The notes under the pieces were generated by a model. The model worked only from the letters and a program-made list of their open reading frames with translations, was not told where the DNA came from and ran no database searches. DNA of 64,000 bases from Alicyclobacillus sacchari (lineage in GTDB: Bacteria; Bacillota; Bacilli; Alicyclobacillales; Alicyclobacillaceae). Location: the NCBI RefSeq assembly GCF_004366795.1, contig NZ_SORF01000006.1, positions 78,993 through 142,992 on the forward strand. Direction: 5' to 3'. Made by a program: the position numbers and the translations under genes. Of this stretch, positions 1 to 64,000 are shown in pieces. Each line of letters opens with the position of its first letter. The first letter of the stretch is position 1.

Positions 1-45
1 GGAGGAACCCATGCTATGTGTTGTACTCAACAAGGCGGATCGCTA
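1..45. other. left attachment junction of the murA-inserted element
   Basis: The last bases of the recombinase gene are followed by an inverted repeat TGTTG-tact-CAACA (21-34) and then the junction. Bases 4-6 (GGA) are the 3-bp sequence shared by all three junctions (4-6, 2809-2811, 5614-5616). Bases 1-3 (GGA, read TCC on the minus strand) supply the next murA codon: joined to the murA 5' part they give Met-Arg-Ser-Ser, the usual MurA motif at this point. Confidence 0.7.
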
Positions 46-1506
46 TAGGCGATAGACGATTTCGAGCTCTGGTTCGGCATTCCGATCGCGATGAAACACG
101 CGGACTTCTTGCACGAGCTCAAGCACCGCAAGGCGCAATGCGTCTTCATCGCCGTCGAGATCGATACAGAGCCGCTGAAAACGCCTTTGTACGGCAAGCC
201 CAGGATCGCACGGGGCGTTTGCGAGCCCCGCAAGTTGCGCATCACATGCAGCCGCCTCTGTCTGCAGTTGAGACATATGACGCCGAAAGTCGGCTTCGGG
301 GACGATGCCTTGGGCATAGCCGTCGATCAGTCGGTCGATCCGCTGGCGCAGACGCCGTTGCCGTCTGCGCAAATCTGCCGCGTGCCGCTTTGAATCGATT
401 TGTGCACTGGCGATGAAATCTGCTAGGCTCAAACTCGCTGTTCCAGCGGCAAGCACCTGGCTTGTAACGCCGCGTTCAAGCTCTTCGGCATCGACGCGAT
501 TTGCCGTGCAGCCACCTGTCTGTACGTATGTGCCGCAACGGTAGATGCGGCGACGCTGACGGCCATCCTTGCGTTCATAAATCTGCCAGCCCGCATGCAT
601 ATTGGCCCCACAGTACCCACATTTGGCGATGCCGGAAAGCAGCCGCGCCGATCCCCGCGTCCGCGGCGGCAGCGACTGGCGACGCTCGAACAAGCGATTG
701 ATCTGCGCAAACTCGGCATCCGTGAGCAGGGCCTCGTGCGCCCCTGCGATGCAAATCCAGTCTTCTGGGTTGCGTTCGACGCGGGCGCTGCCGGTTCCTT
801 TCCGCCGATTCCAGACGACTGTGCCAACCAAGACCGGATTTTGAAAGAGCGTCCGAATGGCCGCCTCCGACCACAAGCGGCCGGTCTTCGAGCGCACGCC
901 GCGATCGTTCAGATACTTCGCCACCTGTCTGGCTCCTTGTCCGCTGAGCAACAGATTGGCCGCCTCGCGCACCCAGGGGGCTTCTTGCGGATGGGGTACG
1001 AGACGGCCGGCGACGAGATTGTAGCCGTAAGGCGGCTTTTGCGCGAGCGCGCCGCGTTTCGCCATCGACAACAGGTTCTCGTATACGCGCTCGGCGATCA
1101 TCTCGCGTTCGAACTCGGCGATGACAGATAAGATCTGCGCGACGAGACGCCCCATGGCCGTGCCGATCTCGAAATTTTGCCGGGTGGAACGGTAGAACAC
1201 GCCGTGTTCGTTCATCTCTTCGATCAGCTTCGCGAAATCGGCGACCCGACGTGTCAAACGATCGATCCGCGTCGTCACGACACCGGCGATTTTCCCCGCC
1301 CGAATGTCGTCCCGCAGGCTTTTCATCGCGGGGCGCTCCAGGCTTTTCGCAGAATAACCTTCGTCCCGGTAAACCGTGAATTCACCGTAGCCGTTGCCGC
1401 GGGCAAACAGGACCAATTGCTCTTCTTGCTCCACGACGCTATTGCCCTCCTGTGCCTGCTCCTCGGTCGAGACGCGCACGTACAGCGCGAGCCGCTTGTC
1501 GGTCAC
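43..1506 (-). CDS. serine recombinase (large serine integrase type), copy 1
   Basis: A 487-residue site-specific DNA recombinase that would integrate and excise the element by double-strand exchange at att sites. The N-terminal resolvase domain (about 1-150) has the nucleophile Ser13 in YVRVSTEEQ, an RIDRLTRR helix at about 80-87 and the long E-helix region. A recombinase domain follows (about 155-265), then a zinc ribbon with Cys296, Cys299, Cys324 and Cys333, then a predicted coiled coil (about 370-430). This is the order of SpoIVCA/Ccr-type enzymes. It starts at GTG, overlapping by GTGA the stop of a small upstream ORF. Its stop lies about 40 bp from the left att junction, the usual place for such a gene. 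Function is certain at family level; the target site is inferred from the junctions. Confidence 0.93.
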   Translation of the reverse strand: MTDKRLALYVRVSTEEQAQEGNSVVEQEEQLVLFARGNGYGEFTVYRDEGYSAKSLERPAMKSLRDDIRAGKIAGVVTTRIDRLTRRVADFAKLIEEMNEHGVFYRSTRQNFEIGTAMGRLVAQILSVIAEFEREMIAERVYENLLSMAKRGALAQKPPYGYNLVAGRLVPHPQEAPWVREAANLLLSGQGARQVAKYLNDRGVRSKTGRLWSEAAIRTLFQNPVLVGTVVWNRRKGTGSARVERNPEDWICIAGAHEALLTDAEFAQINRLFERRQSLPPRTRGSARLLSGIAKCGYCGANMHAGWQIYERKDGRQRRRIYRCGTYVQTGGCTANRVDAEELERGVTSQVLAAGTASLSLADFIASAQIDSKRHAADLRRRQRRLRQRIDRLIDGYAQGIVPEADFRRHMSQLQTEAAACDAQLAGLANAPCDPGLAVQRRFQRLCIDLDGDEDALRLAVLELVQEVRVFHRDRNAEPELEIVYRL

Positions 1507-1658
1507 CGCCCGCCACCCCCCGCTTCACCGGCCAACTTGCGCCGAACAAGGGGTTCGATGACCTGTCGTGCCTTCTCTCGCCATAGTTCCTCAGCATCGG
1601 CGAACGGCACCAGCGCCTGCTTCGATTCCACGTAAATCCACGAGGCGCGCACTTTCAA
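1503..1658 (-). CDS. 51-residue small protein coupled to the recombinase, copy 1
   Basis: An unannotated small ORF starts at TTG (1656-1658) with a strong ribosome site AAGGGGGG about 8 bases upstream. It ends at TGA overlapping the recombinase GTG start (GTGA), so the two are probably translationally coupled. The product begins MKVRASWIYVESKQ, is rich in charged residues in the middle (AEELWREKARQ) and ends in a Gly-rich tail. I do not recognise a family. Position and coupling make an accessory role, for example a recombination directionality factor, possible but unproven. Confidence 0.55.
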   Translation of the reverse strand: MKVRASWIYVESKQALVPFADAEELWREKARQVIEPLVRRKLAGEAGGGGR

Positions 1659-1670
1659 CGCCGCATCCCC

Positions 1671-1695
1671 CCTTACCAGACGCTATGCGGTAAGG
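1671..1695 (-). promoter_or_regulatory. stem-loop overlapping the ribosome site of the small ORF, copy 1
   Basis: CCTTACC (1671-1677) and GGTAAGG (1689-1695) form a perfect 7-bp stem with an 11-base loop. On the minus strand the 3' arm is GGTAAGG, the start of the AAGGGGGG ribosome site of the 51-codon ORF. The hairpin could mask that site and damp translation of the ORF and the coupled recombinase. No T-run follows, so it is not an obvious terminator. Confidence 0.45.
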
Positions 1696-1717
1696 GTTGT
1701 TCGCCTTGCCGGACGAG

Positions 1718-2707
1718 TCAGGCAAAGCTTTGCAGGCGATCGCGAATGGCCTGTGCGATCGCTGGCGCGTGCAAACGCCCATTTTCAATGAAAATGCGAT
1801 TGGCGTCATAGCCAGAGACAACCACGCCTGCGATAAAAATCCCTGCCACGTTGGTCTCATACGTCTGCGGATTGTACGCCGGGATGCCAGATTCCGGGTC
1901 GATCACGACGCCAAGCTCCGACAGAAACGGCGTATCCGGATGATAGCCGATGAGCGCAAGCACGTGGTCCGTGCCGATTTCTATATTCCCGTCTGGCGTC
2001 GCCACCTGCACCCTGTCCGGCGCGATGGCCGTCACACGAGACTGAAAATGAAAAGCAATGCGCTCGTGATCGATCAAGCTTTGGATTTCCGGCCGCACCC
2101 ACGGTTTGATTTTGTCGGACAAGGTGGCACCACGGTGCACCAGTGTGACATCGGCGCCGACCCTATACAGATCAATGGCCGCTTCGGCGGCGGAATTCGT
2201 CCCCCCGACGACGAGCACGCGCTGCCCATAGTAGGGGTGCGCATCGCGATAGTAGTGCTGAACGTGAGGCAAGTCTTCACCGGGGACGCGCAACTGATTG
2301 GGGTGATCGAAGTACCCGGTTGCGATCACGACCTGGCGCGCGAGCGTCCTCGACACTTGGCCGGCAAGCGTGCGGGACTGAATGGAAAACGCCTTTTGTG
2401 CATCGTCAAAGGCAATCTTCTCGACCGTCTCATACTGACGGACCGGCAACTTGAGGCGTGCGACGACAGTGCGGTAATAGGTCAAGGCTTCTTGTCGGGT
2501 CGGTTTTCCGCCCTGCGTATAAAAAGGGATATCGGCGATTTCGAGTCGCTCCGGGGTTGAGTTGAAGATCATCTGTGTGGGAAATCGGTAAATTGTCGAG
2601 GCGATGCAAGACTTCTCCAGAACGACGTGATCGATCTGGCGTTTCTGCAGTTCTACGGACACAGCCAAACCACATGGCCCGGCACCTATGACACATACGT
2701 CGTGCAT
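1718..2707 (-). CDS. ypdA: YpdA-family FAD/NAD(P) oxidoreductase (bacillithiol disulfide reductase), copy 1
   Basis: The family reduces oxidised bacillithiol (BSSB) with NADPH in the cytosol. About 329 residues: FAD-binding GAGPCG at residues 8-13, the family-typical stretch containing YRFPTQM and FNSTPE after about residue 40, a second nucleotide site VVGGTNSAAEAA, and a C-terminal GYHPDTPF / GIFIAGVV FAD segment. ATG at 2705-2707 is chosen over an upstream TTG (2731) because AGGAG lies about 10 bases before it and because homologues start just before the Rossmann motif. It lies inside the mobile element as its only obvious metabolic cargo, downstream of the element's own promoter. bshC of bacillithiol synthesis lies about 17 kb away. 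Confidence 0.88.
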   Translation of the reverse strand: MHDVCVIGAGPCGLAVSVELQKRQIDHVVLEKSCIASTIYRFPTQMIFNSTPERLEIADIPFYTQGGKPTRQEALTYYRTVVARLKLPVRQYETVEKIAFDDAQKAFSIQSRTLAGQVSRTLARQVVIATGYFDHPNQLRVPGEDLPHVQHYYRDAHPYYGQRVLVVGGTNSAAEAAIDLYRVGADVTLVHRGATLSDKIKPWVRPEIQSLIDHERIAFHFQSRVTAIAPDRVQVATPDGNIEIGTDHVLALIGYHPDTPFLSELGVVIDPESGIPAYNPQTYETNVAGIFIAGVVVSGYDANRIFIENGRLHAPAIAQAIRDRLQSFA

Positions 2708-2757
2708 CTCGAAATCGCTCCTAGCCTTCAATCATCTGTGATCTCTCCATTCCGATT

Positions 2758-2766
2758 ATTATACCA
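2758..2766 (-). promoter_or_regulatory. extended -10 promoter of the element, copy 1
   Basis: The minus strand reads TGGTATAAT, a perfect TATAAT with a TGn extension, about 50 bases upstream of the ypdA ATG. A weak -35-like TTGAGC lies 19 bases further up. It would drive ypdA, the small ORF and the recombinase independently of the host operon. Confidence 0.55.
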
Positions 2767-2784
2767 CGGCTTGTGAAACGCGGC

Positions 2785-2850
2785 TCAAAGCACAATAGGC
2801 AAGATAGGGGAACCCATGCTATGTGTTGTACTCAACAAGGCGGATCGCTA
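2785..2850. other. internal junction between tandem copies (attP-like)
   Basis: The right end of one unit meets the left end of the next at core GGA 2809-2811. This is also the sequence a circularised unit would carry. Flanking arms show short imperfect inverted similarity (CACAATAG on the left, CTATGTG on the right), as expected of an attP, plus the TGTTG/CAACA repeat at 2826-2839. Confidence 0.6.
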
Positions 2851-4311
2851 TAGGCGATAGACGATTTCGAGCTCTGGTTCGGCATTCCGATCGCGATGAA
2901 ACACGCGGACTTCTTGCACGAGCTCAAGCACCGCAAGGCGCAATGCGTCTTCATCGCCGTCGAGATCGATACAGAGCCGCTGAAAACGCCTTTGTACGGC
3001 AAGCCCAGGATCGCACGGGGCGTTTGCGAGCCCCGCAAGTTGCGCATCACATGCAGCCGCCTCTGTCTGCAGTTGAGACATATGACGCCGAAAGTCGGCT
3101 TCGGGGACGATGCCTTGGGCATAGCCGTCGATCAGTCGGTCGATCCGCTGGCGCAGACGCCGTTGCCGTCTGCGCAAATCTGCCGCGTGCCGCTTTGAAT
3201 CGATTTGTGCACTGGCGATGAAATCTGCTAGGCTCAAACTCGCTGTTCCAGCGGCAAGCACCTGGCTTGTAACGCCGCGTTCAAGCTCTTCGGCATCGAC
3301 GCGATTTGCCGTGCAGCCACCTGTCTGTACGTATGTGCCGCAACGGTAGATGCGGCGACGCTGACGGCCATCCTTGCGTTCATAAATCTGCCAGCCCGCA
3401 TGCATATTGGCCCCACAGTACCCACATTTGGCGATGCCGGAAAGCAGCCGCGCCGATCCCCGCGTCCGCGGCGGCAGCGACTGGCGACGCTCGAACAAGC
3501 GATTGATCTGCGCAAACTCGGCATCCGTGAGCAGGGCCTCGTGCGCCCCTGCGATGCAAATCCAGTCTTCTGGGTTGCGTTCGACGCGGGCGCTGCCGGT
3601 TCCTTTCCGCCGATTCCAGACGACTGTGCCAACCAAGACCGGATTTTGAAAGAGCGTCCGAATGGCCGCCTCCGACCACAAGCGGCCGGTCTTCGAGCGC
3701 ACGCCGCGATCGTTCAGATACTTCGCCACCTGTCTGGCTCCTTGTCCGCTGAGCAACAGATTGGCCGCCTCGCGCACCCAGGGGGCTTCTTGCGGATGGG
3801 GTACGAGACGGCCGGCGACGAGATTGTAGCCGTAAGGCGGCTTTTGCGCGAGCGCGCCGCGTTTCGCCATCGACAACAGGTTCTCGTATACGCGCTCGGC
3901 GATCATCTCGCGTTCGAACTCGGCGATGACAGATAAGATCTGCGCGACGAGACGCCCCATGGCCGTGCCGATCTCGAAATTTTGCCGGGTGGAACGGTAG
4001 AACACGCCGTGTTCGTTCATCTCTTCGATCAGCTTCGCGAAATCGGCGACCCGACGTGTCAAACGATCGATCCGCGTCGTCACGACACCGGCGATTTTCC
4101 CCGCCCGAATGTCGTCCCGCAGGCTTTTCATCGCGGGGCGCTCCAGGCTTTTCGCAGAATAACCTTCGTCCCGGTAAACCGTGAATTCACCGTAGCCGTT
4201 GCCGCGGGCAAACAGGACCAATTGCTCTTCTTGCTCCACGACGCTATTGCCCTCCTGTGCCTGCTCCTCGGTCGAGACGCGCACGTACAGCGCGAGCCGC
4301 TTGTCGGTCAC
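2848..4311 (-). CDS. serine recombinase (large serine integrase type), copy 2
   Basis: Identical 487-residue protein to that at 43-1506: catalytic Ser13, resolvase domain, recombinase domain, four-Cys zinc ribbon and coiled coil. GTG start coupled to the small ORF at 4308-4463. Two intact recombinase genes in tandem would let either copy catalyse excision across any pair of compatible junctions. Confidence 0.93.
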   Translation of the reverse strand: MTDKRLALYVRVSTEEQAQEGNSVVEQEEQLVLFARGNGYGEFTVYRDEGYSAKSLERPAMKSLRDDIRAGKIAGVVTTRIDRLTRRVADFAKLIEEMNEHGVFYRSTRQNFEIGTAMGRLVAQILSVIAEFEREMIAERVYENLLSMAKRGALAQKPPYGYNLVAGRLVPHPQEAPWVREAANLLLSGQGARQVAKYLNDRGVRSKTGRLWSEAAIRTLFQNPVLVGTVVWNRRKGTGSARVERNPEDWICIAGAHEALLTDAEFAQINRLFERRQSLPPRTRGSARLLSGIAKCGYCGANMHAGWQIYERKDGRQRRRIYRCGTYVQTGGCTANRVDAEELERGVTSQVLAAGTASLSLADFIASAQIDSKRHAADLRRRQRRLRQRIDRLIDGYAQGIVPEADFRRHMSQLQTEAAACDAQLAGLANAPCDPGLAVQRRFQRLCIDLDGDEDALRLAVLELVQEVRVFHRDRNAEPELEIVYRL

Positions 4312-4463
4312 CGCCCGCCACCCCCCGCTTCACCGGCCAACTTGCGCCGAACAAGGGGTTCGATGACCTGTCGTGCCTTCTCTCGCCATAGTTCCTCAGC
4401 ATCGGCGAACGGCACCAGCGCCTGCTTCGATTCCACGTAAATCCACGAGGCGCGCACTTTCAA
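4308..4463 (-). CDS. 51-residue small protein coupled to the recombinase, copy 2
   Basis: Exact repeat of the ORF at 1503-1658, with TTG start, AAGGGGGG ribosome site and GTGA overlap with the recombinase start. Family not recognised. Confidence 0.55.
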   Translation of the reverse strand: MKVRASWIYVESKQALVPFADAEELWREKARQVIEPLVRRKLAGEAGGGGR

Positions 4464-4475
4464 CGCCGCATCCCC

Positions 4476-4500
4476 CCTTACCAGACGCTATGCGGTAAGG
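4476..4500 (-). promoter_or_regulatory. stem-loop overlapping the ribosome site of the small ORF, copy 2
   Basis: Same CCTTACC/GGTAAGG 7-bp hairpin as at 1671-1695, again covering the start of the ribosome site. Confidence 0.45.
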
Positions 4501-4522
4501 GTTGTTCGCCTTGCCGGACGAG

Positions 4523-5512
4523 TCAGGCAAAGCTTTGCAGGCGATCGCGAATGGCCTGTGCGATCGCTGGCGCGTGCAAACGCCCATTTTCAATGAAAAT
4601 GCGATTGGCGTCATAGCCAGAGACAACCACGCCTGCGATAAAAATCCCTGCCACGTTGGTCTCATACGTCTGCGGATTGTACGCCGGGATGCCAGATTCC
4701 GGGTCGATCACGACGCCAAGCTCCGACAGAAACGGCGTATCCGGATGATAGCCGATGAGCGCAAGCACGTGGTCCGTGCCGATTTCTATATTCCCGTCTG
4801 GCGTCGCCACCTGCACCCTGTCCGGCGCGATGGCCGTCACACGAGACTGAAAATGAAAAGCAATGCGCTCGTGATCGATCAAGCTTTGGATTTCCGGCCG
4901 CACCCACGGTTTGATTTTGTCGGACAAGGTGGCACCACGGTGCACCAGTGTGACATCGGCGCCGACCCTATACAGATCAATGGCCGCTTCGGCGGCGGAA
5001 TTCGTCCCCCCGACGACGAGCACGCGCTGCCCATAGTAGGGGTGCGCATCGCGATAGTAGTGCTGAACGTGAGGCAAGTCTTCACCGGGGACGCGCAACT
5101 GATTGGGGTGATCGAAGTACCCGGTTGCGATCACGACCTGGCGCGCGAGCGTCCTCGACACTTGGCCGGCAAGCGTGCGGGACTGAATGGAAAACGCCTT
5201 TTGTGCATCGTCAAAGGCAATCTTCTCGACCGTCTCATACTGACGGACCGGCAACTTGAGGCGTGCGACGACAGTGCGGTAATAGGTCAAGGCTTCTTGT
5301 CGGGTCGGTTTTCCGCCCTGCGTATAAAAAGGGATATCGGCGATTTCGAGTCGCTCCGGGGTTGAGTTGAAGATCATCTGTGTGGGAAATCGGTAAATTG
5401 TCGAGGCGATGCAAGACTTCTCCAGAACGACGTGATCGATCTGGCGTTTCTGCAGTTCTACGGACACAGCCAAACCACATGGCCCGGCACCTATGACACA
5501 TACGTCGTGCAT
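4523..5512 (-). CDS. ypdA: YpdA-family FAD/NAD(P) oxidoreductase (bacillithiol disulfide reductase), copy 2
   Basis: Same 329-residue product as copy 1. ATG chosen by the AGGAG spacing. In this copy the promoter (5563-5571) is close to the truncated murA, so reading through from the dcw operon could also supply transcript. Confidence 0.88.
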   Translation of the reverse strand: MHDVCVIGAGPCGLAVSVELQKRQIDHVVLEKSCIASTIYRFPTQMIFNSTPERLEIADIPFYTQGGKPTRQEALTYYRTVVARLKLPVRQYETVEKIAFDDAQKAFSIQSRTLAGQVSRTLARQVVIATGYFDHPNQLRVPGEDLPHVQHYYRDAHPYYGQRVLVVGGTNSAAEAAIDLYRVGADVTLVHRGATLSDKIKPWVRPEIQSLIDHERIAFHFQSRVTAIAPDRVQVATPDGNIEIGTDHVLALIGYHPDTPFLSELGVVIDPESGIPAYNPQTYETNVAGIFIAGVVVSGYDANRIFIENGRLHAPAIAQAIRDRLQSFA

Positions 5513-5562
5513 CTCGAAATCGCTCCTAGCCTTCAATCATCTGTGATCTCTCCATTCCGATT

Positions 5563-5571
5563 ATTATACCA
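5563..5571 (-). promoter_or_regulatory. extended -10 promoter of the element, copy 2
   Basis: TGGTATAAT on the minus strand, identical to 2758-2766, about 50 bases before the second ypdA start. Confidence 0.55.
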
Positions 5572-5613
5572 CGGCTTGTGAAACGCGGCTCAAAGCACAA
5601 TAGGCAAGATAGG

Positions 5614-5892
5614 GGACCGCATCTTTTGCATCAGATGCATGGGAACATCTGTGCTGTGGATGGTCGACGCGTCAACCTCAATCACATCGCCATGCACAAA
5701 CACCTTTGCTCCCAATGCCCTCAGAATGTCGACCATCACGTGCACATCTTCCAAATCGGGCACGTTTTCGACGACCGTTGTACCTGGTACCATCACGGTC
5801 GCCGCCAGAATCGGCAGCGCGGCGTTTTTAGCGCCGTAGACCGACGTCTCGCCAGAGAGCGGGACGCCGCCATAGATTCTCAGCATTTCCAC
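5614..5892 (-). pseudogene. murA: murA 5' part, interrupted by the element
   Basis: UDP-N-acetylglucosamine 1-carboxyvinyltransferase makes the first committed step of peptidoglycan synthesis. Only about 93 residues are present, against about 420 for the family. With the GTG at 5892 as start (ribosome site GGGAGG 8 bases upstream) the conserved substrate residues fall at Lys22-Asn23, as in known MurA. The frame is intact to KMRS, then runs into the element. The catalytic Cys (about 115) and the rest must lie left of the window. An alternative GTG at 5901 overlaps the murB stop but has no proper ribosome spacing. Precise excision would restore the reading frame (M-R-S-S). Confidence 0.88.
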
Positions 5893-5897
5893 ACCCG

Positions 5898-6821
5898 TCA
5901 CCTCCCTGAGATTGGCTCCCCCAGCACACGCACCTCAGTTTCCAGTTCGATCCCGTACTTGTCGCGGACCACCTGCTGAGCGTGGCGAATGAGCCATAGC
6001 ACATCCGCCGCTGTCGCCTCCTCGACGTTGACGATGAAGTTGGCGTGTTTGTCGCTGATCTTGGCGCCGCCATGTTGAAATCCTTTGAGACCTGCGGCTT
6101 CGATGAGCCGCCCGGCGTGCGTGCCGTCTGGATTGCGAAACACCGATCCGCAGTTCGGCCAAGCAAGCGGCTGGGATTCGACACGCTTTTGTGACCACTG
6201 TTTCACCTGTTTCACCAAAGCGTCGCGATCGCCAGGCGACAATGCAAACTTCGCTTGCGTCACGATGCCAAAGCGGTCCTTCAAAATGCTGTAACGGTAT
6301 CCGAACTTCAGATCGGCATTCGGCAATCGCTCGATCTCGCCATCGGCGTTCATCACGTCGGCCCATTCCAATACCTCGCACGTCTCTTTGCCATACGCGC
6401 CTGCGTTCATCATCACAGCCCCACCCACGGAGCCGGGGATTCCGGTGGCGAACTCAAGCCCGGCGAGACCGTGGCGCAACGCGATGTTGGCGGCGGATAC
6501 GTACGATCTGCCCGCCATTGCGATGAGCGCGTCGCCCTCGATGTCTACCTTTGCGAATGCGTCATGCAGCTTGACGACGACGCCGCGAATCCCGCCATCG
6601 AGAACGAGCGCATTGGAACCGCGGCCGATGACCGTGATCGGCAAGCCGAGATGACGTGCGGCCAGTACCGTCCCACGCAGTTCATCGAGCGAGGCAGGGA
6701 CGACGAAATAGTCGGCCGGGCCGCCAATGCGCCAAGTGGTGTGTCGTTTCATCGGTTCGTCGCACGCGATGTTGGCAACGCCGTGCAACGTAAAAACAGA
6801 GAGGACTGCATCAGAGCCCAT
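5898..6821 (-). CDS. murB: UDP-N-acetylenolpyruvoylglucosamine reductase
   Basis: Reduces the MurA product to UDP-MurNAc with NADPH and FAD. 307 residues, normal for the short Gram-positive type. Visible are RIGGPADYF and GRGSNALV (FAD binding), GIPGSVGGAVMMNAGAYG, the YRYS substrate motif, the active-site Ser in NCGSVFRNP and a C-terminal ETEVR carrying the conserved Glu. Its stop overlaps the region of the murA start. Confidence 0.96.
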   Translation of the reverse strand: MGSDAVLSVFTLHGVANIACDEPMKRHTTWRIGGPADYFVVPASLDELRGTVLAARHLGLPITVIGRGSNALVLDGGIRGVVVKLHDAFAKVDIEGDALIAMAGRSYVSAANIALRHGLAGLEFATGIPGSVGGAVMMNAGAYGKETCEVLEWADVMNADGEIERLPNADLKFGYRYSILKDRFGIVTQAKFALSPGDRDALVKQVKQWSQKRVESQPLAWPNCGSVFRNPDGTHAGRLIEAAGLKGFQHGGAKISDKHANFIVNVEEATAADVLWLIRHAQQVVRDKYGIELETEVRVLGEPISGR

Positions 6822-6921
6822 GCGTGAACCTCCAAGTGCAAATTTGATGACGCCAGCCTACGCCCAGGTTCCGCATGGCATCATATGCGGCATCTGGCGA
6901 ACCGTGCCGCCGCCAGATGGT

Positions 6922-8022
6922 TTAGCTGCGCACAGCAGCCATGACGACGTCGTACAGCCGTTGTACAGCCTCAGGTTGTCCGAACGATTTCGCCCGTTTC
7001 TTCATCGCTGCAAGCTTTTCCGGCTTCAACAGCTCGACGACGCCATCCCACAGCAGATCTGCCGTCAAATCCTGTTCTCGAATCATCGCAGCGGCACCTG
7101 CATGCACCAGATTGCGCGCGTTTTCCTCCTGATGATTCGCCGTCACATACGGACTCGGTATCAGGATGGAAGCGATACCCAATGCGCAAATCTCCGCCAG
7201 CGTGCTGCTTCCCGCACGACTGACAATGAGATCGACGTTCGGCAATAGGCTCGGCATGTCCGAAATAAAGGGATGGATGGAGACGTTTTGCGGCAAGTCG
7301 CCTAACTCACGGCGCGTCTTCTCGTAGTGCGCTTCACCCGTGACAAACAAGCAGCGCCAATCCGGATGCTCCGCGAAACGCGGCAACATTTGGGCGATCT
7401 TCTGGTTGACGGATTCGGAGCCCCGACTGCCTGTAAAGATAAGGACAACCTTTTGTCCGTGCAGGATGCGATAGGTATCCAAGGCGCGCCGCTTCGCGGC
7501 AGGATCGACCGAGGCGACCTCGCTCGCGCGCGGATTCCCCGTGACAACGACGCGCCGCGCACCGCGAAAATGGCGCTCACTCTCGGGAAAGCACACCGCC
7601 ACAGCCTCAGTGCGACGGGCGCAGAGTTGGTTGGTCAATCCTGGCCGCGCATTCCCTTCCCAAATCACGCTTGGAATACCCAGGGACTTCGCGGCGAAGA
7701 CGACCGGCAGCGTGACGAATCCGCCTGTGCCGACGACGACGTCTGGGCGAAAGCGCCGCAAGAGGCGCCTCGCCTGAAAATACCCGCGCGCGGTGATGAG
7801 CAAGGTGCGCACCGCTTGCAGTGACACCTGCCTGCGCAGGCCAGCGGCCTCAATGGTTACAAACGGCAAATCAAGCGGTCGCACAATCGACTGCTCGAGC
7901 CCGTTGCGCGTGCCAATGTAAAGACAATCAAGCGGATCAACCCGCCCTTGCATATAGCGCCAAAGCGACAGCGCGGGGTAAATATGTCCCCCGGTGCCGC
8001 CGCCCGTCAATACCACTTTCAT
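6922..8022 (-). CDS. murG: UDP-GlcNAc:lipid I N-acetylglucosaminyl transferase
   Basis: Adds GlcNAc to lipid I to make lipid II at the inner face of the membrane. 366 residues, GT-B fold: N-terminal GGGTGGHIYPAL (residues 7-18) and the C-terminal UDP-GlcNAc site with SRAGSSTLAEI and HQEENA. The start overlaps the ftsW stop by 4 bases (8019-8022), so the two are coupled. About 100 bp without a gene separate it from murB. Confidence 0.96.
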   Translation of the reverse strand: MKVVLTGGGTGGHIYPALSLWRYMQGRVDPLDCLYIGTRNGLEQSIVRPLDLPFVTIEAAGLRRQVSLQAVRTLLITARGYFQARRLLRRFRPDVVVGTGGFVTLPVVFAAKSLGIPSVIWEGNARPGLTNQLCARRTEAVAVCFPESERHFRGARRVVVTGNPRASEVASVDPAAKRRALDTYRILHGQKVVLIFTGSRGSESVNQKIAQMLPRFAEHPDWRCLFVTGEAHYEKTRRELGDLPQNVSIHPFISDMPSLLPNVDLIVSRAGSSTLAEICALGIASILIPSPYVTANHQEENARNLVHAGAAAMIREQDLTADLLWDGVVELLKPEKLAAMKKRAKSFGQPEAVQRLYDVVMAAVRS

Positions 8023-9137
8023 CGAACCACTCCAGCCTGCTTCGAGATATTCAAGAGAATCCCGACGCCGCTGAGTAAGAGCGTCAAGGACGATCCGCCG
8101 TAACTAATAAACGGCAAGGTGATGCCTGTCGCCGGGATCGATCCCGTGACGACGCCAATGTTGATGAGAACTTGCACCGCAATCATGCCAGTAATGCCGA
8201 CGCCAAGTAAAGTGCCAAACTCGTCCGGCGCGTAGATGGCCGTGCGAATGCCGCGCCACACGAGCACGGCAAAGAGCAACAGCACGCAGATACCACCCAA
8301 AAGCCCCAGCTCTTCGCCGATGATGGAGAAGATGAAGTCTGTCTGCGGCTCGGGCAAGTAGAGAAACTTTTGGCGGCTGTTGCCAAGGCCGAGACCGAGA
8401 ATGCCGCCGGAGCCGAGCGCGTATAGCGACTGGATGATCTGATACCCTTTCCCGAGTGGGTACTTCCACGGGTCGATGAAGGCCGCGATGCGATCCATGC
8501 GATACGGTGCCACCGCGACGAGACCGCCAAACCCGAGCATGCCGACGCCAAAAAGCGCCCCTAAGTGCGACATGCGCGTTCCGGCTGCAAACAGCATGAT
8601 AATGGTCGTCCCCATGATCACGACACTCTGCCCAAGGTCTGGCTCCAGCATGATGAGGCCCACTGCGACCAGAGCTAGTCCCATGGGCGGCACGAAGCCA
8701 CGCCAGAACGAATGCATGCGGTCTGCCGACTCAGCGAGCAAATGGGCGAGAAACACGACCAGACCAAGCTTGGCAAACTCGGACGGTTGGATGCCCAGCG
8801 ATCCGATGCCAAGCCAGGCCTTAGATCCGCCGCGGTTGACACCGACAATCAGCACCAATACGAGCATGGCAAAGCTGGCGATGGCGAGCTTGGGCGCGTG
8901 TTTGCGCCAGACATGGTAGTCGATGCGGGAGAACCAGAACATGCAGAGGACGCCAATGATGGCCCAGATCAATTGGCGCTTGGAAAAGTAGAACGGGTCG
9001 CCGAAGCGCGTCGCAGACACGACGGACGAGGCACTGTGCACCATGGTGATCCCGAACGACAACAGGACCAGAATGACGCCGACAATCGCGAGATCGCCCG
9101 CCTGACGCGGCGTAGAAGTGGCGCGAGTCTGAAACAA
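8019..9137 (-). CDS. ftsW: lipid II polymerase of the SEDS family (FtsW/SpoVE)
   Basis: Integral membrane glycosyltransferase that polymerises septal or spore peptidoglycan with a class B PBP. 372 residues with about ten hydrophobic segments and the SEDS motifs GSKAWLGIGSLGIQPSEFAKL and, at the C-terminus, LPFISYGGSSL (both cited in part). It begins at TTG with GAGGAGGGG just upstream. In B. subtilis the gene in this place is spoVE; sequence alone cannot tell a vegetative from a sporulation role. Confidence 0.93.
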   Translation of the reverse strand: MFQTRATSTPRQAGDLAIVGVILVLLSFGITMVHSASSVVSATRFGDPFYFSKRQLIWAIIGVLCMFWFSRIDYHVWRKHAPKLAIASFAMLVLVLIVGVNRGGSKAWLGIGSLGIQPSEFAKLGLVVFLAHLLAESADRMHSFWRGFVPPMGLALVAVGLIMLEPDLGQSVVIMGTTIIMLFAAGTRMSHLGALFGVGMLGFGGLVAVAPYRMDRIAAFIDPWKYPLGKGYQIIQSLYALGSGGILGLGLGNSRQKFLYLPEPQTDFIFSIIGEELGLLGGICVLLLFAVLVWRGIRTAIYAPDEFGTLLGVGITGMIAVQVLINIGVVTGSIPATGITLPFISYGGSSLTLLLSGVGILLNISKQAGVVR

Positions 9138-9254
9138 ATTGGCCCCTCCTCAGACGCACCGGTGCCTGACAACGCTCTCGAGAGCTGCCGCCAGCACAGG
9201 CTGTGTGAGCGGCCCGTATGAGCGGCGAAAAAGAGCCGCCCATAGGACACGCTG

Positions 9255-10643
9255 CTACAGTCTATGCACCGCCTCTTTGAACATGCTTCCCCGAACTTCG
9301 AAGGAACTAAACATGTCCCAACTGGCGCAGGCTGGTGACAACAATACGGTGTCCCCCGCTTCGGCGAGACGATGGGCGCATTGCACCGCCTCGTCGAGCG
9401 AAGACACGAGTTCAATCCGCGCGACACCCGCCCGCCGACACGTGTCCCGCAACGCCTCGCGCGTCTGGCCGAGACACACGGCGGCCTTCACCCGCTCGCG
9501 CAACTCCGGCAACAGTGAATCGAACGACAAACCGCGGTCCAATCCACCCGCAATCCATACGATGCCACGCGCAAACGAGCGCAGGGCTTGGCGAGCCGCG
9601 TCTGGATTGGTGGCCTTCGAGTCGTTGTAGTAGCGAACACCCGCGAGTTCCCGTACAAACTCAAGCCGATGTTCGACGCCCTGGAACGTTGCCGCTACCT
9701 GACGAATTGCCTCGTCAGGCGCCCCCGCCGCACGTGCGAGTGCCGCGGCAGCCACTACATTTTGTAAGTTGTGGCGACCAGGCAACGCCACCTCGGCGAT
9801 CGACAGCAATGTGCGCACATGGCCGCCATCTGCGATGACGATCGATCCGTTCTGCACACCCACGCCGAATTCAAAACGCGCGTGATCGACACTGAAATAA
9901 TGCACGTCCGCCCGCAGACGCGAAGCGCCTCCAGCGACCAGATCCTGATCTGCATTGAGTACGGCGATATCCCCTGGCTCCATATTGGCAAACATCTTCC
10001 ACTTAGCTTCTTGATACGCCTCGAACGTGCCATGGTAATCGAGATGTGCCGGATAGAAATTGAGCAAGGCAGCGCCTCGTGGCCGAAAGCGCCAGGTCCC
10101 CATCAATTGAAAGCTGGAAACCTCGAGCACGACCGGTTCGTCCGTCTGCTCATCCGCAATCGCCTCTGCAAACGGCGTGCCGATGTTTCCTCCGACAAAC
10201 GGGTTGCACGAAGCCACGCGCAGCATTTCGCCGACAAGCGTGGTCGTCGTCGTTTTGCCGTTGGATCCCGTGATGGCGTAAATCGGCCTCTCCGTAAACC
10301 ATGACGCGACCTCGATCTCGCTAAACATGGGTACCTCGTTTGCGACAAGTTGCTCGACAAACGGAACCGTATATGGAATACCGGGGCTTTTCACAACAAA
10401 CTGCCAAGCGTTAGAAAGTAATTCCGGCGGATGCCCGCCGAACACAAACCGCACTCCATGTTGCGCCAGTTCTGCGACCATCGGATCGGCCTCGGGCGCC
10501 CCACCTCGATCCGTTACGGTCACGCGAAAGCCGCGCCCTGCCAGTAAACGGGCAGCCGCGGCTCCACTTTTGCCATATCCCATCACGAGCACATTTCCTG
10601 GTGCTCGAAGCCATTCTGATAGCGGTTCGCCATACCTGTCCAA
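9255..10643 (-). CDS. murD: UDP-N-acetylmuramoyl-L-alanine:D-glutamate ligase
   Basis: ATP-dependent ligase adding D-Glu to UDP-MurNAc-L-Ala. 462 residues: N-terminal Rossmann-like domain with VMGYGKSGAAAARLL, ATP site TGSNGKTTTTTLVG, HLDYHGTFEAYQEAKW in the middle domain and YNDSKATNPDA starting the C-terminal domain. TTG start with AAGGTG upstream. The 117 bp before ftsW hold no gene. Confidence 0.95.
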   Translation of the reverse strand: MDRYGEPLSEWLRAPGNVLVMGYGKSGAAAARLLAGRGFRVTVTDRGGAPEADPMVAELAQHGVRFVFGGHPPELLSNAWQFVVKSPGIPYTVPFVEQLVANEVPMFSEIEVASWFTERPIYAITGSNGKTTTTTLVGEMLRVASCNPFVGGNIGTPFAEAIADEQTDEPVVLEVSSFQLMGTWRFRPRGAALLNFYPAHLDYHGTFEAYQEAKWKMFANMEPGDIAVLNADQDLVAGGASRLRADVHYFSVDHARFEFGVGVQNGSIVIADGGHVRTLLSIAEVALPGRHNLQNVVAAAALARAAGAPDEAIRQVAATFQGVEHRLEFVRELAGVRYYNDSKATNPDAARQALRSFARGIVWIAGGLDRGLSFDSLLPELRERVKAAVCLGQTREALRDTCRRAGVARIELVSSLDEAVQCAHRLAEAGDTVLLSPACASWDMFSSFEVRGSMFKEAVHRL

Positions 10644-10666
10644 TGCGGGTCACCTTCCGTTTGATT

Positions 10667-11635
10667 TTAGTAGGACAAGAGTGCGAGCGTGCCAAACGCA
10701 CAAATGAACGAGGCAAACCAGAACAGAAGCACGACTTCCCACTCCGACCAGCCACCAAGTTCGAAATGATGATGCAACGGGCTCATGCGAAACACCCGTC
10801 GGCCAAATGTTCGATACGAAAACACCTGAATCATCACCGACAAAGCCTCGATCACAAACACCAGCCCGAACAGGATCAGTGCAAGTTCACTGTGGGTGAG
10901 CACGGCCACCATCGCCAGCCCACCCCCGATGGCGAGCGAGCCGGTATCTCCCATAAACACCTTTGCCGGGTGGCGGTTAAACGCCAAGAACGCACCCAAA
11001 GCACCAACCATCGCCGCACAGAACAGCGCCACATCGTAGTTGGTGTGCCAATAGGCATAGACCGCGTAAGCGGCAAATACCATAATGGCCGAGCCCGAAA
11101 GCAATCCATCCAATCCGTCTGTCAGATTGACCGCGTTGGTCGTACCGACAAGGACCAACAGGAGAAACACAACATACAATATGCCGATGGATAAGGCCCA
11201 GTTCGAAAACGGAATATGGATCGAAAAGCCCTCACTACGCCCTTGTTGCAGGTACAGCATCAGAAAGAGCACAATCGTCAGTAGACTTTGCAGGACGATT
11301 TTTTGTTTGGCCGTCAAACCCAGATTGCGCTTTTTGAGGATTTTAATCAAATCGTCAGCAAAGCCAATGAGACCGAAACCGACCGTCCCCACCAACAACA
11401 TTGCCGTGTCGAGGTTGTTGAACGCGAACCTCAGCGTTGTCAGCACGACCGCGATGAGAATGATGACGCCTCCCATGGTCGGCGTTCCCGCCTTCACCTG
11501 ATGGTGCTGCGGGCCTTCTTCGCGGATCGATTGGCCAAATTTCAAGCGGTGCAAAATGGGAATCGCGATGGGCCCAAGCAGGAGTCCAATCGCGAATGCC
11601 GCGATCGCTGTAAATAGCAAGGCCTGTAAATCCAA
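10667..11635 (-). CDS. mraY: phospho-MurNAc-pentapeptide transferase (lipid I synthase)
   Basis: Transfers phospho-MurNAc-pentapeptide to undecaprenyl phosphate. 322 residues with about ten membrane segments. The family's acidic motifs are visible: FADDLIK, NAVNLTDGLDGL, VFMGDTGSLAIGG and the cytoplasmic MSPLHHHFE loop. It lies directly between murE and murD; no murF is present where many relatives carry one. Confidence 0.96.
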   Translation of the reverse strand: MDLQALLFTAIAAFAIGLLLGPIAIPILHRLKFGQSIREEGPQHHQVKAGTPTMGGVIILIAVVLTTLRFAFNNLDTAMLLVGTVGFGLIGFADDLIKILKKRNLGLTAKQKIVLQSLLTIVLFLMLYLQQGRSEGFSIHIPFSNWALSIGILYVVFLLLVLVGTTNAVNLTDGLDGLLSGSAIMVFAAYAVYAYWHTNYDVALFCAAMVGALGAFLAFNRHPAKVFMGDTGSLAIGGGLAMVAVLTHSELALILFGLVFVIEALSVMIQVFSYRTFGRRVFRMSPLHHHFELGGWSEWEVVLLFWFASFICAFGTLALLSY

Positions 11636-11695
11636 GTTCAGTTCCCCCTAAACCGCGTGGCCGAATCAGGTCACAGGACCTTTTTCGCGCAACTC

Positions 11696-13192
11696 CTAGA
11701 ACTGTCCGCGCAGTGCCGCAATCGCCTCCCGCGCTTCCTCCCGATCATCGAAGTGCAATCGCTCGCGGCCAACAATCTGATAGTCCTCGTGACCTTTGCC
11801 TGCGATCACGACGATATCCGCCGGCTTTGCTTCGCGGATGGCTTCGCGGATCGCCTGCCGCCTGTCGACCTGTTCGCGCACCTTGGCGGCGAGCGCGGGC
11901 GGCACACCTTCCCGCATATCGGCCAAAATGGAAAGCGGATCTTCACCGCGCGGGTTGTCGCTTGTAAAAATGGCGAGATCGGCAAGCTCCGCCGCCGTTT
12001 GAGCCATGCGGGGACGTTTCGTACGATCGCGATCGCCGCCGCAGCCGATGACGACGATGACCCGTCCCTTGGCAAATTCCCGCACGCTCGACAGTACGTT
12101 GGCGACACCGTCAGGCGTGTGCGCATAATCGACGAACACGCCAAAAGGTTGGCCGCCGTCGATACGCTCGCAGCGCCCAGGAACACCAGGGTAGGATGCA
12201 AGCCCCGCCGCGATGACGTCGAGTTGCACGCCCTCCACCAATGCGATGGCAATAGCCGCAAGGGCGTTGTAGACATTGAAACGGCCAATCAACCCTGTCT
12301 GGGCCGAGAGAACCCCAACCGGCGTGCGCACGCGCAACGTCGCCCCGGCTGCCGTCAAATGCACGTCGTCGGCGTGAATATCGGCCTCGCGCTCAAGCCC
12401 ATAGGTTAGAATGGGTGCGGTCGTCGCATCCATCATCGTTTGCGCCCACGGATCGTCGACGTTGATCACGGCGTGCGGCGAATTGCCTGCGGACTCGTCG
12501 AACGCGTTGCCCAGTCGCGCGAACAACAACGACTTGGCCGCCGCATAGCGCTCCATCGTCCCGTGGAAGTCAAGATGATCCTGCGTCAAATTGGTGAACG
12601 CAGCGCTCGCAAACGACACTCCGGCGGCGCGCCGCTCGACCAAGGCGTGCGATGACACCTCCATCACCGCATGCGAGCAACCCGCATCGACGAATGTTCG
12701 CAACAGCCGGTGCACTTCGACCGCCTCCGGCGTCGTGTTGGGCAACGGCAGTTCAACATCGCCGTACTTCGCGCCAACGGTACCAATGACGCCTGTTCGT
12801 CTGCCAGCCACTTCAAGTAGATGGCGTACCAGGTGAGTCACCGTCGTCTTGCCATTCGTACCCGTGACGCCGACCACACGCAACCGCCGCGAGGGCCGAT
12901 CGAACAGGCGATCCGCCAGCAGTGCGGACATATGCCTTGTATCGCGCACAATCACCTGTGGCACATCCGCTCGAATACCCTCGATGCGCCGTTCGACCAA
13001 GAGTGCCACTGCCCCCTGTTCCACCGCCTGTGCAGCAAACGCATGGCCGTCGACCGTATGCCCTGGGATCGCCGCGAACAGCGCCCCCGGTGCAGCTTGC
13101 CGTGAATCGGTGACAATGTGCAGAATATCAGGGTTCTCCGCCCCTGTGATTTGGTAATTGAGAAACGGCTGTACAAGCTGTCTCAAACGCAT
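11696..13192 (-). CDS. murE: UDP-MurNAc-tripeptide synthetase (meso-diaminopimelate adding)
   Basis: Adds the third amino acid to the peptidoglycan precursor. 498 residues from ATG 13192, which has GAGGGGGG 6 bases upstream; an upstream in-frame start (13234) lacks a ribosome site. ATP site GVTGTNGKTTVTHL, EVSSHAL, NLTQDHLDFHGTMERY and the DNPR signature that binds meso-diaminopimelate, so a meso-DAP cell wall is predicted. Confidence 0.95.
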   Translation of the reverse strand: MRLRQLVQPFLNYQITGAENPDILHIVTDSRQAAPGALFAAIPGHTVDGHAFAAQAVEQGAVALLVERRIEGIRADVPQVIVRDTRHMSALLADRLFDRPSRRLRVVGVTGTNGKTTVTHLVRHLLEVAGRRTGVIGTVGAKYGDVELPLPNTTPEAVEVHRLLRTFVDAGCSHAVMEVSSHALVERRAAGVSFASAAFTNLTQDHLDFHGTMERYAAAKSLLFARLGNAFDESAGNSPHAVINVDDPWAQTMMDATTAPILTYGLEREADIHADDVHLTAAGATLRVRTPVGVLSAQTGLIGRFNVYNALAAIAIALVEGVQLDVIAAGLASYPGVPGRCERIDGGQPFGVFVDYAHTPDGVANVLSSVREFAKGRVIVVIGCGGDRDRTKRPRMAQTAAELADLAIFTSDNPRGEDPLSILADMREGVPPALAAKVREQVDRRQAIREAIREAKPADIVVIAGKGHEDYQIVGRERLHFDDREEAREAIAALRGQF

Positions 13193-13264
13193 GGATATCC
13201 CCCCTCGAGGCTCAGCGATTGGCCTCAGGTCCACTCGCCACTCTATTGGTTTACCTCCACCTTG

Positions 13265-15229
13265 TCAATTGCCGCTCGGTGTGCCGTCGCCCAAATACAG
13301 CCTGATTACAGATCCAGGTTCCACTTTGCTTCCCCCCGCTGGCGACTGTGCGACGACAACCTGGCCTTGACCCTGAATGTCGACTTTCAGGTTCGCAGAA
13401 TTTTGCAGTGCGAGATTTTGCGCCTGCTTCAGAGTCAACCCCTGGAAGTTTGGCACCGTGACCGGCGGCACTTCGGGGTACCGGTACTTTTTCGGCAAGC
13501 CTTGCGGGTTCGGTTGCACACCCATCTCGTGCAAAGCGTCATCGAGAATGTTGCCGACGATAGGCGCTGCGATCACGCCGCCAAACACCACGCCATGCTT
13601 GGGGTGCGGATTGTCGATGGCGATATATGCCACAAGTTTCGGCTGATTCGCGGGAGCCATGCCAATGAACGACACGATGTAGTGCCCCGATTCGTAGTGC
13701 CCGTTCTTCGCGACCTGCGCCGTCCCCGTTTTGCCAGCGATGCGATAGCCATCTCGGTAGGCCTTACCACCACTGCCATTCGCAACGACACTTTCGAGCG
13801 CGGACCGAACTTGTGCCGCAGTGGCCGAGGAGATCACCTGGCGGACCACAGTCGGCTTCGTCTCTTCGACCACCTGTCCCGTATCGTGGTTCAAGATTTC
13901 GGATACGACATACGGCTTCATGAGCTTACCGCCGTTGGCGACCGCACCGACCGCCATCACCTGTTGAATGGGGGTCACCGAAACGCCTTGGCCGAACGCC
14001 GTCGTTGCCAGTTCAAGCGGACCCACGCGATTCAACTTAAAGAGGATGCCGTTGCCCTCACCCGGAAGATCGATGCCCGTCTTCTGGCCAAAGCCAAAAT
14101 TGCGGATATACGAGAACAGGCTCTCCTTCCCAAGACGCTCGCCGAGCGCGATGAACCCTGGGTTGCACGAGTTTTCAACAACTTGCAAAAACGACTCCGA
14201 TCCATGTCCGCCAGCCTTCCAGCAGCGAATGCGATGCCCGGCCACTTCGTAATAGCCCGGATCGTAAAAACTGTCCTGCAGATTGACCTTGTTCTCTTGC
14301 AGGGCGGCTGACAGGGTGACGATTTTAAATGTGGAACCAGGCTCAAATGTCTGCCAAATCGCGAGGTTGCGATTGTACGTCGATGGTGGCGCACTGCGCC
14401 AATCCGCCGGATTGAACGACGGATAATTGGCCATCGCGACAATCGCGCCTGTCTGCGGATTCTCGACAATCGCGGTGACCGAGTCCGGATTGTACTCGGC
14501 GACAGCTTGCTCGATCTCGCGCTCCACGTACTGCTGCACCTGCAGGTTAATGGTGGTCTTGATGTCGTCGCCATCTGTCGGCTCGACAACTGATTGGCCC
14601 TCGCCAGGAATCAGTTCGCCGTTGGCTTTTGCGTAAAACGTGATTCCGCCCTTCTGGCCGCTCAGGACAGCGTTATACTGCTTTTCGAGGCCAGTCAAAC
14701 CGACGTTCTCATAGCCGGTGATACCGAGCACCTGGGCGGCGAGATCGCCATATGGATAGGCGCGCTTGCCGTCTTCGGTCAGATAAATACCAGGCAGTCC
14801 AAGCGCCCGAATCTGGTTCGCCTTGGCTTCCGGCATTTGTCGGCCGCCTGGCCGAATGTAAACCATCAACTCGCGCTGCGAGATTTGCCGAAGCACACTG
14901 GCCTCCGACATTCCCAGAATCGGCGCGAGTTTTTTGGCGGTATCCGGCTTGTCCTTAATCTGGCTAGGAACCGCAACAATTGTGGGCGCGGTCGCCGTAT
15001 ACGTCAATGGTTGACCTGCACTGTCAAGAATGCTCCCGCGAATGCCGGCAAGCGGCACCGTCCTGTCCCAGGAACTCTTGGCCAGACCGGAAAGCCACCC
15101 TGACTGTAGCACTTGTACAAAAAAGAGCCGCCCAACCAATGCCAGAATCGCCGCAAACAGCGCCATGAGCAACATGACTAAGCGCCGTCGCATCATTCCT
15201 CGAGTCACGCGCAACAGGTTCGCCCCCAA
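13265..15229 (-). CDS. spoVD: class B penicillin-binding protein with one PASTA domain (SpoVD type)
   Basis: Membrane-anchored transpeptidase. 654 residues: basic N-terminus then one membrane helix (about 15-36), dimerisation domain, transpeptidase domain with the nucleophile in EPGSTFK, the second motif SCN and KTGTAQ, and one C-terminal PASTA domain starting at PNFQGLTLKQAQNLA. Length and single PASTA domain match SpoVD; its place after pbpB and before murE is the same as in Bacillus. Confidence 0.88.
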   Translation of the reverse strand: MGANLLRVTRGMMRRRLVMLLMALFAAILALVGRLFFVQVLQSGWLSGLAKSSWDRTVPLAGIRGSILDSAGQPLTYTATAPTIVAVPSQIKDKPDTAKKLAPILGMSEASVLRQISQRELMVYIRPGGRQMPEAKANQIRALGLPGIYLTEDGKRAYPYGDLAAQVLGITGYENVGLTGLEKQYNAVLSGQKGGITFYAKANGELIPGEGQSVVEPTDGDDIKTTINLQVQQYVEREIEQAVAEYNPDSVTAIVENPQTGAIVAMANYPSFNPADWRSAPPSTYNRNLAIWQTFEPGSTFKIVTLSAALQENKVNLQDSFYDPGYYEVAGHRIRCWKAGGHGSESFLQVVENSCNPGFIALGERLGKESLFSYIRNFGFGQKTGIDLPGEGNGILFKLNRVGPLELATTAFGQGVSVTPIQQVMAVGAVANGGKLMKPYVVSEILNHDTGQVVEETKPTVVRQVISSATAAQVRSALESVVANGSGGKAYRDGYRIAGKTGTAQVAKNGHYESGHYIVSFIGMAPANQPKLVAYIAIDNPHPKHGVVFGGVIAAPIVGNILDDALHEMGVQPNPQGLPKKYRYPEVPPVTVPNFQGLTLKQAQNLALQNSANLKVDIQGQGQVVVAQSPAGGSKVEPGSVIRLYLGDGTPSGN

Positions 15230-15300
15230 GCCAAGCTTGTTCGTTGAGACTAGCCTATGCGGACAACTCTAGAATTAGAATGGGCGGATATCTTTGTGCC

Positions 15301-17532
15301 TTAGGGCCTGAGCGTCACATCGACACCACTGCCAATGTGCACCGTTGTCCCGGCGGCCACCGACTGCGATGAGACATACCCGGAACCGGACGGATGAATG
15401 TTGAGTCCCAGGGCCGCCAACAGGTTCGTGGCATCGCGCAATGAAAGGCCCGTGAGATTCGGCATGACAATGGTTGTGCCCGCACTGTTTTGCAAAAGGC
15501 CGTACAGCTTGCTGCCTTTCGCTACCTGAATCCCCGCTTGCGGCCACTGCCGCGTGACCGTGCCGCTCGTGCCGACAAACATCCCTGTCAGCCCGTCCTT
15601 GGCCAACGCCTCTTTCGCTTGTGCCGATGTCATGCCGACGATGTTTGGCGTCTCGACATATTGCACCTGGCCAGCCCCTTGCGTCTCCTGAGCCACCGAA
15701 ACGGATCCCGTCGGCGGAATGTGGTAGTAATTCAAACATTCCTGAAGAATGGCTCTGGCCGGCGGGATAGCAACCGTGCTTCCCCAGGCCTCGTCTGGCG
15801 CCGTCTTGGGCCAGTACACTGTGACATAGACAACGACCTTTGGATTGTTGGCAGGCGCAAAACCAATAAACGACGTTTCAAAGCGATTGCTGTAATACTG
15901 CCCTGTCGCCGGATCGACAATCTGCGCGGTACCTGTTTTACCTGCCACCTGGTACCCAGGAATCGCCGCACCGCTGTCGATGCCGTGCTTCGGATCCGAG
16001 ACGTCAAGCACCATCGACTGCCTGACTTCATCAATGACCTGCTGTGAGAGAAATCCGTCCCGTACAACCGTGGGCTTCGTTTCTTGAACCACTTTTCCGG
16101 AAGGGGCCGTGATTTTTTGCATAATGTACGGCCGCATCAACTTACCACCATTAGCAATCGCATCCATGGCTGCGATTTGTTGCAACGGAGTCACGGCAAT
16201 ACCCTGACCAAATCCGGCCGTCGCCAATTCGAGTTGCCCCTGCCCGGACTTCGGAAAGAGCAGGGATGTCGCTTCGTTCGGAAGATCGATGCCGGTCGGT
16301 TGCGTAAAGCCAAACAAGTTGAGGTACTTGTTCATGTTTGGCCACCCCAACGCCAAGGCAATCTTGCTGAAGCCGACGTTCGACGACTCCTCGAGCGCCT
16401 GTTGAAACGTCAGGGTTCCCCAACCCGTATAGTTCCAATCGTGAATCGTCTGATTGTCAATCGTGATTTGACCCGATGCAAACGTCTGATAGAGTCCAAT
16501 GGAGTTCGTCTGAAGAGCTGCCGCAAGGACGAACGGCTTAAACGTCGATCCCGGTTCGAAGGCGCTGCTGACTGCCCAATTTTGTGACAAGGCATCAAGA
16601 CTAGCCTTCCAATACTGATTGGGATTGAAAGTGGGCCGACTTGAGATGGCAAGTATCGCCCCTGTCTGCGGATCGGAAACAATGATGGCAGCGTGTGCAG
16701 GATGGTATTTGGCCATGAGGTTGTCCATCTCGTGCTCAACGTACCCCTGAATCGTATCGTCGATGGTGAGTTGGACGTTGTCCCCTGGCTTGGCGGCCTG
16801 TGTAATGTGAACGGAGCCAGGTAACGGCACTCCCGTCGGATCCTGTTGATAGGACATGACCCCGTTCGTGCCAGCCAGCAACTTGTTATACTCCAATTCG
16901 ACACCGCTTTGCCCAGTGCCCTTCGACACGTATCCAATCGCATTGGCGGCAAATTCGTCGTAAGGATACACGCGCAGTTCCGTTGGCGTAAAGGTGATGT
17001 CGTTGTACCACGCAATCTTCGTCGCTTCAGGAGCCCACGCATGCGCATCGAACGCGGCCGCTAACTTTTCCTTGACCGTCGCTTCCACCGGGGTAGGTAA
17101 CTGAATCCACTCGCTTGGACGATCATCGCGTGACAACAGTGCGACGAGCGCGGACTCGGTTGTCCCGAGAATAGGGGCAAGTATCGCGGCCGCCTGATCT
17201 GCGTACGGCCGCAAGTGTTGGAGCTGAATATCGACGTAGTAGGCGGGGACGTCGTAGGCGATCTCGTTCCCTTGCGCGTCGAGAATCGCCCCGCGCGGCG
17301 CAAGCAGAGGCTTCGTAACATCGATCACCTTGTCTGCCGCTTTTTTTAGCGATCCGCCGTAAACCTGTTGCACGTCGTACACTCGAAAGACGACCGCCGC
17401 AAGGCAAAGAACCATGCCCCCCTGCACAAACCAAATGCGCCCTTTTTTTCGTTTCCAACTCTTCTGGCGCCCGCTGCGGTTGCGGTTCGCATCATGCCCT
17501 CGATTCATACGTTCACTGCCCCGTTTGACCAC
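15301..17532 (-). CDS. pbpB: class B penicillin-binding protein 2B with two PASTA domains
   Basis: Septal transpeptidase working with FtsL, FtsW and DivIB. 743 residues: a long basic cytoplasmic tail, a membrane helix at about 34-52, transpeptidase motifs EPGSTFK, SSN and KTGTAQ, and two PASTA repeats at the C-terminus (around NIVGMTSAQAKEAL and NLTGLSLRDATNLL). It overlaps the end of ftsL by 20 bases. An alternative ATG at 17508 would remove 8 residues and the overlap. Confidence 0.92.
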   Translation of the reverse strand: MVKRGSERMNRGHDANRNRSGRQKSWKRKKGRIWFVQGGMVLCLAAVVFRVYDVQQVYGGSLKKAADKVIDVTKPLLAPRGAILDAQGNEIAYDVPAYYVDIQLQHLRPYADQAAAILAPILGTTESALVALLSRDDRPSEWIQLPTPVEATVKEKLAAAFDAHAWAPEATKIAWYNDITFTPTELRVYPYDEFAANAIGYVSKGTGQSGVELEYNKLLAGTNGVMSYQQDPTGVPLPGSVHITQAAKPGDNVQLTIDDTIQGYVEHEMDNLMAKYHPAHAAIIVSDPQTGAILAISSRPTFNPNQYWKASLDALSQNWAVSSAFEPGSTFKPFVLAAALQTNSIGLYQTFASGQITIDNQTIHDWNYTGWGTLTFQQALEESSNVGFSKIALALGWPNMNKYLNLFGFTQPTGIDLPNEATSLLFPKSGQGQLELATAGFGQGIAVTPLQQIAAMDAIANGGKLMRPYIMQKITAPSGKVVQETKPTVVRDGFLSQQVIDEVRQSMVLDVSDPKHGIDSGAAIPGYQVAGKTGTAQIVDPATGQYYSNRFETSFIGFAPANNPKVVVYVTVYWPKTAPDEAWGSTVAIPPARAILQECLNYYHIPPTGSVSVAQETQGAGQVQYVETPNIVGMTSAQAKEALAKDGLTGMFVGTSGTVTRQWPQAGIQVAKGSKLYGLLQNSAGTTIVMPNLTGLSLRDATNLLAALGLNIHPSGSGYVSSQSVAAGTTVHIGSGVDVTLRP

Positions 17533-17905
17533 TCGGTATCACAATGGGATTTTTGTACTGCATATGCAGTTGATTGATGGCTACATTGAGAATGTGCGAA
17601 GGCTGCTCCAACTGTGCCACCTGTGTCTTGAGCATCGCGTTGACCGCCTGTTGCTGCTGAATTTGCGTCTGCAACTGCACGTTGTTTTGATTGATCTCAT
17701 AGATTTGCGCACCCTTTGCGGCAACCATCCACACGGCGCCAAAACTGGCAAGACAGCAGAACGCCAAACTGATTCGATTGAACCAGGCCTGCTTCTTGGC
17801 CCCTCGCTCCTGCTGCGATTGTCTGTTTCGCTCGTCGACGAGCGGCGTGCGCACGACCGCTTCGCGGCGAGTGCGAATCTCCTCCTGTAATGCAGCCATC
17901 TTCAA
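17513..17905 (-). CDS. ftsL: cell division protein FtsL
   Basis: 130-residue bitopic membrane protein of the divisome. Basic N-terminal tail, one membrane helix (about 45-65) and a C-terminal extracellular coiled coil rich in Gln (NQNNVQLQTQIQQQQ). Low sequence conservation; the call rests on topology and its place between rsmH and pbpB. Confidence 0.85.
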   Translation of the reverse strand: MKMAALQEEIRTRREAVVRTPLVDERNRQSQQERGAKKQAWFNRISLAFCCLASFGAVWMVAAKGAQIYEINQNNVQLQTQIQQQQAVNAMLKTQVAQLEQPSHILNVAINQLHMQYKNPIVIPSGQTGQ

Positions 17906-17920
17906 TCGTTCCTCCCATGC

Positions 17921-18862
17921 TCATAGCTTTTCGATCACGCGCAGTTTCGCCGAGCGCGCCCGCGCATTTTCATGCACTTCAACGTCAGCTGGCGCGACGG
18001 GCTTGCGCGTCACAAGCCGCCCCTTCGGTTCTCTACCGCACTGGCATACAGGAAGTTCTGGCGGACATATACAACCGGTTGCCAGTTCCTTAAACATCTG
18101 TTTGACAATTCTATCCTCAAGCGAATGGAAGCTAATCACAGCGAGCCTGCCACCGGCGCGAAGCAATGAAAATGCCCCCTTCAGACCGCGCTCGAGAACT
18201 CCAAGTTCGTCATTGACCGCAATCCGGATGGCCTGAAACGTTCGCCGTGCAGGATGCGGGCCCTTGCGCCTAGCTGGCGCTGGGATGGCGGCCTTCACAA
18301 TCTCCGCCAACTCCGTCGTTGTCGCGATGGGACGAACGCTCCTCGCTTCCACAATCCGCCGGGCAATCGCGCCAGCAAAGCGCTCTTCGCCGTATTCGCG
18401 CAAAATGCGTGCCAACTCCGCCTGCGTCCAATGGTTGACGACATCCTCTGCCGTAAGCTCTGCCGTTCGATCCATCCGCATGTCGAGCGGACCCTCGTGC
18501 CAATAGCTAAATCCGCGTTCCGGCACATCGAACTGAGGCGACGAGACGCCTAGGTCAAACATCGCACCATCAATCTCCGTCACACCCAAGTTTGGCAGTC
18601 GCTCCGCGATGTCGGCAAAATTCGCCTGCAGCAACGTCAAGCGCCCTGGATAGTCCGCAACCAGCGCAGCCGCGTTGCGAATCGCAGTTTCATCTTGATC
18701 CATCGCGATCACGCGTCCACCCGGGCTGGAGCGCTCGAGCAGAAGGCGCGTGTGGCCCCCCCCGCCAAGCGTTGCGTCGACATACACCCCTTGTGAACGA
18801 GGCGCCAAGGCATCCACGGTTGCCGTGAGCAGTACCGTCTCATGGCGAAACTCCACCTGCAC
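17921..18862 (-). CDS. rsmH: 16S rRNA (cytosine-1402-N4)-methyltransferase
   Basis: 313 residues. SAM-binding YVDATLGGGGHTRLLL near the N-terminus, DLGVSSPQFD, FRHETVLL at the start and VISFHSLEDRIVK near the C-terminus, all typical of RsmH/MraW. Second gene of the dcw operon, 17 bases after mraZ. Confidence 0.96.
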   Translation of the reverse strand: MQVEFRHETVLLTATVDALAPRSQGVYVDATLGGGGHTRLLLERSSPGGRVIAMDQDETAIRNAAALVADYPGRLTLLQANFADIAERLPNLGVTEIDGAMFDLGVSSPQFDVPERGFSYWHEGPLDMRMDRTAELTAEDVVNHWTQAELARILREYGEERFAGAIARRIVEARSVRPIATTTELAEIVKAAIPAPARRKGPHPARRTFQAIRIAVNDELGVLERGLKGAFSLLRAGGRLAVISFHSLEDRIVKQMFKELATGCICPPELPVCQCGREPKGRLVTRKPVAPADVEVHENARARSAKLRVIEKL

Positions 18863-18879
18863 ATCACCTCATCGCTGGG

Positions 18880-19317
18880 TTAAAAAGAGAAATCCACGAG
18901 GTTTTCCGCGATTTCCGCAAACGACGACTCAGCTTCGCCCGCGTAGTTTGCCCAGATTTCCGTGTCCCAAATTTCTACGCGATTCGACACCCCAAGCAAC
19001 GTGCAGTCCTTCTGTAACCCAGCGTAGTCGCGCAGCTTCTGCGGCAGGAGAATGCGACCTTGTTTGTCGAGTTCGCACTCACTTGCTCCCGAAAAAAAGA
19101 ACCGGACGAACGCACGCGCATCAGCACGCGCCATCGGCAGTGATTTCAGTTTGCTCTCCAGAACATTCCACTCATCTCGTGGGTAGACGAACAGGCACTT
19201 GTCGAGGCCTCGGGTGACGATGAACGACTCCCCCAAACCGTCGCGAAACTTCGCAGGCACGGTCAGCCGCCCTTTGCTGTCGAGGGCATGTTCAAATTCA
19301 CCCATGAACAACGACAT
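18880..19317 (-). CDS. mraZ: transcriptional regulator MraZ
   Basis: 145 residues with two SpoVT/AbrB-like halves: [17 protein letters not shown] and [19 protein letters not shown]. It binds repeats in front of its own operon and represses or tunes the dcw genes. First gene of the operon; the candidate binding repeats and a perfect -10 lie just upstream. Confidence 0.95.
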
Positions 19318-19339
19318 TCACCACCTACCTGTTCTAACT

Positions 19340-19363
19340 CCCCACTTTGCCCCACTTTCCACC
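19340..19363 (-). promoter_or_regulatory. MraZ-box repeats in front of the dcw operon
   Basis: On the minus strand GTGGAA, GTGGGG and GTGGGG recur with 8-10-base steps (plus-strand CCCCAC at 19340 and 19350, TTCCAC at 19358). GTGG-type repeats with helical spacing are the known MraZ operator form. They lie between the -10 and the mraZ start, a repressing position. Confidence 0.65.
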
Positions 19364-19366
19364 ACG

Positions 19367-19394
19367 ATTATACCTGTTCGCCCTCACTTGTGGA
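19367..19394 (-). promoter_or_regulatory. promoter of the dcw operon
   Basis: Perfect -10 TATAAT on the minus strand (19367-19372). The region one spacer upstream offers only a weak -35 (TCCACA, 19389-19394). Located about 50 bases before mraZ. Confidence 0.5.
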
Positions 19395-19444
19395 TCTCCT
19401 GCCACAGGTCCCATGGAAATTTTTAAATTTCACGGCACAGGAAA

Positions 19445-19480
19445 GGGCGACCCAAGCCGCTGCATGCGGTCGGATCGCCC
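19445..19480 (-). terminator. probable terminator after bshC
   Basis: GGGCGA...TCGCCC arms extended by CCGC/GCGG form a long near-perfect hairpin 27 bp after the bshC stop, followed by TTTCC on the minus strand. The T-run is short, so efficiency is uncertain. Confidence 0.45.
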
Positions 19481-19506
19481 TAAAGTTGAAACGGCCTATT
19501 TCAAAG

Positions 19507-21141
19507 TTATTCCACCACGATCTCAAGTACAGCTCCCGGTTGACCAACGCTTCCCCACACTGGCAGACTCGCGAACCAGTCACACCCCAATTCGCTCCAC
19601 AGGTTCAGCGGTGAAAGACGGCGCTCCTGCTCGTGTCCATCCGTCCAAAACCAACGTTCAATGCGCCGCAATTGGCGTACGTCGTCACCGCGCCGCCGCT
19701 CGGCAAGATGCAGTAATTTGCTTTGCAGTCGCAACCACAGTTCGGCTTCACGTTGCGCGTGCCGTTGTACCAACGTATCCACCTGTGGGCCAAGTTCTGC
19801 ATACGTTGCCGAGATGTCCTGAAGCCGCTGCCGAATCGCTGCCACTTCCTGCTCGGTACGCGTCTCGATATCGTTCGCCAGATCGCCTAATGCATAGGTG
19901 TACACCAAATCGGATGGCTCGCGAACTTGCGCAAATTCAATTTGCCATCGGTTCATGGCACGCCACACCTTCGGCACGGCGATCCGCATCCGCTGGCGCA
20001 TAATGAGCGGAGGTACCGTCCGTTCATGGGCATGAAAGACGGCTCGCGCCAACGCGTGATACGCAATCTCGGATGGCCCTCCCACGTATGCCAGAGTAGG
20101 CAAGAGATAATCCTGAACGACAGGGCGCAAGAGGACGTTGGCGCTAAACGCGGTCGGTTCTTGTTCGCCTACAGCAAGCCACTCTGCAACACTTTTCTCC
20201 TCGCCCTGCCCGCGCGTGCGCAATCCTCCATCCACGCGCTCGAGCACGTAGCGCCTACCCTCCACGACACGAAACACCGTGCTATGCAGTGGATCGCGCA
20301 CGACCTCCGGCACAAATCCGCCCGCAGTGACCTCATCATACGCCCGCTCCAAATTCGCTTGCACGTCTTCGACATGCTGCAATGCATGGGCAAATGCAGG
20401 CCAGGCAAGTCGGCGCAAAGCAGGGAGACATGGATCCAAGAAAACGATTGGGTGATTGCGCAACATTTGTGCAAGCAATCGCGCGTACCAGACGGCTAGC
20501 GAGTCTCCCTCCTGCCAAGCGGACGCGAGACTGTGTAACAACTGAGTCTTGTATTCCGCCTCCGGCAAGAGCTGTTCGACCTCGTGAATGACGCTGTCGA
20601 CCTGCGCCCCGAGAAGCGGAGCGTGATACACCATTTGGTGCGGATCAAAGCGATGCTCTAAGCGAATGCGTGCCACCGCGTCGCTCCTGTCGATCACGTA
20701 GGCGTGATCGACCTCGCCAAAATCGTGATCCTCGGAAGCAATCCAGAACACGGGCACGACTGGCCGCGACAACATCCTTTCCATTTCGGCGGCAACACCA
20801 ATGGCGGAAAGTGCCTTGCTGATGGAATATATGGGACCGGTAAAGAGGCCGGCTTGCTGGCCTGTTACAACCGCGACGCTTCTCGGATCGAGCAACTTGC
20901 CAATTGCCTCGCGCTGTACGGCGCTGGCGCCAATTTGCAAACTATAGACGGTCAAAGCGTCGACCAACTGTTGCCGCTGTGTCTGGTCAAAGTGTGCCAC
21001 GACCTGATCTGCCCGCGTTATGTATGTTGATTCGAGTGTCGGATTCTGCCCATCATACAGGTGGGCGACCGATGCGAAATCAAATAGATAAGCGTCCGTC
21101 AAGCGATTGCCCGTCGGCGCTTGATGAATGGTACATTTCAA
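19507..21141 (-). CDS. bshC: bacillithiol biosynthesis cysteine-adding enzyme
   Basis: Adds cysteine to GlcN-malate, the last step of bacillithiol synthesis. 544 residues, normal length: TGQQAGLFTGPIYS near residue 95-110, FWIASEDHDFGEVDH, and the C-terminal coiled coil and LNLWSELGCDWF-type end. Starts at TTG. bshC directly before mraZ is the usual Bacillus arrangement. With ypdA in the mobile element both synthesis and recycling of bacillithiol are represented in the window. Confidence 0.92.
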   Translation of the reverse strand: MKCTIHQAPTGNRLTDAYLFDFASVAHLYDGQNPTLESTYITRADQVVAHFDQTQRQQLVDALTVYSLQIGASAVQREAIGKLLDPRSVAVVTGQQAGLFTGPIYSISKALSAIGVAAEMERMLSRPVVPVFWIASEDHDFGEVDHAYVIDRSDAVARIRLEHRFDPHQMVYHAPLLGAQVDSVIHEVEQLLPEAEYKTQLLHSLASAWQEGDSLAVWYARLLAQMLRNHPIVFLDPCLPALRRLAWPAFAHALQHVEDVQANLERAYDEVTAGGFVPEVVRDPLHSTVFRVVEGRRYVLERVDGGLRTRGQGEEKSVAEWLAVGEQEPTAFSANVLLRPVVQDYLLPTLAYVGGPSEIAYHALARAVFHAHERTVPPLIMRQRMRIAVPKVWRAMNRWQIEFAQVREPSDLVYTYALGDLANDIETRTEQEVAAIRQRLQDISATYAELGPQVDTLVQRHAQREAELWLRLQSKLLHLAERRRGDDVRQLRRIERWFWTDGHEQERRLSPLNLWSELGCDWFASLPVWGSVGQPGAVLEIVVE

Positions 21142-21234
21142 GGAGGAATCGCCCCTTCGTTATCCCATGATGGCCAAACCCATCATAACAACAAGACAAC
21201 GGAGAAGTAAAATCGTAAGGAGCTGTAAGATCGA

Positions 21235-22008
21235 TTGAACCATCAAAAACCGTCTGAACACTGTATGCGTCCCCTCGCCGGGCGCACGGCGATTGTTACG
21301 GGAGCATCGCGCGGCATTGGTCAAGCCATTGCCATCGCGTTGGCATCCAAAGGCGCAAATGTGGCAGTCCATTACCATCGCCAAAAAAGCTTAGCCGCCG
21401 CGACGGTGGACGCATGTAGACAATTCGGCGTGCGGGCAACGGCCATCCAGGCGGACGTCACCGCCGAAACCGAGGTCGAGCACCTCATGCTCGCCAGCAC
21501 ACAGTTGGGTCCGCCGAGTATTCTCATCAATAATGCAGGATTGGCAGACTACGGGCTTGCCATGGAGATGAGCCTCGAACGCTTTCAACACATCATGGCG
21601 GTCAACCTGACCTCCGTCTTTCTTTGTACTCGCGCCGCCATCCCGTATCTTCGCCGACACCCGCACGCTCGCGTCGTCAATATCGCATCGATGCACGGAA
21701 TTGCCGGCGCCGCCATGGAAGCGGCATACGCGGCTGCGAAAGGCGGCGTGATCGCCTGGACGAAGTCGCTCGCAAAAGAACTCGCATCGCTGCGCATTAC
21801 CGTCAACGCCATTGCACCGGGCGCCATCGACACCGACATGTTGGCGCAATTTGACGTCGAGGAAAAAGCCGCAATCGTTGATGCGACGCCCCTGGGGCGC
21901 CTTGGCACGGCGCACGACGTCGCCGCAGCCGCCCTGTTTTTGGCCGATCCAGCCGCCGATTTTATCACAGGGCAGGTCATCGGCGTCAACGGCGGGTTGT
22001 TGACCTAA
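21235..22008 (+). CDS. short-chain dehydrogenase/reductase (FabG/YmfI-like)
   Basis: 257 residues, NAD(P)-dependent. TGASRGIG cofactor motif, NNAG, catalytic Ser in NIASMHG and YAAAKGG (Tyr-x-x-x-Lys), and a C-terminal GQVIGVNGG typical of 3-oxoacyl-ACP reductase-like SDRs. TTG start at 21235 (AGGAG 12 bases upstream) or ATG at 21265 without a clear ribosome site. Substrate not known. It is read away from bshC, with the 90-bp gap serving both. Confidence 0.8.
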   Translation: MNHQKPSEHCMRPLAGRTAIVTGASRGIGQAIAIALASKGANVAVHYHRQKSLAAATVDACRQFGVRATAIQADVTAETEVEHLMLASTQLGPPSILINNAGLADYGLAMEMSLERFQHIMAVNLTSVFLCTRAAIPYLRRHPHARVVNIASMHGIAGAAMEAAYAAAKGGVIAWTKSLAKELASLRITVNAIAPGAIDTDMLAQFDVEEKAAIVDATPLGRLGTAHDVAAAALFLADPAADFITGQVIGVNGGLLT

Positions 22009-22102
22009 CGGCGTCTCGGGACGTTTGACCTGCGCATTTGTCAATGCGCTCGCATGAACTGGATCAGTTGCCGCCTACAAATGGATGTAAGGGGACGATC
22101 CG

Positions 22103-22651
22103 ATGGCCAAGACACAGGGTAACAAGCGCAAAGCGAGAGGCGCACGCGGTGCAAGAGGCCAGTTTCGCGCGATGGCTCGCGAGTTAGGGCTTACCGAGAG
22201 CGAATTTCAGCGACTGGCTGTAGCGTTGACAAAGACGCTAAAAGGGGCAGCGCTCACCGGTGAAACGCCCGTTTCGGCGCGGGATCTCCTCGCCATGCTC
22301 GAATCGCCCGTGGTACAAACATTGTTTGCGGCCATGATTGGCAACGTGTTGAAAGGCACTTCCATGACTGATCCAGCGAGCGAGCCCGCCGACATTGCTC
22401 CAGTGCTCCCCCAGCGGACGCAATCGCCATCGACATGGCCGCGGCAATCGCCACAAGGACCATTGCCGCCGCACGTGCATACACACCCACCGCTCCAGCC
22501 GCCGGCCCTGCATCCTGGATTTCCCGGGTGGTACAACCTGCCGCCGACAGGCTCCGCCACCGCGTCCGCGCCACCCGCGCCTACGCCCGCTGTTGCACCG
22601 GCTCGGTTTGCACGCCAAAGCGGCGCACGTGAATGTCGGCGCGCACATTGA
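22103..22651 (+). CDS. Pro-rich protein of unknown function
   Basis: 182 residues. A basic Gly/Arg-rich start (KRKARGARGARG), a short helical segment (ARELGLTESEFQRLAVALTKTL) that resembles no family I know, then a long Pro/His/Ala-rich low-complexity tail. AAGGGG stands about 7 bases before the ATG. Its last 71 bases overlap the end of the convergent gerC-type gene. A spore or coat role would fit the neighbours but is a guess. Confidence 0.55.
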   Translation: MAKTQGNKRKARGARGARGQFRAMARELGLTESEFQRLAVALTKTLKGAALTGETPVSARDLLAMLESPVVQTLFAAMIGNVLKGTSMTDPASEPADIAPVLPQRTQSPSTWPRQSPQGPLPPHVHTHPPLQPPALHPGFPGWYNLPPTGSATASAPPAPTPAVAPARFARQSGARECRRAH

Positions 22652-23858
22652 TCCGCGCGTTTTGCAGATGTTCTTCCCACGGGAAGGCCGCGAATTGTTG
22701 ATATGTCTCGAATTGTCCGCGCACCGCCTTGGACACAGGAACCACATCCGTTTGGTCCACAACCAAGAGGCGCTTTAACAACGACTGCATGCGCGTACTG
22801 ACTTGTTTGTCCAATTCTTGCTCCAGGTGTGCGCGAGCCTTTGGATCGACATAGTTGCGGCTGCTTGAGATGTTGATGACATCGACATCCATGGGTACCG
22901 CAGCGCTGATTTTCACCGGGTTGGTTAGACTGACTCGATACTCGGCAGGCCGTTCTTTGTGCAATTCCAGTCCAATATCCCGCGATGGCTCCTCTGGATC
23001 CGACAAATTGAGCGTCGCGTGATGGACGCCGCCCTGCAACAGTCGGAGGTAAATACAGTCCTCTCCCGTCAGCGTATCCACCAATTTATCCCCACGAAAG
23101 ACCGCCGCCCCCATCCAATCGACAGGATTGCCGCCAAGACGTTCGACCGTCCCCGCCTCGTAACTCAGAACCGGTTTTTCCGGGAGCTGGCTTCCCTTCA
23201 CGTATTGATTCAAACTGTACAGGGGCGCGATCGCGTCTTCATGCGGGTTTTCCATGCCATCGATCAAATCTTGAATCCGGCACACCGGGGCGACACCCGT
23301 TCGCTGCGATACGAGCGCAACGCCGTCCGCAATACGCGTAATTGCCGTATCCAGCATGGGCTGAAACGCATCGATCACGTCCTTGGCTTGTCCGACCGCC
23401 ACGGAAACCGGTACTGTCCGACGAAACTCGCGGTAGCGGGTGAGTGGCTCAATATACGGCTGGATTCCCTTTTTGGCGAGATCGCTGCCGAACACAATCA
23501 ACGATAGGTGCGAGAATGTCACCGTGCGCTCAATCGACCCACCGGCAATGACCATCGCCTCCGAAATGCTGCGTGCCCGCACGGTTACCGGCTCCTTGCC
23601 GGCAAGTGGTTCCATGCCACCCTTGCTGCCGCCGCCAGACGGGTTGATGGGCTGAGCGATCCGAAACGTGCAATCGATCAGATTGCCGGGTGCCGCATCA
23701 ATACCAAGTACGCTGACAAACGCCTGCTGTTCTAACTCCTGTCGGTCGTAGCAGCCGCCGATCAACATCGGGACACCGCACATCCAGCCAACAGCAGCCC
23801 ATTTTGTTACACGCGGCCACTTGTGCAGCCAAGACATCCATCGCATATCTGTCACCAT
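22581..23858 (-). CDS. gerC: Ger(x)C-family spore germination lipoprotein
   Basis: 425 residues. N-terminal signal with a lipobox ending IGGC then YDRQELEQ, the conserved start of mature GerC proteins (GCYDRxEL). GIDAAPG, RARSISEAM and the C-terminal ER-GerAC domain follow. Normally the C subunit of a GerA-type nutrient receptor with GerA and GerB partners; neither is next to it here. The first codons sit in a small hairpin (CCATCC/GGATGG); a start at ATG 23846 is possible. Confidence 0.88.
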   Translation of the reverse strand: MVTDMRWMSWLHKWPRVTKWAAVGWMCGVPMLIGGCYDRQELEQQAFVSVLGIDAAPGNLIDCTFRIAQPINPSGGGSKGGMEPLAGKEPVTVRARSISEAMVIAGGSIERTVTFSHLSLIVFGSDLAKKGIQPYIEPLTRYREFRRTVPVSVAVGQAKDVIDAFQPMLDTAITRIADGVALVSQRTGVAPVCRIQDLIDGMENPHEDAIAPLYSLNQYVKGSQLPEKPVLSYEAGTVERLGGNPVDWMGAAVFRGDKLVDTLTGEDCIYLRLLQGGVHHATLNLSDPEEPSRDIGLELHKERPAEYRVSLTNPVKISAAVPMDVDVINISSSRNYVDPKARAHLEQELDKQVSTRMQSLLKRLLVVDQTDVVPVSKAVRGQFETYQQFAAFPWEEHLQNARINVRADIHVRRFGVQTEPVQQRA

Positions 23859-23921
23859 CCCAATGTTAGGATGGCTTTACACCTTGCCCCGCATTCCCAT
23901 CAAACATGAAAAGGAGCAGGC

Positions 23922-24575
23922 TTATTCCGCCCGCTCCATCGGCCCATGCTCAATTCTTTCAAGATTGCCAAACTCGTCGATCTGGTACATAAAGCCTTCC
24001 GCCAGCTCGGGGCCAAGTTGTGTATCGTCAAGCAAGGCCGCCTTGCGCGCCCGCTCCATGATTTCAACGAGAGCTTTGTAATCCTGGACAACCGTTTCAT
24101 AGTTTGAGCGCATGCGAGTCAATTCGTCGCGTAACCTTCTATGCTCCTCCTGGAGCTCGCGGTAGCGGCTCTTCCACTCATTCGCTTGGCGCTCAGCACT
24201 TCGCCAGCGTGAAGCCCATTCTTGGGCTGTATTCTTTTCCTGGCGCAAAAAACGCAGAACCTGCGCCCAAGTCATCAGCGTTGCCGTCGGGTGATCGACA
24301 TCGCCGCCTTCCATCTGTGCCTGCACGCGCTCTGACTTGCTCTTCTTGCGCTCCTCTTTCGCCATCTCAATGATCTGGCGCTGCTGTTTGCGCACACACG
24401 CATTCCAGCGAAAACCACAGGCTGCCGCAGTACGGCCCAGCCTGCGCGAGGCTTCGTTAAAACCCGCAAGCTGCGTGCTACCTTGTTTAATGTGTTTCAA
24501 GACAATTTCAGCTAGAATCTCGTCGTCTTCCGTCGTCCACGCATCTTGGCGCATGGCTCGAGGCGTCTGGCGCAT
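23922..24575 (-). CDS. RsfA-family prespore transcription regulator
   Basis: 217 residues from ATG 24575, which has AAGGAGG 8 bases upstream; the longer frame to 24671 lacks this. Myb/SANT-like N-terminus RQDAWTTEDDEILAEIVLKH followed by RLGRTAAACGFRWNACVRK, the RsfA signature, then a long charged coiled coil (about 95-175). RsfA in B. subtilis is a sigma-F/G regulator of prespore genes. The downstream neighbour is gerC, 63 bp on. Confidence 0.82.
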   Translation of the reverse strand: MRQTPRAMRQDAWTTEDDEILAEIVLKHIKQGSTQLAGFNEASRRLGRTAAACGFRWNACVRKQQRQIIEMAKEERKKSKSERVQAQMEGGDVDHPTATLMTWAQVLRFLRQEKNTAQEWASRWRSAERQANEWKSRYRELQEEHRRLRDELTRMRSNYETVVQDYKALVEIMERARKAALLDDTQLGPELAEGFMYQIDEFGNLERIEHGPMERAE

Positions 24576-24710
24576 GATGTCATCCTCCTTGAAAGCCCCG
24601 CTACCGAGGCCAACGTTCCGATACATTCGCTCTGTCGCGGTTATCACGACGCTATCATTTGTTATAACCACTTATAAGAATGATTAAACGTATCGAAACC
24701 AAAGAAGGCA

Positions 24711-24998
24711 TCATCTCCCGGGGCGCCGCTCGATCCGCCGCCAGCCCCGCCGCTTGTAAATCGCGTCTGTATGGGGATCGACAAACGTGACCACGACGCG
24801 CGGCGGCCGCGGCCGCACCTTTTGGCCACGGAAAAAGCGCCACACCATCGAGCCAATGTATAGAAGTTGGGTCGCGCGCGACCCACGCCAGAGGGTATAC
24901 AACATGGAAAATGTCCGAAACAGACGAAACATGGTTCGGATGGTTTGCACTCCACCGCCACCTCCGCTTGTAGCGTGTCCGATCCGCCAGCCATCCAT
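24711..24998 (-). CDS. possible small hydrophobic basic protein downstream of thiI
   Basis: 95-residue frame from ATG 24998, 8 bases after the thiI stop. Gly-rich start, then FRLFRTFSMLYTLW / LLYIGSMVWRFF that could form an amphipathic or membrane segment, then a basic tail (RRGWRRIERRPGR). The ribosome site (GGGGG next to the ATG) is poorly spaced. Other frames here are also open because of GC content, so this is uncertain. Apart from it the 24576-25006 gap shows only AT-rich rsfA upstream sequence. Confidence 0.3.
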   Translation of the reverse strand: MDGWRIGHATSGGGGGVQTIRTMFRLFRTFSMLYTLWRGSRATQLLYIGSMVWRFFRGQKVRPRPPRVVVTFVDPHTDAIYKRRGWRRIERRPGR

Positions 24999-25006
24999 GC
25001 CCCCAT

Positions 25007-26173
25007 TTACATGCCGATGCGCTTGCACTCGCGAGATGCGACCGCCGCCGCCACCAAGTTTTCGACGTCCAAGGGCGCTTCCGCGCGATCGATTTCTTCC
25101 AATTTGGGATTCGTTTTGGGTCGCCTTGGCGCAAACAGCGAACAGCAATCGTCAAACGGCTGCACAGACGTCTCATATGTCCCAATTCGTTTCGCGACAT
25201 CGATGATGTCAAGCTTGTCTTCCGTGGCTAACGGCCGGATCACGGTGAGATTCGTCGCTGCGTCGACGGCGTTGAGCGCCGACAGCGTTTGACTGGCGAC
25301 CTGGCCAAGGCTATCCCCTGTGACGAGAGCTCCACCACGGAGTTCGTCGGCCAATTTGGTGGCGATGCGGAACATCATTCGCCGCAATAACACAGTTCGC
25401 AACCCTTCCGGACAATGCTTGCGAATCTCCGACTGAATTTCGGTGACCGAAATCAAATGTAAAGGAAGCGGGCCACCCCACTTCGCGAGAATCTCAACCA
25501 AATCCTCGACTTTGCGTTGCGCGCGCTCACTCGTGAAGGGAAAACTGTGGAAATGGACCAGGTCAAGCGACAAACCGCGCTTCATCGCCTTCCAGACAGC
25601 GACAGGGCTGTCGATGCCGCCGGACAACAGCGCGATCGCGCGGCCGCTCATGCCGATGGGAAAGCCCCCAAGCCCGGGCACCCGACGTGGATACACGTAC
25701 GCCTGTGACTTGCGCACGTCGACTTCGAGTACCAAATCGGGATGGTGGACGTCGACGCGAACCTCTGGCAGAGCGCGCAATACGGCTGAGCCCACCTCGC
25801 GGGCAATCGCGGGACTGTCGAGCGGAAACTGCTTGTTGCCGCGCCTAGCTTCGACCTTGAATGTCCCCTTGCCCGCCAGTTCATGTTTGGCCACCTGGAT
25901 CGCCGTGTCGCAGATCGCTTCTATGTCGAGCGATGCAACCGCCACAGGCGAAAAGGAGGAAATGCCAAAGACGTGCTGCAATGTTTGCAATGCCGGCTCG
26001 ACCGGCACCCCATGAAGTTCCACGACGATGCGCGTATGAATGCGACCGACTCGCACCTGCGGCCACGCCACGAAAGCCTGGCGCACGTTGCGCTCGAGAA
26101 TCTGCTCCATGTCAGAGCGATTGGCACCCTTGGTCGTCAATTCCCCGTAGCGAATTAAGATGTGATCATACAT
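25007..26173 (-). CDS. thiI: tRNA 4-thiouridine synthetase ThiI (no rhodanese domain)
   Basis: 388 residues. N-terminal ferredoxin-like and THUMP domains, then a PP-loop ATPase with LLSGGIDSPVA (about residue 182), MMFRIATKLADE and VTGDSLGQVASQTL. The C-terminal rhodanese domain of E. coli ThiI is absent, as in Bacillus, where a dedicated cysteine desulfurase supplies sulfur; that partner is the next gene upstream, 9 bp away. Confidence 0.94.
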   Translation of the reverse strand: MYDHILIRYGELTTKGANRSDMEQILERNVRQAFVAWPQVRVGRIHTRIVVELHGVPVEPALQTLQHVFGISSFSPVAVASLDIEAICDTAIQVAKHELAGKGTFKVEARRGNKQFPLDSPAIAREVGSAVLRALPEVRVDVHHPDLVLEVDVRKSQAYVYPRRVPGLGGFPIGMSGRAIALLSGGIDSPVAVWKAMKRGLSLDLVHFHSFPFTSERAQRKVEDLVEILAKWGGPLPLHLISVTEIQSEIRKHCPEGLRTVLLRRMMFRIATKLADELRGGALVTGDSLGQVASQTLSALNAVDAATNLTVIRPLATEDKLDIIDVAKRIGTYETSVQPFDDCCSLFAPRRPKTNPKLEEIDRAEAPLDVENLVAAAVASRECKRIGM

Positions 26174-26182
26174 CTATCTGCC

Positions 26183-27343
26183 CTACCGCCTTCCCATCAT
26201 GTCGAGTAACCACCGAGTCCGCTCCGCAACCAGGGTCAAAGCCTGCTCCAGCTCCGCCTGCGACGTGCGCGGATGCCACGAAAATCGCACAGCACCGTCC
26301 GCGACCCGCTTGTCCACGCCCATCGCGGCCAACACGTGGCTGGTGTGGCGGGATCGCTTTCCGCTCGAACAGGCGCTGCCGGCTGAGACGTATACACCCT
26401 TTTCCTCCAACGCGTGGACGATGACCTCGCCTTTCAGGCCCGGCAGCGCGGCATAGACGATGTACGGCGAAGCGCTCGCCGGCGAGAAGACAACCCAGTG
26501 CCCAATGCGTTCCAGGCCTTCGATAAACGATTGCCTGTGCGCGTGCGCATCTTGTCTCGCGGCCTCCATATCCTGTACCGCCTCGCGCGCCGCTTCGGCG
26601 AAACTGATGGCGCCAAGCACATTTTCCGTGCCGGAACGCAGTCCAAACTCCTGACCGCCCCCCACGACGTGCGGCGACAAGCGCACGCCCTGGCGGACGT
26701 AGAGCGCACCCACACCCTTGAGACCGCCAACCTTGTGGCCGGACACCGTGTACAGGTGGATATTGGTGTTATCTGCTAACGACACAGGGATTTTCCCCAA
26801 AGCCTGTGTTCCATCGACGTGGAATCGGACTTTCGGCCATGCCGACAGCTTGTCCGCCAACGCTTCGACCGGGAAGATGGCCCCGGTTTCATTATTGACA
26901 TGCATGACCGACACCAGGGACGTGTCATCGCGAACCGCCGCCAACACGTCGTTCACCGCGATGTCGCCCTGATTGGTTGGCCGCACGTGGGTGACTTCAA
27001 AACCGTGCTCGGCCAGTCTGCCAAACGCCTCGCGAACCGCCGGGTGTTCAACCGCCGTAGTCACGAGGTGGCGACCTCTGTTTTGCAACAATGCTGCACT
27101 TCCGAAGATGGCCAGGTTATTCGCCTCCGTGCCGCCGCCCGTAAAGACGATGTCGCCATGGTCTGCCCCTAAGGCCTGGCGCAGCGTCTTACGCGCCTCA
27201 CTCAACAGCGCTTCGGCTTCCATCCCGATTCGGTGCAACGACGATGGGTTGCCAAACACGTCGATCCACTCGTGCAGGCGCGCGCGCACCACAGACGACA
27301 GTGGTGCTGTTGCCGCGTAGTCTAAGTAGAGCGCACCTTCCAA
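26183..27343 (-). CDS. cysteine desulfurase (NifS/IscS type) partner of ThiI
   Basis: 386 residues from TTG 27343 (GGAGGG 6 bases upstream), so the product starts LEGALYLDYAATAPL, as in the family. PLP-binding Lys in SGHKVGGLKG, GGGTEANNLAI, HVNNETGAIFP and the catalytic Cys loop SAGSACSSGKRS. It makes a persulfide from cysteine; beside thiI it is the likely sulfur donor for s4U, like B. subtilis NifZ. Generic Fe-S assembly is the alternative. Confidence 0.9.
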   Translation of the reverse strand: MEGALYLDYAATAPLSSVVRARLHEWIDVFGNPSSLHRIGMEAEALLSEARKTLRQALGADHGDIVFTGGGTEANNLAIFGSAALLQNRGRHLVTTAVEHPAVREAFGRLAEHGFEVTHVRPTNQGDIAVNDVLAAVRDDTSLVSVMHVNNETGAIFPVEALADKLSAWPKVRFHVDGTQALGKIPVSLADNTNIHLYTVSGHKVGGLKGVGALYVRQGVRLSPHVVGGGQEFGLRSGTENVLGAISFAEAAREAVQDMEAARQDAHAHRQSFIEGLERIGHWVVFSPASASPYIVYAALPGLKGEVIVHALEEKGVYVSAGSACSSGKRSRHTSHVLAAMGVDKRVADGAVRFSWHPRTSQAELEQALTLVAERTRWLLDMMGRR

Positions 27344-27365
27344 AACGATCCCTCCAACGGAAAAG

Positions 27366-27390
27366 ACCGAGGCGCGTGACGCACCTCGGT
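27366..27390 (-). terminator. intrinsic terminator after clpP
   Basis: An 11-bp stem (ACCGAGG core, one G-T pair) with a 3-base loop, followed by CTTTTCC on the minus strand, lies 19 bp after the clpP stop and ahead of the cysteine desulfurase start. Confidence 0.7.
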
Positions 27391-27408
27391 TGTGGCACAT
27401 GGTCGCGA

Positions 27409-27987
27409 TTACCGATAAATGACCTCGTCGATCAGGCCATACGCCTTCGCTTCTTCGGCCGACATAAAGTTATCGCGATCCGTATCCTGTGCGACGCGTT
27501 CCAAAGGCTGTCCTGAGCGCTCGGCGAGGATTTGATTCAAGCGTTCGCGCGTTTTTAAAATATGGCGCGCGTGAATCTCAATATCAGACGCTTGGCCACG
27601 TGCGCCACCCAGCGGCTGGTGAATCATCACCTCTGAATTCGGCAGGGCGAATCGCTTCCCCTTGGCTCCCGCTGTCAAGAGCACCGCTCCCATGCTCGCC
27701 GCCATACCGACGCACATCGTGCTCACGTCTGGTTTGATATGCTGCATCGTGTCATAAATGGCAAGGCCGGCCGAAACCGAGCCGCCCGGGCTATTTATGT
27801 ACATTTGAATGTCTTTATCCGGATCGTCGGCAGCCAAAAACAACAACTGAGCAACAACTGCGTTGGCGACATCGTCGTCGATGGCCGTGCCCAAAAAGAT
27901 AATCCGATCCTTCAGCAGGCGCGAATAGATGTCATAACTGCGCTCGCCGCGCGAGGTTTGTTCCACCACATACGGAATTAAACTCAT
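27409..27987 (-). CDS. clpP: ATP-dependent Clp protease proteolytic subunit
   Basis: 192 residues from ATG 27987 (GAGGAGG 8 bases upstream). Catalytic Ser98 in GMAASMG and His123 in MIHQPLGG are at the standard places; [19 protein letters not shown] binds substrate. It works with ClpX/ClpC ATPases in the cytosol. A CtsR operator lies about 60 bases upstream, so heat and protein-stress control is expected. Confidence 0.96.
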
Positions 27988-28049
27988 ACCCCAAGCCTCC
28001 TCTTCATCACACCTCTTACAATACCCATGATGTACGAAAAACGCCATTT

Positions 28050-28066
28050 AGTCAACAATAGTCAAA
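28050..28066 (-). promoter_or_regulatory. CtsR operator of clpP
   Basis: AGTCAAC-AAT-AGTCAAA matches the CtsR tandem heptad (RGTCAAA, 3-base spacer, RGTCAAA) with one mismatch, in front of clpP, its classic target. Confidence 0.7.
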
Positions 28067-28170
28067 GTCAATTGCTTTTTCGCAAAAACACGCGATCCAC
28101 CCTCACGCAAGCATGGCCTTCGCTTGCCTTGCGGATACTGTTCATGACTGAACACAAAGGGGGCGAAAGC

Positions 28171-28572
28171 GTGCAAGCAAACTTGTCTATGGCGGATCGC
28201 TACTTCCGGTTGGCGACAGGTGTCATCAGCATTGCCAGCGCCGCTCGCGGCAGGCGCCAGTCACCGCTCGCCAAAGCTTTTTTAATGGGATATGGCGCCA
28301 TGAAAGTCGCAGAAGGGGTCACTGGCTGGTGTCCGATTCGTTCTGCAGCGCAAAGCTTACTCAATCCCCAGCAACAAACCACGCAAGCGCAACAGGGCAA
28401 GCAACAAAGGCAAGCCTCGTCTGGTCAATCGACACAGTCAGTGAAACCTCCAACTGCCACCAAGCAACGCGATGCGGCAAAGGGAGCAGGCGACGAGCGC
28501 GACCATTTGCCCGAGGAAGTTGTCGCTTTCCTGATGGATCGGGATGACGACTACCGCCCAACGCAACATTGA
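28171..28572 (+). CDS. DUF2892/YgaP-type membrane-associated protein with disordered tail
   Basis: 133 residues from GTG 28171 (GGGGG 7 bases upstream); an ATG at 28144 is possible but has no ribosome site. The N-terminal half (ADRYFRLATGVISIASAARG ... GAMKVAEGVTGWCPI) follows the DUF2892 pattern of two short helices ending in a WCP-like motif. A Gln/Thr-rich linker and an acidic end (FLMDRDDDY) follow. Function unknown. Confidence 0.6.
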   Translation: MQANLSMADRYFRLATGVISIASAARGRRQSPLAKAFLMGYGAMKVAEGVTGWCPIRSAAQSLLNPQQQTTQAQQGKQQRQASSGQSTQSVKPPTATKQRDAAKGAGDERDHLPEEVVAFLMDRDDDYRPTQH

Positions 28573-28591
28573 AGATTCTGACGACAGACTG

Positions 28592-28625
28592 AAAACAGCC
28601 ATCCGGCCGGCCCGGATGGCTGTTT
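28592..28625 (+). terminator. bidirectional terminator between convergent genes
   Basis: AACAGCCATCCGG/CCGGATGGCTGTT hairpin flanked by A and T runs, between the stops at 28572 and 28658. Usable in both directions. Confidence 0.75.
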
Positions 28626-28657
28626 GCCATATACAATGCAAAGATGGTCGATGATGT

Positions 28658-28864
28658 TCAATGGCGAACCAGCGAACGGCGTTCCGACCCCATGGTGTGT
28701 GAGCGGAACCGAACGCCGTACTTCCCATTGCGCGAACGATAAACCTCAACTTCCGTGGGCTGCGCCGTGCGTCGAATCCGCTCATCAGCTTCGACCCACA
28801 TCACCGCGCAGTACGCTTCAAACTTACTGTCGTACAAACCCGCGAAATACACCCAGTCGTTCAT
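28658..28864 (-). CDS. small protein of unknown function (68 residues)
   Basis: Frame from ATG 28864 with GGGGGG 7 bases upstream. Sequence starts MNDWVYFAGLYDSKFEAYCAV and continues with an Arg-rich, charged half. Aromatic-rich N-terminus and clear ribosome site favour a real gene; no family recognised. Confidence 0.5.
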   Translation of the reverse strand: MNDWVYFAGLYDSKFEAYCAVMWVEADERIRRTAQPTEVEVYRSRNGKYGVRFRSHTMGSERRSLVRH

Positions 28865-28975
28865 CGGCCATCCCCCCATCGATAGTATGGCGCCAAGACT
28901 TGCTGCGACACAGGGAAAGCATGTGTGACTTGGGAATTTGGCGTTTGTCACGTTTCCTTTAAACCGCTGTTCTGC

Positions 28976-28981
28976 TACAAT
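28976..28981 (+). promoter_or_regulatory. extended -10 promoter for the YpiB-like gene
   Basis: TGCTACAAT (28973-28981) is TACAAT with a TGn extension; a weak TTTCCT lies 17 bases upstream. The first gene downstream on the plus strand starts at 29141. Apart from this the 28865-29140 gap shows nothing else. Confidence 0.4.
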
Positions 28982-29140
28982 ACTTGCACCACTTTCGGTG
29001 GTCACAAGCGAGCCGTACGGACTAGAGCCGTTTTCTCCATTGTAGAACCGCCGCATCGTCTCGAGGGGTGCGCGAAGGCATGTCACCAGGCGTATGATCG
29101 GTCAGAACAGCAAACTCCGCCAAAAAGGAGTGAACACTCG

Positions 29141-29629
29141 ATGATGACAAAAGACGATATCCTGATTTTAAAAACCAAACTTCTCCCTGCAGGGGCTGAA
29201 GCAGTCATCGATTTTCTCGCTGCTCGTAACGGCCAACTCGAAGCAACGAACATCGTGCTGGAGAATGTGCCACTGCTCATCATCGGCCGACATGGCATGA
29301 TTGCTCGTCTTCCTATTAACGGGCGCATTAAGAAAGTGAGTCAGGCAGAAGAAATCCTGCCTGCATTGCAATCATTTTTCGCCAACACGTCGTCCAGCGA
29401 CAAGCTGTATGTCTTTGTAAATCTACCAGACCTACCCATTCCGCCAGAAGTGCAGCAAGTTTTGTCCGAGGTGGAAGCGAGGGCGCTGCGACGTGAACGG
29501 ATTCGAATGCAAATTGACCAAGCGCTGGATCGGCGTGATCGAGTGGCGTTTGATATCGCGGTAAAAGAACTCGAGGAGATCGATCGCGAGGAAGAGTCGG
29601 CTCTTTGGCGGACGCGCCGACTTCCGTAA
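29141..29629 (+). CDS. YpiB-like protein (UPF0302 with IDEAL domain)
   Basis: 162 residues from ATG 29141 (AAGGAG 10 bases upstream). The N-terminal two thirds resemble UPF0302; the C-terminus RMQIDQALDRRDRVAFDIAV is a clear IDEAL domain. Such proteins are common, poorly understood cytosolic proteins of Bacillales. Confidence 0.65.
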   Translation: MMTKDDILILKTKLLPAGAEAVIDFLAARNGQLEATNIVLENVPLLIIGRHGMIARLPINGRIKKVSQAEEILPALQSFFANTSSSDKLYVFVNLPDLPIPPEVQQVLSEVEARALRRERIRMQIDQALDRRDRVAFDIAVKELEEIDREEESALWRTRRLP

Positions 29630-29694
29630 CACGTTCGAGCGCCCCCAGTATGAGTCCCATACACACGGGTTAGGCTGACAGGGGGTGATGGGCC

Positions 29695-30051
29695 GTGGAT
29701 AGAAACCAGCTTCTTGTGCAAGCGAGCGAATTGGCTGACTTGATTGCCGAATCGGAAGAGGCCGCAGCGTATCGCGAGGCACAGGCTCGTCTCGCGGCAA
29801 ACCGTGAAGCTTCTGCCCTACTGCGACAGTTTCGCGAACTGCGCGAACAGGTTGGCGAATTTCAAGCCCGCAAGGTGCCGCCGCTGCATTATCGACACCT
29901 GCTCGAACAGGCAGATGCCCTGCTGTCCGAGCTCCATCGCATTCCTGATGTCCAATCGTTTGAAATGGCCGAGAAACGGTTAAACGATCTGCTTGACGCC
30001 GTCACGGCCCGACTGTCTGCCGCCATCGCAGAACCACCGCAAAACGTGTAA
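29695..30051 (+). CDS. YlbF/YmcA-family protein
   Basis: 118 residues, all-helical and Ala/Glu/Gln-rich. The first half SEEAAAYREAQARLAANREA and LLRQFRELREQV match the Com_YlbF family, whose members (YlbF, YmcA, with YaaT) form the Y-complex that controls RNA processing, competence and sporulation. GTG start with GGGGG 9 bases upstream. Which paralogue it is cannot be told. Confidence 0.7.
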   Translation: MDRNQLLVQASELADLIAESEEAAAYREAQARLAANREASALLRQFRELREQVGEFQARKVPPLHYRHLLEQADALLSELHRIPDVQSFEMAEKRLNDLLDAVTARLSAAIAEPPQNV

Positions 30052-30092
30052 CAACATGGGGCAGTTTTGCGGTATGTTTCATCCATGAATCG

Positions 30093-30121
30093 TTGACACT
30101 CGTACCATATGGTGTTATGTT
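30093..30121 (+). promoter_or_regulatory. sigma-A-type promoter of the DUF1292 gene
   Basis: TTGACA (30093-30098), 17-base spacer, TATGTT (30116-30121), about 50 bases before the start at 30174. Confidence 0.6.
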
Positions 30122-30173
30122 TTTCAGGCATGGCACCAGCCAAATTTTGATATCGGATAGGAATGAGCTTGCG

Positions 30174-30476
30174 ATGGCGGATGAACATTTGCATGAGCAC
30201 GAGCACGACGACGAAATTATCGTTCTTGAAGACGAGAACGGACAAGAACATCAATTTGTCCTCGGCGAAGTGTTGACCGTCGATGAAAAGGACTATGCGG
30301 TGCTGTTGCCAATTGATGAGGAAATGGAAGAAGGCGTCATTTTCCGAATTGATGGTGAAGATGGAGATCAAATGGTTCTTGCAGAAATCGACGATGACGA
30401 AGAATGGCAGCGTGTAGTGGACGCCTACAACGACGATTTGTTCGACGACTCTGAGGAAGAGGAAGAAGACCTCTGA
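30174..30476 (+). CDS. DUF1292 protein (YrzB-like)
   Basis: 100 residues from ATG 30174. Strongly acidic: His/Glu-rich start (EHLHEHEHDD), then IIVLEDENGQEHQFVLGEVL and a terminal run of acidic residues. This is the DUF1292 pattern, in Bacillus the small gene after yrrK. Function unknown. Confidence 0.75.
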   Translation: MADEHLHEHEHDDEIIVLEDENGQEHQFVLGEVLTVDEKDYAVLLPIDEEMEEGVIFRIDGEDGDQMVLAEIDDDEEWQRVVDAYNDDLFDDSEEEEEDL

Positions 30477-30494
30477 TTTTGCTCGGCCTATGAT

Positions 30495-30549
30495 ATGGCT
30501 GCTCGACAAGCGCGGATGATGCGCGAAGCGAGCAGCCATCTTGTTTTTG
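30495..30549 (+). terminator. terminator after the DUF1292 gene
   Basis: ATGGCTGCTCG and CGAGCAGCCAT form an 11-bp outer stem with a possible inner GCGCG pairing, followed by CTTGTTTTTG. The rest of the gap to acs holds the acs promoter. Confidence 0.7.
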
Positions 30550-30622
30550 CCCCAATCCCGGACCCGTGAATCATATTGGCGGCCCGTTCACATATAGTGA
30601 TTACCACGTTCCCCCTCACTGA

Positions 30623-30651
30623 TTGTTTTCTCATACAACTTATTCTATGAT
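30623..30651 (+). promoter_or_regulatory. promoter of acs
   Basis: TTGTTT (30623-30628), 17-base spacer, TATGAT (30646-30651), about 60 bases before the acs start. Confidence 0.5.
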
Positions 30652-30713
30652 AATAACAATTAGCTCAACTTGTCGTGTCGTTTCTGACCCGACTCGTCGA
30701 AAGGAGCCGACAT

Positions 30714-32666
30714 ATGAGTCCAAAAGAACAACTCGATACATTGTTGCATGAATCCCGTACCTTCTCTCCATCGGAATCGTTCCGTCAGCAGGCAAATGTT
30801 CAGGATGCAAGGATTTATGAATCGGCCGAGCAGGATCCAGAAGGGTTTTGGTCTGCACAGGCCCACGAACTCACTTGGTTTGAGGAATTTGAAAGCGTTT
30901 GCAATTGGGATCCTCCGCACGCCCAATGGTTTATCGGTGGAAAATTGAATGCCGCGTACAACTGTGTGGATCGACACACGTTAACGCATCGTAAAAACAA
31001 AGCGGCCATTATTTGGGAGGGCGAACCTGGCGATAATCGCGTCCTCACCTACGATATGCTGCGGCGCGAAGTCGACAAAGCGGCGCACGCGCTGCGCCAA
31101 CTGGGTGTACAAAAGGGCGACCGCGTCACCATCTATTTGCCCATGGTGCCGGAGTTGCCTATTTCCATGCTCGCTTGCGCAAAGATTGGTGCCATTCACT
31201 CGGTGGTATTCGGTGGATTCTCAGCGCAAGCTCTGCGCGATCGGATTATCGACGCGGACAGCAAGCTCCTGATCACGGCAGACGCGGGTTGGCGGCGCGG
31301 CAAGATCGTGCCATTGAAAGCGAACGCCGATGAAGCCGTCGTCGGCACGCCAATTGAGAAGGTCATCGTCGTCGAACGTGTGGGTGCGCAAGCTGCCATT
31401 GAGTTACAGGATGGCCGTGACGTTCGCTGGCAGGATCTGATGGCCAGCGCCCCCACCTCACCCTTTCCGGCGGAACCCATGGACTCGGAAGACTATCTGT
31501 TTTTACTGTATACGTCGGGAACCACAGGAAAACCGAAAGGCATCGCCCACTCGACAGCCGGCTACTTGACGGGTGCCAACACCTCGATGCGCACGGTGTT
31601 CGATCTTAAAGACAACGACATCTTCTTCTGCACGGCAGATATCGGTTGGATTACCGGCCATACGTACCTCGTGTACGGCCCGCTCTCTGCTGGCGCCACC
31701 GTCGTCATGTACGAAGGTTCGCCCGATTTTCCGGATCGCGACAGGTATTGGGAGATTGCAGAAAAGTACGGCGCGACCATCCTGTACACCGCACCGACAT
31801 CGATCCGCATGTTCATGAAATGGGGATCACAGTATGTCGAACAACACGACCTAAGCTCGCTTCGACTGTTAGGAACCGTGGGTGAACCGATCAATCCGGA
31901 GGCATGGATGTGGTACCACAAGTATATCGGCCAAGAACGCTGCCCCATCGTCGACACGTGGTGGCAAACCGAAACAGGCTGTGCGATGATCGCTCCGCTG
32001 CCAGGTCTTGTCACGACGAAACCCGGCTCGGCGACGAGGCCCGTTCCTGGCATCGCGATCGATATCGTAGACGAAGAGGGCAACTCAGTTCCTCCTGGCC
32101 ACGGCGGCTATCTGGTCATCACCAAGCCTTGGCCGTCGATGCTCCGTACTGTGTGGGGTGACGACGAACGATTCCGCAACACATACTTCGGCAAATTCGA
32201 AGGCATCTACCTGCCGGGCGACGGTGCTCATCTCGACGAAGACGGGTATATCTGGATTCTCGGGCGGATCGACGACGTCATCAATGTGTCGGGCCACCGG
32301 ATTGGCACCGCCGAAGTGGAAAGCGCTCTCGTCGCGCATCCGGCCGTCGCTGAGGCAGCCGTCATTGGCCGTTCACACGAAGTGAAAGGCCAGGCCATCA
32401 CCGCGTTCGTCACCTTGCGCGAAGGAGTCTCGGCGTCCGATGACCTGATCGCGGAGTTGAAACAGTACGTAGTCGAACGGATTGGCGCCATGGCGCGCCC
32501 GGAAGAGATTCTGTTCACGGCAGAACTGCCAAAGACGCGCAGCGGCAAAATCATGCGCCGCCTGCTTCGCGACATTGGTGAAGGGCGAGTCATTGGCGAT
32601 ACGACAACACTTGCGGATCCCAGCGTCGTGGAAGCGCTGAAAGCACAATACAAGGATCAGGACTAA
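30714..32666 (+). CDS. acs: acetyl-CoA synthetase
   Basis: Activates acetate with ATP and CoA through acetyl-AMP. 650 residues from ATG 30714 (AAAGGAG 7 bases upstream), the standard length. A3 phosphate loop [11 protein letters not shown] at about 265-275, DTWWQTETG, and the C-terminal catalytic and acetylation Lys in RSGKIMRR (about 611). The next gene is an acetate uptake protein, so the pair forms an acetate-use unit. Confidence 0.96.
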
Positions 32667-32763
32667 CGCAAGGGGGGTGATGTCCGCAGTCTGAATGTCG
32701 ACGGTTGTGAAGGAATGTCGTTGTCGCACCACTCGCGACATGATGAAAGAAGGTGGATTTGCC

Positions 32764-33318
32764 ATGGCAGAACAAACAAAAATCGCCGATCCTGGTCCGC
32801 TTGGGCTGGCTGGATTCGGTATTACCACATGTATTTTAAGTTTGATCAACGCGGGCGTCAGCAGTCCAGGCGCTCTCGGTGTTGTGCTTGGGCTGGCGCT
32901 CGCCTACGGCGGCGGCGCCCAGTTTATCGCAGGCATGTGGGAGTTTCGCAAAGGAAACACATTCGGGGCTACGGCGTTTTCATCGTACGGCGCCTTCTGG
33001 ATTGCCTTTTATTTTATTGAAAAGGCAGCACCGCCGGCCGGGTTGGGCGTATTTCTATTGTTCTTTGGCATCCTGACTTTATTCCTTTGGATTGGCACGT
33101 TCTATCTCAATCGGGCGCTGTTCTTCGTCTTTTTGACACTGTGGATCGCCTTCTTCTTGCTTGCGCTACACGGATTTGGGGTGATGGGCAGTCAACCGGG
33201 CGGATGGGTTGGCCTCCTCTGCGGTCTTACGGCCTTGTATACGTCATTTGCGACCGTGATTAACGCCACCGCGGGAAAGACAATTTTGCCGCTCGGTCGC
33301 CCCGTCGCGAGAAGCTAA
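32764..33318 (+). CDS. satP: acetate/succinate uptake transporter (GPR1/FUN34/YaaH family)
   Basis: 184 residues with six hydrophobic segments. The family signature near the N-terminus (NPAPLGL in others) appears as DPGPLGLAGFG. GGGAQFIAGMWEFRKGNTFGATAFSSYGAFW is the well conserved core (cited in part: FGATAFSSYGAFW). GAAGGTGG precedes the ATG by 7 bases. Downstream of acs, so acetate uptake is the likely role. Confidence 0.88.
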   Translation: MAEQTKIADPGPLGLAGFGITTCILSLINAGVSSPGALGVVLGLALAYGGGAQFIAGMWEFRKGNTFGATAFSSYGAFWIAFYFIEKAAPPAGLGVFLLFFGILTLFLWIGTFYLNRALFFVFLTLWIAFFLLALHGFGVMGSQPGGWVGLLCGLTALYTSFATVINATAGKTILPLGRPVARS

Positions 33319-33340
33319 TCCTGATCACGATCTATCTCTC

Positions 33341-33375
33341 AAAAAGACCGCCCATCGAACATGGGCGGTCTTTTT
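33341..33375 (+). terminator. bidirectional terminator between satP and the sugar-acid operon
   Basis: AAAAAGACCGCCCAT ... ATGGGCGGTCTTTTT: perfect 10-bp stem with A and T tracts, between convergent stops at 33318 and 33390. Confidence 0.85.
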
Positions 33376-33389
33376 GTGATGGTTTTCCA

Positions 33390-34313
33390 CTACATTAAAC
33401 AACCGGTCTCCATGGTAGCCCTGTGTGCTCTCTGCGTTGAAATCGGATTGACCAGTTGGCCAATTGCCTGAACCTCAATGGCAACGATATCATCGGGTTG
33501 CAAAGTAAATTCGTCAGGTGGAACGATACCAGTGCCCGTCATCAGCGCAGTGCCATCGAAAATCGGATTGTCGCGCAAAAGAAAACGGATCAGTTGAGAC
33601 AGCGGACGCCGCAGCTGTGTCAGTGAGATGCTTCCCGCGAACACCGTTTGTCCCGCACGCTCGATTCGCATATCGATCTCCCATGCGAGTGGTTCGACAG
33701 TCGGATCGCTCCAGAGGAGTGCAGGGCCCAATGAACAGCTGGCGGCAAAGATTTTCGCCTGCGGCAAATACAGCGGATTCTCACCTTCAATATCGCGGGA
33801 ACTCAAATCATTCCCAATGGTGTAGCCAATGACATCACCCTCGCGAGACAAGACGAGGCATAGTTCGGGCTCGGGCACCATCCACGTAGAGTCGGATCGC
33901 AACTTCAGGGATTGACCAGGAGGGACCAGGCGCTCGGCTGTGGCCTTGAAAAAGAGCTCGGGTCGTGGCGCGTTATAGACGCGATCGTACACACTGTCCT
34001 GCAGTTGCGTCTCGGCATTACGAGCGACCCGGCTGCGTTCATAGGTGACCCCACTGGCCCAAACCTCAGGTGCCGTCACAGGAGGCAACAGGCGACCGGC
34101 GGCATCGAGACTGCGATACGATAACGTGGCTCCAGTGCATAATCGTTTCTCGGCCGCGCGCGTGTCCATGCCCAACGCACGTAGCGCGCGCCACATAGGA
34201 ACAGGATCTGTCCACGACGGCACCTTGTCGGTAACGCTATAGACGTCGTCGCCGACCACCAATCCTAACTGAACGGAGCCGTCTGCCGGGTGCATGTAAC
34301 GGATGGTCTTCAT
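33390..34313 (-). CDS. FAH-family 2-keto-3-deoxy-pentonate dehydratase (KdaD-like)
   Basis: 307 residues from ATG 34313 (AGGAGG 7 bases upstream). Fumarylacetoacetase-type fold: metal ligands in VPEPELCLVL, then GYTIGNDLSSRDIEGENP and PLYLPQAKIF, the form seen in 2-dehydro-3-deoxy-D-arabinonate/xylonate dehydratases. It would turn 2-keto-3-deoxypentonate into 2-ketoglutarate semialdehyde, which the adjacent aldehyde dehydrogenase (14 bp upstream) oxidises. Last gene of the operon. Confidence 0.78.
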   Translation of the reverse strand: MKTIRYMHPADGSVQLGLVVGDDVYSVTDKVPSWTDPVPMWRALRALGMDTRAAEKRLCTGATLSYRSLDAAGRLLPPVTAPEVWASGVTYERSRVARNAETQLQDSVYDRVYNAPRPELFFKATAERLVPPGQSLKLRSDSTWMVPEPELCLVLSREGDVIGYTIGNDLSSRDIEGENPLYLPQAKIFAASCSLGPALLWSDPTVEPLAWEIDMRIERAGQTVFAGSISLTQLRRPLSQLIRFLLRDNPIFDGTALMTGTGIVPPDEFTLQPDDIVAIEVQAIGQLVNPISTQRAHRATMETGCLM

Positions 34314-34327
34314 CCCAATCCCTCCTG

Positions 34328-35767
34328 CTACGCGCCGTAATAGACAGCGCACGTTTTCAACTGGCTGTAAAAATCGAGTGCGGCTTGACCTTGCTCGCGC
34401 GTGTGCGAACTGGATTGTTTCAAGCCACCAAACGGAGCCTGATATTCGACGCCAGCCGACTCGAGATTGACGCGAACCATACCAGCCTCGGCCGCATCCA
34501 GGAAGCGCATCGCTCGCTCGAGATCGCCGGTAAAGACCGACGCGCTAAGGCCATACACCGTCCGATTACAAAGATCCACCGCCTCATCAAACCCATCCGC
34601 CGTGAGGATACAGGCGATCGGCCCGAAGACTTCTTCCTGCGCCAAGGCGTGATCGACGTCTACCCCCGTGACAACAAGCGGACGCACATAATACCCGGCG
34701 TCAGGCGATACTTGCAAATCTCCTTCGACGACGAGACTCGCTTCGGATTTTGCGAGATCGACGTACGACTGCACTTTGCGGTACTGAGCTTGTGAAGCCA
34801 CTGGTCCCAGATAGGCTTTTTCATCCAGCGCATCTCCGACGTACAGCTCGCGCACTGCGGCGGCAAGCGCGTCGACAAACGGTTCATAGATGCTCTTTTC
34901 GATAATGATGCGACTTGTGGCCGTGCATTTTTGACCGGCGGATCGGAACGCACCACTCACGACAGCCGATACCGCGACGGACAGATCGGCGTCGGCGAGG
35001 ACCACAGCGGCGTTCTTGCCCCCCATTTCCGTTTGGTACTTGATGTTTCGGCCTGCGCAAGTTACCGCCACGCGCATGCCTGTTGCGGTCGATCCGGTGA
35101 AGCTGATGGCATCCACGGCCGCGTGTTCGACCAACGCCCGTCCGGCGATCGCGCCATCCCCCACGATCAGGTTGAGTACGCCTGCTGGCAGTCCGGCGTC
35201 GGCAAATACCTGCGCCACGGCGACAGCAGTCAAGGATGCGAATTCCGCAGGCTTCCATACAATGGTATTCCCACAAATCAGGGCAGGTGCTATCTTCCAA
35301 ACGGGGATGGCGACCGGGAAGTTCCAAGGGGTGATGACGCCAACGACCCCGAGTGGCAGACGCTTTGTGTACTGCAGCACGCCCTCCTGGCTGGCCGGAA
35401 TCACACTGCCAAAAGCGCGCACCCCTTCCGCAGCGTAGTAGCGCAACAAATGGACGCCACGTGCAACCTCGCCTTTCATCTCGGCGATGGGCTTACCCAT
35501 TTCACGGCTTGCCAAAACCGCGATCTCGTCGCTTCGCGCAGCCAATAAGTCAGCCGCTTTGTAGAGAACGTCCGCTCGTTTCGGACCAGCAAGTCCCGCC
35601 CACTCGGGCAATGCGCGTCGCGCCGCCTCGGCCGCGGCAATCACATCTGCTTCTTCCGACGTATGGACAACGCCCACTTCCTCACAGAGGCGCGATGGGT
35701 TGTTGACCGTGTACGATTTACCCTTCGGCGTCATCCATTCGCCGTCTACCCAATTTTTTGATTCCAA
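34328..35767 (-). CDS. 2-ketoglutarate-semialdehyde dehydrogenase-type aldehyde dehydrogenase
   Basis: 479 residues from TTG 35767 (AGGAGGG 7 bases upstream); the longer frame to 35818 has no ribosome site. NAD(P)-binding PWNFPVAIPVWK, FTGSTATG, catalytic Glu in TEMGGKN, catalytic Cys in SAGQKCTATSR. Family ALDH; the substrate is inferred from the neighbours (xylonate dehydratase and FAH-family dehydratase), as last step of a Weimberg route to 2-ketoglutarate. Confidence 0.82.
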   Translation of the reverse strand: MESKNWVDGEWMTPKGKSYTVNNPSRLCEEVGVVHTSEEADVIAAAEAARRALPEWAGLAGPKRADVLYKAADLLAARSDEIAVLASREMGKPIAEMKGEVARGVHLLRYYAAEGVRAFGSVIPASQEGVLQYTKRLPLGVVGVITPWNFPVAIPVWKIAPALICGNTIVWKPAEFASLTAVAVAQVFADAGLPAGVLNLIVGDGAIAGRALVEHAAVDAISFTGSTATGMRVAVTCAGRNIKYQTEMGGKNAAVVLADADLSVAVSAVVSGAFRSAGQKCTATSRIIIEKSIYEPFVDALAAAVRELYVGDALDEKAYLGPVASQAQYRKVQSYVDLAKSEASLVVEGDLQVSPDAGYYVRPLVVTGVDVDHALAQEEVFGPIACILTADGFDEAVDLCNRTVYGLSASVFTGDLERAMRFLDAAEAGMVRVNLESAGVEYQAPFGGLKQSSSHTREQGQAALDFYSQLKTCAVYYGA

Positions 35768-35851
35768 AACGATACCCTCCTGTGTTACAAACCCATGAGT
35801 CATGAAGGCCTGCATCAAATCTGTGTCACATGTTGGTTCCTTGTGTCATCG

Positions 35852-37852
35852 TCATTCGCCCGCGAGAGCCTCGATCCCAGCTTCAATGACCTTGAGAATC
35901 CGCTCAATGTCGTATACCGCCCCCCGCCACGGTCCCCCACTGACGCGTTGGAGCGCCGCCCATAAACGCGTGTCATCCGGCAGTTCTGGATCCGGCGCGA
36001 GATCTGGATGGGGTTCCCGCATCGCAAGAACGTTACTACCCTCTTCTGGGTCAAACCGCACGTCTCCGACACCGACGAGGTTGACAGATCCCTGCAGCCG
36101 AAGGCGATCAATCACCACCTCGATGATGTCACCATCGCGCAGTTTACCGATGGGGCCACCAGCCAAGGCCTCCGGTCCGACGTGACCAATGCAAGCTCCG
36201 GTCGATACCCCCGAAAAGCGTGCATCGGTGATTAAAGCGACATGCTTGCCAAAAGACAGATGCTTCAGTGCAGATGTCAGCTGGTAGGTTTCCTCCATGC
36301 CCGTTCCTGACGGGCCGCGGCCGATGAGCACCAGCACGTCACCCGGCTGGATTTTGCCGTTTTTGATGGCTTGCATGGCCTGTCGCTCACTTGTGAAGAC
36401 TTTGGCCGGGCCAATATGCCGATACACGCCGTCGGCATCGACGACGGACGGATCGATAGCCGTCGATTTGATCACAGCGCCGTCCGGAGCCAAGTTGCCA
36501 GTGGGAAATGTGACGGTTGACGTGAATCCGCGTGCACGCGCCGCATCGGGAGACAGAATGACATCGTCCGGATCGACGCCTGTTACGCGCAATAGTCGAT
36601 CCCGCACGCGCCGACGGCGCTCTGAATCTTTCCACCACTCGAGAACGTCGTCCAAGCTGTATCCCGACGCTGTTTTCAGCGAAGTCTCAAGTAAGCCCGC
36701 CCGTCGCAAATGAAGCATGACTTCGGGCACGCCGCCTGCCAAAAAGACATACACCGTTGGATAGTCGACAGGTCCGTTTGGCAACACGCTGACAATCCGC
36801 GGCACAGCCTGGTTGACTTCCCGCCAGTCGGCAGCCGTCGGTATCGAAAGTCCGGCGCTGTGTGCGATGGCCGGAAGGTGCAAGAGCAAGTTGGTCGATC
36901 CGCCAAATGCCGCATGCACCACCATGGCGTTGTGCACGGCGGCGTCCGTCAGAATGTCTGCCATCCCCCATCCCAGTTGAGCTTGCCGCAACAGGGCTCG
37001 GGCCGAATGCACCGCAACCTCTGCCCAGATCGGCTGTCCCGAGGGCGCGAGCGCGGAATGGACAATCGCCATGCCCAGTGCCTCGGCAACGACCTGTGCA
37101 GTCGCTGCAGTCCCTAAAAATTGACATCCACCACCCGGACTTGCACAAGCCCGACAAGCAACTTCCGCCGCATATTCGAGTTCAATCTCTCCGTGCGCAA
37201 AACGCGCCCCGATGGTCTGTACCTTGCCGGCATCCTCGCCATCCACTGGGGCGAGCGTAACGCCGCCAGGGACGAGTACGCCAGGCAAACGCCCGATGGA
37301 CGCTAAGGCCATCATCGTCGCCGGCAGGCCTTTGTCACACGTCGCTATGCCCATTACGCCCTTGCGAGTGGGCAATGATCGAATGAGTCGCCGCATGACC
37401 AAGGCGGCGTCATTGCGATACGGAAGCGAGTCAAACATCGCCGTGGTACCCTGCGAACGGCCGTCACACGGGTCGCTGACCGCGGCCGCAAAGGGAACTG
37501 CACCAAGGCGCCGCAGTTCGCGTGCCGCCTCTTGAACAAGTAGCCCAATTTCGTAATGACCGGTGTGATACCCCAGTGCCTCGGGCGATCCGTCTGGAGC
37601 ACGCAGCCCTCCCTGCGTGCTGAGAATGAGCATGTGCTTGCCGAGAACCTTGTTTGGGTCCCACCCCATACCGACATTTTGCGTAAGTCCAAAGAGGTCG
37701 CCACTCGCCCAGGTTGCGAGCATCTCCGGAGTCAGCGGCAGACGGCCGGACGGCCCAGGCGCGTGCGTTGGAATGTCGTATACATCGGAGCGCCGTGACG
37801 AGAGTAACTCGCCTAGTTGCGCGATCGATTCAGGGTTAAAACCATCTCCCAT
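35852..37852 (-). CDS. D-xylonate dehydratase, YjhG/YagF type (IlvD/Edd superfamily)
   Basis: 666 residues, longer than IlvD and close to the 655 of E. coli YjhG, to which it reads nearly collinear: [91 protein letters not shown] and [20 protein letters not shown]. Cys in SDPCDGR, CDKGLP and CQFLG are the expected Fe-S ligands. It dehydrates D-xylonate (perhaps other aldonates) to the 2-keto-3-deoxy acid. Confidence 0.9.
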
Positions 37853-37861
37853 GCCAATCCC

Positions 37862-38905
37862 TCACTCGCCCTGGTCAGCCGCATCATCACGAGCCGCCGC
37901 CGTCAAGTAGCGATACACAGACTCGGGAATGGGCACACCCTGCTCGCGATACAGCGCTTCCTTGCGCTGTTCGGGCTCGCCCGGCACAAGCACTTCGGCA
38001 AAGCCTGCAGCAGCTGGCTCCTGATGGAGTTCCTCGATCATCTGATCAACCGCCTCGACAAATGCGTCGTGGCTGTGAAACAAACCAGGATCGATCGCTA
38101 TGAAAAGGTGCCCAAGCTTGCGCATGCGCTCATAGTCGCCGTACATGGGCAGGATGTGGGGCCCGAACGCAGCCCCGGTGAGGATGCCGGAGAGCACGTC
38201 AATGGCAAGCGCTAGCCCGTATCCCTTCGCCCCGCCCAAGGGCAACAAGGCGGTCACGGCAGACGGATCGGCGGTTGCCAGGCCGTCGGCGTCGACGCCC
38301 CAGGTTGGCGGGATCTGTTTGCCGATCTCGCGCGCTTGCAGAACTTTGCCGAATGCCACTTCGCTCGTCGCCATATCGAGAATGATGGGAGAATGGCGCT
38401 TTGCCGGAAACGCGAACGCAATCGGGTTGGTCCCGAAAAATGGGCGGCGACCGCCGAAAGGCACGACACATGCGTCGGTGTGCGTCATCGCCACGCCGAT
38501 CAAACCAGCATCTGCGGCCATCTGGACGAAATACGAGAGAGCTCCACAATGGCTGCTGTTGTGCGCGCCGACCAATCCGATGCCGTGTGCGGATGCCAGT
38601 TCAACGGCACGTTCCATCGCATATTTCCCGACGACATGCCCGAAGCCGTCGTCTCCATCGACAAGCCCTGCCGTTGGCCCGGTTTGCAGAAACCGCGGCC
38701 TCGCATGCGGATTAAGCCCTCCCGCACGCACGCGGCGCACGTAATGTTCCGTTCGCAACACGCCGTGCGAGTGAACGCCGCGGAGGTCAGCGTGTACCAA
38801 TACGTCGGCGACAACGCCCGCCGTGTCCTCGGGCACGCCGGCCCCGATCAGTGCGCGTTGCACCATGTGTTGCAATGTCGTGTGCGCGACCATCACATTC
38901 TCCAT
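37862..38905 (-). CDS. malate/L-lactate dehydrogenase-like (Ldh2 family) oxidoreductase
   Basis: 347 residues. Ldh2 fold markers DLRGVHSHGVLR, HNSSHCGALSYF, PFGGRRPFFGTNPIAFAFP, DMATSEVAFGK and GGAKGYGLALAID. Family members reduce 2-keto acids or oxidise 2-hydroxy acids with NAD(P) (YiaK, AllD, sulfolactate dehydrogenase). Within this operon a keto-deoxy sugar acid is the likely substrate, but which one is not shown. Ribosome site GGGAGG 7-8 bases before the ATG. Confidence 0.82.
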   Translation of the reverse strand: MENVMVAHTTLQHMVQRALIGAGVPEDTAGVVADVLVHADLRGVHSHGVLRTEHYVRRVRAGGLNPHARPRFLQTGPTAGLVDGDDGFGHVVGKYAMERAVELASAHGIGLVGAHNSSHCGALSYFVQMAADAGLIGVAMTHTDACVVPFGGRRPFFGTNPIAFAFPAKRHSPIILDMATSEVAFGKVLQAREIGKQIPPTWGVDADGLATADPSAVTALLPLGGAKGYGLALAIDVLSGILTGAAFGPHILPMYGDYERMRKLGHLFIAIDPGLFHSHDAFVEAVDQMIEELHQEPAAAGFAEVLVPGEPEQRKEALYREQGVPIPESVYRYLTAAARDDAADQGE

Positions 38906-38917
38906 ATCATTCCCTCC

Positions 38918-39577
38918 CTAGCTTGTTCGAGAGCCCTTATAGACATCGACAAACGCCTTCGCTCGGTCTGTGATCGCGCTGAACTCGCCCTGCTTGACCG
39001 CATCGCGATCGACCAGTGCGCTGCCAAGGCCAACTGCCGCGGCGCCAGCTGCAAAGAAATCCGCAACGTTTGCCAACGTCACCCCGCCCACGGCCACCAG
39101 CGGCAGACGCGGTGCCACGACCTGCACCTGCCGAAGATACGCGGGACCGCCGCGAGTTGCCGGAAAAAGCTTCACCATCGGTGCCCCTGTGCGATATGCC
39201 ACCCAGATTTCACTGGGCGTAAACGCCCCGGGCAAGACGGGTACACCCACGTCCAAGCCAGCCCGAATTACCGCCGGATCGACATCGGGCGCCACCAGGA
39301 ACGAGGCTCCTAGCGCCATGGCTTTCCTCGCTTCGTTCGCCGACAGCACCGTGCCTGCGCCCACCTGCATGCGCCCGTCGAAGTGCCGACACAAAGCCGC
39401 AATGGAGCGCAGTGCATCCGGCGTATTCAACGTCACTTCCATGACACGCACGCCACCGGCGTACAACGCCTGACCGACATCGAGCATCTTCGCTGCCGGA
39501 ACACCGCGTACAATGGCGATCACGCCAGTCTTGAAAATCGCCTGCCAGAATCCCTCCCCCTGTGCATGGCTCACCAT
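38918..39577 (-). CDS. KDPG/KDPGal-type aldolase
   Basis: 219 residues, class I aldolase with TIM barrel. EVTLNTPDA with the catalytic Glu, VGAGTVL, and the Schiff-base Lys in MVKLFPA. It overlaps the dgoD end by 7 bases. Beside dgoD the DgoA role (2-dehydro-3-deoxy-6-phosphogalactonate cleavage) is natural, but no KDGal kinase is in the cluster, so it may cleave unphosphorylated 2-keto-3-deoxy acids. Confidence 0.85.
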   Translation of the reverse strand: MVSHAQGEGFWQAIFKTGVIAIVRGVPAAKMLDVGQALYAGGVRVMEVTLNTPDALRSIAALCRHFDGRMQVGAGTVLSANEARKAMALGASFLVAPDVDPAVIRAGLDVGVPVLPGAFTPSEIWVAYRTGAPMVKLFPATRGGPAYLRQVQVVAPRLPLVAVGGVTLANVADFFAAGAAAVGLGSALVDRDAVKQGEFSAITDRAKAFVDVYKGSRTS

Positions 39578-40719
39578 TCCGCCACCGATCCGTCCTCATT
39601 TCGCCACACGGGATTTCTCCAATCGTGCCCACGCGTGGCGGCTTCGCGCACAAAGCTTTCATCGATCGACAGTCCAAGTCCCGGTCCGTCAGGCAGAGTG
39701 ACGAAACCACCCTCATAGGCAAATACCGAACGGTCCTGAACATAATCGAGCAAGTCGTTTTCACGGTTGTAATGAATGCCCAGACTTTGCTCTTGAATGA
39801 ACGCATTGGGCGTGCACGCGTCCAATTGGAGCGATGCCGCCAGCGCGATCGGCCCCAACGGGCAGTGTGGAGCAACGGCGACATCGTGCGCTTCGGCCAT
39901 CGCGGCAATCTTTTTGCATTCCGAAATACCGCCCGCGTGAGACAAGTCCGGCTGGATGATATCCACGTACCCACCTGCAAGTAACCGTTTGTAGTCCCAA
40001 CGCGAATACAACCGCTCGCCGGTCGCAATCGGCATCGCGGCAACCTGGGCAATTTCGCGTAACGCCTCGTCATTTTCCGGCAATACCGGCTCTTCGATGA
40101 ACATCAAGTCGAATGGACGAAGTTCCTGCGCGAGAACTTTTGCCATCGGGCGATGGAGACGACCATGAAAATCGACCGCGATACCAAAGTCCTCCCCCAC
40201 TGCATCGCGCACCGCCTGCACCCGTTCCAGCACCGCATCGATCTTGTTGTGCGTGTCGATCCAGTGCACCTCTTCCGTCGCATTCATTTTGATGGCGGTA
40301 AACCCTTGCTCCCTTCGCGCTTTGGCGGCCATCCCCACGTCACTCGGGCGATCTCCGCCAATCCACGCATACACGCGCATTTTGTCGCGTACCCGGCCGC
40401 CTAACATCTCGTACACCGGCAAGTTGAAACGCTTGCCCTTGAGATCCCACAACGCCTGGTCAATTCCCGCGATCGCGCTCATCAAGACAGGTCCACCGCG
40501 GTAGAACCCACCACGGTACAAAACCTGCCAAATATCTTCAATCCGATCCGCATCGGCGCCGATCAGATACTCCTGCAATTCCTGGACCGCCGCTGCCACG
40601 GTACGCGCCCTACCCTCGACAATCGGTTCCCCCCATCCTGTCAAACCTTCCTCATCGGTCAGCTTGACAAACAGCCAACGGGGCGGAACGAGAAACCATT
40701 CAATCGAAGCGATTTTCAC
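39571..40719 (-). CDS. dgoD: D-galactonate dehydratase
   Basis: 382 residues from GTG 40719, the same length as E. coli DgoD; GAGG lies 8 bases upstream and the product then starts MKIASIEWFLVPPRW like DgoD. Enolase superfamily: GWGEPIVEGRARTV, YRGGFYRGGPVLMSAIAGID, IAVDFHGR and FIEEPVLPEN (metal ligands), ATGERLYSRWDYK, APHCPLGPIALAA and C-terminal DWRNPVWRNEDGSVAEW. Converts D-galactonate to 2-keto-3-deoxygalactonate. A related aldonate cannot be excluded. Confidence 0.9.
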   Translation of the reverse strand: MKIASIEWFLVPPRWLFVKLTDEEGLTGWGEPIVEGRARTVAAAVQELQEYLIGADADRIEDIWQVLYRGGFYRGGPVLMSAIAGIDQALWDLKGKRFNLPVYEMLGGRVRDKMRVYAWIGGDRPSDVGMAAKARREQGFTAIKMNATEEVHWIDTHNKIDAVLERVQAVRDAVGEDFGIAVDFHGRLHRPMAKVLAQELRPFDLMFIEEPVLPENDEALREIAQVAAMPIATGERLYSRWDYKRLLAGGYVDIIQPDLSHAGGISECKKIAAMAEAHDVAVAPHCPLGPIALAASLQLDACTPNAFIQEQSLGIHYNRENDLLDYVQDRSVFAYEGGFVTLPDGPGLGLSIDESFVREAATRGHDWRNPVWRNEDGSVAEW

Positions 40720-40752
40720 CGCCATCACCTCACACTTCAAAAGAGCGGAGTC

Positions 40753-40794
40753 GGCAAGCCAATCTTGTATGCGGTTTCATTCGATTGACTTGCC
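40753..40794 (-). promoter_or_regulatory. long hairpin between the transporter and dgoD
   Basis: GGCAAGTCAATC and GATTGGCTTGCC (minus strand) form a 12-bp stem with one G-T pair and an 18-base loop in the 158-bp gap. Only a short T-rich stretch (CTCTTTTG) follows some bases on. It may attenuate transcription or protect the mRNA end. Confidence 0.4.
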
Positions 40795-40877
40795 TCCCCG
40801 CACACGAAATCATCTTGCAGGACAATCGAGAGAACCAGCCGATAGCGAACATCACAATTTTTCCACGCTGGGGACCG

Positions 40878-42245
40878 TCAACCTTCCTTACTCACGTATC
40901 CGTAAACTTCTGGAAGGATAAAGATGGAGGCCAGCAACCCGCATAGCGGGAATACAACCGTAAACAACGTCGCGTTCGCCGTCCCAATCATGGCAAAGAA
41001 GGACGGAAACAAGAAGATACCGAGGAATCCAGATACTTTAATCCACATGTACGCAAATCCACTCGAGATTCCGCGATATCGGGCCGAGGCAACCATGGAC
41101 GGAATGGTCATACAATTTTCGGCATCCCAATAGTGTCCCCAAAGCATCAACCCCGCGGCAAACGGCAACAGGATGTTGTGACCCGTGTAAAGAGCGGCCG
41201 CTGCAATCAAAAGAGCTATACCCACGATGGAGAAGCCCCAGATGCTGAGTTTCTTCTGGCCGATTTTTGGCGTGATGAGAGGTCCCACCAAACCGGAAAT
41301 CAGCGCCACCATGTAGACGGCGAGCGTGATGAGGTCCGTGTCAAACGTTCCCGTCACATGCACGAGGGCAAATAGAACTGGTAGATAAAATGCGAACGTA
41401 GCAAACTCGCCGTTTTGCATAAAACCTGCGATCCACCCGTACAAGCTCGCCCGAAACCGCAGAGGATCCTTGCGAAGGTCGCGCAAGAATTCGCGTAACT
41501 TCGGCGTTGGAACCGGCACGTCGGCGTCCGGAAGCATCTCTAGCGGATCGCCATACATTTGACTCGCGATCGCCTTCGCTTCACGATATCTGCCGCGTTG
41601 GATCAGCCAGATCGCCGTTTCCGGCAAGTTCAGACGCAAGAAGAACAGAATGATGGCCGGAACGCCTGACAAACCGAGCACGATACGCCATAACAACGCA
41701 TCCTTGACACCGATGCCGAGGAACAGTAAAACAATCGCGATGGCTACGACTTCGCCGACAGCGAACATAACCTGCCACCGATTGCCCATCACCTCACGCT
41801 TGCCGCTTTGCATGAACTCCATGATATACGTGTAGCCGTTTGCGATGTCCGTGCCAAGCGGAATGCCAATGATGAAGCGGATAATCACGAGCATCGTCAC
41901 GCCCGTTGCAAACGCTTGCAAGACGCCGAATACGAAAAACATGAGCATGGTACCAAGGAACACGGCACGCCGCCCGATCTTGTCGGTCAGCCAACCGCCT
42001 ATCAACGCCCCAATGAGCGCCCCACCCTGCGTTGCCGCCGATGCTAGACCGAGCATCAAAGCGGACGGATGGTAGATGGCCTTGATGAAGACAATGACAA
42101 ATGAGATGGAGTACAGATCCCAGGCCTCAATGAAGATGGATGCAATCATTAGCCAACCAATCTTCGTTCCACTCGGACTGTACTTTTCCACCAGTCGCGA
42201 AATTGCCGCCGCTGCCCTTGGTTCAATACCAAGCGCGTTGTCCAT
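40878..42245 (-). CDS. MFS transporter, probably for a sugar acid
   Basis: 455 residues, twelve hydrophobic segments. GGWLTDKIGRRAVFLG between helices 2 and 3 and RFIIGIPLGTDIANGYTYI (sugar-porter-like), NLPETAIWLIQRG before the central loop. Well-formed ribosome site AAAGGAGG. First structural gene after the GntR gene and its operator, so uptake of the operon's substrate is likely. Confidence 0.85.
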   Translation of the reverse strand: MDNALGIEPRAAAAISRLVEKYSPSGTKIGWLMIASIFIEAWDLYSISFVIVFIKAIYHPSALMLGLASAATQGGALIGALIGGWLTDKIGRRAVFLGTMLMFFVFGVLQAFATGVTMLVIIRFIIGIPLGTDIANGYTYIMEFMQSGKREVMGNRWQVMFAVGEVVAIAIVLLFLGIGVKDALLWRIVLGLSGVPAIILFFLRLNLPETAIWLIQRGRYREAKAIASQMYGDPLEMLPDADVPVPTPKLREFLRDLRKDPLRFRASLYGWIAGFMQNGEFATFAFYLPVLFALVHVTGTFDTDLITLAVYMVALISGLVGPLITPKIGQKKLSIWGFSIVGIALLIAAAALYTGHNILLPFAAGLMLWGHYWDAENCMTIPSMVASARYRGISSGFAYMWIKVSGFLGIFLFPSFFAMIGTANATLFTVVFPLCGLLASIFILPEVYGYVSKEG

Positions 42246-42285
42246 CAGCTAACCTCCTTTAGCCGCCGCGGATAGGTCCGCGATC

Positions 42286-42301
42286 GACATGTATACTTGT
42301 C
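42286..42301. promoter_or_regulatory. probable GntR operator
   Basis: GACATGTATACTTGTC is a 16-bp palindrome with one mismatched pair, containing the GT-N-AC core typical of FCD/GntR operators. It lies 41 bp upstream of the transporter and 50 bp after the gntR stop. Confidence 0.6.
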
Positions 42302-42350
42302 GACATCTTATTCCGACAGCAGTCGTTCCATGCTTGTTGGCAAAAGTGTT

Positions 42351-43034
42351 TTATGAAAGTCCAAACAGCGTTTCGACCAGACTTTTGGTCTCTTCCAAGT
42401 GTTTTTGGACGACATCCTGCACGAAACCTGTATCGCCGATGGACAAGGCCTTCACCAAATCTCGATGTTGCTGTAACGACCCAGACATATCCTCAGGGCA
42501 GCGCTCTAGTCGCCGCTCGGTCACTACGGCCAAGGTAGCATGCACGATTTCCCGAATTTCTCCCCACATATGCCACAACCGCTTGTGCCCTGCGGCCTGA
42601 ACGACGGACTCGTGAAACCGTAAATCCCAAGCGGCGAATTCTACGTGGTTGCCATGCCTTACGGACAGCTCCATCTTATCGATCATTTGTGTCAAATCGA
42701 TACACAAGGCGGATCGCACGTCAACCAACTGAGCGGCTACTCGAATGAATGCGAAACGTTCAATCAAGAACCGAACGTCGTATAGTTCCTGCACGTCGTT
42801 GGCGTCCAGCCCCTTGACGACCGCCCCCATGCGCGCCAACTCGATCACGCCTTCATGAGCCAACTCACGCAGCGCTTCGCGAACGGGAGAGCGGCTTGTG
42901 CCAAACTCGCGGGCCAGTTGATTCTCGGAAATCACCTCTCCCTTCGCCAGCGTCCCTGAAACAATTCGGCATCGCAATTGGTCCGCAATTTTCGCTCCCA
43001 AGGTAGCAAAGGACGAAATCGTCACATCCGCCAA
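42351..43034 (-). CDS. GntR-family (FadR/FCD) transcription regulator
   Basis: 227 residues from TTG 43034 (AAAGGGG 7 bases upstream). Winged helix with ISENQLAREFGTSRSPVREALRELAHEGVIEL, then the FCD ligand domain with metal-type His in FHESVV and the QQHRDLVKAL end. Expected to repress the sugar-acid operon until an aldonate or keto-deoxy acid binds. Confidence 0.9.
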   Translation of the reverse strand: MADVTISSFATLGAKIADQLRCRIVSGTLAKGEVISENQLAREFGTSRSPVREALRELAHEGVIELARMGAVVKGLDANDVQELYDVRFLIERFAFIRVAAQLVDVRSALCIDLTQMIDKMELSVRHGNHVEFAAWDLRFHESVVQAAGHKRLWHMWGEIREIVHATLAVVTERRLERCPEDMSGSLQQHRDLVKALSIGDTGFVQDVVQKHLEETKSLVETLFGLS

Positions 43035-43073
43035 CCACAGCACCCCTTTTCTCTGCTTATGTTTATCTTGTAT

Positions 43074-43103
43074 TTGACACAAAGTAAGCTTATGCCGTAT
43101 GAT
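43074..43103 (+). promoter_or_regulatory. promoter of wrbA
   Basis: TTGACA (43074-43079), 18-base spacer, TATGAT (43098-43103), a near-consensus sigma-A promoter 95 bases before the wrbA start. Confidence 0.7.
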
Positions 43104-43120
43104 AGCTCTCGCATGATGTT

Positions 43121-43135
43121 CTTACAAATTGTAAG
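43121..43135. promoter_or_regulatory. perfect palindromic operator of wrbA
   Basis: CTTACAA-A-TTGTAAG, a perfect 7-1-7 palindrome just downstream of the expected transcription start; a repressor bound here would block wrbA. Its regulator is not identified. Confidence 0.6.
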
Positions 43136-43197
43136 TATGTTATGTAAAGAGAGAAGTTCTGCGGAGACAGACAAAGAGACTTGGAGGGAATGACAAC

Positions 43198-43812
43198 ATG
43201 GCGAATGTCAAGCTCGCAATCATCTATTACAGTTCCACCGGGACCAACTACCAAATGGCACAATATGCCGCTGACGCGGCGCGAGAAATGGGTGCCGACG
43301 TCAAGGTGCTGAAAGTTCCAGAACTTGCACCCCCGGAAGCTATCGCTTCGAACCCAGCCTGGCAGGCGCACCACGACACGACGCGCGATGTTCCCATGGC
43401 TTCGGCAGCCGATGTCGAATGGGCAGACGCTATCATCTTCAGTGTACCGACTCGCTTTGGCAACGTACCGTCGCAGTTTAAACAGTTCATGGATACGCTC
43501 GGCGGCCTCTGGGCCCAAGGCAAGACGGCGAACAAAGTCGTGAGCGCAATGTCGAGCGCACAGAATCCGCACGGCGGCCAAGAAGCAACCATCCTGGCGC
43601 TGTATACGTCGATGTACCACTGGGGCACCATCATCGCAGCACCAGGCTTCACGGACGCATCCGCGTATACGTCCGGCGGCAACCCGTACGGGACCAGTGT
43701 TACGGCCCGCGAGGACGGCGTGATCGATGAAGGTACGATTGCAGCCATCAAACACCAGGCTCGTCGCACGGTCACCGTTGCACAGTGGATCAAAGCTGGG
43801 CAAGCGCAATAA
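43198..43812 (+). CDS. wrbA: NAD(P)H:quinone oxidoreductase, WrbA type
   Basis: 204 residues, flavodoxin-like FMN protein. FMN phosphate site YYSSTGTNYQMA, SVPTRFGNVPSQFKQFMD, and the WrbA-typical MYHWG and YGTS motifs. Two-electron quinone reduction against redox stress. TTGGAGGGAATGACAAC leads into the ATG. Confidence 0.92.
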   Translation: MANVKLAIIYYSSTGTNYQMAQYAADAAREMGADVKVLKVPELAPPEAIASNPAWQAHHDTTRDVPMASAADVEWADAIIFSVPTRFGNVPSQFKQFMDTLGGLWAQGKTANKVVSAMSSAQNPHGGQEATILALYTSMYHWGTIIAAPGFTDASAYTSGGNPYGTSVTAREDGVIDEGTIAAIKHQARRTVTVAQWIKAGQAQ

Positions 43813-43821
43813 GATGGATAG

Positions 43822-43858
43822 AAAAACCCGTGCAGGTATGGTCCCGCGCGGGTTTTCT
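43822..43858 (+). terminator. terminator between wrbA and the hydroxyacyl-CoA dehydrogenase gene
   Basis: AAAAACCCG ... CGGGTTTT with inner GC pairs, A and T tracts on both sides, between convergent stops. Confidence 0.75.
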
Positions 43859-43869
43859 GCTAACACGTT

Positions 43870-44763
43870 TTAGCTTTTGAGGAAATCCGGATCGCGAAAG
43901 CGTGGGTGTGGATAGCGATAAAATCCCTCGCCCGACTCGTGCCCAAGTTTACCAGCGTCGATCATGTCTTTGAGTTTGCCAGCTAGTTGGTCATATTCTC
44001 GTTTTCCCGCCTTCGCTTTCCCACTGGCGATGTTGTATGCTGTACGTACGCCAACGGTATCGAGGATGGCAAACGGTCCTTCCGGCGCCCCAGTGGCAAT
44101 CATCCACGTCTTATCGATCGTCTCCGGATCCGCCACTCCGTTCACCCACAACATCTGTGCGGCTTCCAAAAAAGGCACAAGCAGCGAATTTAGAATATAT
44201 CCGGGCTGCTCCTTATAAATCGGCAAGGGCACCATACCAATGGCCTTCGCGAAGTCGATCACGTCCTGAAATACCTGCTCATCCGTTCCTGGGTGCCTCA
44301 TGATTTCTGCTGTATTGTGCACCCAAATCGAATTTGCAAAGTGTAAGGCAAGAAACTTGTTCGGGCGACCCGTTGTCTCAGCGAACTGGCTTGGTAGCAA
44401 GGTCGACGAATTTGTCGCAAAAATGGTTTTCTCCGGAGCCACCGTGGCGAGCTGCGTATAAAACGCCGTCTTGATGTCCGGTACCTCAGGCACTGCCTCG
44501 ATGACGAGATCGGCTTGGGCGACAGCATCCTTCAAATCTGTGAAGAATTGAATTCGTGCAAACGCCTCATTCACCTGTGCCTCGGTAGCGCCCAAATCGC
44601 GCTGATACGCTGGCTTCAGGCCAGAAATTCGATCTTTTGCTCGTTGAATGGCCTCGTCATTGACGTCGTATAAGTACACCTCAAAACCGTGGAACGCCGT
44701 CTGGTAGGCAATTTGGCTGCCAAGCACGCCGCCGCCAGCCACCATAATGTTGTGAAAATCCAT
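43870..44763 (-). CDS. 3-hydroxyacyl-CoA dehydrogenase (3-hydroxybutyryl-CoA dehydrogenase type)
   Basis: 297 residues from ATG 44763 (GAGAGGGGG 7 bases upstream). NAD site MVAGGGVLGSQIAYQ, EAVPEVPDIK, ATNSSTLLPSQ with the active-site Ser, LHFANSIWVHNTAEI (His of the catalytic pair in LHF), EQPGYILNSLL. Oxidises 3-hydroxyacyl-CoA in the cytosol. It stands alone, outside the catabolic transposon further right. Confidence 0.87.
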   Translation of the reverse strand: MDFHNIMVAGGGVLGSQIAYQTAFHGFEVYLYDVNDEAIQRAKDRISGLKPAYQRDLGATEAQVNEAFARIQFFTDLKDAVAQADLVIEAVPEVPDIKTAFYTQLATVAPEKTIFATNSSTLLPSQFAETTGRPNKFLALHFANSIWVHNTAEIMRHPGTDEQVFQDVIDFAKAIGMVPLPIYKEQPGYILNSLLVPFLEAAQMLWVNGVADPETIDKTWMIATGAPEGPFAILDTVGVRTAYNIASGKAKAGKREYDQLAGKLKDMIDAGKLGHESGEGFYRYPHPRFRDPDFLKS

Positions 44764-44797
44764 CAACAGTCCCCCTCTCCTAAACGCTTCCTCATCA

Positions 44798-44806
44798 TGG
44801 TACAAT
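44798..44806 (+). promoter_or_regulatory. extended -10 promoter before the YneR-like gene
   Basis: TGGTACAAT, a TACAAT box with TGn extension, 136 bases before the GTG start at 44942. The leader holds a small GTCCG/CGGAC hairpin (44874-44888) of unknown meaning. Confidence 0.4.
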
Positions 44807-44941
44807 GATTTGAATACGCGAGGCAACGCTTGGCCCGCAAAGCCGCCAACGTATCCATGATACACCCTGAAACGTCCGGTAAACGGACTTCAAGGTGAAC
44901 TGCACACCTATCATGATGAAACCTTAAAGGAGGAGATACAT

Positions 44942-45229
44942 GTGAAAATTGTGATCGATCCGCAAGCCGCGAAATGGATGGAATCCGCACTCAAAGTAAG
45001 AGAAGGAGACGGTGTCCGCTTTAAGGTACGATACGGCGGCCAATCAACCATTCAGCCCGGATTTTCCCTGGGCCTGTCCGCCGAGCGCCCGGCCAATGTC
45101 GCAGCCAGCGAACTGCGAAACGGCAGGTTATATTTTGTACGTGACGAGGATGCATGGTATTTCGACGGAAGAGATTTATATATCGACTACCTGAATGACG
45201 AGGATGGTGTCGATTATCGAATCGAATAA
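44942..45229 (+). CDS. YneR-like HesB/IscA-family protein without cysteines
   Basis: 95 residues from GTG 44942 (AAGGAGG 8 bases upstream). FKVRYGGQSTIQPGFSLGL and DAWYFDGRDLYIDYLN match Bacillus YneR. The Cys residues of IscA-type scaffolds are absent, so Fe-S carrier function is doubtful. Confidence 0.78.
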   Translation: MKIVIDPQAAKWMESALKVREGDGVRFKVRYGGQSTIQPGFSLGLSAERPANVAASELRNGRLYFVRDEDAWYFDGRDLYIDYLNDEDGVDYRIE

Positions 45230-45355
45230 GAACGCGCCTGTGCCGCTTTCCAACGTAGCCACCATAACAGCGGAATACACCCCTCAACACAGAAAAGCGT
45301 GTTGCAGGCACACAACTTGCCATTTCCGCACACAAGTCGCACACAAAATGAAAAT

Positions 45356-45394
45356 GAGGCGGATCCCACGCAGGATAACCGCCTCAAAGGACCC
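45356..45394 (-). terminator. terminator of the tRNA cluster
   Basis: GAGGCGG/CCGCCTC 7-bp stem followed on the minus strand by ATTTTCATTTT, 27 bp after tRNA-Thr (stem 45356-45385). The 183 bp back to 45230 hold nothing else I can name. Confidence 0.7.
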
Positions 45395-45412
45395 TCACCA
45401 CGGCCCTTCTTA

Positions 45413-45487
45413 TGGAGCCACCTGTCGGATTCGAACCGACGACCTGCTCATTACGAGTGAGCCGCTCTACCCCTGAGCCAAGGTGGC
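45413..45487 (-). tRNA. tRNA-Thr (CGT anticodon)
   Basis: 75 bases on the minus strand with encoded CCA. Acceptor stem GCCACCT/AGGTGGC, anticodon stem GCTCA/TGAGC with loop CTCGTAA (anticodon CGT), T-loop GTTCGAATC. Confidence 0.93.
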
Positions 45488-45500
45488 ATGAAAATTGGCT

Positions 45501-45577
45501 TGGTAGCGGCGGAGGGATTTGAACCCCCGACACCACGGGTATGAACCGTGTGCTCTGACCAACTGAGCTACGCCGCC
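45501..45577 (-). tRNA. tRNA-Met (CAT anticodon, elongator type)
   Basis: 77 bases with encoded CCA. Anticodon stem CACGG/CCGTG, loop TTCATAC (anticodon CAT). Acceptor begins GGCGGCG like the Bacillus elongator tRNA-Met rather than the CGC start of initiator tRNA. Confidence 0.92.
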
Positions 45578-45595
45578 ATCCTCTATACAGAGTTG

Positions 45596-45621
45596 TTCGG
45601 CCAGCGGTGTCACTGGCCGAA
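45596..45621 (-). repeat. 9-bp hairpin between tRNA genes
   Basis: TTCGGCCAG/CTGGCCGAA with an 8-base loop between tRNA-Ser and tRNA-Met. No T-run follows, so it is more likely a processing or spacer structure than a terminator. Confidence 0.4.
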
Positions 45622-45630
45622 CCATCTATT

Positions 45631-45723
45631 TGGCGGAGAGAGTGGGATTCGAACCCACGAGACGGTTTTACCCGCCTACACGATTTCCAATCGTGCTCCT
45701 TCGGCCAACTCGGACATCTCTCC
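45631..45723 (-). tRNA. tRNA-Ser (GGA anticodon)
   Basis: 93 bases, class II with a long variable arm, encoded CCA. Acceptor GGAGAGA/TCTCTCC, anticodon stem CACGA/TCGTG, loop TTGGAAA (anticodon GGA). Confidence 0.93.
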
Positions 45724-45788
45724 ACAACTGTCATCGCGTGTCGCGCGACAGTTGATATATTAACACGGATCGCTATGGTTCGCAAGAC

Positions 45789-46895
45789 TTAAAACAACGA
45801 CTTGATACCAAGCACGTTTTGGAAGATATAGTCCGCGCCCAGACGTTCAAACTTCGGACGTGCCCCTTCTCCTTCAAGTCCTGTCAAGACCGCTGCAAAT
45901 GAGGCGCCAAGGCGCTGGGCTGCAAGTCCATCCGCAATCGAGTCCCCTACAATGAGAACCTTTTCCTTGATATTGGATAACGGCAGTTCGCAAGCCAAGA
46001 GACTCTCTACGTCGTGATCGCCCGTCAACGAACGGAGGTAGGAAAACGGATGAGGCTTCGATAGCGGACGAGCCGACGGACATTCGTCCTCCGCTGCAAC
46101 GACATCAGAAGCGGTGGTGACATGAGCGAGATCGAAATGTTGCAGCCACCCGAAATGCGTGAGTGGGACATGTGTCTCGATTTGCGGCCGTCCTGTGGCA
46201 ATGCCCATAGCCACACCCTTATGCTTCAACTCAGTGAGCAATGCCGAGAGCGCATCCGGGGCGACGATGGCGTACTCACTAGTGAGAAAACCTTGCTTGC
46301 CCGTGGTTTTGCCAGTATAGCCATCGCCCAGGTACCACGCTTGGAAGGTGGCTTGACCAATGTTCCAGAGATCGTGCGGATCGCCATGTGAGCAGTGTTG
46401 CAGTAGTGCCTTGGCCGCCGCATCCATAAGCTCCGCGCGCGACTGGCATCCCGCATAGACCGTATCATACGCGTCCCAACGGACAGTGTGTTCCACTCCC
46501 ATCGCGCGTGCGCTGTCGCCGATCGCCCGTAGGGCCTCGACCGTCCATCCGTCTGCCAAGGCGTTCGCCACGCGCTCGGCGAACTCGCGATGATTCACGC
46601 GATTTCGCAGGAGCACATGCAGTTCAGCGACAAAGACGAAATACACCATGTCCCAGTTCGCATTCACGCCGACATTTTTGAGGCGCTCAAGCACCTGATC
46701 GCGCTGGAACACGTCCTTGCGGATTTGGCCGATCACGCCATCATCCGGGGTCGGCGAACATGCGGGCGAAATCGAGCGCATGCCGAGGAACGATGGGCTT
46801 GTCAACAATTCGTGCACCGTCAGCGCCGAAGCATCAAAATACCGTTCCTCGCTCAACATCACACCATCGATATCGAACAAAACCGTCGTAAACAT
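45789..46895 (-). CDS. HAD-superfamily hydrolase
   Basis: 368 residues. Motif I LFDIDGVML with Asp8 and Asp10, motif II in GIATGRPQ, Lys motif SKPHPFSYL, motif IV VGDSIADGLAA. The cap region between motifs I and II is long (over 200 residues), which makes the protein bigger than usual phosphoglycolate-type enzymes. Third gene after serA and serC, 12 bp from serC; a phosphoserine phosphatase role is tempting by context but the sequence does not show it. Confidence 0.75.
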   Translation of the reverse strand: MFTTVLFDIDGVMLSEERYFDASALTVHELLTSPSFLGMRSISPACSPTPDDGVIGQIRKDVFQRDQVLERLKNVGVNANWDMVYFVFVAELHVLLRNRVNHREFAERVANALADGWTVEALRAIGDSARAMGVEHTVRWDAYDTVYAGCQSRAELMDAAAKALLQHCSHGDPHDLWNIGQATFQAWYLGDGYTGKTTGKQGFLTSEYAIVAPDALSALLTELKHKGVAMGIATGRPQIETHVPLTHFGWLQHFDLAHVTTASDVVAAEDECPSARPLSKPHPFSYLRSLTGDHDVESLLACELPLSNIKEKVLIVGDSIADGLAAQRLGASFAAVLTGLEGEGARPKFERLGADYIFQNVLGIKSLF

Positions 46896-46907
46896 CTGAA
46901 CCCCCCA

Positions 46908-47987
46908 TCAGCCGTTACGGCGCGCAAAATCTTGCATAAACTCAGCGAACCGCAGAGCGGCTTCAACCGGCACCGCATTGTAGAGCGAGACGCGCACGCC
47001 CCCCACGGTGCGGTAGCCCTTGACGCCCACAAAACCGCGCTCGGCAGCTTCCGCGAGAAACAATTTGGTCAGTTCGTCATTTGGGAGACGGAACGTCACG
47101 TTCATCTCGGAACGAGCTCGCTTTTCCGCATGGCCGAGGTACAGATTCGGATGTGTATCGATTACGTCATACAACGCGGCCGCCTTTTTCCGGTTGCGTT
47201 CGACGATGCCGGCCAAGCCACCGGTCTCTTCGACCCATTGCAACACGCATGCCATCACGTAAATCGCAAAGGTCGGAGGCGTGTTGTAGAGCGAGTTGGC
47301 TTTCGCATGGGTGCTGTATTGCAGCACGGTGGGCACGTCCTGATTTGCCGTTGCCAAGAAATCGTCACGCACGATCACAACGGTAACGCCGGACGGTCCG
47401 ATGTTTTTCTGAGCGCCCGCGTAAATCAAGGCAAATTCCTCAACTTGAACAGGCCGCGAGAGAATGTCGCTCGACATATCCGCAACGAGAGGAGCCTTCG
47501 TTTTTGGCAGCGATCTCCACTGCGTACCGTAAATGGTGTTATTCGACGTGATGTGAACGTAGCGTAAGGATGGATCATCCCCAGCGATGGACTCAGGGAT
47601 ATCCCGATACCCCCCCTGCTTGGCCCAATCGTCAACGATTAACTCACCATACCGACTCGCTTCGTCCGCCGCCTTCTGTGACCACGTTCCGGTCAACACG
47701 TATAGCGCCTTGTCGGCGGGTTTTAGGAAATTCATCGGCAACATCGCGAATTGCAGACTCGCGCCGCCCTGTAAGAACAACACCTGATAGCCATCAGGAA
47801 TCCCGAGCAACCGCCGCAGACGCATCTGCGCATCATTGTGAATCGCTTCATACTCCGCGCTGCGATGACTGAATTCCATCACGCTCATACCCGTCCCGCC
47901 ATAGTCGGGCAGTTCCGCTTGAATGCGCTCGAGTACTGGCAACGGTAAGGCCGCCGGCCCTGCGTTAAAGTTGTCCGCTCGTTTCAC
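46908..47987 (-). CDS. serC: phosphoserine aminotransferase
   Basis: Second step of serine synthesis. 359 residues from GTG 47987 (GAGGAG 8 bases upstream). FNAGPAALPLPVLERIQ, FLQGGASLQFAMLP, the PLP Lys in YAGAQKNIGPSG, RARSEMNVTFRL and the C-terminal GGVRVSLYNA. 62 bp after serA, so co-transcribed under the serA leader. Confidence 0.95.
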   Translation of the reverse strand: MKRADNFNAGPAALPLPVLERIQAELPDYGGTGMSVMEFSHRSAEYEAIHNDAQMRLRRLLGIPDGYQVLFLQGGASLQFAMLPMNFLKPADKALYVLTGTWSQKAADEASRYGELIVDDWAKQGGYRDIPESIAGDDPSLRYVHITSNNTIYGTQWRSLPKTKAPLVADMSSDILSRPVQVEEFALIYAGAQKNIGPSGVTVVIVRDDFLATANQDVPTVLQYSTHAKANSLYNTPPTFAIYVMACVLQWVEETGGLAGIVERNRKKAAALYDVIDTHPNLYLGHAEKRARSEMNVTFRLPNDELTKLFLAEAAERGFVGVKGYRTVGGVRVSLYNAVPVEAALRFAEFMQDFARRNG

Positions 47988-48049
47988 GAACCCCACTCCT
48001 CTATCTGTCGTTCTTGCGACACCCTGTGACCTATCGACCGCCACTTGAT

Positions 48050-49639
48050 TTACAGCTCAATCGCACGCACCATGCGGATACCATCGTGAGAAGAAATTTC
48101 TTCGATCACGTCATTGGGCACGCTCTTGTCCACTGTCAACAGCATGACCGCTTCGCCGCCCGTTTCGCGGCGCCCCACCTGCATGCCAGCGATATTGATT
48201 TCTGCGTCGCCAAGCAACGTCCCGATGCGCCCAATCATACCAGGCTTATCTTCATGCCGCGTATAGACCAAGATGCCCTCAATCGGCATATCGATGGGAT
48301 ACCCGTCTAATTCGACAATGCGCGGACCTGATTCGCTGTACAGCGTACCCGCGACACGGTGGCTACCCATGTCGGTCGCAAACGCAATGGAGATTTCATT
48401 GGTATACACACGCCCGCGCGACTCGCGCACTTCCTGCACGCGCAAGCCGGCATCCTCCGCGTAGCGCAAAGCATTCACGTAGTTCACTTCACCACTGTAT
48501 TGGAACCCGAAAAAGCCTTTCAGGACCGTTCGCGTCAAATAACCGCCATCCGGATCCGCAGCATCACCCGCGTATGTGACTGTCATCTGCGACGGTGCTC
48601 CTTGCGCCAGTTGTGCAGCAAACAACCCAAGTTGCTCCGCGAGGGCCAAGTACGGAGCCAAACGCTCTTTCTGACGCGGGCTCAGACTCGGGAGGTTGAC
48701 CGCGTGCTCGAAGGTGTCATCGCGAAGGACTTGTACAATCTCTTCCGCCACTTGGATAGCGACGTTCTCCTGTGCCTCAACCGTCGACGCGCCAAGGTGC
48801 GGCGTTAGAATCACATTCTCACATTCGCGCAACGGGTGGTCCAGGGCCAGCGGCTCGCTCTCGAACACGTCAATTGCCGCACCTGCTACCCTGCCAAGCT
48901 TTACAGCGTCCGCCAATGCGCGCTCGTCGATGATGCCACCGCGGGCACAGTTGATGATTCGTACACCTTCTTTCATCATGGCAATCTTACCCGCATCGAT
49001 CATGTGGTGTGTCTCTTTCGTCAGCGGCGTGTGCACCGTAATAAAGTCAGCTGCCCGAATGGCGGCATCGAGATCCGATTTCTGCACGCCGAGGCTCTGC
49101 GCTCGTTCTTCGGTCAAAAACGGATCGTATCCCAGCACCGTCATGCCAAAGACCTTTGCACGCTTTGCTACTTCCGTGCCAATGCGACCCATACCGAGAA
49201 TTGCCAGGGTCTTTCCGCGAAGTTCAACGCCAACCCACTTCTTGCGGTTCCAGTTGCCCGCGAGCAAGTCCCGATTGGCCGCCGGAATGTGGCGTGCAAG
49301 ACTAATCATCATGGCGAAGGTGTGTTCGGCGGCGGCAATCGTGTTGCCATCCGGTGCATTGATGACAAGAATGCCGCGGCGCGTGGCAGCCTCGAGATCG
49401 ATATTGTCAACACCGACACCCGCTCTGCCAATGACTTTGAGTCGCTTTGCGGCAGCAATCACCTGTTCCGTGACAGTTGTCTGGGAACGCACCACGAGTG
49501 CGTCAGCATCCTCAATTGCAACGAGCAACTCAGATGGAGACAGCCCCGTCTGAACATCGACAGTGGCATCAGGCAAAGTCGACAACACATCGATACCAGC
49601 GCTTGAAATGTCATCTGTTACAAGAATTTTCGTTGTCAT
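48050..49639 (-). CDS. serA: D-3-phosphoglycerate dehydrogenase
   Basis: First step of serine synthesis. 529 residues from ATG 49639 (AAGGAG 7 bases upstream). Rossmann GMGRIGTEVAKR, catalytic Arg in NCARGGIIDE, Glu in FESEPL and His in LTPHLGAS, then the allosteric substrate-binding domain and a C-terminal ACT domain (YTRHEDKPGMIGRIGTLLG, cited in part) for serine feedback. A ZTP riboswitch occupies its leader. Confidence 0.96.
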   Translation of the reverse strand: MTTKILVTDDISSAGIDVLSTLPDATVDVQTGLSPSELLVAIEDADALVVRSQTTVTEQVIAAAKRLKVIGRAGVGVDNIDLEAATRRGILVINAPDGNTIAAAEHTFAMMISLARHIPAANRDLLAGNWNRKKWVGVELRGKTLAILGMGRIGTEVAKRAKVFGMTVLGYDPFLTEERAQSLGVQKSDLDAAIRAADFITVHTPLTKETHHMIDAGKIAMMKEGVRIINCARGGIIDERALADAVKLGRVAGAAIDVFESEPLALDHPLRECENVILTPHLGASTVEAQENVAIQVAEEIVQVLRDDTFEHAVNLPSLSPRQKERLAPYLALAEQLGLFAAQLAQGAPSQMTVTYAGDAADPDGGYLTRTVLKGFFGFQYSGEVNYVNALRYAEDAGLRVQEVRESRGRVYTNEISIAFATDMGSHRVAGTLYSESGPRIVELDGYPIDMPIEGILVYTRHEDKPGMIGRIGTLLGDAEINIAGMQVGRRETGGEAVMLLTVDKSVPNDVIEEISSHDGIRMVRAIEL

Positions 49640-49675
49640 TCGAATTCTCCTTACCACTCCGGCATGTACAGCAAC

Positions 49676-49722
49676 GGCCGCTGAGACTTTTACGCAAAAC
49701 GCGTCAAAGTGCCCAGGCGGCC
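49676..49722 (-). promoter_or_regulatory. candidate expression platform of the serA riboswitch
   Basis: GGCCGC inside the P3 loop of the aptamer (49717-49722) can pair with GCGGCC (49676-49681), which would exclude the ligand-bound fold. Between them ACTTTGACGC/GCGTAAAAGT forms a second hairpin (49686-49710). No T-run follows, so control may act on translation or through a protein. Confidence 0.4.
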
Positions 49723-49784
49723 GGCAACTGTATACATCGCACTCCCCTGTGGTCAATCCCACAATCCGCCAGTTATGCGACGTC
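49710..49784 (-). ncRNA. ZTP riboswitch (pfl motif) upstream of serA
   Basis: On the minus strand: P1 TCGCA/TGCGA, the ACTGGCG joining motif, P2 hairpin TGTGG-GATTGA-CCACA, GGGGAG, a short linker, then P3 with GGCCGCCTGGGCA. Order and conserved blocks match the pfl motif, which senses ZTP/ZMP and switches on one-carbon genes when 10-formyl-THF runs short. The aptamer begins about 30 bases after the expected transcription start of serA. Confidence 0.85.
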
Positions 49785-49820
49785 CGTGTCTATCTGTTCT
49801 CACAATGTAACGATGAATCA

Positions 49821-49850
49821 AGAATAACACATGCGCTCACTTTCACACAA
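49821..49850 (-). promoter_or_regulatory. promoter of serA
   Basis: TTGTGT (49845-49850), 18-base spacer, extended -10 TGTTATTCT with TATTCT at 49821-49826. It sits just outside the transposon, 7 bp from its left target repeat. Confidence 0.45.
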
Positions 49851-49856
49851 TACAGA

Positions 49857-49866
49857 CTACTGTGGA
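49857..49866. repeat. left copy of 10-bp target-site duplication
   Basis: CTACTGTGGA, repeated exactly at 60248-60257; each copy touches an IS end. Flanking bases differ, so the repeat is exactly 10 bp. Confidence 0.75.
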
Positions 49867-49987
49867 GTCCGTGTCAAGTTGTCGTAGGGGAAGACCTCAC
49901 CGCTAAGGTTGAGTCAGGTAACCGTGGCTGAAACCCTGGCGAGCTCACGAAGCACGTACTTCCCCCATGGTCGATCCGCATGCGGAC
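49867..49987 (-). mobile_element. IS end remnant (ISLre2-like), left boundary of the transposon
   Basis: 121 bp repeated at 59756-59876 in the same orientation with only four differences. It begins with the IS terminal repeat (GTGTCAAGTTGTCGTAGGGG, 49871-49890), followed by what in the other copy is the 3' end of a transposase gene. The rest of the IS is missing; the sequence then enters a leucine dehydrogenase mid-gene. Confidence 0.72.
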
Positions 49988-50676
49988 AGGACATGGACCT
50001 CATTCACCTCGCGACGCCGTACGTGTGCGGCATCTCCCCAAGCTACGGTTCGAGCGGCAACCCCAGCGGCATGACCGCGCTTGGCGTCTTCCGCGGGATC
50101 CAGGCGAGCGCCAAGTACATGTATGGCACCGACGATCTCGTCGGGCGCCGCGTCGCCATTCAAGGACTAGGAAGCGTCGGATGCGAACTGGCGCGCCTGT
50201 TGCGAGTGGATGGGGCTAACCTGCTAGTGGCCGACGTCACCCCTCTTCAGGTGGAGCGGGCGGTCAACGAATTCGGCGCACAGCCGCTCTCTCCTCAAGA
50301 CACCCTGAGCGCAGAATGCGATATTCTCGCCCCATGCGCCCTGGGTGCCGTGTTGAACGACGAGACGATTCCAAGGCTCCGGGCGCAGATCGTCGCGGGA
50401 TCGGCGAACAACCTGCTGGCCCAGGAGCGACACGGGGGCATGCTTCACGAGCGAGGAATTTTGTACGCGCCGGATTATGTCATCAACGCGGGTGGATTGA
50501 TCAACGTCGCGGACGAGCTCGAAGGCTATCATCCGGATCGCGCGCGGTCGAAGGTCGAGCGGGGCATCCCGACGCATCGGGCCGCCGATGAGATGGCAAT
50601 GAAGCGGATCGAGACCCTGCGGCAGGTGCGAAGCACGCACCTGGGTCACCACGAACCGGTGAGGCGCGGGCGCTGA
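49988..50676 (+). pseudogene. leucine dehydrogenase fragment (5' truncated, internal deletion)
   Basis: Glu/Leu/Phe/Val dehydrogenase C-terminal part: DMDLIHLATPYVCGISPSYG, AIQGLGSVG (NAD site), CDILAPCALGAVLND, APDYVINAGGLINVADELEG and AADEMAMKRIETLRQ. The N-terminal catalytic domain (about 130 residues, with the catalytic Lys) is cut off at the IS end. About 20 residues are also missing between RSKVERG and IPTHRAAD. The frame stays open into the IS end (TTG 49909), but an active enzyme is not expected. Confidence 0.82.
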
Positions 50677-50691
50677 CCCGAAAAAGTGCGA

Positions 50692-50717
50692 GGCGCGGGG
50701 ACCTACCCCGCGCCTTT
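50692..50717 (+). terminator. terminator after the leucine dehydrogenase fragment
   Basis: GGCGCGGGG-accta-CCCCGCGCC perfect 9-bp stem followed by TTT, between convergent frames ending at 50676 and 50731. Confidence 0.65.
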
Positions 50718-50730
50718 CGTATCCGCCCAT

Positions 50731-51489
50731 TCACCTGGGTTGCATGCGCAACGCCCCGTCTAGGCGGATCACTTCGCCGTTCAACATCTGGTTTTCCGCG
50801 ATGTGGCGGGCCAAGAGCGCGTACTCGCGCGGCCGCCCCAGCCGCTGCGGGAACGGCACCTGTTGCCCGAGCGACTGGCGCGCGGCTTCCGGCAGGCCCA
50901 TGAGAAGCGGCGTCTCGAAGATACCCGGCGCGATGGCCACCACGCGAATGCCGTACGCCGCCAGTTCTCGCGCCGCGGGCAGCGTGAGCCCGACGATGCC
51001 GCCCTTGGACGCCGAGTAGGCTGCCTGGCCAATCTGACCCTCGTACGCCGCAATCGACGCGGTGTTGATGATGACACCTCGCTCACGGTCTTCCAGCGGC
51101 GGCGCCTCAGCAACACGCGCGGCCACGAGCCGCATCACGTTGAACGTGCCGACGAGATTGACCTGGATCACGCGCGCGAAGCTCTTCAGCGAGTGCACGC
51201 CGCGCTTCGAGAGAATCTTCTCCGCCGTGGCGATCCCGGCGCAGTTCACGGCGCCCCTCAGCACGCCGCCCTCCGCCGCTTCGTCCACCGCGCGGCGCAC
51301 CGCGTCCTCGTCCGTCACGTCCACCCGGAAAAACTGGCCGCCGATCTCCTCCGCGACGCTCCTTCCGCGATCCTCCTGAACGTCAAAGATGGCGACACGC
51401 GCGCCGGCCTCGGCAAACGCCCGAGCTGTCGCTTCTCCGAGCCCGGACCCACCACCTGTCACAATGAACGTCGCTCCGTCAAGTTTCAT
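50731..51489 (-). CDS. 3-hydroxyacyl-CoA dehydrogenase type 2 (SDR family)
   Basis: 252 residues from ATG 51489 (AAGGAGG 7 bases upstream); the longer open frame to 52206 is antisense-type noise over the thiolase. [13 protein letters not shown] cofactor site, [26 protein letters not shown] and YSASKGG catalytic motif. Resembles HSD17B10-type enzymes that oxidise 2-methyl-3-hydroxybutyryl-CoA in isoleucine breakdown or straight-chain 3-hydroxyacyl-CoA. 32 bp after the thiolase gene. Confidence 0.85.
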
Positions 51490-51521
51490 CCCGCAACCTC
51501 CTTGACATGACACCGCAGGTC

Positions 51522-52700
51522 TCACCCATCGATCCGCTCGATCACGGTCGCGTTCGCCATGCCTGCCCCTTCGCAGATGGCGATGAGTCCAAAGCGCCCT
51601 CCGCGATCCTCGAGCGCGTTCAAGAGCGTCGCCGTAATTCGAGTCCCCGTCGCGCCGAGCGGATGTCCGAGCGCGATGGCGCCGCCGTTGACGTTCACGC
51701 GATTCCACGGCGCGCCGATCTCCTTTTGCCACCCTAAGACCACGGGCGCGAACGCCTCGTTCACCTCGAACAGATCGATGTCTTCGACCTTGAGCCCGGC
51801 GTTCTGCAACACCTTCCGCGTCGCCGGAATCGGACCGGTCAACATCGTCACGGGGTTCACGCCCACCACGCTGAACGCGACAAACCGGGCTCGCGGTCTG
51901 AGCCCGAGCTTCTCCGCCGTTTCTCGACGCATGACGAGTGCTGCGCTGGCTCCATCCGAGATCTGGCTCGCGTTGCCGGCGGTAATGAGCTCCAGATCGG
52001 GGAAGGCCGGCTTCAGCGACAACATCTTCTCGAGGGACGTGTCCGTACGAATGCCCTCGTCCTCTTCGAACCTTCCCGACGACTTGGCAAGCGAAAGCGG
52101 CACCGGCGCGATCTCGCGCCGAAACTTCCCTTCGCTCCTGGCCTTGGCCGCCAATTGATGGCTCCGCAGGCCGAACCGGTCGAGATCCTCCCTGGAAAAG
52201 CCCCATTCCTTCGCCAAGAGCTCAGCTCCGAGCGCCTGATCGAAGAAGGAACGGTTGTACTGGCGCATGTGATAGCGCGCCTCCAGCGATTCCGTCATCG
52301 GCGTTCCATAGACGCCGATGGAAGACATCATCGGTACGCTCGACATCGCCTCGACGCCACAGGCGATGGCGATCTCGTACGCCCCGCTCATCACGCCCTG
52401 CGCGGCGAAGTGGAGCGCCTGCAGGCTTGACCCGCACTGACGATCGATGGTGCACCCCGGCACCGACTCCGGCAGCCCCGCCGCGAGCCACGCGTTCCGC
52501 GCGATATTGACCGCCTGATCGCCGATCTGCGTGAGGCACCCTGCGATCACGTCGTCCACCGCCTCTGGAGGCAACGGATTCCTCTCGACGATCGCCCGCA
52601 GGACGTGTCCCAACAGATCGACGGGGTGCACGTCCTTCAACGCGCCGTTTCTGCGCCCGATTGGCGTACGGACGGCGTCGACGATCACGGCTTCGTACAT
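51522..52700 (-). CDS. acetyl-CoA acyltransferase (thiolase II family)
   Basis: 392 residues. Nucleophile Cys in [13 protein letters not shown] (about residue 89), [24 protein letters not shown] with the catalytic His, and the final Cys motif as CEGAGMANA. Cleaves 3-ketoacyl-CoA (or 2-methylacetoacetyl-CoA) with CoA. Four bases after the acyl-CoA synthetase stop, so tightly coupled in one operon. Confidence 0.92.
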
Positions 52701-52704
52701 GATG

Positions 52705-54354
52705 TCACCCTCCCTGCTCCTCGTTCAGCTTGCGGTGCCGCTTCCACTCGCGCTCCCGCAGCTCGACGCGGCGAATCTTCCCCGACGTCGTCTTCGGCAA
52801 ATCCTCCACAAACTCAATTGCGCGCGGATACTTGTAGGGCGCAGTGATCCGCTTCACGTGCTCCTGCAGTTCTCGCACCAGCGCCTCGCGTCGCTCGCCG
52901 TCGGATGCCAGCTCTCGGTGCAGGTTGGCATCCTTGAGGACGACGAACGCCTTCACAATTGCACCCCGCACCTCATCCGGGCTCGACACCGCTGCGCACT
53001 CGCGCACCAGCGGATGTTTCACGAGCGCGTCCTCGACCTCAAACGGCCCGATGGTGTATCCGGCGCTGATGATGATGTCGTCCGCGCGGCCGCTGAACCA
53101 CAGATATCCGTCCTCGTCTTTCTCCGCGCGATCGCCCGTGATGTACCACGCGCCCCGAAACTGAGCCTCGGTCCGCTCGTCGTCTTTGTAGTAACCCCGG
53201 AAGAGAGCCGGGAAGTCTCGCCTTACCGCGATGTCCCCCACCTGGCCCGGAGGAAGTGGCCTGCCCTCTTCGTCGACGATCTCGACGGCCCCTTCGACCG
53301 TCGGCAGCCCCATCGAACCGGGGCGCACCTCCGTATCGACGCACGTCGCAACGAGAAGCGTGTTCTCCGTCTGCCCGTAGCCGTCGCGCACGGTGACCTG
53401 AAAATGGCGGCGGAACGTGTCAATGACCTCTCGGTTGAGAGGCTCGCCCGCGCTCACCGCCTGGCGCAGCGACGAGAGGCGAAACCGATCGAGGTCGTCC
53501 ACCTTTGCCATCATCCGGTATTCCGTGGGCGTCGCGCAGAGCACATTGACCGCTTCGTCGTCGATGAGCCGAAGAAACGTCTCTGCGTCAAATCGGCCAC
53601 CGTAGTGGAAGCCTGTGGCGCCCGACATGAGCGTGGCGACGAAGGGGCTCCAGATCCACTTCGCCCATCCGGGCCCGGCGGTGGCCCACACCACGTCGTC
53701 GGGCTCAATGCGGAGCCAACGCTTCGCGGCGATGTGCCAGTGCGCATACGCCCAGCCGTGGACGTGCATCACGCCCTTCGGGTAGCCCGTTGTCCCGGAG
53801 GTGTACGACAGGAAGGCGAGATCGTCCCGACGCGTCGAGAAAATCTCCCATTCCCTGGGCGCGGCGCCGCGCACAAGGTCGTCATACGCCAGCCAGCCTT
53901 CGCGCGGGCCCTCGACCACCACGCGCAACTGAATCCGTGGCGCCTCGGCAATGGCCGCTTCGGCCCGATCCGCGAGCGCCGCGTGGGCGATCACGCCCTT
54001 AGCCTCCGCGTGCCGCAGGCGATAGGCGATGTCGTTCGGCATGAGCAACTCCGACCCTGGCAGAACGACGGCGCCGAGCGAGAGGATGGCGAGATACACG
54101 GCGTACGTCTCCGGGCGGCGCGGCATCAAAACCAGCACCCGGTCGCCTTTTCGAAGGCCGAGATCGTGAAGAGACTGCGCCAGACGTAGGGACTCGCGGC
54201 GAAGCTCTCCGTACGTCAGGGTCCGCTTCGCCCCGGTTTCCGAGCGCCACACGAGCGCGCGCCTCGACTCGTCCCGATCCAGAATGGCACTCGCGATGTT
54301 GAACACGTCTGGCGCCACAAGCTGCGCAAATGCGGCGGTTTGGGATGGCTCCAT
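52705..54354 (-). CDS. acyl-CoA synthetase (AMP-binding, medium/branched-chain type)
   Basis: 549 residues, ANL superfamily. FLSYTSGTTGYPKGVMH loop, DGYGQTENTLLVA, YLWFSGRADDIIISAGYTIGP hinge and LPKTTSGKIRRVELRE with the catalytic Lys. Closest in style to MACS-type enzymes that activate medium- or branched-chain acids. Could feed isobutyrate-type acids into the pathway without the keto-acid dehydrogenase, which is not in the cluster. Confidence 0.87.
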   Translation of the reverse strand: MEPSQTAAFAQLVAPDVFNIASAILDRDESRRALVWRSETGAKRTLTYGELRRESLRLAQSLHDLGLRKGDRVLVLMPRRPETYAVYLAILSLGAVVLPGSELLMPNDIAYRLRHAEAKGVIAHAALADRAEAAIAEAPRIQLRVVVEGPREGWLAYDDLVRGAAPREWEIFSTRRDDLAFLSYTSGTTGYPKGVMHVHGWAYAHWHIAAKRWLRIEPDDVVWATAGPGWAKWIWSPFVATLMSGATGFHYGGRFDAETFLRLIDDEAVNVLCATPTEYRMMAKVDDLDRFRLSSLRQAVSAGEPLNREVIDTFRRHFQVTVRDGYGQTENTLLVATCVDTEVRPGSMGLPTVEGAVEIVDEEGRPLPPGQVGDIAVRRDFPALFRGYYKDDERTEAQFRGAWYITGDRAEKDEDGYLWFSGRADDIIISAGYTIGPFEVEDALVKHPLVRECAAVSSPDEVRGAIVKAFVVLKDANLHRELASDGERREALVRELQEHVKRITAPYKYPRAIEFVEDLPKTTSGKIRRVELREREWKRHRKLNEEQGG

Positions 54355-54390
54355 CTCACAACGCTCCTCTCGAGGAAGCTCTACGGGCGC

Positions 54391-55461
54391 TCAATCGGCA
54401 AACGGAATGGAAAGATGGGCAATGGGTTCAAAAAACGCCTCCACTTCTTCGGCCGTCACGCTCGCCAGATCGGCGTGGCGCCACTTGGGGCGCCGGTCCT
54501 TGTCGACGAGCTGGGCGCGCACCCCTTCGACAAAGTCGCCCCGGCGAATGAACTCGAGGGCGAGGCCGAGATCGGTCTCTAGGACCTCGCGGTACGTCGC
54601 GTTCCGTGCGCGGCAGAGCGCCTCGAAGGTCACCGCCAAAGAGAGCGGTGAGCGCTGGCGCAGGATCTCGAGCACCTGCGCGGCAAACGGATCGCTCGAG
54701 GATCCCTCCCGCAAGCGCGCCAAGATGTCGGAGAGCGACGGGCTGTCGAAGTACATCTGCACCCGCCGGAGAAAGTCCGCGACCTCCTCCGATGGTCGGT
54801 GCTCTACGGCCAGCCTTGCAGCCAACCACCTCTGGAGTTGTTCCGCGGTTTCTCCCTGTTCACCCCGCTTCACAAGTTCCGCCTCGAACGACGGCCGCTC
54901 GTCGCTCGGAAGCCAGGCGTTGGCCACGCCCGCCGTGAGCAGCACATCGGCCCCGACGGACTCGCCCGTGAGCGCCAGATAGTGTCCGAGGCCGCCTTCC
55001 ATCCGGCTGAGCGCATAACACATGCCGACGTCCGGAAAGAAGCCGATCCCGGTCTCGGGCATCGCGAACCGCGTGCGATCCGTCGCGATCTTCCACGTCG
55101 CGCCATAGGTGAGCCCGACCCCGCCCCCCATCACGACACCGTCCCACAGGGCGAGCACAGGCTTCGGAAACCGCGCGACGCGATCGTCGAGCGCGTACTC
55201 CTCTGAGAAAAACGCGGCCGCGGTCTCGAGGTTTGGCTCATCCTTCGCGTCGTACAACGCCCGAATGTCGCCGCCAGCGCAGAAGGCGCGATCTCCTTCG
55301 CCGTACAGCACCACGAGTTCAACGCACGGATCCTGCGCGATTTCGTCCAAATGGCGACGAAGAAGGCGGATCATCTCGAGACTGAGCGCGTTCAACTGCT
55401 TCGGCCGGTTGAGCCCGAGCCCAACCACCGTACCTGTCTGGCGAAACAAGACTCTGTCCAT
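54391..55461 (-). CDS. 3-hydroxyisobutyryl-CoA hydrolase
   Basis: 356 residues, longer than simple enoyl-CoA hydratases and right for HIBCH. AFCAGGDIRALYDA, VMGGGVGLTYGA (oxyanion hole), MPETGIGFFPDVGMCY with the catalytic Glu and Asp, and the C-terminal GDFVEGVRAQLVDKDRRPKW. Frees 3-hydroxyisobutyrate in valine degradation; the neighbouring mmsB and mmsA products take the next steps. Confidence 0.88.
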   Translation of the reverse strand: MDRVLFRQTGTVVGLGLNRPKQLNALSLEMIRLLRRHLDEIAQDPCVELVVLYGEGDRAFCAGGDIRALYDAKDEPNLETAAAFFSEEYALDDRVARFPKPVLALWDGVVMGGGVGLTYGATWKIATDRTRFAMPETGIGFFPDVGMCYALSRMEGGLGHYLALTGESVGADVLLTAGVANAWLPSDERPSFEAELVKRGEQGETAEQLQRWLAARLAVEHRPSEEVADFLRRVQMYFDSPSLSDILARLREGSSSDPFAAQVLEILRQRSPLSLAVTFEALCRARNATYREVLETDLGLALEFIRRGDFVEGVRAQLVDKDRRPKWRHADLASVTAEEVEAFFEPIAHLSIPFAD

Positions 55462-55479
55462 AAGCCACCTCGCTCCAAC

Positions 55480-56922
55480 TCAAATCCAACGCGTCGAGAC
55501 AACCTTCCTTCGCGTGAAAAACTGGACGAGTTCCTTGCCGTTCTCGCCCGTCACGCCGTAGAAGGAATCCTTGTGTCCGCCGAACGGGAAGAAGGCCACA
55601 GGCAGAGGCACGTTGACGTTGATGCCGACCATGCCTGCGTCGATTCGATCGCGAAACACCTGTGCGGCCTTGCCCCTCTGCGTGTACAGGATGGCGCCGT
55701 TCGCGTAGCGGGAGCGATTCGCGATGGCGATGGCCTCGTCAAGATCGCGCGCTCGTACGACGCTCAGCACGGGGCCGAACAACTCCTCCTGCCAGACGCG
55801 CATCTCGGGCGTCACGCCATCGAGCAGGCACGGGCCGAGATAAAACCCTTCGGGATGTTCGTCGATGGCTGGCCGTCCGTCCACCACGAGCCGGGCGGAC
55901 ATGGCGGCCTCGTCGACGTACGCGCGGACGCGATCGCGATGTTCCTTCCGAATGAGCGGCGTGACGTCCACACCTTTCTCAAAGCCGGGGCCGATCTTCA
56001 TACGCCGGGCGCCCTCCGCCAGCCGCTCCACAACTTCATCCGCAACCGAGCCGACAGCCACGACGACGGACGTGGCCATGCAGCGCTGTCCGCCGTTGTG
56101 GAACGCGGCGCGCAGAATGCCGTCGATGGTCGGCTCGAGAACGGCATCCTCCAGCACGATGGCGTGGTTTTTCGCCCCCGCGAACGCCTGCACGCGCTTC
56201 TGGTGGCGCGCAGCCGTCTCATACACGTAGGCGGCCGTCCTCGTCGAACCCGTGAAGTTCACGGCGACAATCTTGGGATGGGACAGGATGGCGTCCACGG
56301 CTTCCTTGCCGCCGTTGACCGCCTGAAGCACGCCCGGGGGCAGTCCCGCTTCGTGGAACATCTCCACCAGGCGAAGCGTGGTCATCGGCGTCTGCTCGGA
56401 CGGCTTCAAAATCAGCGCGTTGCCTGTGACGACCGCCCACCCCATCACCCACAAGGGGATCATGGCCGGGAAGTTGAACGGCGTGATGCTGGCGACCACG
56501 CCTAAGGGATACCTGTAGTAGGTCTGCTCCAGCCCCTCCGACACTTCTGCGAGCGATTCGCCCATCATTAGCGTGGGCGCGGAGAGCGCGTGCTCAATCC
56601 CTTCGATGCCGCGATCCACCTCGGCCTGCGCATCCAGGTAGCTCTTTCCGTGCTCCGTTGTGATCATCTTGGCGATGGCGTCTCGCTCCGCCTTCAGCTT
56701 CGCCAAGAAGTCGAACATCACCCGGGCCCGCTTCGCGACGGGCACCCGGCTCCACGACGCAAACGCCCGCTTCGCACCCTCCACGGCCCGCGCCACATCG
56801 GCGTGCGTCGAAAGAGGCGTCTCGGCGATGACTTCCCCAATCGCGGGATTGTACACCGGTACGGCGTGTTCGCTCTCAACTTCCGCCCAAGTTCCATTCA
56901 CATAGTTGTTGAGACGGCGCAT
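55480..56922 (-). CDS. mmsA: methylmalonate-semialdehyde dehydrogenase (CoA acylating)
   Basis: 480 residues, ALDH family. TPFNFPAMIPLWVMGWA, NFTGSTRTAAYVYE, FAGAKNHAIVLEDA and the catalytic Cys in NGGQRCMATSV are the MmsA/IolA forms. Converts methylmalonate semialdehyde to propionyl-CoA. Between mmsB and the HIBCH gene, so a role in valine breakdown is clearer than one in inositol or beta-alanine use. Confidence 0.92.
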   Translation of the reverse strand: MRRLNNYVNGTWAEVESEHAVPVYNPAIGEVIAETPLSTHADVARAVEGAKRAFASWSRVPVAKRARVMFDFLAKLKAERDAIAKMITTEHGKSYLDAQAEVDRGIEGIEHALSAPTLMMGESLAEVSEGLEQTYYRYPLGVVASITPFNFPAMIPLWVMGWAVVTGNALILKPSEQTPMTTLRLVEMFHEAGLPPGVLQAVNGGKEAVDAILSHPKIVAVNFTGSTRTAAYVYETAARHQKRVQAFAGAKNHAIVLEDAVLEPTIDGILRAAFHNGGQRCMATSVVVAVGSVADEVVERLAEGARRMKIGPGFEKGVDVTPLIRKEHRDRVRAYVDEAAMSARLVVDGRPAIDEHPEGFYLGPCLLDGVTPEMRVWQEELFGPVLSVVRARDLDEAIAIANRSRYANGAILYTQRGKAAQVFRDRIDAGMVGINVNVPLPVAFFPFGGHKDSFYGVTGENGKELVQFFTRRKVVSTRWI

Positions 56923-56946
56923 GCAGATTCCCCTCTTTCCAGGCGA

Positions 56947-57837
56947 TCACGCCCGCGGTTCGTTCTTGACATCCTGGATGTAGCGGTACATCGCGGCCAT
57001 GTCGAGACCGGCGTATCCTCGCTCCGCGGCCTTTTCGTACATGCCGATCAGCACGTCGGTCATCGGCAACTCAAGGCCTTTGGCCGCGGCCATGTCCTTG
57101 GCGAGGTGCAGATCTTTAATTAAGAGCCTCGTGGTGAAGCCGGGCTCGTAAAAGTCCTTCGAGATGAACAGCTTCCAGTTGCGCTCGTAGATTCGGCTCT
57201 GCCCATAGCTCACGTTCAGGATGGAGAAGAGCTGCTCCAGGTCCATCCCCATCTCGCCTGCGAGGGTAAGCGCCTCGGCCACCGCGAGCGTGTAATACCC
57301 AATGAAGTAATTGTTGACGAGCTTCACGACCGAACCGGCGCCGACGTCCTCACTGATGTGAAACACGTTTTGGCCGATGAGGTCGAGCATCGGCTTCGCG
57401 CGTTCGAAAGCCGCTCTCGCCCCGCCCACCATGACGGTGAGCGTTCCGTCCACCACTCGTTCGACGCCGCCCGACACCGGTGCACCTAGATAGTCGATGC
57501 CACGGCTCGCGAGCGCCTCGGCGACTCGATGGTTGACCTGAGGCGACACGGTGCTGAAGTCGATGACCAGTTGGCCCGAGCGTCCCTCTTGCGCCACGAG
57601 TTCCCCGAACACCTGCGTCACCTCGGCAGGACCCGGCAGGCTCGCGCACAACACGTCCGCCGCGCGCACCACGTCGAGGACGGACTCACAAGCCTTGCCC
57701 CCCTCGCTCGCGAACGCCTCCCGAGACCGCGGCACGACGTCATAGCCGTGAACCTCGTACCCGCCTCTCACCAGATTCAAGCTCATCGGCAGTCCCATCT
57801 TGCCGAGCCCCAAAAATCCAACCACCGGTTTTTCCAT
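56947..57837 (-). CDS. mmsB: 3-hydroxyisobutyrate dehydrogenase
   Basis: 296 residues, beta-hydroxyacid dehydrogenase family. GFLGLGKMGLPMSLNLVRGG at the start, YLGAPVSGGVERV substrate loop and the catalytic Lys in GSVVKLVNNYF. Oxidises 3-hydroxyisobutyrate to methylmalonate semialdehyde; the mmsA product acts next. Tartronate semialdehyde reductase would look similar, but the neighbours favour the valine pathway. Confidence 0.87.
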   Translation of the reverse strand: MEKPVVGFLGLGKMGLPMSLNLVRGGYEVHGYDVVPRSREAFASEGGKACESVLDVVRAADVLCASLPGPAEVTQVFGELVAQEGRSGQLVIDFSTVSPQVNHRVAEALASRGIDYLGAPVSGGVERVVDGTLTVMVGGARAAFERAKPMLDLIGQNVFHISEDVGAGSVVKLVNNYFIGYYTLAVAEALTLAGEMGMDLEQLFSILNVSYGQSRIYERNWKLFISKDFYEPGFTTRLLIKDLHLAKDMAAAKGLELPMTDVLIGMYEKAAERGYAGLDMAAMYRYIQDVKNEPRA

Positions 57838-57844
57838 GGGCCTC

Positions 57845-59653
57845 TCACCTCACCCTATCCAATACGTACTCTGCGATGGCCTGAAGTTGGCCGATCTCGT
57901 CCGGATACTCCAAGCCATCAAGTTTCACACCGACGTGCCGAGCGGCCTCGAGGAGCGGCGTGAAACCGTAGCGAACTGCGTCCGCCCAGGCGACGGCGGC
58001 GAATTCGGCGCCGAGATCGCGCGCGGGTCCTCGCGCGTCCGCGGCCAGAGCGACGCGCACGAGCGAGGACTCGAAGGCGTACAGCCACATCTTTGCATCC
58101 GCGAGGCGGCGCACGATCGCCTGCTGATCGATGAGTCGCGCTCCCTCACAAGCGAGTGCCGCCTCGACCACGGCGTCGAACCCAACCCTCATGGCCCGAA
58201 GGGCTTGCTCCGCCCCCTCGAGCGTCGAGCGAAGGCGACTGCCTGGCAGGTGGGCGGCCAAGGACAGAGATGCCGCAGGCGAGGGGGACGATGAGCCGCC
58301 CGATGAACAAGCGCTTGCTTCACGAGCGCGAGCATGAAGCAGGTCCCGCACGACCGCCAGTCGATTGATCTCGTTCGTCCCTTCAAAAATGCGCGTGATT
58401 CGCGCGTCTCGGTACATTCGCGCGATCTCGTAGTCCTCCATATACCCATAGCCGCCGTGGATCTGGACCGCCTCGTCGATGATGAACGCCTGAACCTCCG
58501 TGGCGAGCACCTTGTTCAGCGAACACGCAGCGATGCACGACGACAGGGCCGACGACACGCCGCGCACTTTCTCCTCCGGCTCGAGATCCGACCGGAGCGC
58601 GAGATCAAGTGCCCTCTTCTTACCTGGCGCGAGTTCGCCCGCTGCTCGATACGCCGCGCTCCGCGCCACAAAGTATCGCGCCGCCATGTAGCCGAGCTTT
58701 TCTCGGATCATGCCAAAGGAGGCGATGGGCACGCCGAATTGTCGGCGCTCCTTGGCGTACGCCGCGGCGATCCGAATGGCTCGCCTCGCTTGCCCCAGGG
58801 CGTACAGCGCCATCTTGTGCCTCGCCAAATTGAGAACGGAAAGCGCGATCCGGTGTCCGTGGCCGGGCGCGCCGAGCAGGGCCGACTCCGGCACCTCCAC
58901 GTCATCCAGGATGAGCGAGGCCGTCGGGCTCGCGTGAATGCCCACCTTGTGCTCCTCCTTGCCCACGGAAACGCCCTGTCGATCTCGATCCACGACAAAG
59001 GCGGTCATGCCACGATCGGCGAGCTGTGCGAACACGACGTACACGCCGGCCACGCGCGCATTCGAGATCCACTGCTTTTGCCCCGACAACACGTAGCATC
59101 CGCGCGCTTCGTCGCGGCGCGCGCTGGTCTTGCCGTGGATCGCGTCGGAACCCGCATCGGGCTCCGTGAGCGCGTACGACGCGATGACTTCGCCGGCCGC
59201 GAGCTGCGGCAGGTACGACGCGCGCTGCGATTCGTCGCCGAAGTAGAGAATCGGATGAAGCGCAACCCCGCTGTGAATGTTTATGGACACACCAAATCCT
59301 GCCGTTTCTCCCAGCGTTTCTGCCACCAGGAGAGACGACAGCGGATCCAGTTCCAGCCCGCCATACGCCTCCGGAAGATCGACGCCAATCAGGCCCAGTT
59401 CCCCGGCCTTTCGATAAAGCGCTTTCAGGGCGCCGACGTCTCCCGCTTCCAGCGCCTCCATGCGAGGAAGCACATCTCGCTCCACAAAGGAACGCGCCGT
59501 CTCCTCGATGAGATCGTGTTCGTCGCTTCGGCGCTCCGGCGTAAGCGCGCTTTGCGGACCCGGGTGAAATTCTTGGGTGACATCCACCGTGCGATGCATC
59601 CCCTTCCGCGGAGCCGCATATGCAAGCGATTTCAAATGGGCCGATATGCTCAA
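57845..59653 (-). CDS. acyl-CoA dehydrogenase with C-terminal extension
   Basis: 602 residues, FAD-dependent. YALTEPDAGSDAIHG, WISNARVAGVY, ILDDVEVPESALLG, IDEAVQIHGGYGYMEDYEIARMYRDARI and TRIFEGTNEINR are the ACAD signatures; the catalytic Glu is in FEGTNE. About 200 residues follow, as in the long FadE/VLCAD type, with a Ser-rich linker (ASACSSGGSSSPSP) before the helical tail. As first gene of the operon it would start acyl-CoA oxidation. Confidence 0.9.
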   Translation of the reverse strand: MSISAHLKSLAYAAPRKGMHRTVDVTQEFHPGPQSALTPERRSDEHDLIEETARSFVERDVLPRMEALEAGDVGALKALYRKAGELGLIGVDLPEAYGGLELDPLSSLLVAETLGETAGFGVSINIHSGVALHPILYFGDESQRASYLPQLAAGEVIASYALTEPDAGSDAIHGKTSARRDEARGCYVLSGQKQWISNARVAGVYVVFAQLADRGMTAFVVDRDRQGVSVGKEEHKVGIHASPTASLILDDVEVPESALLGAPGHGHRIALSVLNLARHKMALYALGQARRAIRIAAAYAKERRQFGVPIASFGMIREKLGYMAARYFVARSAAYRAAGELAPGKKRALDLALRSDLEPEEKVRGVSSALSSCIAACSLNKVLATEVQAFIIDEAVQIHGGYGYMEDYEIARMYRDARITRIFEGTNEINRLAVVRDLLHARAREASACSSGGSSSPSPAASLSLAAHLPGSRLRSTLEGAEQALRAMRVGFDAVVEAALACEGARLIDQQAIVRRLADAKMWLYAFESSLVRVALAADARGPARDLGAEFAAVAWADAVRYGFTPLLEAARHVGVKLDGLEYPDEIGQLQAIAEYVLDRVR

Positions 59654-59755
59654 CCGGCCTCCCCCTTGCTCGGCTCGCGCACAACATTATGCAATCATTG
59701 TATAGGTTCACTATATCCCGACGGAGACCTGAAGCGCAAGGGATCCGGCGCAGTC

Positions 59756-60247
59756 GTCCGTGTCAAGTTGTCGTAGGGGAGGACCTCACCGCTTAGGTTG
59801 AGTCAGGTAACCGTGGCTGAAACCCTGGCGAGCTCACGAAGCACGTACTTCACCCATGGTCGATCCGCTTGCGGACCGACCAATGCTGGCATGTCTTTTT
59901 CCAGCCAAGTCGCCGCTTCTTCGACCCGTCTCGCGTTTCCGCCTCGTTCACTGGCTTTGTCTTCACCGGCACTTCCGCCTGCATTTCCGAACGAGAAAGC
60001 GTGTTTGCCCGCAGAGGCTCGTGATTGGCGCGCGTTGCAATCAGCCGCACTAACGCATCCGCCCCTGGCTTGCTCCAACGTGCCCCATGGCGCTTCATCC
60101 GTCGCGCCATCAAGAATATCTAACATGAGAGACCTCACCTCTTCATCCGCGCTCCAACGCGGTTTGTTTTTGTGCTCAGTGAGGGTCTCTTCTCTTTGTC
60201 CTCGGAAAATCCTCCCGAAAATAACCCCTACTCAAACTTCATACGCT
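59756..60247 (-). mobile_element. internally deleted ISLre2-like IS, right boundary of the transposon
   Basis: 492 bp with both ends: GTGTCAAGTTGTCGTAGGGG (59760-59779) and, on the other strand, GTATGAAGTTTGAGTAGGGG (60225-60244), 15 of 20 matching. Between them only a transposase C-terminal fragment and a short 5' leader remain. The left 121 bp are nearly identical to 49867-49987. Without transposase it could move only if one is supplied in trans. Confidence 0.72.
59850..60113 (-). pseudogene. transposase C-terminal fragment (ISLre2/UPF0236-like)
   Basis: About 87 codons ending KRIDHG-stop. RRMKRHGARWSKPGADALVRL is like the C-terminus of ISLre2-family transposases (R-M-K ... W-S-x-x-G-A-D/E). 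Upstream the frame meets what looks like the IS 5' leader, and a +1 frame there (RWSADEEVRSLMLDIL) may be the true N-terminus, so most of the gene is deleted. Family call is by pattern memory only. Confidence 0.5.
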
Positions 60248-60257
60248 CTACTGTGGA
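60248..60257. repeat. right copy of 10-bp target-site duplication
   Basis: CTACTGTGGA, identical to 49857-49866, directly outside the IS end at 60247. Confidence 0.75.
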
Positions 60258-60272
60258 TCGTTTCGACAGAAC

Positions 60273-60308
60273 ATGAGCCACCCTTGGCAAGTTCCAAGGG
60301 TGGCTCAT
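60273..60308 (-). terminator. terminator after lysC
   Basis: Perfect 15-bp stem ATGAGCCACCCTTGG/CCAAGGGTGGCTCAT with a 6-base loop, 21 bp after the lysC stop. The following T-run is weak (GTTCTG). Confidence 0.6.
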
Positions 60309-60329
60309 GCAGTCACGAACTCGTTGTCG

Positions 60330-61574
60330 TTATCGTTCGGCGTTCGTCAGCGGTGTCACCGTATCCGCCTCGACGAATGTCTGATGCAGTGCCTGTACGG
60401 CTTTTTCGACGAGATGTGCCGGAATCACACACGACACCTTGATCTCGGATGTGCTCACCATGTGGATGGGCACCTCGGCGTCGCGGAGCGTGACAAACAT
60501 CTGAGCGGCCACGCCTGGATTGCTAATCATGCCCGCACCGACGATGGACACCTTGGCAAGCGGCGCCTCCCGCTCAATTTTGTGAAACCGCAAGGTCGGT
60601 TGCAGGGACGAAACCACCTCCACAGCGCGACCGAGATCAGACTCATTTACCGTAAACGACACGTCAACCGCGGACGCATCGACGACGCTTTGGACGATCA
60701 CGTCGACGTTGACGCCGTTTTCCGCCAACGATGAGAAAATCGCAGCCAATGCGTGTTCCTCAAGCGGCACCCCGACGACCGCCAAACGTGCAACATGCCG
60801 TTCAAACGCAATGCCGGTCACTACCCGCCGGCCCTCCATCCGATTCTCTGTCATCGCCACGACGTTCGTTCCTTCCCCTTCCGTAAAACTAGAGCGCACG
60901 ACCAATTGTACCGCGAAATGTTTGGCATTTTCGACGGCACGCGGGTGCAAAACCTGGGCACCGAGGTTGGCCAGCTCCAGCATTTCATCATATGAAATGT
61001 CATCCAGCTTCTTCGCGTTTGGTACAACGCGCGGATCTGTCGTATACACGCCATCGACGTCGGTATAAATCTCGCAAACGTCCGCACCAAGTGCCGCAGC
61101 CAACGCCACCGCCGACGTATCCGATCCGCCGCGACCAAGGGTTGTCACCTCGCCGCCGGCGATTCCTTGAAAGCCAGTGACAATTGCTACAATTCCCCTT
61201 TCGATCAAGCTTTGCAACGTCCTCGTGTCAATCTGCGAGACACGCGCGTTGCCGTGAACCGGTTCCGTCGTGATTCCCGCCTGCCACCCAGTGAGCGACT
61301 TGGCCTGTACACCCATTGCCAACAGCCGCATTGCCACCAGCGCTGCCGACACCTGCTCGCCCGTTGCGAGCAATTGATCCATCTCGCGCAGATCCGGGCT
61401 GTCGACCAATTCGGCCGCCAAGTCGACCAATGCATCGGTGCTGTGTCCCATGGCCGAGACGACGACGACGACAGCATGTCCCGCCCTCACGGTAGCCGCA
61501 ATTCGGTCCGCAACAGCGCGAATCCGTTCCGTGGATCCGACCGATGTGCCGCCATATTTCTGTACGAACAGCAC
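60330..61574 (-). CDS. lysC: aspartate kinase
   Basis: Phosphorylates aspartate for lysine, methionine, threonine and diaminopimelate synthesis. 414 residues. VQKYGGTSVGS start, GRGGSDTSAVALAAALGADVCEIYTDVDGVYTTDPR core (cited in part: GRGGSDTSAVALAA), and two ACT domains at the C-terminus (LAVVGVP and VSIVGAGMISNPGVAA). No lysine riboswitch is seen in the short upstream gap. Confidence 0.95.
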   Translation of the reverse strand: MLFVQKYGGTSVGSTERIRAVADRIAATVRAGHAVVVVVSAMGHSTDALVDLAAELVDSPDLREMDQLLATGEQVSAALVAMRLLAMGVQAKSLTGWQAGITTEPVHGNARVSQIDTRTLQSLIERGIVAIVTGFQGIAGGEVTTLGRGGSDTSAVALAAALGADVCEIYTDVDGVYTTDPRVVPNAKKLDDISYDEMLELANLGAQVLHPRAVENAKHFAVQLVVRSSFTEGEGTNVVAMTENRMEGRRVVTGIAFERHVARLAVVGVPLEEHALAAIFSSLAENGVNVDVIVQSVVDASAVDVSFTVNESDLGRAVEVVSSLQPTLRFHKIEREAPLAKVSIVGAGMISNPGVAAQMFVTLRDAEVPIHMVSTSEIKVSCVIPAHLVEKAVQALHQTFVEADTVTPLTNAER

Positions 61575-61646
61575 GTTTCTCCACTCCCTGTTTCAAGCTG
61601 CCCAGCTATTTTAGCTATCATACCGTACAACTGTGCACACGCGAAA

Positions 61647-61694
61647 GATCGGCGGACGTGTCGAAAGATAGAACCTTTCGATCCGCCGCCGATT
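61647..61694 (-). terminator. terminator after argH
   Basis: GATCGGCGGA and CGGCGG/AATCGG arms with an inner CGAAAG/CTTTCG pairing form a long imperfect hairpin 7 bp after the argH stop, followed on the minus strand by TTTCGCG. Confidence 0.5.
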
Positions 61695-61700
61695 CTCGCA

Positions 61701-63077
61701 TCACGACATACCGCAGTGCTCTTTCACCAGTGCCAACTGTAATCGTACCGCCGAAGGGGCCGTGCCGCCGCGCGACGCTCTCGCCTCGATCACCGCACGC
61801 TCCGGCAACACTTCGTAGACGTCTTCCTGTATCAGCGGACAGCGCGCCTGCATCTCCGCTAGCTCCAGTCCAGCCAAATTCGTGCCCTTGCCAATCGCGT
61901 CGCTCACCAAGTGCCCAACGACCGCATGCGCTTCGCGGAACGGCAAACCGCGTCTGACTAAATAATCGGCGAGATCGGTCGCATTGGAGAAATCGGAGGC
62001 AAATGCGCGGGAGAGTCGATCTCGCTTGACCCGCATCGTCTGGATGGTACCAGCCAACAACTCTAGTGCCGGCACCACAGTATCGACCGCGTCAAAGACG
62101 CCCTCTTTGTCTTCTTGCAAATCTTTGTTATACGCAAGCGGCAACCCTTTAAGCACCGTGAACAACGAGATGATATGCCCGTACACGCGCCCCGTCTTGC
62201 CGCGCACCAGTTCCGGAACGTCCGGATTTTTCTTTTGGGGCATGATGCTCGATCCGGTCGCATACGCGTCAGACAACTCAATCCAGCCAAACTCTTCGCT
62301 CGACCACAACACCAATTCTTCGCACAAGCGCGATAAATGCGTCATGATGGTCGCGCAAGCAAATAACAGGCCTAATAAGTAGTCGCGATCGGATACTGCG
62401 TCGAGAGAGTTTTCGTAAAGGCGCGAGAAGCCGAGTTCCTCTGCGACGGTTTCCCGCGAAATTGGAAATGTCGTCCCGGCAAGTGCGGCAGCGCCTAACG
62501 GCATGTGATCGATCTCGTCAAGCACGCCGCGCAAACGCCGTTCGTCGCGAATAAGCATCCAAACGTACGCAAGGAAATGATGGGCCAATAAAATCGGCTG
62601 CGCTCGCTGCAAGTGCGTAAAACCTGGCACAATGACATCAATATGCGCTTCGGCGGCTTCGACAAGCGCGTGTTGTAACCTGCGCACGCCGTCTATAAGC
62701 GCCTTGGCCGCATCCCGTGCCCACATATGCATGTCTAGCGCAACCTGATCGTTACGACTGCGCGCGGTATGAAGTTTTCCCGCCACCTCGCCGATGCGCT
62801 CGGTCAAGATGCGCTCAACGTTCATATGCACGTCCTCATCGTCGAGGCGAAACTCGACCTGTCCCGCCTCATAATCCCGCAAAATGCCTTCCAGTCCGTC
62901 GATGATGCTGCGGCTCTCCTCCGGCGTAATGATGCCGGAGGTAGCCAACATGCGGGCATGTGCGATGGATCCGCGGATATCGTACGGCAGCAGCCTGACA
63001 TCAAACCCGATAGACGACGTATATTGCAGAACGAGTTGATTGGTATCTTCGCTGAAGCGACCGCCCCACAACTTCAT
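61701..63077 (-). CDS. argH: argininosuccinate lyase
   Basis: Last step of arginine synthesis. 458 residues. [10 protein letters not shown] start, [25 protein letters not shown] with the catalytic His, and the fumarase-superfamily signature [11 protein letters not shown]. Its start overlaps the argG stop by 4 bases, so the two are coupled. Confidence 0.96.
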
Positions 63078-64000
63078 GCTGTCGTCTCCACCTCATCTTT
63101 GCTCAGCACCGAAACAGAGCTGTCAGCAAGCTGCACAGACGGGCCATCCGCTTGATGCAATGCCGCATACACCGATGTCGGCAGGCCAAACAACGAGATG
63201 AAACCCACGGCCGCCATATGGTCGAACTTGTCTCCGGTCTCATAGGTGGCGAGGTCGTGCCGATAGAGTGAGAATGGTGACTGCCGACCCGTCGCCTGTG
63301 CCTGACCCTTGTACAGTTTGACACGCACGTCACCTGTCACGTGCTTTTGCGTTGCATCGATGAAAGCATCAAACGCTTGTTTGAGCGGCGAGAACCAAAG
63401 GCCGTTATAAATGAGCTTGCTGTATTCGAGTTCCAAACCCATTTTATATTGCAACACTTCACGTGTCAGCGTCAGGTGCTCCAATTCTTGGTGAGCCATG
63501 ATGAGAACACGCCCTGCAGGCGACTCGTACACCTCGCGCGACTTGATACCAACCAGTCGGTTTTCAACGTGATCGATCCGGCCAACACCATGCTTCCCGC
63601 AGATTTGATTCAGTTGCTGAATGAGCTCGGCAAGCGGCCATGGCTGACCATTCAGCGCGATCGGCACGCCTTCGGCAAATGAAATGACGATTTCCTCTGG
63701 TTCGTTCGGCGCTTGTTCGGGCGCAACGGTCCACTCAAAAGCGCCCTCCGGCGCAGCCTGCCATGGGTCCTCGAGAACGCCGCACTCAATGGCGCGCCCC
63801 CACAGGTTGGCATCAATGCTGAAGGGATTGTCGAGATTCACTGGAATCGGTACGTTGTGTTGCGCCGCGTAACGAATTTCATCGTCCCGCGTGAATCCCC
63901 ATTCGCGCACGGGCGCCACGACCTTCAATTGCGGGCTGAGGGCGTTGATGGATACTTCGAAGCGCACCTGATCGTTGCCCTTTCCCGTGCAACCATGCGC
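63074..64000 (-). CDS. argG: argininosuccinate synthase (3' part, cut by window edge)
   Basis: 308 codons of about 400; the frame runs out of the window, with [15 protein letters not shown] at the edge, so the ATP-binding N-terminus lies to the right. [14 protein letters not shown] and [18 protein letters not shown] are typical of ArgG. Joins citrulline and aspartate. Confidence 0.95.

Follow-up and report, generated by a model that had tools for sequence, protein, structure and literature searches.

The closest described systems are the skin elements in sigK, SPbeta in spsM and yin in yabG, in each of which an element with a large serine recombinase splits a host gene. As with the element proposed below, the core is short and precise excision would restore the gene; circular and integrated forms can coexist (PMC4191935, PMC5025042, PMC10747680). 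Excision of known elements takes place in the mother cell (PMC5025042, PMC5595907, PMC4191935). The recombinase of C. difficile is constitutive and its directionality factor is mother-cell specific (PMC5025042), and a pure culture with the C. botulinum yin element held both integrated and circular forms (PMC10747680).

We analyzed a window of 64,000 nucleotides from Alicyclobacillus sacchari (window base 1 is G000:C6:78993), in which an element of this general build interrupts the murA gene of the dcw cluster, between murB and divIB on the minus strand. The best overall explanation, which we consider probable, is a minimal, skin-like gene-intervening element that can be excised and whose excision restores murA. 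The features of the locus are as follows.

1..30, no strand: attL, repeated after the scaffold gap; crossover most likely at GA, 5-6 (TC in murA sense); the arm on the chromosome side is found to the left of the gap (L004)
4..2808, minus: element unit 1, 2805 bp, genes in the same direction as murA
43..1506, minus: large serine recombinase of unit 1, 487 aa, with Resolvase, Recombinase and Zn ribbon domains
1503..1658, minus: ~51-aa ORF of unit 1, conserved, overlaps the start of the recombinase gene; candidate directionality factor
1660..1714, minus: leader of the ~51-aa ORF, with a conserved TCCGGMAA-N18-CATA block and a possible, weak hairpin over the ribosome site
1718..2731, minus: ypdA of unit 1, putative bacillithiol disulfide reductase
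2785..2835, no strand: attP, circle or tandem junction; crossover most likely at GA, 2810-2811
2809..5613, minus: element unit 2, same base sequence as unit 1; possibly a loop unrolled by the assembler
2848..4311, minus: large serine recombinase of unit 2, copy of the unit 1 gene
4308..4463, minus: ~51-aa ORF of unit 2, copy of the unit 1 ORF
4523..5536, minus: ypdA of unit 2, putative bacillithiol disulfide reductase
5590..5640, no strand: attR; crossover most likely at GA, 5615-5616
5590..5901, minus: murA N-terminal half, murA sequence to 5616, then eight element codons and a stop
5898..6821, minus: murB, dcw cluster neighbor

The C-terminal part of murA, left of the gap, covers positions 85-416 of TIGR01072, and the N-terminal part, right of unit 2, covers positions 2-98. 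Insertion occurred at one conserved serine codon, the same in all ten carriers found: the window strain, A. hesperidum, A. tengchongensis, five genomes of the acidocaldarius group, G005 and G021. Each has an N-half reading KMR-S-P and a C-half reading M(G/P)S-SIFLMGP, and joining the halves gives KMR-S-SIFLMGP in frame in 10/10, the same as in five intact relatives. The locus hence shows, by comparison with these five, a split host gene whose frame precise excision restores. What attL and attR have in common varies by species (TCC, GGTC, GGTCC or TTCC), and TC is present in all ten pairs. The attB site is an inverted repeat, AAGATGnnn-TC-nnnCATCTT, with TC at its center, so that the short shared core and the central dinucleotide within inverted repeats are those of a large serine recombinase site. 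From these alignments, TC (GA on the plus strand) is most likely the crossover dinucleotide. A search of 15 genus genomes with the attB pattern gave no match at the murA of carriers, and the attP pattern found none in viral contigs. An insertion sequence or composite transposon is ruled out by the serine recombinase, the non-identical att sites and the codon-precise insertion.

The unit holds only three genes, ypdA, the ~51-aa ORF and the large serine recombinase, all in the direction of murA. The recombinase has the domains of its class and keeps the catalytic serine (YVRVST). Directly before it, in every carrier where this could be read, including G005 and G021, lies the ~51-aa ORF, which had no family match and, when the window strain is compared with A. 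hesperidum, has a dN/dS of 0.04 (41 codons); from its position and size, its product is a candidate directionality factor. The leader block of this ORF has constant spacing, and covariation in the hairpin amounts to one compensatory pair, which is not significant. Because the directionality factor of C. difficile is mother-cell specific, this leader is the place to look for control. Inspection by eye revealed no convincing sigma-E/K promoter before the recombinase. An extended -10 motif, TGnTATAAT, occurs upstream of ypdA in most carriers (~5480-5490 and ~2675-2685 of the window, minus strand), a motif that suggests a vegetative promoter inside the element, upstream of ypdA.

The YpdA protein scores 439 bits against TIGR04018, above the curated cut-off of 339.9, and no gene outside the element passes this cut-off in the window-strain genome. 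The only ypdA lies within the element in 9/9 genus carriers with an assembled element; G007 and G012, which have an intact murA, carry ypdA elsewhere in the genome. The element has no replication gene, and no phage structural or conjugation genes were found in the unit, which therefore does not qualify as a prophage or conjugative element.

A. tengchongensis and A. hesperidum carry one copy each, at 85% recombinase identity and with no N, and G002, G010, G011, G013 and G014 of the acidocaldarius group have the same layout in single copy at 51-55% identity (we take G002 to be A. acidocaldarius DSM 446 and G010 to be A. acidocaldarius Tc-4-1). Where both ends were measured, the unit is 2805-2877 bp long. 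G005 has a 7.0-kb version (L041 1805-8845) in which the order of recombinase and ypdA is reversed and a GGDEF protein and a chemotaxis receptor are added. G021, from another genus, has a 9.2-kb element at the same murA site (L098 2219-11695); it encodes a P-type ATPase of 1530 aa along with a related recombinase and small ORF, and lacks ypdA. In five members of the genus, the murA at this position is uninterrupted. As a separate observation, divIB of A. tengchongensis (L005 8557-9431) is read in two overlapping frames matching positions 1-86 and 71-290, likely a frameshift or sequencing error.

Trees of the recombinase, of the murA C-half and of neighboring genes recover the same two main groups with strong support, and because they agree, the element was probably present in the common ancestor of both groups. 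The element has been inherited with the chromosome in one clade. The trees give no resolution of the order inside the two groups, and they place G005 with G021, perhaps through a long-branch effect. In a class-wide recombinase search of 398 genomes, the murA-linked recombinases scored 801-885 bits and the next best 436; none of the other recombinase loci checked lay beside murA, and a possible additional split murA in G047 was not confirmed. The closest relative not linked to murA, in G326 (L121 1099-2946), lies tail to tail with a small gene that by eye resembles cotJB, and may belong to a further element, next to a spore-coat gene. Viral contigs, phages and plasmids yielded only recombinase relatives that were too distant (22-29%, 34% and 33%, respectively) and no phage that targets murA.

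Self-comparison of the window at an offset of 2805 gave zero mismatches between bases 4-2811 and 2809-5616, with mismatches at bases 1 and 3 and from 2812 onward, and ~25% identity at neighboring offsets. The preliminary description had reported two base-identical 2805-bp units in tandem, and units 4-2808 and 2809-5613 agree with it exactly, with no divergence between them. Its identification of the internal junction as attP is borne out as well, as a perfect attP joins the units, and so is that of a site-specific element in the order attL-unit-attP-unit-attR.

Immediately before window base 1 lies a scaffold gap of 96 N (L004 9898-9993), and the last 99 bp left of this gap are identical to window bases 1-99. 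The first three bases of the overlap (GGA) belong to the chromosome side of attL and the next 96 are common to attL and attP. K=96 is the ALLPATHS-LG default, and a gap of 96 with a shared stretch of 96 is what a branch in a K=96 k-mer assembler is expected to leave. The gap with its 3+96-bp end overlap is the signature of an assembly-graph branch, and the left edge of unit 1 is a contig end; therefore, the assembly does not fix the copy number of the unit. Conversely, the attP junction (~2785-2835) is contiguous and contains no N, which requires junction-spanning reads, so that molecules bearing attP, either a circle or a true tandem, must have existed. A single integrated copy without a circle cannot yield reads that cross attP.

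The doubling is probably the way in which the assembler drew a mixture of integrated and circular copies, and would therefore be indirect evidence that the element excises. We take an unrolled assembly loop to be clearly likelier than a stable duplication, and the attP probably came from excised circles rather than from a stable tandem. The alternative is that an excised circle recombined into a resident copy, by homology or through the recombinase, leaving at least two units in the chromosome. The assembled order is exactly the one that this predicts, but a contig break with a k-mer-like overlap at the loop entrance, units without divergence and a single copy in 9/9 other carriers make a true tandem rather unlikely. 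For the origin that the preliminary description put first, integration of a circle beside a resident copy, the expected order is thus present, and nothing specifically favors it; its second option, an assembler product, is the better explanation given the 3+96-bp overlap and the nine single-copy carriers. That description had the type of element right and was silent on the split murA, the conservation across the genus and the restoration of murA on excision. Whether loop or true duplication, the tandem reveals attP.

The assembly of G009 has breaks at the same place. Its N-half contig (C28) stops a few bases short of the crossover, at CATGCAGAAGATGA, its C-half contig (C59) begins at GGGGTCTTCCATC, a few bases from it, and neither ypdA nor the element recombinase was found in this assembly. 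It is possible that a short contig was dropped there for another reason. Taken together, the attP in the window assembly and the breaks in G009 may be signs of excision.

Under the preferred reading of an excisable element, the recombinase would cross over at the TC of attL and attR with the help of a directionality factor, the segment would leave as an attP circle and murA would be rejoined in frame. Integrated copies and attP-bearing molecules would have been present together in the sequenced culture, and the assembler would have rendered the loop as a pair of units in tandem, leaving a gap where the loop is entered.

The window strain has a second, complete murA (G000:C3:138232-139488), beside spoIID and spoIIQ and between ATP-synthase genes and spoIIID-/mbl-like genes (names read by eye), surroundings that are those of murAA in B. 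subtilis. In the C-terminal part, the two MurA proteins share 48% identity. Growing cells would then use MurAA and keep YpdA. Since the circle lacks a replication gene and takes the only ypdA with it, excision would be safe only where the cell leaves no descendants or the circle soon reintegrates. By analogy with known elements, it might be confined to a non-reproducing cell, the sporulation mother cell, where the loss of ypdA would be harmless and the extra MurA could serve engulfment or cortex synthesis; by this argument the mother cell fits as the site of excision. Efficient engulfment in B. subtilis depends on MurAB, its second MurA paralog, although the same study found no general correlation between the number of MurA paralogs and sporulation (PMC9600426). 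The interrupted murA might act in sporulation as MurAB does, if it is the orthologue of that paralog. As a possibility somewhat short of an even chance, we tentatively put forward a vertically maintained DNA switch that links an enzyme of cell-wall precursors to a redox enzyme: excision would activate the second MurA and at once remove the only ypdA, so that firing would be limited to the mother cell as a terminal cell.

Excision could also be non-developmental, a low-level reversible phase switch in growing cells between murA off with ypdA present and murA on with ypdA lost. Mixed-form signs appeared in two genome projects whose cultures are not known to be sporulating, but routine cultures of spore formers include sporulating cells, and growing cells that excise would be left with no ypdA, as the circle has no replication gene; we regard this as unlikely.

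Separately made halves might instead work together as a split MurA without any excision. Every carrier has an in-frame ATG two codons before the junction, and in most the recombinase stop lies 15-49 nt upstream of the junction, where coupling would be possible. However, no consistent ribosome site precedes this ATG, which belongs to the attP arm, the N-half tail past the crossover varies between groups (SPILPIVL, SPMRRELL, SPM, SPNFS) and in G005 the recombinase stop is 1245 nt away from the junction, which makes a split enzyme very unlikely.

Pairwise dN/dS in carriers is 0.045-0.117 for the murA C-half and 0.075-0.163 for the N-half, next to 0.047-0.154 for murA of intact relatives, 0.107-0.133 for the recombinase and 0.083-0.117 for ypdA. 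No carrier has a stop or frameshift in either half, and as judged from substitution patterns both halves are under strong purifying selection at distances up to dS near 1; decay of murA was rejected on these values. A selfish, (nearly) immobile integrase element sitting in a dispensable, decaying paralog, which the second complete murA might allow, is hardly credible against such strong selection and the intact frames of both halves. The "truncated murA" pairs in Alicyclobacillus are probably not pseudogenes.

If the excision reading is true, programmed excision can be studied in Alicyclobacillus on a model of three genes and 2.8 kb whose two sites are known to the base, and the same layout is available in Alicyclobacillus species with complete genomes. 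The supply of peptidoglycan precursors would be switchable by DNA rearrangement, a dcw-cluster peptidoglycan gene would undergo developmental rearrangement by a three-gene element, and an integrase element would have become fixed in its host because it carries a gene that the host needs. What looks like a tandem repeat in a draft genome can be a trace of excised circles.

Among known systems, skin, SPbeta and yin are prophage-like and lie in sporulation genes, whereas the murA element is 2.8 kb long, lacks phage genes, targets a dcw peptidoglycan-precursor gene and carries the only ypdA. The gin element in gerE of Bacillus cereus resembles it in being non-phage and in having a serine recombinase, which in gin works with a small accessory factor as may also be the case here (PMC5595907), but gin is 28.6 kb long, has 31 genes and three recombinases and occurs in some strains only, whereas the murA element has three genes and is clade-wide across species. 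The prophage of Alicyclobacillus phage MMB025 in sigK comes from the same genus, likewise has a serine recombinase and interrupts a host gene, with excision proposed (PMC13141910); unlike the murA element, it is a full infectious phage, in a different gene and one species. XisF of the fdxN element and CcrB/CcrC are the best-scoring NCBIfam neighbors of the recombinase, at 158-172 bits, far below the cut-offs of 375 and 900, and their targets and hosts differ. The open-access literature yielded no report of an intervening element in murA. The kind of element is known; what is new is that the murA element has this target, consists of three genes, contains the only ypdA and is fixed across species.
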